Assembly: GCA_028282925.1 (NCBI GenBank)
Contig: JANQGV010000105.1
Coordinates: 1 to 33,725 of the forward strand
DNA: 33,725 nucleotides
Source of the DNA: Thermodesulfobacteriota bacterium
GTDB lineage: Bacteria > Desulfobacterota > WTBG01 > CAIYCZ01 > CAIRTM01
Direction of reading: 5' to 3'
Shown: positions 1 through 33,725 of the stretch, piece after piece
Numbering within the stretch: position 1 is the first letter of the stretch
Layout of the letters: each line of letters starts with the position of its first letter
Program-made: the position numbers and the translations under genes
Notes under the pieces: generated by a model
Databases searched by the model: none
What the model was told of the DNA's origin: nothing
What the model saw: only the letters and a program-made list of their open reading frames with translations

Positions 1-1106
1 ACTTCCTCGGATATTGACGAAAGGTTGTCGACCAAACGGCCTATGAGCCCCTGAAGAGATGCATCAATGACAGGTGCCTGCTGCAGAACAGGCTCGGTCA
101 ACGCAGGCGCAGGTTCCGGTTTTTCCGCGTCGGAGGGCTCCTCAACGACCGGTTCCGGTTCTGCAGTGGCCGCAGCTTCCGGGGCTTCTTCCTGCCCCGG
201 CTCCATAGAAGCAGGTTCCGAAGGTTCGACAGCAGCGGACGGCGTTACAACAGGCTGAGTCTCAGCGGTGTTTTCTCCTTCTTTTGCACTTTTTAAATGC
301 AACTGACTGGAAAAGTGCGAGATGAAGCGTTTCAGGAACGACTCAACGGACGGTTGTTCAAAAGAATCGCTTTTCTGTTCCAGGAAATTATTGGCGATAA
401 CCCGGATGCATTTGGAAGCAATGGTATCCGGATAGAGCTTGATGTAGGTCTGCTGGTTTTTTACGGCCTCAGACACTTTATCGTCCAGCAAAATAACCCC
501 AAGAGGCTGAATGTCGAGTGACAGATATTTTTTAACCACTTCTTTGAAACGGCTGTAGGTCTTTTTGGCAATGGTGGTATCCCTGCACTGGTTTACAACA
601 ACCTTAACGGATGCATTGAGCCCGTTTAAACAGAGTATTTTCAGAAGGGCATAGGCATCGGTGAGCGATGTAGGCTCGGGGGTGATCAGTAATATGATTT
701 CAGAGGATGCCAGACAGAAAGACACCACGTTTTTGGATACTCCGGCGGAGGTATCAAACAGGAGAAAATCGTAATCCTCCAGAACGGCAAAAGATTCAAT
801 CAGGTCTTTGGTTTGTTCCGGGGCAATGTTGGCGATTTTTTCAACACCGGAACTGCCGGGAACAATATCGATGCCCTGGTGGTCTTTTATGATGACCTCG
901 GAAAGGGTTTTGTTATGCAGGATGACATCTTCCACCGTGTATTCCGGATAGAGACCGAGCACGATATTGATATTGGCCAGACCCAGATCGGCGTCGAAAA
1001 TGCAGCTTCGGTACCCCATCGCCGCCAACTGCATACACAGATTGGCACTGAGATTTGTTTTACCGACCCCGCCTTTTCCACTTGTAACCGTAACAATACG
1101 AGCCAT
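1..1106 (-). CDS. FlhG/MinD-family ParA-like ATPase (partial, C-terminus beyond window)
   Basis: The frame is open from ATG at 1104-1106 to the window edge, giving 368 codons with no stop seen. The N-terminus carries the deviant Walker A motif KGGVGKT (residues 11-17), then FDADLGLANINIVLG (38-51), typical of FlhG/FleN/MinD ATPases. A Walker-B-like FLLFDTSAG lies at 114-122 and a nucleotide-base motif VVNQC at 169-173. Residues ~275-345 are a Pro/Glu/Ala-rich, probably disordered linker, followed by the start of another segment (ASLQGLIGRLVDNLSS). FlhG-type ATPases set the number and position of polar flagella or pili as membrane-associated dimers. The start lies 11 bp after the stop of the secretion ATPase gene, so the two are probably co-transcribed and translationally coupled. 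The linker and C-terminal extension are unusual for plain MinD. Family is clear; the cargo is not. Confidence 0.88.
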   Translation of the reverse strand, partial: MARIVTVTSGKGGVGKTNLSANLCMQLAAMGYRSCIFDADLGLANINIVLGLYPEYTVEDVILHNKTLSEVIIKDHQGIDIVPGSSGVEKIANIAPEQTKDLIESFAVLEDYDFLLFDTSAGVSKNVVSFCLASSEIILLITPEPTSLTDAYALLKILCLNGLNASVKVVVNQCRDTTIAKKTYSRFKEVVKKYLSLDIQPLGVILLDDKVSEAVKNQQTYIKLYPDTIASKCIRVIANNFLEQKSDSFEQPSVESFLKRFISHFSSQLHLKSAKEGENTAETQPVVTPSAAVEPSEPASMEPGQEEAPEAAATAEPEPVVEEPSDAEKPEPAPALTEPVLQQAPVIDASLQGLIGRLVDNLSSISEE

Positions 1107-1117
1107 AATTACACGTC

Positions 1118-3823
1118 TTATACCTTATTGGCTGATATCTCAGCTTTACCGTTTTTTTCCTGGATCATGAAACTGATTGTATCACAATTAAGCTTTTCGC
1201 GCAGCGTATAGTAGGAATCGGTGATGAAATCGCGGAACGTAAACGAATCCGCATCGGTGTAGCCGTCCAGAAAAGCCGTATTGATGATATTGAATTTTTT
1301 GCACATTGAGTCGATTATGTCGGAATCGCTTTCAGGGTTGCTGATAAGGTATTCTTCGGGTGAAAGGTTTTCCGTAGCCTGCCGGCCGCTGCCGTCGAAG
1401 AGATTGTCGATCAAATCGTTTACGTGTTCCTGGGCATGAGTCCGGGACTTGAAGGTCTTTATCATATCGTGTGGAACAATACGCAGTATTTCACCGAGGG
1501 TTGTTTCCTCAAGCTTCAGAAGTCCGTCATCAAGCATGGTTTTCATGCCGGCTTCTATGGCGATTTTTTTCAACTCATTGTCGGTAGCCCGCTGGCTGAG
1601 GGCCATGCCGATTTCTTTATCGATGACGAAGATTTCAGAAAGGAGGGTGCGGCCTTTATAGCCGGTGAAATTGCATGCTTCACAGCCTTCGCCCCTATAG
1701 AATGTCAGGTGTGACGGGTAGGAGTCGAACAGGATGCCCCATTCGTCATCGCCGGGTACATAGCTTTTTTTACAGAGTGGACATATTTTGCGAATAAGGC
1801 GCTGGGCCAGAACCGCCAGCAGGCAGGACGCGATTTGGCTGTATTCGACTTCAAGGTCCACCAGGCGTGATACGGCACTGACGGAATCATTTGTGTGGAT
1901 GGTACTTAACAGCAAATGGCCGGTCTGGGCCGCATCAAAGCCGATCTGGGCGGTTTCGCTGTCGCGCATTTCTCCGACCAGAATAATATCAGGATCAAGC
2001 CGCAGGAAGGATCTCAGGAGGCGTGAAAACGTTATGCCGATTTTGGCATGGGTCTGGGTTTGCATGATGCCTGGGAAACTGTATTCGATTGGGTCCTCGG
2101 CCGTAATGATTTTCACACCGGGGTTGTACACATAGCGCAGTGCGCCATAGAGTGAAGAAGATTTACCGCTGCCGGTGGGACCCGATACCAGGATCATGCC
2201 GGCAGAGCTTTTCAGCATACGCTTGAATGGTGTCAGCACGTGAGGGGCATGGCCCAGGTTGTCGATTCCGACATTTGCCTTCCTGGAATCCAGGATACGG
2301 ATGGTTACGTTCTCGCCGACAATGGCCCGGCAGGTTGCAACACGGAAATCCAGGTCGAATTTCTGGTTGTTGGCTTTATCATAGTAATTGATCCGAAAAA
2401 CACCATCCTGGGGTATGCGTTTTTCGGCAATGTCGAGATTGGACATGACCTTGATTCTGGATATGATCGAACCGACTTTTTCCGGCAGTTTCTGTTTAAG
2501 CCAGTCGACATTCATATCCTGCAGGATACCATCGATGCGGTAACGGATCTTGGGGCCGTTGCGGTCCTGCTCGATATGGATGTCGCTGGCATTGTTTAAA
2601 ATGCCGTATTTTACCAGGAAATTAACCAGCTCTTCCGCTTCAAGGTCCTGCTGGGCATAGGCGGGTCCGCTGTCCTTCTCTTTGGAATCGTCGATATTTT
2701 CATCAAGATCGATCTCCATGAAGTCGATGTCCTCGGAGGTTTCACCGCTTTCATCGTCCAGACCCGCGGCCAGTTTTTTGCTGTAGAGAATTTCAAAAAG
2801 CTCTTCGAACTTTTCTTCGGTGGTAAAGACGATCGATACCGCCAGGTGCGGGTACAGGTTTTTCAATTCCTGGTTGATGGTAAGCTGGTCGGGTTTGAAA
2901 ATAGCAACGCGCAGGTTCTGGTTGACCAGGGACAAGGGCAGGAGCAGGTTTTTTTCGGCGTATTTCTGAGAAATCAGATTGTTCAGTTCTTCCTTGTCGC
3001 GCTGGCTGTATGAAAAGTCTTTTAACTGGAGAAACGGCACGTTATACTTCTTTGCAAGTGCGGACTGGTACTGATCGGGGGTGATGAATTTTTTCTTGAT
3101 AAGTATCCGGTTGAGCGGTTCAGAAGTTTTTTCCTGCTCCTTCTGGGCCTCCTTCAGTTTGATTTCATCGACATATCCCAGCTTCAGCAAGATGTCCGAA
3201 ATGCCGACCTGTTTACCGTATTTTTCAAGCACATAATTAAGGTCGGATGCGGTAAGCATCTTGAAATCGCACAGTATTTCGCCCAGTGCCCTGGTTGTCT
3301 TCTGTTTCCGGAGGGCGTCCCGCAGGTCTTTTTCCGTGATCAGCTTCAAATCGATAAGCACTTCACCCAGTTTCGGTGAGTTAACCTGTTCTTTGAGCAG
3401 CCTTCCGACATCGTCACGGGTAAGCAGCCCGAACTCAATCAGTACTTCACCGATCATCTGACCCGGCTTTTTGTTGACAAGGACAACCTCCAGGTCTTCT
3501 TTGGTAATCAGGCCTTTGTCCACGGCAAATGAACCGATGCTTTTCCTGAGACCCGGGTGATTAAGGGCATTCTCCAGGTCGTCTTCAGCCAGCAAGCCCA
3601 TAGAGAGGAGTATTTCGCCAAGGGGCATGCTGGACAGTTTCTTTTCCTCCTGCTGCAGGGCCAGGGCTTTTTCTATGTCCCTTTTAGTGACAAAGCCTTC
3701 ATCTACCAGCAACTCGCCGATAGGTTTGACAGGAAGACAAGAAGCGCCGGAATTTGATCCGGCTGGTACCGATTGATTCAGTGCTGCTGAATCAACGTTT
3801 TGTATAGATTTTTTCGTTTCCAT
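1118..3823 (-). CDS. PilB/GspE-type secretion ATPase with eight MshEN-like half-motifs
   Basis: 901 residues, clearly longer than usual PilB/GspE. Residues ~35-275 hold eight tandem ~30-residue units of the pattern (L/I)GE-(L/I)L-x3-G-(L/F)-(L/I/V)T-x2-DL-x2-AL, starting IGELLVDEGF, LGEILLSMGL, IGSFAVDKGL, IGEVLIEFGL, LGEVLIDLKL, LGEILCDFKM, ISDILLKLGY and LNRILIKKKF. These are half-motifs of the MshEN/GspE_N domain, a known c-di-GMP-binding fold. The catalytic part has Walker A GPTGSGKS (~547-554), Walker B IILVGEMRD (~614-622), the His box STIHTNDS, and two zinc-binding CxxC pairs (~680 and ~714). A ~110-residue C-terminal extension follows (from ~785). It powers assembly of a type IV pilus or type II-like pseudopilus at the inner membrane; which one cannot be told, because no pilin, platform or secretin gene is in the window. 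The ATG has no Shine-Dalgarno sequence and sits in AT-only DNA. Confidence 0.93.
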   Translation of the reverse strand: METKKSIQNVDSAALNQSVPAGSNSGASCLPVKPIGELLVDEGFVTKRDIEKALALQQEEKKLSSMPLGEILLSMGLLAEDDLENALNHPGLRKSIGSFAVDKGLITKEDLEVVLVNKKPGQMIGEVLIEFGLLTRDDVGRLLKEQVNSPKLGEVLIDLKLITEKDLRDALRKQKTTRALGEILCDFKMLTASDLNYVLEKYGKQVGISDILLKLGYVDEIKLKEAQKEQEKTSEPLNRILIKKKFITPDQYQSALAKKYNVPFLQLKDFSYSQRDKEELNNLISQKYAEKNLLLPLSLVNQNLRVAIFKPDQLTINQELKNLYPHLAVSIVFTTEEKFEELFEILYSKKLAAGLDDESGETSEDIDFMEIDLDENIDDSKEKDSGPAYAQQDLEAEELVNFLVKYGILNNASDIHIEQDRNGPKIRYRIDGILQDMNVDWLKQKLPEKVGSIISRIKVMSNLDIAEKRIPQDGVFRINYYDKANNQKFDLDFRVATCRAIVGENVTIRILDSRKANVGIDNLGHAPHVLTPFKRMLKSSAGMILVSGPTGSGKSSSLYGALRYVYNPGVKIITAEDPIEYSFPGIMQTQTHAKIGITFSRLLRSFLRLDPDIILVGEMRDSETAQIGFDAAQTGHLLLSTIHTNDSVSAVSRLVDLEVEYSQIASCLLAVLAQRLIRKICPLCKKSYVPGDDEWGILFDSYPSHLTFYRGEGCEACNFTGYKGRTLLSEIFVIDKEIGMALSQRATDNELKKIAIEAGMKTMLDDGLLKLEETTLGEILRIVPHDMIKTFKSRTHAQEHVNDLIDNLFDGSGRQATENLSPEEYLISNPESDSDIIDSMCKKFNIINTAFLDGYTDADSFTFRDFITDSYYTLREKLNCDTISFMIQEKNGKAEISANKV

Positions 3824-3989
3824 ACGTTATATATATAATTTAATATATTTTATCCTTGATGTGTTTTATATTGTATAAAATATTATTATAATGATGCAGA
3901 ATGTAGATAGATATATGCAGGATATCTATTTTTTTATCGTTAAAATAGGGTATTTTCTTTAGTTTTAAATGCAGCGCTACGGGGGGTAG

Positions 3990-4832
3990 TTATGTTTTTC
4001 GGTTGATGCGTTGCAGTTCAACCCGCTCTTTTTCGATCACATATTTAATAACGGCATCCCGGGTGGCATCATCAAGGGAAGTAAACTCTGCTCCGCAGTA
4101 GTAATGGTAAGATTTTCCATTAATCAGGACAGGATATTCGATATGTTTAAAGGTATGTATGACCGACATGCATTGTATGACAATGGTGTCGGGCAGGGTA
4201 ATGGTGATGTCTTCAATGCTGCGGCCCGGCCACAACACCGATGCATTGTTGTTGGTATAGAAGCCGACCCCTCCGCCGCTTATGTTGGTGACTTTTTCCG
4301 AAATTTCATCGTCATCAAGGCGAAACGAGATGTCCACATCTTCGTTTATTGACGGTGTTACGCGGTGAAAATTTCTTTTCTGATCTCTTTTAATTTCACG
4401 CGGCAGTGTTATGGTTAATGCCGGATAGTCGTTAAATGTCGTCGTGCCGATAATGGTCGAGGAGAAACGGTACGGTATGGGGGCGGATTCCCTGATGATG
4501 CACTCAACGGAAATAAAATCGGTATCTTTCAGCAGGTCGTTGCCCTCCTGCGGGAAGAGCGTATCGATAATCATATCCGAGGGCTTAATTGCCAGTGGGA
4601 TTGAGTTGAAGGAGGTGCCGCGGTTGTTGAGCCGAATGCGCAGATGTGCTTTGGTCTGCAACGCCGTTTCCAGCAGTGCCGCTATGGCATCGTAATCGGT
4701 GATCCGGTCGGCCGACACTGCAGGTTTAACGGCCGGAGCGACTTTTTTTTTCTGTTTTAGTATGGTATACGCCGAGAAAAGGCTCACACCTATTGCAAGT
4801 ACCACCAAGGTTATGATAACTATTTCCGACAT
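3990..4832 (-). CDS. Membrane-anchored PilZ-domain c-di-GMP receptor
   Basis: I chose ATG 4832 (280 residues) because it follows AGGAACAGGGT and begins a clean N-terminal membrane helix (residues ~4-24). The longer frame back to 5045 would run into glgA on the other strand. After a basic KQKKK stop-transfer comes a YcgR-N-like beta domain (~45-140), then a PilZ domain with both c-di-GMP-binding motifs intact: RNFHR (RxxxR, 153-157) and NISGGG (NxSxxG, 183-188). The protein should therefore sense c-di-GMP at the cytoplasmic face of the membrane. It is followed on the same strand, after a 166-bp AT-rich gap, by the MshEN-repeat ATPase, which suggests a shared c-di-GMP control circuit. Binding is inferred from motifs; the downstream partner is unknown. 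Confidence 0.87.
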   Translation of the reverse strand: MSEIVIITLVVLAIGVSLFSAYTILKQKKKVAPAVKPAVSADRITDYDAIAALLETALQTKAHLRIRLNNRGTSFNSIPLAIKPSDMIIDTLFPQEGNDLLKDTDFISVECIIRESAPIPYRFSSTIIGTTTFNDYPALTITLPREIKRDQKRNFHRVTPSINEDVDISFRLDDDEISEKVTNISGGGVGFYTNNNASVLWPGRSIEDITITLPDTIVIQCMSVIHTFKHIEYPVLINGKSYHYYCGAEFTSLDDATRDAVIKYVIEKERVELQRINRKT

Positions 4833-4883
4833 ACCCTGTTCCTGTCCGGCATATAAAAATGTGTTACTGCTTTTTTGGTAGGT

Positions 4884-4912
4884 ATGATAAATAATTACTG
4901 CGTAAATCGCAA
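4884..4912 (-). promoter_or_regulatory. Candidate sigma-70 promoter of the PilZ gene
   Basis: On the minus strand TTGCGA (4912-4907) and TATCAT (4889-4884) are separated by exactly 17 bases. Transcription would begin near 4877, giving a ~45-base leader to ATG 4832. It lies in the 136-bp spacer shared with the divergent glgA gene. No start mapping is possible from sequence alone. Confidence 0.4.
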
Positions 4913-4968
4913 ATGAAAAACGCACTACAGAGCGGATTATTCGGGAACACGCACCGGAGAGGTTATTA

Positions 4969-6450
4969 GTGTTGAATATACTATTTGCTGCTTCAGAAGT
5001 GGTACCATTTGCAAAAACCGGAGGCCTTGCAGATGTTGCCGGCACTCTTCCCGAATATTTGGTAAAAAACGGCTGTAGCGTACGAGTCTTTTTGCCGTAT
5101 TACTCAACCATTCAGGTTGATGTGCGAAAGGTTTCCCTGGTCGTCGATTCTGTGGACATTTCTGTGGGCGACACGGTACACAGGGCCGAAATATGGGAGG
5201 TTCAGACTTCCTCACCGGTCAGGGTGTACCTTGTGCGTTGTGATTTTTTTTTCAGGCGCGTATCACTGTACGGCACCCCCGACGGCGACTATCCCGATAA
5301 TGCGCAGCGGTTTATTTTATTTTCAAAGGCGGTTTTCGAATTCTGTTATCGTTCCGGGTTCGTACCCGATATCATGCACTGTCACGACTGGCAGACAGGG
5401 CTTATTCCGGCATATTTAAAAACAATCTGCCGGGTAAGGGATAACCCCCTGCGAGAGTGCCGGTCGGTTTTTACCATTCATAATATGGCCTACCAGGGGG
5501 TTTTCCCGAGAGAAGATTTCAGCCTCACCGGTCTGCCGGACTCGGTTTTCGGTATCACCGGCCTTGAGTTCTGGGGTAAGATGAATATGCTTAAGTCCGG
5601 TATACTGTATGCAGATAGGGTTACCACGGTCAGTGAACAGTACAGCCGGGAAATCCAAACCCCGGAATACGGCTGCGGTCTGGAAGGGGTGTTGCGTGAT
5701 CGGCGGAACGATCTGCACGGTATTTTGAACGGTGTCGATTATGATGTCTGGAACCCGGCCCGCGACCCCCATATCAGCGCGGTGTATGACCCATCCGATC
5801 TTGCAGGTAAAAAAAAGTGCAAGACCGCGCTTTTGAAAGAATTCGGTCTTCCCGGTCTGCTGGCCGAAAAACCGCTCATCGGCATTGTGTCGCGACTGGC
5901 GGCCCAGAAGGGGTTCGACCTCATTGAAAAGTGTTTTGAGGAATTGATGCAGCAGGACATCGGTCTGGTTGTGCTGGGTGCCGGTGATGCCCCTTACCAG
6001 GATATGCTGGAACGTTTCGCCCGTGCCTATCCCGACCGGGCAGGAGTCGTCATCGGCTACGACAATGTACTTGCCCATAAGATCGAAGCAGGCAGTGATA
6101 TGTTTCTTATGCCGTCGCAGTATGAGCCTTGCGGCCTGAACCAGATATTCAGCCTGAAGTACGGTACGGTGCCTATTGTTCGTGCAACCGGCGGCCTGGA
6201 CGACAGTATCGTCGATTATGATCCGAAAACAGGGCAGGGGACCGGTTTCAAGTTTGCGGAATATAAAGCCGCTGCTTTGCTCCGGACGGTAAAACGGGCC
6301 CTGAAGTTTTACCATAAACCGGACCACTGGGAGCGGATTATGCTGAATGGTATGGCCTGCGATTTTTCGTGGACGGAATCCGCCGGGAAATATGTTCGGT
6401 TGTATAAAGAAACACTCAAAAAGAGTGTCGGCCTTTCGGCAAACCAATAG
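4969..6450 (+). CDS. glgA: Glycogen synthase (ADP-glucose type, GT5)
   Basis: 493 residues, the usual length for bacterial GlgA. It transfers glucose from ADP-glucose to the non-reducing end of alpha-1,4-glucan in the cytoplasm. The N-terminal Rossmann half opens with the family signature KTGGLADVAGTLP (ADP-glucose-binding KxGGL, about residues 16-28). The second half carries GIVSRLAAQKGFDL (~308-321), PSQYEPCGLNQ (~382-392) and RATGGLDDSI (~405-414), which hold the catalytic Glu and nucleotide-binding loop. Start is GTG 4969, six bases after GGAGAGG; TTG 4972 is the only close alternative. It stands alone: no glgB, glgC or glgP is near. The gene is divergent from the PilZ gene and convergent with plsX across a structured non-coding element. 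Confidence 0.96.
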   Translation: MLNILFAASEVVPFAKTGGLADVAGTLPEYLVKNGCSVRVFLPYYSTIQVDVRKVSLVVDSVDISVGDTVHRAEIWEVQTSSPVRVYLVRCDFFFRRVSLYGTPDGDYPDNAQRFILFSKAVFEFCYRSGFVPDIMHCHDWQTGLIPAYLKTICRVRDNPLRECRSVFTIHNMAYQGVFPREDFSLTGLPDSVFGITGLEFWGKMNMLKSGILYADRVTTVSEQYSREIQTPEYGCGLEGVLRDRRNDLHGILNGVDYDVWNPARDPHISAVYDPSDLAGKKKCKTALLKEFGLPGLLAEKPLIGIVSRLAAQKGFDLIEKCFEELMQQDIGLVVLGAGDAPYQDMLERFARAYPDRAGVVIGYDNVLAHKIEAGSDMFLMPSQYEPCGLNQIFSLKYGTVPIVRATGGLDDSIVDYDPKTGQGTGFKFAEYKAAALLRTVKRALKFYHKPDHWERIMLNGMACDFSWTESAGKYVRLYKETLKKSVGLSANQ

Positions 6451-6950
6451 TACACATATGCGTCCTTTACTTTAATGTAATGCCATTTATTACGTTTATT
6501 GTATTTAAAAACCACGGCTTTAAGCCGTGCTCCCCGAATAGCTTTTAGCGATTCGGGGAGAATATGATTATAAGACGCTACGCGCCTTCTACCCCCTTTC
6601 TTTGTTCGCCCCAAAGAAAGGGGGGAAAGAAAGGGCGCCTGCAACGTGCCCCGCCAAAAGCGGGCGGGATACCCTCGCGGCACGATTTCAGTCGGCGGGT
6701 CAACAAACTCGCCCCTGCAAAACGGGGCTCAGACATGTCGACCCTTGTGCCCTCCTGAAATCGCTGCACTCGGCTGCATTGCAATGGGATTAAGCAAGCC
6801 CGTAACTTATTAAAAGTAAATACTTTTAGCAATTATTGCTGCATTTAATTAGTACGGTGATTGTTATGCACCGCTTTGGAGTGCTTCCTAATGCCGCGTC
6901 CTATGGACGAGGATCGTTACTAGATGCCGCCTGAAAAAAAGAATTTGATT
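6451..6950. repeat. Hairpin-rich non-coding element between convergent glgA and plsX
   Basis: This 500-bp gap has no credible gene but at least five dyads. 6513-6529 is a perfect 17-bp palindrome (CACGGCTT-T-AAGCCGTG). 6530-6560 has 10-bp arms CTCCCCGAAT/ATTCGGGGAG, plus an inner GCT/AGC pair. 6592-6604 and 6612-6624 form perfect 13-bp arms CCCCCTTTCTTTG/CAAAGAAAGGGGG round a 7-base loop. 6683-6763 is a nested stem: CGATTTCAG/CTGAAATCG outside, GGGTC/GACCC, then GCCCC/GGGGC. On the minus strand the first palindrome is followed by five U (6511-6507) and could end plsX transcripts. 6764-6950 shows only small dyads (CATTGCAATG, CGTCC-TAT-GGACG). The density of perfect arms suggests a repeat or REP/MITE-like element; copy number cannot be judged here. 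Confidence 0.6.
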
Positions 6951-8033
6951 CTATGAATTCTGTTTCTTCTGAATCGGGGAAAGCATGCGGTCGATGATGG
7001 AAGGTTTCTTGCCGATGGAGAGTAGATCTTTATTAACGTCGAGGTCGTTCTGCAGGTGATGCACCACCTCGGAGGAAGCTAAATCGCGTGCCGCCCGTAT
7101 CGCGTTTTTAACGGCCAGTGCGTTTGACCTGCCGTGGCTGATGATTACCGGGCCGTTTACGCCCAGCAGGGGGGCGCCGCCGTATTCTGCATAGTCAAAA
7201 CGTTTTTTCAGGCTTTCGAATGCCCGACGGGAAAACAGATAGCCTATTTTCGAGAGCAGCCCCCGGGTCAGTTCTTCCTTTAAGGCGGAACCGAGACTTT
7301 CGGCGACGCCCTCGGCGGTTTTGAGAAGTACATTGCCGGTAAAACCATCGCAGGCAACAACGTCCACATTGCCGTTGAATACATCGCCGCCTTCTACAAA
7401 CCCGATATAGTTGAGGCTGCTGTTTTTCAAAAGTGAATGGGCCTGCTTGATGGTGTCGGTACCCTTGGTTTCTTCTTCACCGTTGCACAAAATGCCGACC
7501 CGCGGGTTTTTGCAGTGCAAAAAATAGCGGCTGTACACGGAACACATGATGGCAAACTGGGCAAGATGATATGGTTTGCAGATGTTGTTGGCTCCCACAT
7601 CCGCCACCATGGCTTTACCGGCAAGCGTAGGCATAATGGCGGCAATGGAGGGCCGGTCGATTCCTTTAATCCGTTTAAGCACAAAAAGGCCGGCAGAGAC
7701 CACCGCTCCGGAATTACCGGCGCTGACAAAGGCATCGGCCTTTTTTGTTGCAAGAAGCTCCATGGCCCGGTGGATTGAAGAATCTTTCTTTTTTCGCACC
7801 ACATCAAGGGGATTATCCTCCATCTTGACGACTTCGGATGCATGTTTTATAGAAATAGGGAGATACGAAGAGGAAGGGTGTCTTTTCAGGTAGGCGCTGA
7901 GCGGGTCTTTATGGCCTACCAGAACTAATTCTGTGCCGTATTCACGGCAGGCCTCAACAGCGCCGTCGACTACGGCCTGAGGTGCGTTATCGCCTCCCAT
8001 AGCGTCTATGGCAATTTTTAAACGCTTTTTCAT
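6951..8033 (-). CDS. plsX: Phosphate acyltransferase PlsX
   Basis: 360 residues, the normal length. PlsX makes acyl-phosphate from acyl-ACP for PlsY-dependent phosphatidic acid synthesis, acting peripherally at the membrane. The N-terminus IAIDAMGGDNAP (residues 8-19) is the family signature. Other family blocks are VSAGNSGAVVSAGLF, MVADVGANN, GILCNGEEETKG and ACDGFTGNVLLKTAEG. The ATG at 8033 is followed by a basic start MKKRLK. In many bacteria plsX sits between rpmF and fabH; here it is alone, convergent with glgA and divergent from a response-regulator gene, so this operon has been broken up or never formed in this lineage. Confidence 0.96.
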   Translation of the reverse strand: MKKRLKIAIDAMGGDNAPQAVVDGAVEACREYGTELVLVGHKDPLSAYLKRHPSSSYLPISIKHASEVVKMEDNPLDVVRKKKDSSIHRAMELLATKKADAFVSAGNSGAVVSAGLFVLKRIKGIDRPSIAAIMPTLAGKAMVADVGANNICKPYHLAQFAIMCSVYSRYFLHCKNPRVGILCNGEEETKGTDTIKQAHSLLKNSSLNYIGFVEGGDVFNGNVDVVACDGFTGNVLLKTAEGVAESLGSALKEELTRGLLSKIGYLFSRRAFESLKKRFDYAEYGGAPLLGVNGPVIISHGRSNALAVKNAIRAARDLASSEVVHHLQNDLDVNKDLLSIGKKPSIIDRMLSPIQKKQNS

Positions 8034-8058
8034 AGGTTATATGCTAAGTATATAAAGA

Positions 8059-8086
8059 TTTTTAAAAATAATCTTTTTAAAAATAA
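8059..8086. repeat. Tandem 13-bp AT repeat in the plsX/response-regulator divergent spacer
   Basis: TTTTTAAAAATAA occurs at 8059-8071 and again at 8074-8086 (15-bp period) within the 157-bp spacer between divergent genes. A-tract pairs of this kind could act as an UP-element or bind IHF/H-NS-like proteins. They may equally be low-complexity sequence. Confidence 0.4.
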
Positions 8087-8190
8087 AAATTATATGGTAT
8101 ATGATAAAAACACATTAACCTCGTACGCAAAGGTTGTGTATATAGGTTTTGCCATTCCATGTCAACATCTTTTGAAGGGGTATCAGTGAT

Positions 8191-9102
8191 ATGAAAGAAA
8201 AGATCCTGATTGTTGATGACGACAAATACATCTCTCTCCTGCTGTACAATTTTCTTGATGATGAAGGCTACATCTGTGAAACTGCTGAAAACGGTCTTGA
8301 AGCGCTTGAGAAGGTGAGCAAAGGCAGTCAGTATGATATGGTGCTTCTCGATTTTGTTATGCCGAAAATGAACGGCCTTGAGTTTCTTGCCGCTGTGCGT
8401 GAAATAAACTCCAAGCTGCCGGTTATGATGATCAGCGGGTACCGGACCCGTGAAAACACCCTGGAAGCCTTGAAGCTTGGAGCCATAGGCTTTATCAAAA
8501 AACCGTTCAGCCTGAACGATGTCTTAAAAAATCTGCGGCTGGTATTCAACACGTCCCGGAATAAAAAAGAACTCGGCCCCATAATACCGTATCTAAAAAG
8601 CGGCAGTATGGAGTTTGTGTTTAAAACAGGAGACATTGAGCCGGACAAGGTTTCCCTGTATCTGGCAACGCACCTGGGTGAAATGGGTTTTATCGAGGGC
8701 CGGCGTATCAGCACCGTGGCCCTGGCCTTTAACGAAGTGCTCACCAACGCCATTGAGCACGGCAACCTGGAGCTGCCGGTTAACTACTTTCTTGAAAACC
8801 CCGGCAGTGAAGAGCGCGAATCCGTATCGGACCTTAAAAACGAACGGCTGACCGACCCGACCTATGCCGATAAAAATATTATCGTGAAGTACCTCTTTCA
8901 CAATGACGAGACCGAGGTAACCATTATCGACGAGGGGGCCGGATTCGATATATCCTCAGTGGTGAACTTTCTGGCCGGTGATGAAGTGTCCGACGCTGAA
9001 GGCTGCGGCAGGGGGCTTATCCTGCTCAAGTATGCCGTGGATGAGGTACGGTTCAACGAAAAGGGTAATGAAGTTACGCTGTGTGTGAAAACAACGGATT
9101 AA
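8191..9102 (+). CDS. Response regulator fused to an RsbW-like HATPase domain
   Basis: 303 residues in two modules. Residues 1-120 are a receiver domain with acidic pocket D10-D11, phospho-acceptor D54 (LLDFVMPKM), switch S82 and the conserved KKP at 103-105. Residues ~145-303 are a compact HATPase of the anti-sigma-factor (RsbW/SpoIIAB) type: N-box AFNEVLTNAIEHG (179-191), G1 box IIDEGAGF (245-252) and G2 box GCGRGLILL (271-279). There is no HisKA dimerisation domain and no phosphorylatable histidine, so this is not a sensor kinase. The known analogue is an ATPase that binds or phosphorylates an anti-sigma antagonist under receiver control. The region at ~196-232 is a loop-like insertion between N and G1 boxes. 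No sigma factor, STAS or PP2C gene is adjacent. An AAGGGG sequence precedes the ATG by about ten bases. Confidence 0.9.
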   Translation: MKEKILIVDDDKYISLLLYNFLDDEGYICETAENGLEALEKVSKGSQYDMVLLDFVMPKMNGLEFLAAVREINSKLPVMMISGYRTRENTLEALKLGAIGFIKKPFSLNDVLKNLRLVFNTSRNKKELGPIIPYLKSGSMEFVFKTGDIEPDKVSLYLATHLGEMGFIEGRRISTVALAFNEVLTNAIEHGNLELPVNYFLENPGSEERESVSDLKNERLTDPTYADKNIIVKYLFHNDETEVTIIDEGAGFDISSVVNFLAGDEVSDAEGCGRGLILLKYAVDEVRFNEKGNEVTLCVKTTD

Positions 9103-9108
9103 CCCCGG

Positions 9109-9198
9109 AAGGCTGTCTGATAACATCCATCTATCCCGTTCGTATCGGGATTGCCCTTACCCTTCGCGAGGTGTATCTGAACCTTCTCAAACAGTCTT
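9109..9198. repeat. Short terminal-inverted-repeat element, copy A
   Basis: A 90-bp unit between the convergent ends of the response-regulator gene and the permease gene. The left end (9109-9126, AAGGCTGTCTGATAACAT) matches the reverse complement of the right end (9181-9198) at about 13 of 18 positions. Its first 23 bases from 9110 agree with the left end of copy B (24124 onward) at 20 of 23 positions, and the right ends also align (TGTxTCTGAAC-x-TTCTC). Inside is a hairpin ATCCCG (9133-9138)/CGGGAT (9146-9151). It carries no coding potential and looks like a small non-autonomous repeat; copy A is shorter than copy B. Confidence 0.65.
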
Positions 9199-9230
9199 CT
9201 GGGTCCGGTTGATTCGCAGGTTTTTTGCCC

Positions 9231-10070
9231 TTACTTTTTGAAGCGCGGATCAAGGGCGTCCCGCAGGCCCTCCCCAAGAAGATTATAGCCGAGCACGGTA
9301 ATCAGAATAGCCAGCCCCGGGAAAAGGGATATCCACCAGGCGATTTCAATATTGGCTTTACCTTCGGTCAAAATGTTGCCCCAACTCGGCACCGGCGGCT
9401 GTACCCCCAGCCCCAGAAAACTCAACGCGCTTTCCAGTAAGACCGCTGCACCGACTCCCAGAATAGCTGAAACAAAAACCGGGGCCATTGCATTGGGCAG
9501 GATATGCAGGAATATGATACGTGCGTCACTGGCCCCTGATGCCCGGGCCGCCAGCACATATTCACGCTGTTTGAGCGAAAGAAATTCGGCCCGTACCAGC
9601 CGGGCAACCCCCATCCAACTCGTCAGCCCGATGATGATCATGATGTTCCAGATACTGGGGCCCACAAAGGCGATAACCGTCAGAATGAGGAAAAAGGTGG
9701 GGAAGCAGAGCATGATATCCACAAAGCGCATAATAACCGAATCAATCCACCTGCCGTAATAGCCCGCCAACGACCCGACCAGAATGCCGATAAGTGTTGA
9801 AATACCCACGGCCACGAAACCGACCGCCAGTGAAATTCGGGCCCCCCACAGCATTCTGCTGAAAATATCGCGTCCAAGATCATCGGTACCGCACAGGTGC
9901 TTCAGCCCCGGCGGAACAAGCATTTCCTGGACGTTGATTTCACGGTAATCATAGGGAGCGATAACCGGGGCCAGTACGGCAACCAGGAAGAACAGGGATA
10001 CGATAATCAGGCCGGTAACGGCAAGCCGGTTTTTTTTAATTGTTGTAAATACTGATTGCTGTTCCAGCAT
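9231..10070 (-). CDS. OppC/DppC-family peptide ABC transporter permease
   Basis: 279 residues. One of two inner-membrane permeases of an oligopeptide/dipeptide-type importer. An OppC-type N-terminal helix (about residues 17-37) precedes a periplasmic loop containing CGTDDLGRDIFSRMLWGAR, the signature of this subfamily. The binding-protein-dependent permease domain then has further membrane helices and the EAA loop EYVLAARASGASDARIIFLH (~168-187), which contacts the ATPase. It starts three bases after the stop of the partner permease, so the two are translationally coupled. It is the last gene of the operon: no OppD/OppF ATPase follows, the next element being a repeat and a convergent gene. 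Confidence 0.94.
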   Translation of the reverse strand: MLEQQSVFTTIKKNRLAVTGLIIVSLFFLVAVLAPVIAPYDYREINVQEMLVPPGLKHLCGTDDLGRDIFSRMLWGARISLAVGFVAVGISTLIGILVGSLAGYYGRWIDSVIMRFVDIMLCFPTFFLILTVIAFVGPSIWNIMIIIGLTSWMGVARLVRAEFLSLKQREYVLAARASGASDARIIFLHILPNAMAPVFVSAILGVGAAVLLESALSFLGLGVQPPVPSWGNILTEGKANIEIAWWISLFPGLAILITVLGYNLLGEGLRDALDPRFKK

Positions 10071-10073
10071 AAC

Positions 10074-11072
10074 CTATTTTGTCCTTATGCGCGGGTCGGC
10101 AAGGGCATAGCACATATCCGCAACAAGATTGCCGGCCAGAGTCAGTATTGATGAAATCACCAGCAGTCCCATGACAACCGGGTAGTCCCTCCCCATAATA
10201 GCCTGGAACGAGAGCTGGCCCATGCCGGGAATACCGAATATTTGTTCAAATATAATCGAGCCGCTGATAAGCCCGGGTATGGAGAGACCCAGGATAGTGA
10301 TTAAAGGCAGCAACGCATTGCGCAGGGCATGCTTAAAAATGACCGTTTTTTCCGCAAGGCCTTTTGCCCGTGCGGTTGTAACGTAGTCGTTGCGGATGGC
10401 TTCCAGCATACTCGACCGCATGTAGCGTGACATGCCGGCAATGCCGCCGAATGCGGATATGAAAACAGGCAGAATCAAGTGGTGGGCGCGGTCGAACATC
10501 TGGGCGGTAAAACCAAGTCCGTCGTAGCCGATACTTTTAATGCCGGAAATAGGCAGCCATCCGAGGTTGATGCTGAACAAAATGATCAGAAGCAGGGCCA
10601 GCCAGAAGGCAGGGGTGGCAAAACCGACAAATACGAAAACAGTGGTAATACGGTCGAAAAAGGAGTAGGGTTTCACGGCCGAGTACACCCCTATGGGAAT
10701 AGCGCATGACAGGATCAACAGCATTGATAAAACATTTATTATCAGGGTTACCATCAAACGTCGGTCAAGAATCGGAACACCTCTGTCCCAGATTTTAACG
10801 ATCACCGGCCGTGAATCGGTGGAAAAGGAATTGCCGAAATCGAATCTAACGATTCTTTTCAGCCAGGACAGATACTGCACATGCAGTGGTTTGTCCAGAC
10901 CGTAATACTGTTCCAGCCTCTGACGTGCTTCAGGGGTCATTTTGGGGTTGAGCTCTGAAAGTTTGTCGGTCGGCTTGCCGGGGGCAAGGTGGATGATGCA
11001 GAACGACAAAACGGTAACCCCCAGAACTACCGGTATCATGGTAAGTAGTCGTTTCAGCATATACAGAATCAT
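10074..11072 (-). CDS. OppB/DppB-family peptide ABC transporter permease
   Basis: 332 residues. Standard OppB architecture: N-terminal helix (about 8-28), a periplasmic region with [18 protein letters not shown], then the permease domain with the EAA loop [20 protein letters not shown] (~225-244), ending [10 protein letters not shown]. It forms the membrane channel with the OppC-type protein encoded next. Its start codon follows TGAGG by seven bases; that TGA is the stop codon of the binding-protein gene, so translation is coupled. Substrate is not certain, since this family also carries nickel, opines and glycosides. Confidence 0.94.
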
Positions 11073-11081
11073 AGGTTTTCC

Positions 11082-12689
11082 TCAGGGCAGCAGCCGGTGC
11101 TTTTGACGGTCGGCCGGGACATACCATTTTTCCAGATTGTAGCTTATGCCGATGGGTGTCGGCTGTATGTTTTTAAAACGGTTGTGTATTATGGGCAGAG
11201 CATACGGGACATACAGGAAGATATAGGGCACCTCTTCGGCCAGTATTTCCTGAAAGCGATTGTATATTTTTTTGCGTTTCTTTATATCGAAAATACGACG
11301 CCCTTTTTCAAGCAACTCATCAACTTCCTGATTTTTATAGGTAATAAAGTTGAGTTCCCTTTCTGCGGTTTTACTGCTGTGCCATATGTCATACTGATCG
11401 GGATCGAGCCCGATGCCCCAGCCCATAATAACAGCATGAAACCGACGTTTGTCGAGAAACTCATTCAGAAACGTTGCCCACTCCAGCACCCGTATATCTA
11501 TCTTAATGCCGATCTTTTCAAGCCGCCACTGTATGATGGTAGCGGTTTTCAGACGCAGGGGATTGCCCATGTTGGTATGGATGGTGAACTCAAACGGACG
11601 GCCGTCCCGGTCCAGCACCCCGTCGCCGTCGGTGTCGGTCCAGCCTGCTTCGGCAAGCAGGCTGCGAGCCCGGTCGGGATTGAAGGGGTGTTTTTGTACA
11701 TCGGGGTTGTAGGGCCAGGTGCCGGGCACAAAAGGTCCGGTCGCTTCTCTGCCGAGACCGAGAAGCACCCCGTCGATCAACTCCTGTTTATTGACGGCAT
11801 GGGCTATGGCCTGCCTGACTCTCTTGTCCTGGAACCAGGGATGCTTTAAATTGAACCCGAGATAGGTGTAGGTGAATGATGGGTATTTGTATTTGTTGTA
11901 ATTGTTTTTAAAATAATCGGTTTGGGTTTGCCGGGTGTATTGCATGGGTGTCAGAGGCATATAGTCAATGGCGCCGGACTGCAGTTCAAGGAACATGGTT
12001 CCCTGGTCGGGGATGAAACGAATAATGTACTGATTAAGATAGGGGCGACCGTCATAATAGGTCGGATTTGCGTCAAGGACGATTTTTTCACCCGGTGCCC
12101 ACGTTCTGAAGGTGAAAGGGCCAAGGCCTATCGGCTTGCGGCTGAGGCTGCTTTCGGTAATTTTTTTCTCTTCAAGAAGGTGCCTGGGCAGCACAACGAT
12201 ATTACCCCAACTACCCAGGGCCGGAGCAAAGGGTTTATCATACGTTACTTTAAACGTGTGGGAATCAAGGACTTCAGCTTTTTTGACCTGTAAATAATCG
12301 CCGGCATAGGCAGTCGGTGTGGCAGGGTCGCAAATGGTGTTGAAGCCGTACAGTACGTCCTCGGCCGTAAAAGGGGTGCCGTCCTCCCACTGCACGTCTT
12401 CTCTGAGATGGAATGTGATGGAAAGTCCGTCATCGGTAATGTCCCACGAACGGGCCAGATCACCGATCAGACTGAGGTCGGTATCGTATTTTACAAGACC
12501 TTGATACACAAGACCACTGACATCATGGGAGGGGCGGTCGGAGGCAAGCATCGGTATAAGATTGCTTGGTTCCCCGATACTGCCGACAATGAGTGCATCG
12601 CCGTAAGCAGGCTCGTCGGCGGCAATGCTTCCTGAATGAAAAAGGAGTATAAATATATGTAAGGCAAACAATAAAGGTACGTGTTTCAT
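11082..12689 (-). CDS. Periplasmic solute-binding protein, family 5 (peptide type)
   Basis: 535 residues. A signal peptide (hydrophobic core at about 5-20, likely cut after SIA at ~23) exports it. It has no lipobox cysteine, so it is a soluble periplasmic protein in a Gram-negative cell. SBP_bac_5 features are GEPSNLIPML (~38-47), YQGLVKYD (~62-69), WEDGTPFTAEDVLYGF (~100-115) and the VRQAIAHAVNKQELI block (~293-307). GWTDTDGDGVLDRDG (~346-360) is the Ca-loop-like segment common in this family. It should hand oligopeptides to the permeases encoded downstream. No Shine-Dalgarno precedes the ATG; instead a terminator-like hairpin and U-run end 13 bases upstream, so expression may depend on read-through, attenuation or a leaderless start. 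Confidence 0.94.
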   Translation of the reverse strand: MKHVPLLFALHIFILLFHSGSIAADEPAYGDALIVGSIGEPSNLIPMLASDRPSHDVSGLVYQGLVKYDTDLSLIGDLARSWDITDDGLSITFHLREDVQWEDGTPFTAEDVLYGFNTICDPATPTAYAGDYLQVKKAEVLDSHTFKVTYDKPFAPALGSWGNIVVLPRHLLEEKKITESSLSRKPIGLGPFTFRTWAPGEKIVLDANPTYYDGRPYLNQYIIRFIPDQGTMFLELQSGAIDYMPLTPMQYTRQTQTDYFKNNYNKYKYPSFTYTYLGFNLKHPWFQDKRVRQAIAHAVNKQELIDGVLLGLGREATGPFVPGTWPYNPDVQKHPFNPDRARSLLAEAGWTDTDGDGVLDRDGRPFEFTIHTNMGNPLRLKTATIIQWRLEKIGIKIDIRVLEWATFLNEFLDKRRFHAVIMGWGIGLDPDQYDIWHSSKTAERELNFITYKNQEVDELLEKGRRIFDIKKRKKIYNRFQEILAEEVPYIFLYVPYALPIIHNRFKNIQPTPIGISYNLEKWYVPADRQKHRLLP

Positions 12690-12701
12690 AATGCGTAGTA
12701 T

Positions 12702-12736
12702 GAAAAAATACCCTGTACGGTACTACCGGTACAGGG
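12702..12736 (-). terminator. Intrinsic terminator or attenuator ahead of the binding-protein gene
   Basis: On the minus strand, arms CCCTGTACCGGTA and TACCGTACAGGG (12736-12711, one bulged base) are followed at once by TATTTTTT (12710-12703). This is a canonical factor-independent terminator for the upstream AMMECR1-family gene. It ends only 13 bases before the ATG of the transporter binding-protein gene. Confidence 0.75.
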
Positions 12737-12776
12737 TTGTATGGTATGTGTTTCTTTATATATCCTGTATTCCGGG

Positions 12777-13346
12777 TTATGAGAAAACATCAGCGGAAAA
12801 GATGAAAATTTTTGTATCGGCATCCTTCCAGGCTCCGGGCGGCAGCCCGGCTTTCATGCAGGTATGGTCGAGAAACGTGTCACGATCCCAGCCGTATTCC
12901 GTTGCGACCTGGGGCAGCAGAAGACCTGAAAAGGCGCCCTTGTTCAACATGATGCCGTGTTTGCCGACTTCGATTTCGTCAACGTCGGTGATTTCCTTAA
13001 AAGGAGTCAGCACTGAAATTTCTATATCAAGATCGTCAAGTTCATCGGCAGCCAGGGGATCAAAGCGGGGGTCCTGGAACGCCGCGGATAGAGCCATTTC
13101 CTGAATGGTTTGAAAGAGCGGCTTTACCGCCTGAATATAGCCGATGCAACCCCGGAGATGGCCCTTGCGATGCAGTGAAACGAATGCCCCGCGATTTTCC
13201 CTGAGCGTGTCTGTTTCCGGTGTACCCTCGCGGGAAGCCGTCCCCTTGATACGGGATTCAATGGTGGAGCGTGCAAGTTCGAGCAGTATCTTTTTTTCAT
13301 CATCGGTGAGTCCGAGATCAATCCCTGCCTTGCGTTTTTTTTCCAT
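12777..13346 (-). CDS. AMMECR1-domain protein (AmmeMemoRadiSam system protein A type)
   Basis: 189 residues covering one AMMECR1 domain. The hallmark block HLRGCIGYI lies at about 62-70, with AFQDPRFDPL (~89-98), EIEVGKHGIML and the C-terminal LLLPQVATEYGWDRDTFL (~142-159). The domain is universal in archaea and eukaryotes and scattered in bacteria; its biochemical activity is not established. In bacteria it is often found with Memo and radical-SAM partners, alone or fused; neither partner is in this window. The ATG follows AGAGG by eight bases. Transcription probably ends at the terminator at 12736-12702 rather than running freely into the peptide transporter operon. Confidence 0.9.
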   Translation of the reverse strand: MEKKRKAGIDLGLTDDEKKILLELARSTIESRIKGTASREGTPETDTLRENRGAFVSLHRKGHLRGCIGYIQAVKPLFQTIQEMALSAAFQDPRFDPLAADELDDLDIEISVLTPFKEITDVDEIEVGKHGIMLNKGAFSGLLLPQVATEYGWDRDTFLDHTCMKAGLPPGAWKDADTKIFIFSADVFS

Positions 13347-13591
13347 GTGAAAGCCTCTGGTTGTTGTATATGCTTTCAGCTATTAAAAACGTAATTTATT
13401 TCTACAGTCAAGCCTTTTTTGGCTGATACGATGGTGGTACTGTTTACAACCGGTTTGCCATGGGTGTGGTGAAGCTGATTTGTGGTCGATTTATCTTTAC
13501 AGGATATATATCTATGCTTTATTTTCTGAAAGAAAGTAAGTTTCATCAATTCCAGAATGATGATTTAGTTGTGGTCTGGGGAACACACAGG

Positions 13592-14362
13592 ATGCTGGGA
13601 GCAATTGCCGGAGACATTATCGGATCGGTGTATGAATGGTACAACGTTAAAACAACGGATTTTCCGCTTTTTACCGCCTATTCACGTTTCACCGACGACA
13701 CTGTTTTAACCATTGCCACTGCATGCGCGATTCTGAATGGAACAGGGTATGAAAAAGCGTTTAAAACGTTCGGCCTGAAATATCCTGATGCGGGCTATGG
13801 CGGTTATTTTCAAAGGTGGCTTTTGTCGTCGGAATCCAGGCCCTATAACAGCTGGGGAAATGGGTCCGCCATGAGGGTGAGTCCCATTGGATTTGCATAT
13901 GATTCAGTTGAAGCAGTGCTTCGTGAAGCCCGCAAAAGTGCTGAACCCACGCATAATCACCCTGAAGGCATTAAAGGTGCTCAGGCCACGGCACTCGCCG
14001 TTTTTCGGGCCCGGAACGGTTCGACAAAGAATGATATTTTAGAAGAAATATCAGATAATTTTGGCTATGTATTTGACAAAACACTTGATGAAATACGGCC
14101 CGCTTACAGCTTTGATGTTTCCTGCGCCGGAACGGTGCCTCAGGCCCTGACCGCCTTCCTTGAGTCCAATTCCTATGAAGATGCAATCAGAAAGGCCGTT
14201 TCTCTGGGCGGTGACAGTGACACCATTGCCTGCATTACCGGTGGCATTGCCCATGCCTTTTACAATGAAATACCTGAAGAAATAGAGACGGAAGTGTGTA
14301 AACGTCTGCCTGAAGAGTTGCATGCACTTGTGCAGGAATTCAGGGACAGGTTTAGGTGTTAG
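13592..14362 (+). CDS. ADP-ribosylglycohydrolase (DraG/ARH family)
   Basis: 256 residues from ATG 13592, where family members normally begin (MLGAIAGDIIGSVYEW). The frame is open upstream, and ATG 13514 or GTG/ATG starts near 13460 are possible. Metal-binding motifs are present: TDDT at 34-37 and GGDSDT at 206-211, which bind two Mg ions in DraG/ARH3 folds, and HNHPEGIKGA (121-130). The predicted activity is hydrolysis of ADP-ribose from protein or a small molecule. No ADP-ribosyltransferase (DraT), nitrogenase gene or toxin partner is adjacent, so the substrate is open. It is the first plus-strand gene after the AMMECR1 gene, divergent by 245 bp; that spacer shows only a short 7-bp inverted repeat. 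Confidence 0.88.
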   Translation: MLGAIAGDIIGSVYEWYNVKTTDFPLFTAYSRFTDDTVLTIATACAILNGTGYEKAFKTFGLKYPDAGYGGYFQRWLLSSESRPYNSWGNGSAMRVSPIGFAYDSVEAVLREARKSAEPTHNHPEGIKGAQATALAVFRARNGSTKNDILEEISDNFGYVFDKTLDEIRPAYSFDVSCAGTVPQALTAFLESNSYEDAIRKAVSLGGDSDTIACITGGIAHAFYNEIPEEIETEVCKRLPEELHALVQEFRDRFRC

Positions 14363-14431
14363 AGCCGAAAAAATAGTTGTTTTTATCATCGAAACCCTTG
14401 AAATATGCTTAACAAGTACAGGGTTTGCGCC

Positions 14432-14448
14432 GACTATACTGTATAGTC
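14432..14448. promoter_or_regulatory. 17-bp perfect palindrome upstream of the HDOD operon
   Basis: GACTATAC-T-GTATAGTC is perfectly symmetric and contains the -10-like hexamer TATACT (14435-14440). It lies 27 bases before the HDOD start codon. It could be an operator for a dimeric regulator covering the promoter. A stem of seven pairs with a three-base loop followed by ATTTT is also possible, which would make it a weak terminator for the preceding gene. Confidence 0.5.
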
Positions 14449-14475
14449 ATTTTCCGAAACAGTTATTACCATTTT

Positions 14476-15369
14476 ATGAGCTGCCCTATGACCGAATTTG
14501 ATTTCAGCACTGAAAAAAAACCCCCCTTGTCTCAGGTAATTGAAAAACTCGGTGAAGTTTCCACGTTGCCCCAGGTGTTGCAGAGAATACTGCAGGTCAC
14601 TTCTGACCCCAACGCCGGGGCTTCTGATCTGCAGGATATTTTACGTGTAGATCCGGCTTTAACGGCAAAGATTCTAAAAGTTGCAAACTCCGCCTACTAC
14701 GGTCTCAGCCAGAAAGTGGTTGATATGAAAAAGGCCGTTGTTTTTCTCGGTTTTAAAACGGTTAAAAACCTGGCTGTTGCAGCCTCTGTATGCGATCTTT
14801 TTAAATCCGAAGAGAATATCAATGATTATTCCCGGAAAGAGCTCTGGAAGCACTCCGTGGTGGTAGCCATTTGTGCCAAATCAATAGCCCTGCGGGCCGG
14901 ACTGAAAATTTCTGAAGAGGTGTTTACCGCCGCCATCATGCATGACATCGGTATAGTGATGGAAGATCAGTTTTTCAACAAAGATTTTGCCCGTGTTCTG
15001 CAGGACCCGCGGCTTGAAACAGAGGGGATGCCCTTTGTTGAAAAGGAGGTATTCGGTTTCGACCATGCTCAACTTGGAGAGCGTGTAGCCGAACACTGGA
15101 AAATTCCCAAAGAGATTTCACGCATTATCGCTTCTCATCATCAGCCCCGTTCCGCACCTGAAGACCATACGTTGCAGGCCGCTATCGTGTTTCTGGCAAA
15201 TGTTATCTGTAATGCAAAAAAGGCCGGCTATGCCGTTCGACAAAAAATCAACCGTGAAGATATAGATTTTGTTCTAAAACATCTCAATTTTGAGAAAGAC
15301 GATGTTGCAGTTATCGTGGAAGAGATGAACAGCGAAATCTCCATGGCCAAAGATTTATTCATTATTTAG
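14476..15369 (+). CDS. HDOD-domain signalling protein
   Basis: 297 residues from ATG 14476 (ATG 14488 is an alternative; neither has a strong Shine-Dalgarno). The HDOD domain fills residues ~20-240: STLPQVLQRIL, DPALTAKILKVANSAYYG (~58-75) and the helix-rich core with AAIMHDIGI (~155-163). HDOD proteins are HD-fold relatives that lack a full metal-binding set and act as non-catalytic adaptors in signalling and c-di-GMP-linked behaviours. The gene is followed after 11 bp by a hybrid histidine kinase, and they probably form one operon with the Hpt gene. Its likely job is an output or modulator arm of that phosphorelay; this is inferred from the neighbourhood. Confidence 0.9.
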   Translation: MSCPMTEFDFSTEKKPPLSQVIEKLGEVSTLPQVLQRILQVTSDPNAGASDLQDILRVDPALTAKILKVANSAYYGLSQKVVDMKKAVVFLGFKTVKNLAVAASVCDLFKSEENINDYSRKELWKHSVVVAICAKSIALRAGLKISEEVFTAAIMHDIGIVMEDQFFNKDFARVLQDPRLETEGMPFVEKEVFGFDHAQLGERVAEHWKIPKEISRIIASHHQPRSAPEDHTLQAAIVFLANVICNAKKAGYAVRQKINREDIDFVLKHLNFEKDDVAVIVEEMNSEISMAKDLFII

Positions 15370-15380
15370 GGGTTATTGCA

Positions 15381-17174
15381 GTGGATCTGTTCGATATTCT
15401 TGAAGATCATGCCTCAAAGCTGCAGGAGACCGGCGTTTGTGAAAAACTCGAATCTCTTTACGGCGAACTGTTCGGCATTCCGTTTATCCTTGTCGATCCC
15501 GACGGCAATATCATTACCAACAATGAGTGTGTCGACAGCACATGTAAGTCTTTTATTGAGGGGTCCATCGGCAGCGTGACGGTACACCAGCCCTACATTG
15601 TCTCAGACATACGGGACGGTGTGTTTTCTGCCCTCATGGGCATTTTTACAGCAAGTGACTTGAAAGGATTTGTTGCTGCCGTAATCGATTCGGGCAATAA
15701 AAAGTTTGCCGGTTCGGCGCTGCCGGATCAAGACAGTGTAGAAAACTTCCTTGTGAAACCCATGGCTGCCTGTATACAGATGCAATGTGCCTTGTTTGAG
15801 GAGAGTAGAGCCAATAAAAAACTTCTCGTTAAGGTGAAACATACGGCCAACACCATTGATGTGCTTCGTGAACAGCACCATGAAATCCTTTCGGAAAATA
15901 TCGGGCAGCGTGAAGAGCTCGAGAAGATCAACGAACAGTTGGAGGATTACGGTAAAAACCTTGAAAAAAAGGTTGAAGAACGCACCAGGGAGTTGAAGAT
16001 AGCCAAGGAAAAAGCGGAAGAGGCGGACAATTTAAAGTCGCAATTTCTGGCCAATATGTCCCATGAAATGCGTACCCCCCTGAATGCAATCATCGGCTTT
16101 ATCGATGTAGTGCTGGAAGACCTGAATGAAGAGAAATACCGCCAGGATTTGTTGAAGGTCGAACGCAGCGGGCACCTGCTGTTGAACTTGGTAAACGACA
16201 TACTGGACCTGTCGAAAATAGAGGCCAATCAGCTGAAACTCGAATCGATTCCCCTTTCGCTCGAAAAGCTGTTGTCGGATTCTGAAGAAAATGCCCGGGC
16301 GCTTGTCAAACAGAAAGAGAAAAGCATTGATATACGAACTGCAATCGACCCGTCCATTCATACCGGTATTATCGGTGACCCCCTGAGATTGCAGCAGGTT
16401 ATGAACAACCTGTTGAGCAATGCCGTCAAATTCACCGAAACCGGTTACGTTGAAGCCGGCCTCGGTATGCATATCGGCGGTGAAAACCTTTTGTTCCATG
16501 TTACCGACACCGGTATCGGTATCCCTGAGGACAAATATGATGCCGTCTTTCAAACATTTCAACAGGCTGATATGTCCACTACCCGCAAACACGGCGGCAC
16601 CGGCCTGGGACTGACCATTACGAAAAAAATCATTGAACTGATGGGTGGTACAATCTGGCTTGAATCCAGGGCGGGCGAGGGCACAACTTTTTATTTTACC
16701 GTTCCGTACCGGCCGACGGAAACGGTTGTGGAAGACACACGGGCGGAAGGGAAAACCGTTGAAATCGTTTCCCGTGACGAAATTACGGTTTTACTTGTTG
16801 AAGATAATATCGACAACCAGTTGCTTGCGCAACGCATGCTGCTCAAGAAAGGATATGCCGTGCTGATTGCCGATGACGGGCAGGAAGCCCTTGACACCTA
16901 TAAGGCCTCGCATGGTGATTTTGATATAGTCTTAATGGATATTCAAATGCCTAGAATGGGTGGACTTGAAGCTACCACCTTGATCCGTGAGTTTGAAGAA
17001 ACCGAGGGGCTTCCACGGAAACCGATAGTCGCCCTGACCGCAGGGGCCATGGAGGGCGACCGTGAGCAGTGCCTGCGGGCCGGCTGCGACAACTATCTAA
17101 CAAAACCGATGAAAAAACAGGCGTTGTATGATACGATTGAGGCCTACTTCAGTTCAGTTGACAACCCTGAGTAA
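15381..17174 (+). CDS. Cytoplasmic hybrid histidine kinase with receiver domain
   Basis: 597 residues, GTG start 15381 after AGGGG. Order: a ~140-residue N-terminal sensory domain of uncertain family (GIPFILVDPDGNIIT at 32-46 resembles PocR/GAF-like ligand domains); a long coiled coil (~150-215); HisKA with phospho-acceptor H228 (NMSHEMRTPLNAIIGF); HATPase with N box NNLLSNAVKFTETG (342-355), G1 DTGIGIP (376-382) and G2 KHGGTGLGLTI (403-413); then a receiver domain with D474/D475-type acidic pocket (VEDN), phospho-acceptor D520 (LMDIQMPRMGG) and K575. There is no membrane segment, so it senses a cytoplasmic signal or partner. The terminal receiver needs an Hpt protein to pass phosphate on, and one is encoded 69 bp downstream. 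Confidence 0.95.
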   Translation: MDLFDILEDHASKLQETGVCEKLESLYGELFGIPFILVDPDGNIITNNECVDSTCKSFIEGSIGSVTVHQPYIVSDIRDGVFSALMGIFTASDLKGFVAAVIDSGNKKFAGSALPDQDSVENFLVKPMAACIQMQCALFEESRANKKLLVKVKHTANTIDVLREQHHEILSENIGQREELEKINEQLEDYGKNLEKKVEERTRELKIAKEKAEEADNLKSQFLANMSHEMRTPLNAIIGFIDVVLEDLNEEKYRQDLLKVERSGHLLLNLVNDILDLSKIEANQLKLESIPLSLEKLLSDSEENARALVKQKEKSIDIRTAIDPSIHTGIIGDPLRLQQVMNNLLSNAVKFTETGYVEAGLGMHIGGENLLFHVTDTGIGIPEDKYDAVFQTFQQADMSTTRKHGGTGLGLTITKKIIELMGGTIWLESRAGEGTTFYFTVPYRPTETVVEDTRAEGKTVEIVSRDEITVLLVEDNIDNQLLAQRMLLKKGYAVLIADDGQEALDTYKASHGDFDIVLMDIQMPRMGGLEATTLIREFEETEGLPRKPIVALTAGAMEGDREQCLRAGCDNYLTKPMKKQALYDTIEAYFSSVDNPE

Positions 17175-17243
17175 AAATGGTTAATACGTGTAGGTATCGA
17201 AGAGAAACTGTCGTGCATGAACATGATGAAAGAGGAGAATGCG

Positions 17244-17552
17244 ATGACAGATACCGGCAAAATAGTTGTTACCATTGACGAAGAACTGGAAGACCTTATC
17301 CCGAACTATCTGACAAACAAGCAGAAGGATATAGAGATGATGCGGCAGGCACTGGCTGAGAAGGATTATGAAAAGGTGCAGCTGATCGGGCACAGCATGA
17401 AGGGGTCCGGCGGGGGCTACGGGTTTGAGGAAATCAGTGAGATCGGGCGCACTATTGAAGAAGCTGCAATAAACAATGATGCAGATGACGTTGAACGGCA
17501 CATCCAACGCCTGGATGATTACCTTGAACGAGTTGAAGTCGTTTACGAATAG
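17244..17552 (+). CDS. Hpt-domain phosphotransfer protein
   Basis: 102 residues from ATG 17244, chosen because AGAGGAG stands six bases upstream; an in-frame ATG at 17217 lacks such a site. The Hpt signature IGHSMKGSGGGYGF places the phosphorylated histidine at residue 50, on the second helix of a four-helix bundle. It should shuttle phosphate between the receiver of the hybrid kinase encoded just upstream and a further receiver protein. No DNA-binding response regulator follows, so the final output lies elsewhere or is the HDOD protein pathway. Confidence 0.92.
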   Translation: MTDTGKIVVTIDEELEDLIPNYLTNKQKDIEMMRQALAEKDYEKVQLIGHSMKGSGGGYGFEEISEIGRTIEEAAINNDADDVERHIQRLDDYLERVEVVYE

Positions 17553-17696
17553 TTCCCCTTAAATATTTGTAATATCATATAAATTCTTATTTTTTTACCC
17601 CACTTTATAGTGTCTGGAGGCATAACCGTGTGAGCGGTGAATGAGAATTGTGGGAGAGGTGCATTTCAATGAGAGAGGTATTGGGAAAGGAAACAC

Positions 17697-18776
17697 ATGA
17701 GCACGTTTCTCGATGAACGTAAAAAAATCGATCCACAACCGATCGGCAGCAGTCTATCGATTACTGAACTGATCGATTCAACTTTTCTAGCCTATAACGC
17801 TGGAAGAATTCGTGAAGCATGTGCGCTGTTCGACATGCGGTATGCACAGGAAGAGGTGCTGGTGGGAATGAGTATTACCGGAGCACTGACACCTGCCGGT
17901 ATGGGCATTACCTGTTTTGCACCCCTTATGCAGGCAGGTCTTGTAGACTGGATAGTAAGCACCGGGGCCAACCTGTACCACGACCTCCATTTCAGTCTGG
18001 CGAAATCGCTGTATCAGGGTTCTCCTTATTATGACGACACAGCCTTGAAACGTGAGGGGGTTGTCAGAATCTATGATATTGTTTTTGATTATTCGGTGCT
18101 CCTGAAAACAGATGAGTTTGTGCGGACGGTTTGTGCAGGAGAGGAATTCAACAGAACCATGGGAACCGCCGAGCTGCACTGGCTGCTGGGTAAATATGCC
18201 GCTGAGCGTGAAAAGCAACTGGGGCTGTCCTGTAAAAGCCTTTTGTCCACCGCCTATGAATATGATATACCCGTTTATTCATCGTCGCCCGGCGACAGTT
18301 CCATCGGTATGAATATTGCCGCCCTGACGCTGCAGGGTAAAGGACCCTGCATTGATGTTTCACAGGATGTCAACGAAACCGCGGCTTTTGTGTATGCCGC
18401 CAAAAAGCAACAGGGCAAAAGCGCGGTTTGCATTATCGGCGGCGGGTCTCCAAAAAATTTCATACTGCAGACAGAGCCTCACATACAGGAAGTTCTGGGC
18501 CTTGAGGAAGCGGGGCACGACTATTTTATACAAATTACCGATGCCCGGCCCGATACCGGTGGTCTCTCGGGAGCAACTCCCAGCGAAGCCGTCAGTTGGG
18601 GTAAAATCGATCCGGCCGGTCTTCCTGATACGGTTGTGGTGTATGCCGACACCACCATTGTGTTGCCTCTGCTGGCCGCCTATGTGCTTGCAAACAACCG
18701 ATCACGCAGCCATAAGCGCTTGTATCAGAAGAGGCGGGAGTGTGTGGAGGAGATGAAGTTGAGTCTCAATGACTAA
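17697..18776 (+). CDS. Deoxyhypusine synthase-like protein
   Basis: 359 residues, ATG 17697 with AAAGGAAACAC before it. It belongs to the deoxyhypusine synthase family: NAD-binding segments [15 protein letters not shown] (~56-70) and [14 protein letters not shown] (~86-99), GGGSPKNF (248-255), and the catalytic block [13 protein letters not shown], whose K303 aligns with the imine-forming lysine of the eukaryotic enzyme (K329 in human, from memory). Family chemistry is transfer of the aminobutyl group of spermidine to an amine acceptor. Bacteria have no eIF5A, and bacterial members are thought to act on free polyamines, for example forming homospermidine-type products. The substrate here is unknown. 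It stands alone, separated by 144 bp from the Hpt gene, with no speE, speA or speD near. Confidence 0.88.
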
Positions 18777-18949
18777 TTTTTTGGTTTGACAATCAAAGGA
18801 TACGGAAGGTCCGGAGAAGGAAAATCGGAAGAGTGCAGAACCGTAAATGCCGGGGTCGGTAAACCGTTTTGCACAGAAATCATTTTTGCCATCACCTTGT
18901 CAAGATCTTCAAGTCTCGGTATCAAGTCCTTGTCGGCTTCAAGGGATGA
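18773..18949 (-). pseudogene. Relic of an ATP-grasp (D-Ala-D-Ala ligase-like) gene
   Basis: The minus strand from 18949 to a TAG at 18775-18773 reads EADKDLIPRLEDLDK, then NGLPTPAFTV and [11 protein letters not shown]. This LDK ... GLPTP ... LPYPLIVKP series is the N-terminal ATP-binding half of ATP-grasp ligases of the D-alanine-D-alanine ligase group. The stretch has no start codon and is cut short by a stop just after the first ATP-grasp lysine, so the catalytic C-terminal domain is missing. Upstream, another frame continues the resemblance weakly (KFDHQVIIP), with stops and a frameshift between. 18950-19111 is otherwise featureless. The end overlaps the stop of the convergent DHS-like gene. 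Confidence 0.6.
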
Positions 18950-19111
18950 TTACCTGGTGGTCGAACTTTTTCAGGCCGTTGACTATACGCTGAATGGCTT
19001 TCAGGCCGTATTTTTAGCGGTTGGGCTGACCGAAAAAAGGTTGATTACTTTTGCACTTTGCCGGTTATATACCACTGCTATTTTTATAGAACATTTCCAC
19101 CAAATAAATTT

Positions 19112-20137
19112 TCAGGATCGTTTGCTACGCTTGAGGGCTGCTTTCTGCATATCAATTTCCTTATCGGTTTCGTCCACGATTTCAGCCCCTAGAATAGTTT
19201 CAAGGAGATCTTCAAGTGTGATCAATCCTGCCACCCCGCCATAGGCATCGTTGACTATTGCTATGTGCCGGCGTTTTTTTAAAAAAACGGTCAGCGATGT
19301 GAGACAGTTTTCTTTTTCATCGACAAAGGACATGGGTTTAGCAATGGACATAAGAGTCTTATCTGGATCTTGTATGTTTTTTTCCGAGCCCAGGTCATGG
19401 AACATCACATAACCTGTAACGTTTTCCTTGTCATTACGGTATACGGGTATTCGCGTAAAACCCTTTTTGCAGGCTAATTCATAAGCCTCTTTTACGGTGA
19501 GACTCTCCGAAAGAGAAAAAACAACTGTGCGCGGCGTCATGATTTCATGCACAAGCCTGTCTTCAAGGCTGATGATATTATGAACCATCTGGCTTTCAAG
19601 CAATGAAATTTCTCCCTCTTTGGCTCCCAATCGAATGACCCCAAGGATTTCTTCCTCAGTTACCGGCGGCGGAGTGCTGCCACGGGTCATCAACCCGGTG
19701 AATCTCTGCGTAACAATTATAAAAGGATACATAAGGAATTTCATACCCGCGATAGGCCACACAATAAAGGGCCAGATGTTACGCCAGTAGACCGCCCCAA
19801 GAGTTTTCGGCATTATTTCAGCGATAAAAAGAATTGCAAGAGTAAAAAATACAGAGAACAAAGGAACCATGGCCGCCCCAAGCACACTGTGGGCATACAT
19901 ACCGGCTATGGTGGCTCCGGCCGTATTTGCAAGGGTGTTGAGAATTAAAATAGCAGCGATAGGTACGGCAATCTGTTTTTTCATGACAATCATTTGCCGT
20001 GCCAATCCCTTGAATTTTCCTTTTGTTTTAGCCGCTTCGAGAGCACCCATACGTGTTGAGTACAGAGTTGCCTCATACAAGGAACATTGCGCTGAAATGA
20101 ATATTGTAACAAGAACGACGAAAATTAACACTCCCAA
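19112..20137 (-). CDS. CNNM (DUF21) membrane protein with CBS pair
   Basis: About 341 residues. An N-terminal DUF21/CNNM transmembrane domain (three to four helices, ~1-140, with the conserved IAEIMPKTLGA near 105-115) is followed by an acidic helix (TEEEILGVIRLGAKEGEI) and a CBS pair (~185-318: EIMTPR, RIPVYR, GGVAGLITLEDLLETILGAEIVDE). Family members such as CorB and mammalian CNNMs handle Mg2+ export or homeostasis, with CBS domains binding ATP-Mg. The usual C-terminal CorC_HlyC domain is absent; the protein ends ~20 residues after the CBS pair. I chose TTG 20137, eight bases after GGAGG; TTG 20143 abuts that site and GTG 20131 is possible. It is divergent from an MscS/MgtE cluster. Confidence 0.9.
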   Translation of the reverse strand: MGVLIFVVLVTIFISAQCSLYEATLYSTRMGALEAAKTKGKFKGLARQMIVMKKQIAVPIAAILILNTLANTAGATIAGMYAHSVLGAAMVPLFSVFFTLAILFIAEIMPKTLGAVYWRNIWPFIVWPIAGMKFLMYPFIIVTQRFTGLMTRGSTPPPVTEEEILGVIRLGAKEGEISLLESQMVHNIISLEDRLVHEIMTPRTVVFSLSESLTVKEAYELACKKGFTRIPVYRNDKENVTGYVMFHDLGSEKNIQDPDKTLMSIAKPMSFVDEKENCLTSLTVFLKKRRHIAIVNDAYGGVAGLITLEDLLETILGAEIVDETDKEIDMQKAALKRSKRS

Positions 20138-20143
20138 AACCAA

Positions 20144-20681
20144 ACCTCCTTATTGAACCAACCATTAATTAGTGAAAAAATATTAGTATAGGTGAAACGT
20201 TTGAGCTGCGCAATTGACTTTTACACAGGTAAAGCACGAGGTCAGCAGATAATATAATAAACGCTCATTGTTTTTTTTACAGCAGAGGTTTACGCTTATT
20301 CATTTAAAAAAAATCACTTGCTGCTTTTTGTCACAGGTTATATAACTACCTTGAATTCAAACAAGTTTTAACCGATTCTTAAAAAGAACACAAGTCAATT
20401 TGCAATTGTTTTTTTCCATCATGGCTCCTTATGAATTAAAAAAATAGCATGCAAATGATTTGTGTGCGTAGCAGAATTGTCTATGGCATTTCTAACAGGA
20501 GTCGCTGTTATTTTCAAGTGAAGGGGAATTATCAAACCGTGCTCTGGTTGATATTTTGGATGTAACCCGCTTTTTCAGGGTGTTTCGTTGTACCAGACTG
20601 TGGTATACGCTTAACATGAACAACGTATGATGAACGCGGTATGTCGGAGAAATACTATTGCCAGCAAGGGGAGGGCCGCAT
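20144..20681. other. 538-bp divergent spacer without a recognisable gene
   Basis: AT-rich DNA between the CNNM gene and the mscS-like gene. It holds the GGAGG site of the CNNM gene (20146-20150), several oligo-T and oligo-A tracts, a TTGAATTCAA palindrome near 20352, and the GGGGAGGG ribosome-binding site of the MscS gene (~20668-20675). No clear promoter pair, terminator or known riboswitch could be recognised. It is long enough to hold a structured leader RNA on either strand. Confidence 0.5.
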
Positions 20682-21506
20682 ATGAATGCAGATTCTTTTA
20701 CAGATACAGCCACTGCATTTTTTGTATCTTTTAAAGCCCAGGCGGTGCATTTTTTGCCGAAGTTTCTTATTGCCGTCGGCATTGTTTTCTTGGGTATAGT
20801 GACGGCATATTGTATCCGGTTTGTGCTGACCCGTGGTATTAAAAAAATACTATCATTCCTTTCTCTTAATCAAAAATGTACTGCGTATGTTGATACGGTC
20901 CGGGTTGAGCGGTCAACCGCTTTGCTGTGTAATATTACGTACTGGTTAATCATCATTGTTTTCTTAACAATTGCCACCGAAGTTTTGGGATTACCTGTTG
21001 TAACCGCCTGGCTCAGTGGTATATCAACATATGTGCCGAAAATTTTTATTGCCCTGATTATCGGTTTCGGCGGAGTAATGGCGGCAAGTATCTTACGGGA
21101 TATCGTTACCGCCGCAGTCGGTACGGCTCAATCACCCTACAGCACCCTGCTTGGACGAGGATTGCAGTATCTGATTCTCATTCTGACACTGCTGATATGT
21201 ATTGATCAGATCGGTATCGAAATCACCTTACTGACCAATATTATCAGCATGCTTGTAGGTGCACTTGCCCTCGCTGTAGCACTTTCCTTCGGGCTGGGTG
21301 CAAAAACCTGTGTCAGTAATATCCTGGGAACCTACTACCTACAAAAACAGTATTCAATAGGCAGCATCGTTACCATTGACGACAAAACAGGCCAGATAGT
21401 CGGGATTACTCCAATGGCGGTCATTATTGAAACAGACGAAGGCCAAGTGTCTGTTCCATCAAAAAGGTTTAATGAAGCCGTATCTCTCTTATTGCACAGG
21501 GAATAA
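20682..21506 (+). CDS. MscS-family small mechanosensitive channel
   Basis: 274 residues from ATG 20682, which follows GGGGAGGG by about six bases. Hydrophobic segments lie near 17-45, 78-105, 110-135 and 155-205. The pore-lining segment LVGALALAVALSFGLGAKTCVSNILG (described by parts LALAVALSFGLG) corresponds to MscS TM3. It is followed by the beta domain with GSIVTIDDKTGQIVGITPMA and IETDEGQVSVPS. The protein stops soon after the beta domain, so it lacks the large C-terminal vestibule of E. coli MscS and resembles the short TM_helix-type members. It would relieve osmotic downshock or act as an ion channel in the inner membrane. It is four bases from the MgtE_N-like gene and probably co-transcribed with it. 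Confidence 0.9.
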   Translation: MNADSFTDTATAFFVSFKAQAVHFLPKFLIAVGIVFLGIVTAYCIRFVLTRGIKKILSFLSLNQKCTAYVDTVRVERSTALLCNITYWLIIIVFLTIATEVLGLPVVTAWLSGISTYVPKIFIALIIGFGGVMAASILRDIVTAAVGTAQSPYSTLLGRGLQYLILILTLLICIDQIGIEITLLTNIISMLVGALALAVALSFGLGAKTCVSNILGTYYLQKQYSIGSIVTIDDKTGQIVGITPMAVIIETDEGQVSVPSKRFNEAVSLLLHRE

Positions 21507-21510
21507 CAGT

Positions 21511-22317
21511 ATGAACAGTGACTGGTTGCTGGCGATACAATTTGCCGAAAAACACCCTCAAGATGCCGCCCGTGTGCTTGAAAAAATGAATACGGAGCAA
21601 TCCATTGCTTTTTTTGATACGGCGTCTTCATTGCAGGCGGCTGTTATACTGCAAAACATGGACCGGAACGCCGCCGTGCGTTGTCTGGAAACAATGGCAC
21701 CAGGTAAAACCTCTGCTCTTTTCAGCAACATGCCTTCACCAGTGGTTGCCGCCTTCCTCAGAACCATGGACATCAGTACCAGGGATCCTGTTTTAAGTGC
21801 TTTGCCGGAGACAAACCGTAAAGCTGTTGCTGCAAATCTACGCTACCGGGAAAACACCGTTGGTGCAATGATGAACACCGGTATCCTGGCAATTCCTGAT
21901 GATATTCTTACAAAAGAAGCGCTTAAAAGAATAAAAAAATATAAACAATATATCCATACGCATATCTATGTAACCAACCGTGATAATAAATTCGTCGGTT
22001 TATTAAAGTTTCGCGACATTCTTTTTGCCGGTCCTGGTACTTCTGTGTCGGAAGTCATGCGAAGCGGCATAAATCGTGTTATGCCGCGAACAGGTATTCA
22101 ATCCATTCTTCGCCTTTCATCATGGAATCAGTATCTGGCCCTGCCCGTAGTTGACAGAGAGGGCATATTGCTCGGTGAACTGGAGCATGCATCAATTGCC
22201 TCGGCACAGCCCGGTGTACCTTCTGCTGATTCCGTACAATTAAACGTTACGATTGGAAAGGCTTTTTTTGAATTGTATACCGCAGGATTGAATGCTCTCT
22301 TTACCAATCTACGTTAA
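21511..22317 (+). CDS. Soluble MgtE_N/CBS protein lacking the MgtE membrane domain
   Basis: 268 residues from ATG 21511, preceded by AGGGAA and only four bases after the MscS stop. Residues ~1-120 form the repeated helices of an MgtE N-domain (AARVLEKMNTEQSIAFF, AAVILQNMDRNAAVRCLETM, PSPVVAAFLRTMD). A CBS pair follows (~125-235: TVGAMMNTG, HIYVTNRDNKFVGLLKFRDIL, SEVMRSGINRVMP, LALPVVDREGILLG). There is no transmembrane segment and no MgtE pore signature. In full MgtE this half is the cytosolic Mg2+ sensor that closes the pore. Encoded between MscS and a complete MgtE, this protein may regulate either channel; that is inference. Confidence 0.85.
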   Translation: MNSDWLLAIQFAEKHPQDAARVLEKMNTEQSIAFFDTASSLQAAVILQNMDRNAAVRCLETMAPGKTSALFSNMPSPVVAAFLRTMDISTRDPVLSALPETNRKAVAANLRYRENTVGAMMNTGILAIPDDILTKEALKRIKKYKQYIHTHIYVTNRDNKFVGLLKFRDILFAGPGTSVSEVMRSGINRVMPRTGIQSILRLSSWNQYLALPVVDREGILLGELEHASIASAQPGVPSADSVQLNVTIGKAFFELYTAGLNALFTNLR

Positions 22318-22431
22318 TCGCACACATGCCTGGCGGGACCGTTGTCTTCGCAATAGATGTATTGTTTGTTAAAGTCCAAAAAACACCGAAGTACTCTGCA
22401 AGAGTAAGAATCTGAAGAAAGGGGTAACGTC

Positions 22432-23757
22432 ATGCAGGAAAATACGCAACCAGGTACGACGGTAACACAGCCTATGATCCAGGAGTTTTTTAACCGGTAT
22501 CCTGAAGAAGCAGCCCGATCGCTGTGCGTTTTAAGCGCAGGTGAAGCTTTGTTGCACCTCCAAACCGTTTCTGCAGAAATTGCTGCAAGAATCATAAGCA
22601 GTTTTCCCGGTGATGCGGTGGAGGCTTTATTTCCCGACATGGACGAACCCTTTTTTCAAAGTGTATTTGCAATTATTGAACCTGATCGTGCAGCAACCCT
22701 TCTCTCGCGCGTGAATGCGGACGAAGCAGAGAAGTTCCTCCTGTTGCTGCCGCCAAAACGTGCCTGCGAAATAAAGGAACTCATGGACTATCCTCCTGAG
22801 ACGGCCGGAAAACTGATGGACCCCCGTGTCGCCCTGTTTACCCGTGACATGACGGTTGAGGAGACGCTGGCGAAAATAAGAACATTATCCAATCGTCGTA
22901 TTATCGATGTATGTGTCATCGATGAAAATGAGCATCTTGTCGGAACGGTACCCCTGCAGGATATTGCCGTTTCAATGCCGGAGACCCACCTGGAAGAACT
23001 TTTTCACAAACAGCCTCTGAGCATCAACCTTATGGCCCCCAGGGATGAAATAGTAGAAATACTTGAATTTCATAAACTCACAACGTTGCCCGTTGTTGAT
23101 ATGGAGGGCAGACTGAAAGGCATTATTCGTTATGATGCTCTTATTGCCGCCGCCCAGGAAGATACCGCAAGCAATATGCAGAAAATGTTTGGAGCCGGCA
23201 AAGATGAACGTGCACTGTCCACCCCTTTTTTTGCTATAAAAAAACGACTTCCCTGGCTTGAAATAAACCTTGCGACAGCCTTTCTGGCTGCTGCAGTTGT
23301 CGGGGTTTTCGAAGACACTATTGCAAAGATTACCGCCCTTGCAGTTTTTCTGCCTGTGGTAGCGGGTCAATCCGGTAATACCGGATCCCAGTCTCTCGCG
23401 GTTGTTATGCGAGGGTTGGCCCTCAGAGAAATTCGCCCCGGTCATTGGTGGAAAGTTGCAAAGAAAGAGATGATTGTCGGCGCTTTTAACGGCACGATTG
23501 TGGCAATTACTACGGCACTTATAGCATACTTGTGGATGGGTTCTTCCGGTTTGTCCATTGTCATTGGGATTGCAATGATTCTTTCCATGGTTATTGCTGC
23601 ATTTTCAGGTGCAGTCATTCCCGTTATATTGAAAACTATAGGTTTTGATCCGGCTCAGTCCTCGTCCATTATTCTAACAACGGTCACGGATGTTGCGGGT
23701 TTTTTAAGCTTTCTCGGACTGGCGAAAATGTTGAGCGAAATGCTGAATATTGGTTGA
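22432..23757 (+). CDS. mgtE: MgtE-family magnesium transporter
   Basis: 441 residues, typical of MgtE. N-domain helices (~10-125), a CBS pair (~128-245), a plug helix, then five membrane helices (~275-441). The pore signature PVVAGQSGNTGSQSLAV is at 308-324. D406 in FDPAQSSSIILTTVTD (405-420) occupies the position of the conserved pore aspartate. It imports Mg2+ through the inner membrane and is gated by Mg2+ bound between N, CBS and plug segments. A good AAGGGG precedes ATG 22432. A 114-bp gap separates it from the soluble MgtE_N/CBS gene upstream; no M-box riboswitch could be recognised there. Confidence 0.95.
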   Translation: MQENTQPGTTVTQPMIQEFFNRYPEEAARSLCVLSAGEALLHLQTVSAEIAARIISSFPGDAVEALFPDMDEPFFQSVFAIIEPDRAATLLSRVNADEAEKFLLLLPPKRACEIKELMDYPPETAGKLMDPRVALFTRDMTVEETLAKIRTLSNRRIIDVCVIDENEHLVGTVPLQDIAVSMPETHLEELFHKQPLSINLMAPRDEIVEILEFHKLTTLPVVDMEGRLKGIIRYDALIAAAQEDTASNMQKMFGAGKDERALSTPFFAIKKRLPWLEINLATAFLAAAVVGVFEDTIAKITALAVFLPVVAGQSGNTGSQSLAVVMRGLALREIRPGHWWKVAKKEMIVGAFNGTIVAITTALIAYLWMGSSGLSIVIGIAMILSMVIAAFSGAVIPVILKTIGFDPAQSSSIILTTVTDVAGFLSFLGLAKMLSEMLNIG

Positions 23758-23856
23758 GAATAAGACGAAAAATATCATATGATTAGTGCCCATAGATGTT
23801 TACTGGATGTCACAATTCCAATGTTTTATTGTTAACCGTTATTGATTGGAAAGGGT

Positions 23857-24123
23857 ATGAAAAATAGTTCTTTTTTTGTAAAGAGTATCTGTATAGTGTT
23901 TTTGATGCTGGCTGTATGCTTTAGTACTGTTGCCTGTGCAGGCCCCGAGGACAGGGCCCGCGATCTCTATGAAACGGCACAGTTTGAAGAACAGCAGTTC
24001 AATCCCGAACATGCCGGTAAACTGTACAGGCAGATTCTCGCGGATTACCCGGAAACGGAAGCGGCGGAGCTTGCTGAAAAGGCGTTGCGGAAACTGGAAC
24101 ACAATGCGGGAAAGAGACCCTAG
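23857..24123 (+). CDS. Small exported protein, possible lipoprotein with TPR-like helices
   Basis: 88 residues from ATG 23857. An N-terminal signal sequence has KNSSFFVK followed by a hydrophobic core (~9-22) ending STVACAG. The cysteine could be a lipobox residue, though the -3 position (T) is atypical, so a normal signal peptidase site after ACA is equally likely. The mature part is charged and helical (YETAQFEEQQF, AGKLYRQILADYPETEAAELAEKAL), like a single tetratricopeptide unit of outer-membrane assembly or Tol-Pal-type lipoproteins. I do not recognise the family. It follows mgtE by 99 bp, and repeat copy B begins directly at its stop. Confidence 0.7.
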   Translation: MKNSSFFVKSICIVFLMLAVCFSTVACAGPEDRARDLYETAQFEEQQFNPEHAGKLYRQILADYPETEAAELAEKALRKLEHNAGKRP

Positions 24124-24246
24124 AGGCTGTCGGAGAACGTCCATCTCCTGCGTTGCGCTCACCCTTCGTCACTGCGGCGTACAAACAAGTGCGCCTCATT
24201 CCAAAGGATATCGCGCGCCTTGTGTCTGAACATTCTCCAAAAGCCT
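24124..24246. repeat. Short terminal-inverted-repeat element, copy B
   Basis: A 123-bp unit between the convergent ends of the small exported protein gene and the HPr-fusion gene. The left end AGGCTGTCGGAGAACG (24124-24139) matches the reverse complement of the right end CATTCTCCAAAAGCCT (24231-24246) at 13 of 16 positions. An inner stem GGCGTAC/GTGCGCC (one G-T pair) surrounds AAACAA near 24176-24195. The first 23 bases share 20 with copy A (9110-9132). Non-coding, and likely one member of an interspersed family in this genome. Confidence 0.7.
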
Positions 24247-24295
24247 CCCGTTACGAAGGTATGCCGAAAAAAGCTGGAAAGATTATACCGTCTTT

Positions 24296-25606
24296 TTATT
24301 CTTGGCGAAGATACGACAGGGGCTCGGGAAGCGGGGTGCTGTTTCCCATGGTGTCCTCACCGTAATTGGCCTCTGCCAGAAGTTTTAGGTCCCGTATGGC
24401 GTTTTTGTCGCCCTGAAAAGCTATTTCGGTGATTCCTTCCTTTTTGATCATACCACCGGCCCACATGATGTCGATCACGCTGCTGGCGTCGAACTCCTTG
24501 TCCTGAACAAGCATGGTGACCTTTGATCCGTAATGGTTGCACACTTTTGCAACCAGGGTCGAGGGGCGCAGGTGGAACCCAAGGCCTTCAGGCACGTTTA
24601 CCGTTTCCTTGTCCACGACGGTGAACGTTTCGACAATTTCGTTTGCCAGGTTGATACCGTCTCCAATAAAGTGGGTATAATGGTACAGAGCAAAGTTTAC
24701 GATTGTATCGACAATCTTCTTCCTTTTGACAATCTTTTCAATTTTTTTCCGCGTTGCTTCATTACGTACGCTGAGTTCATGACGTTCAAAAAAATGACTG
24801 AGCGACTTGGCGATTCCAAGGAGATGCAGCGTTATGGATATATGTCCCCGCAGACTGCCGAGCATGCTGTTTTCAGATTCAAAAGGTGTTTTTTGAATAT
24901 AGGTATCATACATGGATTGCGCATTATGGACATGGGCTTCAAGATGACGCAGTGTTTCTTCGTTGATCTGGTCGGGAATGATATTGGTGTTGAGGTCTTT
25001 AACAGGGATTTTCTTATCGAATAGAATGATGCTTGAATCGTTGTACGTATCGATGAATTCTGTTGCAACACGAATAACATTATCATGAATGTCGGCGACC
25101 CCTTCATCGTTTATATTCTGAGGCAATACCTGAACAACGATTCTTTCTTCAAAGTTTTCTTCATTGATAAGCGCTTCAGGTATTGAAAGACCGAGGCTGA
25201 CTGCTTCCTGGGTGAGGCTGTTGAACAGACCCTTTAGAATACCATTCAGATAATTGAGGCGTTTGCCGGATTCCTTGATAAACGAGTCGGTTTTCTCACT
25301 GCGCAATTTGTAGAATTTAACCCGACTGAGAATGTGGCTGATCATGTAGGCGGTGCTGGAAATGTTTCTGATGGATGCTACGATTTCTCCGAAATAGAGC
25401 CATATTTTATTGTTTCGAGCACCATGGTCGTCAAGAAAGTCTTCAAGTTCCATCGACTCCTTGACAAGGGCGACATAGAGGCGTTTGCTGAACTTTGAAT
25501 CGGTATTGACATCAAAGTAATGCGCGAAGTTCAGTAAATTTACGGAAGCTTTTTCGGCAATGGGAACAAAGTCATCTTCTTTAATTATTTCTACGAAATA
25601 TTCCAT
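24296..25606 (-). CDS. HPr-like phosphocarrier domain fused to an unrecognised helical domain
   Basis: 436 residues. Residues ~1-330 are mostly helical and of no family I recognise; they are rich in charged residues (for example KFSKRLYVALVKESMELEDF at 38-57, and IEKIVKRKKIVDTIVNFALYHY at 289-310, shown here as parts). Residues ~335-415 are an HPr-type domain: EGLGFHLRPSTLVAKV places H345 at the position of the PTS phospho-histidine (H15 of HPr), with the RP that follows it, and DASSVIDIMWAGGM (373-386) matches the regulatory-serine helix (S375/S376). A ~20-residue Pro-rich tail follows. No enzyme I, EII or HPr kinase is in the window. ATG 25606 follows AGGA by eight bases and lies ten bases after the stop of the secreted repeat protein, so both are likely one operon. 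Confidence 0.85.
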   Translation of the reverse strand: MEYFVEIIKEDDFVPIAEKASVNLLNFAHYFDVNTDSKFSKRLYVALVKESMELEDFLDDHGARNNKIWLYFGEIVASIRNISSTAYMISHILSRVKFYKLRSEKTDSFIKESGKRLNYLNGILKGLFNSLTQEAVSLGLSIPEALINEENFEERIVVQVLPQNINDEGVADIHDNVIRVATEFIDTYNDSSIILFDKKIPVKDLNTNIIPDQINEETLRHLEAHVHNAQSMYDTYIQKTPFESENSMLGSLRGHISITLHLLGIAKSLSHFFERHELSVRNEATRKKIEKIVKRKKIVDTIVNFALYHYTHFIGDGINLANEIVETFTVVDKETVNVPEGLGFHLRPSTLVAKVCNHYGSKVTMLVQDKEFDASSVIDIMWAGGMIKKEGITEIAFQGDKNAIRDLKLLAEANYGEDTMGNSTPLPEPLSYLRQE

Positions 25607-25616
25607 TCACAAAATC

Positions 25617-27590
25617 CTATTCTACGGTAATGCCGTCAGAGGCGAAAAGTGAACCTGATTCTAACTGTTCAGTAAAGTTGCGTAAAGTCGTTTTTAAGTC
25701 TGTTGAGATGTCATGGTTTTCCATGCGGGTACTACTCTGTAGAAGAGCGTCAATCAGCTCTTTTGACACACGCACGGAACTGTTGGGCGTATATTCAGCA
25801 TTGTCTGTAAGAAATTGATGCAGAACAGCGCTGAGTTTTGCACGGATACTCGGATCTGTTTTTATGATTTTTGTAATCTCATGGGCATAGAGGTAAAGTG
25901 ACGAACTGTATTTGCTCAAAAGCGTAGATTCCTGAAAAACGCCGTCTCGCAACGACCGTAAATACGCAAGGGCACTCACCACGTCAGTGCCGGAATCTGT
26001 ACCGGTTTCGGCCAGCAGGGTGACAGGGCATGAAACCAGCCGGATGTTGATTTCCAGCTCACCGATGGTTTCATCAGGGGCAATGCGTTGTGAAGCGGTC
26101 AGGTAGCCGTCGGCGGAAAACGTAATGCGGGAAGGGCAAGAAGGGACACTCATACTGTACCTTCCGCTCGTGTCGGTCAGGGCCGTAGCTCCATGGTCGG
26201 CGCGAACCCGAACTCCGGCAATCGGTGCACTGCCGGTACTGTCCACTACAGTTCCTGAAACGGTTGTATGGTGGTCGGTTGAAAGTGAAACTGTTGTATT
26301 CAAAAGATCACCATAATCGATAGAAAAGGATTTTTCTTCGATTTCGTAACAGGCATGGCCCACCTCCAGAGTGTGCTCCCCCGGTTCAATATCAGCGATA
26401 TAAAAGGAGCCGTCCGAAGCACTTGAAGTGGAAAGTGTCGTGTCACCGTCAAGGACAATGGTTGCCCCGCTGATTGTGTGGTTGTCTGATGCGTCGTAAA
26501 TTATTCCGGACAGGTCGGCCAGTGGGTTAAGAGCGATATTTGCCGCCGTAGAGGCGTTATACAGCAATGTAACGGGCACCGTTGCCGTCTCATAGCCCTT
26601 TTTTGAAACGGTTATCGTTGAAGTGCATATGCTGCCGTACAGGTTGTACGTGCCGTTGATCTGGCCGGCACTTTTCATGCCCGTATCGGCAAGAATGTCC
26701 GCACCGGAAACCGGTTTTCCAGTAAGCGCGTCCGTAATAACCCCCTGCAAAAGGCCGCATCCGTTTCGGGCGGGATGTAGTTCGAAATCGGCGGCGGTCA
26801 CCGGCGGGAAAGACAGCAGTGATATTGTTTCATATCCGAATTGAAACGTCTCCGAACTGAAAAGCAGGGTCGTCAGTCCTGTGCCGGATTCAATGGAAAA
26901 AAAACCGTCATTGCTGATTGTGATGTCGCCTGTAGAGGAATGAACCCGCACGCCTGTTACATTTGCGGCCGAGCAGGCATTGATTATATGCCCGGAAACC
27001 TTTACTTCCTCATCGGGAGCTTTACGCAACGCAGCGTAAAGCCGGGTCGTCCGGTAGGAATCTATGGAAACACTGTTGAACACCCGTGAACTATACCCTT
27101 CGCAAAACACGGTTACGGTTGCACTGCCTGAAGGAGTGTCAAAAGAAAAATATCCATCATCATCCGTAAGTGTTATAGCGCCAAGGTCCGTTGCGACAAA
27201 GGCATTGTAGAACCCCTCATTGGTCTCGGCATCAACAACGCGGCCGGTAAGCGTTCCGGCTGGTGTTGATGCGGGGTAAAGCCAGATTGAAACCGTGGTG
27301 GTTTGGCCCGGTGAAGCCAGAATGCCGGTGAGCATGTTCGTACGGAACCCCGGCGACGATACGATCAGGTTGTACATATTGGGGGGGATGCGTAGCGTAA
27401 ACGTGCCGTTTGTCACGGTGGTTTGCAGGCCGGTCGTTGTATGGATTACAGCGCTGCTCACCAGGGAATTATTGAAGGCGTTGTAAATAGTACCGTTGAT
27501 AAATGCCGGCTGTATCGCGGACACCGGCTTTACGGTAAGCCCTACCAGTAAAAGAAAAAGAAAAATAGTGTATTTTTGCGATTGCTGCAA
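25617..27590 (-). CDS. Secreted protein with six carboxypeptidase-regulatory-like repeats
   Basis: 657 residues, TTG start with GGAG about ten bases upstream. A signal peptide (~1-25, cut after VSA) exports it. Six beta-sandwich repeats of the CarboxypepD_reg type follow, each opening with a G-x-(I/V) strand: FINGTIYNAF (~30), TLTGRVVDAE (~112), KVSGHIINAC (~196), LLQGVITDAL (~275), DLSGIIYDAS (~355) and TVSGTVVDST (~440), each with a DGxF/SGRY-like turn. The C-terminal ~130 residues are helical (ALAYLRSLRDGVF, LYLYAHEITKII) and resemble the CFI-box-type C-terminal domain seen in deltaproteobacterial surface proteins, though the CFI motif itself is not visible. It probably sits in the periplasm or on the cell surface. 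No enzyme domain is visible. Confidence 0.85.
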   Translation of the reverse strand: MQQSQKYTIFLFLLLVGLTVKPVSAIQPAFINGTIYNAFNNSLVSSAVIHTTTGLQTTVTNGTFTLRIPPNMYNLIVSSPGFRTNMLTGILASPGQTTTVSIWLYPASTPAGTLTGRVVDAETNEGFYNAFVATDLGAITLTDDDGYFSFDTPSGSATVTVFCEGYSSRVFNSVSIDSYRTTRLYAALRKAPDEEVKVSGHIINACSAANVTGVRVHSSTGDITISNDGFFSIESGTGLTTLLFSSETFQFGYETISLLSFPPVTAADFELHPARNGCGLLQGVITDALTGKPVSGADILADTGMKSAGQINGTYNLYGSICTSTITVSKKGYETATVPVTLLYNASTAANIALNPLADLSGIIYDASDNHTISGATIVLDGDTTLSTSSASDGSFYIADIEPGEHTLEVGHACYEIEEKSFSIDYGDLLNTTVSLSTDHHTTVSGTVVDSTGSAPIAGVRVRADHGATALTDTSGRYSMSVPSCPSRITFSADGYLTASQRIAPDETIGELEINIRLVSCPVTLLAETGTDSGTDVVSALAYLRSLRDGVFQESTLLSKYSSSLYLYAHEITKIIKTDPSIRAKLSAVLHQFLTDNAEYTPNSSVRVSKELIDALLQSSTRMENHDISTDLKTTLRNFTEQLESGSLFASDGITVE

Positions 27591-27659
27591 ACGGCAGGAT
27601 CTCCCTACATGCTTTACATTAGTATAGTGTACTGTGCAGGAGAATATGCTTTCGTGCTG

Positions 27660-27878
27660 TTAATCGTCATCATCGGTCTGTGCAGGCTCGGGAGTTTCTT
27701 CTGTTTCGCCGGCATGCTTGCTTGATATTCTTTCAATCAGCCCGATCGGCTCATGTTCTATTTCAATTTTTTCAAATTTATCAGACGCATCTTCAATTTT
27801 GTTTTTTACGGAATTAAGATAGGTCTGCTGTTCGTGTGAGTCTCTTTTATCAATTAAACGCTTGTCTTTTTGGTCCAT
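27660..27878 (-). CDS. Small acidic protein, hypothetical
   Basis: 72 residues, highly charged. The N-terminal half is KD-rich and helical (MDQKDKRLIDKRDSHEQQ), then NSVKNKIEDASDKFEKIEIE, ending in an acidic tail ETPEPAQTDDDD. No membrane segment or known motif. GAGGT stands about ten bases before the ATG, and the gene fits the spacing between the MerR gene (32 bp upstream) and the secreted protein gene (69 bp downstream). That context and the clean ribosome-binding site argue that it is real. Function unknown. Confidence 0.6.
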   Translation of the reverse strand: MDQKDKRLIDKRDSHEQQTYLNSVKNKIEDASDKFEKIEIEHEPIGLIERISSKHAGETEETPEPAQTDDDD

Positions 27879-27910
27879 ACCGGTGTTACCTCATGCATTC
27901 AGTTTGAAAA

Positions 27911-28270
27911 TTAAATCGGTTTATTTAGGATGCCGGACAGTTCATGTATTTCTGCGCGAATTTCCTGCAGGGCGGTTATATACTTTTTTTGTGAAAAACT
28001 TAACGGTAATTGCTGCTCCTGAACAGTCGTGTCCTTGAGTTTCTTTTTTGCGCCGGCTATGGTGAACTTCTGGTCATAGAGCATTTTTTTTATTTTCAGG
28101 ATCGACTCAACATCTTTTTTGCGATAGAGTCTCTGGTTGGATTTTGTTCTATAGGGCTTTACAAGCTTGAATTCGGATTCCCAGTAGCGCAGAATATAGG
28201 GTTCCACCCCCGTAATTTTACTTACTTCACCGATTTTAAAGTAAAGCTTATCCGGGATTTTGCTTGCCAT
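27911..28270 (-). CDS. MerR-family transcriptional regulator
   Basis: 119 residues from ATG 28270, which follows GGAG in GGGGTGGAGTTTCTC; a longer frame to 28297 lacks a site. The winged-helix DNA-binding part is LYFKIGEVSKITGVEPYILRYWE (about 8-30, in parts) followed by NQRLYRKKDVESILKIKKM. The MerR linker helix carries KFTIAGAKKKL. The C-terminus is short with no cysteine set, so it is not a metal sensor. In deltaproteobacteria a MerR-like gene in this place, directly after the pheT-IHF genes, is common. Its targets are unknown. Confidence 0.92.
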   Translation of the reverse strand: MASKIPDKLYFKIGEVSKITGVEPYILRYWESEFKLVKPYRTKSNQRLYRKKDVESILKIKKMLYDQKFTIAGAKKKLKDTTVQEQQLPLSFSQKKYITALQEIRAEIHELSGILNKPI

Positions 28271-28334
28271 GAGAAACTCCACCCCTGAAAAATGCACATA
28301 GTATTAATAAAAGTATGCAGCCCCTGTTGCCTAT

Positions 28335-28610
28335 TTACCCGTTTAAGGCTTTTTTAAGAACCGGGCTGGCCTTGAACGTCAGGACACTGCGGGCCGATAT
28401 TTCAATTTCGTCTCCGGTCTGGGGGTTGCGACCGCGGCGTACTTTTTTGTCGCGGATGTTAAAGTTTCCGAATCCGGAAATTTTAACCTTTTCACCCTTT
28501 TCCAGGGAAGAGCGCATGATTTCAAAAACCAGTTCGACAATCTGGCTGGACTCTTTTTTGGATAGCCCGACTTTTTCATAAATAGATTCAATCAAATCTG
28601 CCTTTGTCAT
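28335..28610 (-). CDS. ihfA: IHF/HU-family DNA-bending protein, probably IHF alpha
   Basis: 91 residues with the complete HU/IHF fold: N-terminal helices (MTKADLIESIYEKVGL), ISGFGNF (44-50), and the arm RRGRNPQTGDEIEI, whose Pro (P63) intercalates into DNA. The last helix is KASPVLKKAL. The position just downstream of pheT is that of ihfA in many Gram-negatives, and EISARSVLTF is closer to IHF alpha (ITARRVVTF) than to HU. The symbol rests on context as well as sequence. GGAGG lies nine bases before the ATG, and the start is 35 bp from the pheT stop. Confidence 0.9.
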   Translation of the reverse strand: MTKADLIESIYEKVGLSKKESSQIVELVFEIMRSSLEKGEKVKISGFGNFNIRDKKVRRGRNPQTGDEIEISARSVLTFKASPVLKKALNG

Positions 28611-28645
28611 GGAATTACACCTCCTGTTAAAAAGGGGTTATACTG

Positions 28646-31057
28646 TTAATTCCGCAATTCAGCACCTATTTCTTTGCCGAGGAATGCCAATAATTTGTCG
28701 TGTATTTTATTGACCTCATTGTCCGTCAGCGTTCGTTCATCGGATTGAAACTTCAGCCTGTACGCGAGGCTCTTTTTCCCGGCAGGGATGTTTTTACCCT
28801 GGTAACTGTCGAATATGTGAAATTCCGTCAGCAGCTTGTTTTTATACTTTTTGATGGTTTCATATATTGTATCAGAAGAAACCGAATCGTCAACAACGAG
28901 TGCAAGATCCCGATAAATTGCCGGCTGTCGGGAAAATGGTTTATATTCGGGTGTTTCTACATAATAGTGAGAAAGCAGTTCAAAATCAAGATCAAAAACA
29001 AAGGCGCTCTGTTCAATATCAAAGGCCTCCAGAACGTCGGGATGCACTTCTCCAAGGCACCCGATGCAGGTATTTTCTATAAAGAGGCTGAGCATGTTTT
29101 TAGGGTGCAGATAGAGCTCGCGTGAATCGCATGTGCAGGTATAGTGTGTAATGTTGAGGCTGTGCAACAGCGATTCAACCACACCTTTGACGTCGTAAAA
29201 ATCTGCTTGCTGTTTTTCAACATTCCAGAGTTCCCCGAACCGCAGCCCTGTAATAATGCCCGTTATTCTCCTGGTTTCACGGGGCAGTTTGTCCTCGGGG
29301 TTGGGCAGGAAGGTGTTGCTGATTTCAAATATTTTTACGTTGGTGCAGTTGTTGTGTATGTTTTCGCGCACATTGGCCAGCAGGCTGGGGACAATCGAGG
29401 TACGCATCACCGATTGAGACGCCGACAGTGGGTTCAGAATGTGAATGGGTTTTGCACGGTCGTCCGATTCCGGTAATTTCAGAGCCTCTATCATGTCCGG
29501 GGCATAAAAGCTGTAATTGACAACCTCGTTCAAACCGCAGGATGTGAGAATATCACGCAGGCGGTTTGAAAGCGAGAATGGGGTGTGTACCGGAATTTCC
29601 GTCAATTTTGCATAGGGATTGGTGGCCGGAACAGCGTCATAGCCGTTGATGCGGGCAACTTCTTCTATCAGATCTATGGGCGCGTTGATATCATAACGGT
29701 GCGTTGGCGGTACGGCTTTGATGGTATCAGCGTCGATCTCTTCCGATGTGATGGAAAGCCTGCCCAGAATATCCTTAATACTGTTTTGCGATAGAGATAT
29801 CCCGATGGTTTTGTTGGTTTTCTCAACCGAAATCTGTATGGGGTCCGGCGAAGGCAGTGGAGACGGGTACACATCGATAATGCCTTCGGCGATACTGCCG
29901 CCTGCCAGTTGTTGCACCAGGGACGCAGCCCGGTTCAGCGCCGGGATGACCCCGTTGATATCAATGCCTTTTTTAAAACGTTCGGACGATTCCGTTTTCA
30001 GTTTGAGTATGTTGCTGGAGCGGCCGATGGACCGGGGATTGAAGTAAGCGCTTTCAAGTAACACGGACGTTGTGGTATCGGAAATACCGGAATTTTCGCC
30101 GCCCATGATGCCTCCCAGGGCAACGGCACGTTTTCCGTCGCAGATCATCACGACATCGGTATCGGGACGGCGCTCGATATCATCGAGGGTCACGAAAGTT
30201 TCTCCATGAAGCGCCCTGCGTACGTTGATTGCCTTATCCTGTATAAGACGGTAGTCGAAGGCATGCAGGGGCTGGCCCCACTCGAGCAGGATATAGTTGG
30301 TTATATCGACAACGTTGTTGATGGACCGTATGCCGGAATTCTCCAGTCTGCGGCGCATCCATAACGGAGATGGTGCGATGGTAATATCGTCGATGAACCG
30401 GGCGGTATAGCGCGGACACAGATCGGGATCGTGGATGGTAACGCTGATGACATCGTCGATGGATTTCCCGGACTCTGTACAGGTTGTTTCACTGTGCTGC
30501 AGCGGTACATCAAGAACCGCTGATATTTCCCGGGCAAGTCCTACAACGCTGAAGCAGTCGGACCGGTTCGGGGTTACCCCAAGACTGAGCACGGTATCGT
30601 TTAACTGTAATGCCTGGGCGATGGGCAGTCCTATTTGTGTGTCAGGCGGCAATACCATAATGCCGGAGGCATCGTTGCCGATTTCGAGCTCTATCTCAGA
30701 GCAGATCATACCCTCGGAGAGTTCACCCCTGATTTTCGATTTTTTAATTTTGAGACCGCCGGGAAGTTCTGCGCCCACGCAGGCAAGGGCTATTTTCTGG
30801 CCGACTTCGATATTCGGGGCTCCGCACACAACGGAATAGGTCTGCTCACCGGTGGTTACCTTGGTAAGACGCAGCTTGTCGGCGTTGGGGTGGGGCGCAA
30901 TGTCGGTTATTTCCCCGGTTACCACATTGTCCCATTCGGGACCGACTTCAATTATTTCATCCACCTCGGTTCCCGACATGGTCAGCTTATGTGCCAGTTC
31001 GGAAACAGGGAGTTCGAGCGTAATAAAATCCTTCAACCAGTTTAAACTTAATAGCAT
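28646..31057 (-). CDS. pheT: Phenylalanyl-tRNA synthetase beta subunit
   Basis: 803 residues, the usual length. Domains in order: an N-terminal PheRS beta segment with the EMAP/tRNA-binding OB fold (~40-150, with VVTGEI and VVCGAPN), B3/B4 editing domain (~210-385), B5 DNA-binding-like domain (~405-475), the catalytic-like core (~490-690), and the C-terminal ferredoxin-like anticodon-binding domain (~708-803, ending HDKLLAFLGKEIGAEL). It pairs with PheS in an alpha2-beta2 enzyme and clears mischarged Tyr-tRNAPhe. It starts 12 bp after pheS, with AGGT upstream. Confidence 0.97.
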   Translation of the reverse strand: MLLSLNWLKDFITLELPVSELAHKLTMSGTEVDEIIEVGPEWDNVVTGEITDIAPHPNADKLRLTKVTTGEQTYSVVCGAPNIEVGQKIALACVGAELPGGLKIKKSKIRGELSEGMICSEIELEIGNDASGIMVLPPDTQIGLPIAQALQLNDTVLSLGVTPNRSDCFSVVGLAREISAVLDVPLQHSETTCTESGKSIDDVISVTIHDPDLCPRYTARFIDDITIAPSPLWMRRRLENSGIRSINNVVDITNYILLEWGQPLHAFDYRLIQDKAINVRRALHGETFVTLDDIERRPDTDVVMICDGKRAVALGGIMGGENSGISDTTTSVLLESAYFNPRSIGRSSNILKLKTESSERFKKGIDINGVIPALNRAASLVQQLAGGSIAEGIIDVYPSPLPSPDPIQISVEKTNKTIGISLSQNSIKDILGRLSITSEEIDADTIKAVPPTHRYDINAPIDLIEEVARINGYDAVPATNPYAKLTEIPVHTPFSLSNRLRDILTSCGLNEVVNYSFYAPDMIEALKLPESDDRAKPIHILNPLSASQSVMRTSIVPSLLANVRENIHNNCTNVKIFEISNTFLPNPEDKLPRETRRITGIITGLRFGELWNVEKQQADFYDVKGVVESLLHSLNITHYTCTCDSRELYLHPKNMLSLFIENTCIGCLGEVHPDVLEAFDIEQSAFVFDLDFELLSHYYVETPEYKPFSRQPAIYRDLALVVDDSVSSDTIYETIKKYKNKLLTEFHIFDSYQGKNIPAGKKSLAYRLKFQSDERTLTDNEVNKIHDKLLAFLGKEIGAELRN

Positions 31058-31069
31058 GGTATGACCTGA

Positions 31070-32086
31070 TTAGAATTGAGAGAGAAACCTGTAATCGTTT
31101 TCAAAGAATAGACGGATATCGTTGACACCGTATTTCAGCATGGCGGTTCTTTCCACACCGAGGCCGAACGCAAGACCGGTGATTTCATCGGGATTGTAGC
31201 CTGCATTTGCAAAAACCTTGGGGTTCACCAGCCCGCACCCCAGAATTTCAATCCAGCCGGTACCCGAGCATACCCGGCAGCCAGCACCCCGGCACATAAC
31301 GCACTGAATGTCCACCTCGGCGCTGGGCTCGGTAAAGGGGAAGAAACTGGGACGAAACCTGAGAGCGGTGTTTTCGTCGAAAATGGTGTGGATGAAAATG
31401 GTCAGCAGCCCTTTGAGATCGCCGAAGGTAATATTGGTATCAACCATCAAACCCTCAATCTGATGAAACATGGGGGTATGAGAAACGTCGGAATCGCACC
31501 GGTATACTTTCCCCGGGCAGATGATTTTCAGAGGCGGTTTGGTTTTCTGCATGGTCCTGATCTGGACCGGAGATGTATGGGTCCTGAGCATGACCTCTTC
31601 GGTAACATAGAACGTATCATGCATGTCCCGGGCCGGGTGGTCTTTCGGAATATTCAGGGCCTCGAAATTGAAAAAATCGAGCTCGATTTCAGGACCCTCC
31701 ACAATCTCAAAGCCGAGGGTGGTGAACACCTGTGTGATCTGGTCGGTGACAAGGGTAATGGGATGTTTGTTCCCGAGCAACTGTTTTCTGCCGGGAAGCG
31801 TTACGTCGATAGAGGGCTTTTCAATATGTTCAAGCTTTTTTGACTGCTTAATGTTTTGTAAGGCGTTATCAATGGCAGCCGTCAGATCCTTTTTTAAATC
31901 GTTGGCCTCTTTGCCGATGGTTGATCGCTCTTCTGCGGGGATATTCTTAAGGTTTTTTACGATTTGCGTAATCGTCCCGCTTCGGCCCAGGTATCTGCTT
32001 TTGACTTGATAGAGCTCGGATTCAGACGTGACCGCTTCGATTTCCTTTAAACTCGTTTGCCGTATGGTGGTTAGCTCTTCTTTCAT
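31070..32086 (-). CDS. pheS: Phenylalanyl-tRNA synthetase alpha subunit
   Basis: 338 residues. An N-terminal coiled coil (~1-90) is followed by the class II catalytic core: LGFEIVEGPEIELDFFNF (~120-137), DTFYV (~157-161), motif 2 GKVYRCDSDVSHTPMFHQ (~191-208), a CRGAGCRVC segment (~262-270) and motif 3 GLGVERTAMLKYG (~309-321). It charges tRNAPhe together with PheT. A 109-bp gap separates it from rplT. That gap contains small stems (AAATAC/GTATTT and AACAGG/CCTGTT on the minus strand), but no leader peptide rich in Phe was seen. Confidence 0.97.
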   Translation of the reverse strand: MKEELTTIRQTSLKEIEAVTSESELYQVKSRYLGRSGTITQIVKNLKNIPAEERSTIGKEANDLKKDLTAAIDNALQNIKQSKKLEHIEKPSIDVTLPGRKQLLGNKHPITLVTDQITQVFTTLGFEIVEGPEIELDFFNFEALNIPKDHPARDMHDTFYVTEEVMLRTHTSPVQIRTMQKTKPPLKIICPGKVYRCDSDVSHTPMFHQIEGLMVDTNITFGDLKGLLTIFIHTIFDENTALRFRPSFFPFTEPSAEVDIQCVMCRGAGCRVCSGTGWIEILGCGLVNPKVFANAGYNPDEITGLAFGLGVERTAMLKYGVNDIRLFFENDYRFLSQF

Positions 32087-32195
32087 GCGTCTTCTTGAGA
32101 TGTAAGAGATCTACGTGATTTAGATAATACTGGTGATTGCGAGCAGGGGAAAACAGGGGGCATTCCTGTTACGAAATACCCCCGCGTATTTCTAT

Positions 32196-32552
32196 TCAGC
32201 CGATACTCTCTTTTGCAATGCCGACAAGATGTGCAAATGAGTCAGGGTCGGCTATAGCCATTGCAGACAGATTTTTTCTGTCGATTTCAATGTTGGCTTT
32301 CTTCAGGCCGAGCATGAACTTACTGTAGTTGATGTCGTTATTGCGGGCGGCGGCGCTGATCCTGGTGATCCAGAGACGACGGAAATCACGTTTGCGGGCA
32401 CGCCTGTCGCGATAGGCGAAATTTAAGGCACGATCGACCGATTCTTTAGCAATCCGGTATAGTTTGCTGCGCGGGCCGCGGAACCCCTTCGCAAGTTTAA
32501 GAACTCTTTTTCTACGTCTGCGTAATGTAAATCCTCTTTTAACACGTGGCAT
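32196..32552 (-). CDS. rplT: 50S ribosomal protein L20
   Basis: 118 residues, the standard size. [24 protein letters not shown] and the C-terminal [15 protein letters not shown] are universal L20 blocks. It binds 23S rRNA early in assembly and in some bacteria represses the infC-rpmI-rplT operon. Placed directly after rpmI on the same strand, as is usual. Confidence 0.98.
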
Positions 32553-32623
32553 AGTTACATACCTTTCAACTGTATTTAATGGTAACCGTTTTATATACTG
32601 AAACGCTGTGCACTATATCATTG

Positions 32624-32821
32624 TCAGGCGTACGGTATAAGACGCTTAACATTGGTTTGTTCTGCCTTGGCAATAGTCGTTGATTTCCTCAGGTTGCGTT
32701 TTCTTTTCGGCGATTTTGAGGTCAGTATGTGACTGCTGTAAGCCTTGGACCGTTTTACCTTGCCTGATTTTGTCAGGGAAAAACGTTTGGCAGCACCTCT
32801 GTTTGTTTTGATTTTCGGCAT
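32624..32821 (-). CDS. rpmI: 50S ribosomal protein L35
   Basis: 65 residues. [28 protein letters not shown] and [11 protein letters not shown] are the conserved L35 blocks. It lies between infC (46 bp away) and rplT (71 bp away) in the normal order. Confidence 0.98.
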
Positions 32822-32867
32822 TGTTGTATATCTCCTATGACTATTTAAATAACCGTAACGGGCTTAA

Positions 32868-33383
32868 TTACTGTTTTTTATGCGGTGACAGCATCATAAC
32901 CATATTGCGGCCTTCCATGCGGGGTTCGCGTTCCAGCACGCCGCTGTCCTCGATTGATTCAATAATACGGGACATCATCACCTGTCCCTGTTCTTTGAAA
33001 CGCATTTCCCGTCCCCTGAAGACCACGGTGATTTTGACCTTGCTGCCGCGGTCGAGGAATTCAAGAATATGTCGAAGCTTTACTTCAAGATCGTGCTCAC
33101 CAGTAAAAGGACGCAGTTTGATTTCCTTTGTTTGGGAGGTATGATGCGTTTTCTTCTTCTGGACTTTTTTGCTTTGCTGGTATTTGTATTTGCCGTAGTC
33201 CATCAAACGGCAAACAGGCGGTTCCGCATTGGGTGATACTTCAACAAGGTCGAGTCCCTGTTCAACGGCTATGTCCATTGCTTTGTTTGTTGCAAGAACC
33301 CCCAACTGCTTACCTTCGGCATCAATGACCCTGACTTCTGAAACTTTTATTGCCCGATTAATTCTTGTTTTTGACTTTTCTAT
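32868..33383 (-). CDS. infC: Translation initiation factor IF-3, probable ATA start
   Basis: 171 residues from ATA 33383. The N-domain is INRAIKVSEVRVIDAEGKQLGV and the C-domain KEIKLRPFTGEHDLEVKLRH, followed by VKITVVFRGREM (given in parts). IF-3 binds the 30S subunit and checks start-codon and initiator tRNA pairing. I chose ATA because AAGGAGG (33399-33393) stands nine bases before it and the length matches family members. The in-frame ATG at 33434 has no ribosome-binding site, would add 17 residues not seen in IF-3, and would overlap the thrS stop (33408-33406) by 29 bases. infC is well known for rare start codons (often AUU), which let IF-3 repress its own synthesis. Confidence 0.93.
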   Translation of the reverse strand: MEKSKTRINRAIKVSEVRVIDAEGKQLGVLATNKAMDIAVEQGLDLVEVSPNAEPPVCRLMDYGKYKYQQSKKVQKKKTHHTSQTKEIKLRPFTGEHDLEVKLRHILEFLDRGSKVKITVVFRGREMRFKEQGQVMMSRIIESIEDSGVLEREPRMEGRNMVMMLSPHKKQ

Positions 33384-33399
33384 GTTCCTGATCCTCCTT
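33381..33399 (-). promoter_or_regulatory. Strong ribosome-binding site and ATA start of infC
   Basis: AAGGAGG at 33399-33393, nine bases, then ATA at 33383-33381. The strong site with a codon that IF-3 rejects is the classic set-up for IF-3 autoregulation. It begins seven bases after the thrS stop. Confidence 0.7.
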
Positions 33400-33405
33400 G
33401 TATTA

Positions 33406-33725
33406 TTAGTTTTTTCCCCCGGTACGTTCTTCATTACATGTATTTTTTATTTTTTCAATAAAATTGTCAACTGTAATGAATCCGGTGTTTTTGCCGCTGA
33501 GAAGCCGGGGTGCTACGCCGCCTTCTTCAACCTCTTTATTTCCAATGACAAGCATGTACGGAATTTTTTGGAGTTGTGCTTCCCGTATTTTCAGGTTCAG
33601 GCTTTCGTTGCGGACGTCGATTTCAGCCCTGATGCCGTTTTCAAGCAGCCTGGCATAGACGCCCTGGGCATAATCATGCTGCTCGTCGGTGATGGTAAGG
33701 ATGCGCGTCTGTACCGGAGCCAGCC
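33406..33725 (-). CDS. thrS: Threonyl-tRNA synthetase, C-terminal part (partial)
   Basis: About 106 codons are visible, ending at TAA 33408-33406; the rest lies beyond the window. The sequence is the class IIa anticodon-binding domain: WLAPVQTRILTITDEQHDYA at the edge (first residues incomplete), ENGIRAEIDVRNESLNLKIR, QKIPYMLVIGNKEVEEGGVA and a short charged tail CNEERTGGKN (blocks quoted separately). It attaches threonine to tRNAThr. It is the first gene of the thrS-infC-rpmI-rplT-pheST series and ends 23 bp before the infC start. Confidence 0.95.
   Translation of the reverse strand, partial: LAPVQTRILTITDEQHDYAQGVYARLLENGIRAEIDVRNESLNLKIREAQLQKIPYMLVIGNKEVEEGGVAPRLLSGKNTGFITVDNFIEKIKNTCNEERTGGKN

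Follow-up and report, generated by a model that had tools for sequence, protein, structure and literature searches.

HPr is normally a small, free and diffusible carrier, and in the known fusions its partners are other PTS domains. The sections consulted of a study of PTS evolution (PMC2405797) describe HPr fused to EI and IIA domains, and the searched passages of a 2026 review of PTS-Ntr (PMC13104625) contain no long HPr protein of the type analysed here. Nor did searches restricted to the open-access literature turn up an account of this architecture. The protein is encoded in the window, by which we mean the whole 33,725-nucleotide stretch of Thermodesulfobacteriota DNA that was analysed, and its features are collected in Table 1. 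In it, an HPr domain is joined to a strongly conserved new helical domain, and in one lineage the free HPr has been displaced.

Table 1 Features of the long HPr protein gene and its neighbour in the window
Feature	Coordinates	Strand	Basis
Long HPr protein gene, stop included	24296..25606	-	ATG start, 436 aa
N-terminal domain, residues 1-330	24617..25606	-	Two tandem four-helix bundles predicted, no known family
C-terminal HPr domain, residues 331-418	24353..24616	-	PF00381 match; Foldseek against solved HPrs
H345 codon, equivalent of HPr His15 (phosphorylation site)	24572..24574	-	Alignment to HPr His; in GFHLRP
R347 codon, equivalent of HPr Arg17	24566..24568	-	Invariant in 31/31 orthologues
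S376 codon, equivalent of HPr Ser46	24479..24481	-	Ser 29/31, Asn 2/31
Conserved C-terminal tail, residues 419-436, NYGED just before	24299..24352	-	Invariant residues in 31 orthologues
Preceding gene	25617..27590	-	657 aa, secreted-looking, five CarboxypepD_reg repeats; stop 10 bp before HPr gene

Results

The C-terminal HPr domain

PF00381 matches residues 334-384 of the long protein with E=9.3e-7 and 29.3 bits, against a curated Pfam cut-off of 23, and phmmer aligns residues 334-418 with a Thermoanaerobacter HPr. The NCBIfam HPr model TIGR01003 matches below its own cut-off (34.4 versus 47.9) and, judged by its sequence, the domain is a divergent HPr. The full-length AlphaFold2 model (pLDDT 88) nevertheless has the HPr fold, with a Foldseek probability of 1.00 against solved HPrs and a target-normalised TM-score of up to 0.81, and complexes of HPr with Rsd and with glycogen phosphorylase are among the structure matches. 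H345 and R347 are invariant in all 31 full-length orthologues and a serine is kept at position 376 in 29 of them, which argues that the HPr match is not due to chance. The domain is followed by a tail, absent from classical HPr, with the pattern NYGE(D)..G....P..L..L; N414, Y415, G416, E417, G421, P427 and L433, in or near this tail, are invariant in the 31 orthologues.

The divergence of the domain could also be read as a sign that its sole function is to dock EI or an EIIA, with no use made of H345 phosphorylation, and non-catalytic interactions of HPr do exist in other bacteria, with Rsd and with glycogen phosphorylase. However, the invariance of H345 and R347 in 31 of 31 orthologues exceeds what docking requires, and we regard this explanation as very improbable.

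The N-terminal domain

The AlphaFold2 model of residues 1-330 (pLDDT 91, pTM 0.89) is nearly all helix, and from the order of its helices the domain is predicted to form two successive four-helix bundles. Even at E<=10, this domain had no credible Pfam or NCBIfam match in any of the 31 orthologues. No EIIA or EI domain accompanies HPr in the chain, either at E<=1 in 13 members of the family or at E<=10 in the 31 N-terminal domains. A profile of the domain gave short, implausible matches in the PDB; those to salivary D7 and complement proteins (best E=0.004, 80-100 residues) were taken as chance. These results bear out a sequence-only reading of the window, which had described an HPr domain on a helical protein of ~330 residues matching no known family, with H345 and the regulatory-serine helix of HPr kept.

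A Foldseek comparison of the domain model with 350,542 PDB chains returned nothing below E=0.13. The best match, 6rn5 (PptA, a CHAD-type phosin), has a probability of 0.75, and CHADs are likewise built from a pair of four-helix bundles in which His and basic residues are conserved (PMC6537752), so that the N-terminal domain might be imagined as a distant CHAD that binds polyphosphate and links it to the PTS. However, this match has E=0.13, a TM-score of 0.25-0.28 and an rmsd of 17.9 over the full length, a profile comparison with five CHADs gave a probability of 1.2% compared to 97.5% for a CHAD control, and PF05235 matches none of the 31 orthologues. CHAD membership was rejected, and even a distant relationship seems to us barely credible. 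Two further candidates were also rejected. For an Rsd/AlgQ-like anti-sigma domain, prompted by the rpoD neighbourhood of the gene elsewhere in the family, Pfam gave no match at E<=10, and the top structure matches listed for the domain did not include Rsd. A duplication between the two helical halves received an hhalign probability of 0.5%, despite SHxxxR motifs that look similar by eye.

The most conserved residues of the domain (E55, D59, W69, E74, H91, R95 and E134 in the first half, and H227, D234, R253, H261, H271, R275 and H276 in the second) are polar and are located in helices. This pattern of conservation suggests that the domain carries a putative ligand- or partner-binding site.

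Distribution and conservation of the family

Of 395 sampled genomes of the phylum, about 10% contain a full-length orthologue, and these orthologues are spread over many Desulfobacterota families; the named records with the family are Thermodesulfobacteriota/Deltaproteobacteria MAGs, and none was found in the viral contigs searched. The architecture is constant in the 31 orthologues, with the N-terminal domain and HPr together in every intact orthologue found, and in the 395-genome sample the N-terminal domain was seen without HPr solely in pieces cut by contig ends. Values of dN/dS, for some of which dS is near saturation, are 0.03-0.21 for the N-terminal domain and 0.02-0.29 for the HPr part. 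On this evidence both domains are under purifying selection and the long HPr is a real family. In the protein tree, the rows of the window's own family (f1) and of a related one (f2) group together (99/100), as do those of a second related family, f3 (100/100).

Gene neighbourhood

In the window, an AGGA Shine-Dalgarno-like stretch lies ~8 nt upstream of the ATG of the long HPr gene and shares nucleotides with the preceding gene's stop codon; this overlap and the 10-bp spacing suggest that the two genes are probably co-transcribed here. The product of the preceding gene has a signal-peptide-like start; only some members of the family have this gene next to that of the long HPr. It is itself preceded by a conserved charged ORF of 72 aa (27660-27878), and upstream of the long HPr gene the window also contains merR-type, IHF/HU-like (by eye), pheT, pheS, rplT and infC genes. 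The neighbours differ by family, with pheST-ihf-merR in the window's family versus rpoD-nif3-Zn ribbon-sufC/sufBD-ispD in other families, where the ABC ATPase beside sufBD is probably sufC, and we found no operon partner of the long HPr gene that is conserved across the family. Elsewhere in the window, a gene for a protein with an MgtE N-domain and CBS and no Pfam-detected transporter domain (21427-22317, +) is followed directly by a complete MgtE magnesium transporter gene (22432-23757, +).

PTS components in the genome

No EI, EIIA/B/C or HPrK domain was detected in the window genes scanned with Pfam, and the long HPr gene is near neither EI nor ptsN in its genome. PF00381 occurs once in this genome, which is 96% complete, and this single match is the long HPr gene. 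Enzyme I (PF05524) also occurs once, as a complete protein of 593 aa whose domains are PEP-utilisers_N, PEP-utilizers and PEP-utilizers_C, with no GAF, and whose active-site motif is GGKTSHTAIMARA. PF00359 (EIIA-Ntr type) is present three times, in a clustered ptsN, in a separate 151-aa protein and in a fusion to a C4 zinc ribbon, and EIIA-Man is present once. The clustered ptsN lies in the order rpoN-hpf-ptsN-rapZ-EIIA-Man (manX), followed by a GNAT gene and with no HPr. The candidate acceptor histidines are kept in the GIAIPHG and VGHC motifs of the EIIAs of this cluster, and the two other EIIA_2 proteins keep FPH/IPH histidine motifs. The fusion (L079:5984-6820, on G000:C323) is a 279-aa protein that combines a C4-type zinc ribbon (PF02591) with an EIIA-Ntr-type domain bearing the FPH motif; it is an unusual EIIA fusion, through which the same relay may have a further output.

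HPr kinase is absent from the window's genome, and PF07475 scores above its cut-off in none of the 38 carrier genomes. Sub-threshold HPr kinase-like matches cover just 40-60 residues, in the P-loop region, and were set aside as none reaches the cut-off. Because no carrier has an HPr kinase above cut-off, S376, which the sequence-only reading had labelled 'regulatory', is probably structural. Taken together, the rpoN-hpf-ptsN-rapZ-manX cluster, the acceptor histidines and the lack of HPr kinase fit a nitrogen-PTS-like setting.

The same reading had proposed a nitrogen-PTS-like regulatory sensor with no PTS enzyme nearby. The second part is correct for the window genes scanned and fails for the genome, which has EI, three EIIA-Ntr-type proteins and EIIA-Man; of the first part, the PTS-Ntr-like setting fits, but the long protein, as the only HPr of the genome, should be the phosphocarrier itself and not an extra sensor. 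A search of the genome for enzyme I and HPr kinase, which it had suggested, gave a complete EI and no HPr kinase. The two observations that it had named as counting against it, absence of any enzyme I and loss of H345 in orthologues, were not made, as EI is present and H345 is invariant.

Loss of the free HPr gene

The gene order rsmI-HPr-EI is found outside the window's lineage in G013, which belongs to the same class, and in G049, G223 and G094. In the window's family and the two related families, EI comes immediately after rsmI, and no HPr lies between them. The rsmI-EI gaps in nine genomes of this lineage are -4, -1, 2, 31, 39, 85, 107, 121 and 125 bp, which leaves no room for an HPr gene, and the 444-bp gap of the window's own genome contains no HPr-like remnant. 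Because this genome is a 324-contig assembly, a free HPr might conceivably lie elsewhere in it; however, an assembly gap is unlikely, since the same loss is seen in relatives with intact rsmI-EI junctions. One of these genomes, G008, has a second, free HPr in an ABC-transporter/NMT1-like operon, and its rsmI-EI gap of 2 bp indicates that the ancestral free HPr gene was lost there too. This free HPr (L105:4023-4373, on G008:C30) adjoins a 326-aa protein without a Pfam match and has no obvious PTS context. The tree is compatible with either one shared loss or separate losses in f1/f2 and f3, and either may have occurred. The long protein is also the only HPr detected in G145, a distant carrier.

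About two thirds of the carrier genomes encode a free HPr in addition to the long protein. PF00381 scores of the long proteins are mostly 25-38 bits in genomes without a free HPr, compared to mostly 21-26 bits or undetected in genomes with both, as expected if the long protein must do the general job where it is alone; the contrast is no more than suggestive, since the two groups follow phylogeny. Among the free HPrs of the other Desulfobacterota carriers (L134-L155), many have GLHARAA, GLHARSA or GLHARCA, not GLHARPA; many free HPrs of carriers thus have another residue in place of the proline that follows the active-site arginine, and the long proteins keep this proline.

Discussion

As the simplest account of these observations, the long protein has most likely become the only EI-to-EIIA phosphocarrier in the window's lineage: as the only HPr in the genome, it should be the phosphocarrier itself. 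We hypothesize that it carries phosphate in a regulatory, PTS-Ntr-like chain and that its N-terminal domain is a regulatory or partner-binding module, a reading to which we assign a probability of roughly 0.68. In such a chain, phosphate would pass from PEP to enzyme I, whose gene lies in another part of the genome, and on to H345 of the long protein; phospho-H345 would then donate it to the EIIA-Ntr proteins and EIIA-Man. Both transfers, by EI and to the EIIAs, are deduced from the components present: an HPr domain with its catalytic residues in the sole detectable HPr, together with EI and the EIIAs, in a genome from whose ancestral site HPr is gone.

Coexistence with a free HPr in most of the phylum indicates that the original job of the long protein was something other than that of general phosphocarrier, and because the N-terminal domain is equally conserved where a free HPr remains, its role predates the takeover. 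We conjecture that the pair of bundles could be a regulatory or partner-binding module tied to the phosphorylation state of HPr, which likely either gates phosphate flow or delivers that state to a partner. Alternatively, the long protein could be a dead-end sensor, in which EI phosphorylates H345 with no onward transfer and the N-terminal domain, switched by the resulting state, acts on some target. In about two thirds of carriers the free HPr means that the long protein is not needed as a carrier, and by dN/dS the N-terminal domain is constrained as strongly as the HPr part, both of which would agree with a sensor; yet this would leave the EIIAs of the window's lineage without a donor although their histidine motifs are kept, and we consider it unlikely.

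A phosphocarrier acting in the PTS-Ntr-like chain would mean that a core phosphate-relay step probably runs via an uncharacterised regulatory protein in these uncultured Desulfobacterota. More tentatively, and on balance doubtfully, a class-level lineage may do without free HPr and send its whole PTS-Ntr relay via a carrier whose large N-terminal domain senses a metabolite or binds a partner from the core machinery and so gates phosphate flow; if so, the phosphocarrier would itself be the signal integrator, with an N-terminal fold not seen in solved structures. The long protein offers a concrete handle on the regulatory role of the PTS in Desulfobacterota, and the function of its N-terminal domain is directly testable.

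The long protein belongs to the HPr domain family but not to the classical HPrs, the FPr/DTPs or the multiphosphoryl transfer proteins. It shares with classical HPr/NPr (PF00381) the HPr fold, the His15 and Arg17 equivalents, the Ser46 position and the hydrophobic face around 47-51, but whereas those are free proteins of 85-90 residues, here the HPr domain forms the C-terminal part of a 436-aa chain and is followed by a NYGED...PLP..L.YL tail; it is thus not a stand-alone ptsH/ptsO product of about 85-90 aa. FPr/FruB, the diphosphoryl transfer protein (IIA-M-HPr), likewise has HPr as the C-terminal domain of a larger protein; in contrast, the N-terminal part here is all-helical, with no EIIA-Fru domain, and the gene is not accompanied by a fructose operon. 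In DhaM and other multiphosphoryl transfer proteins, too, HPr is one domain of a multidomain protein, but the long protein has no EIIA-Man or EI domain in its chain. With CHAD (PF05235), the N-terminal domain has in common two tandem four-helix bundles and conserved His/Arg, although sequence homology is lacking and the structures superpose poorly. The proteobacterial PTS-Ntr (PtsP-NPr-PtsN) resembles the system described here in having EI, an EIIA-Ntr beside rpoN-hpf-rapZ, EIIA-Man and no HPr kinase; unlike it, EI here has no N-terminal GAF, and the carrier is the long protein, encoded outside the rpoN cluster.
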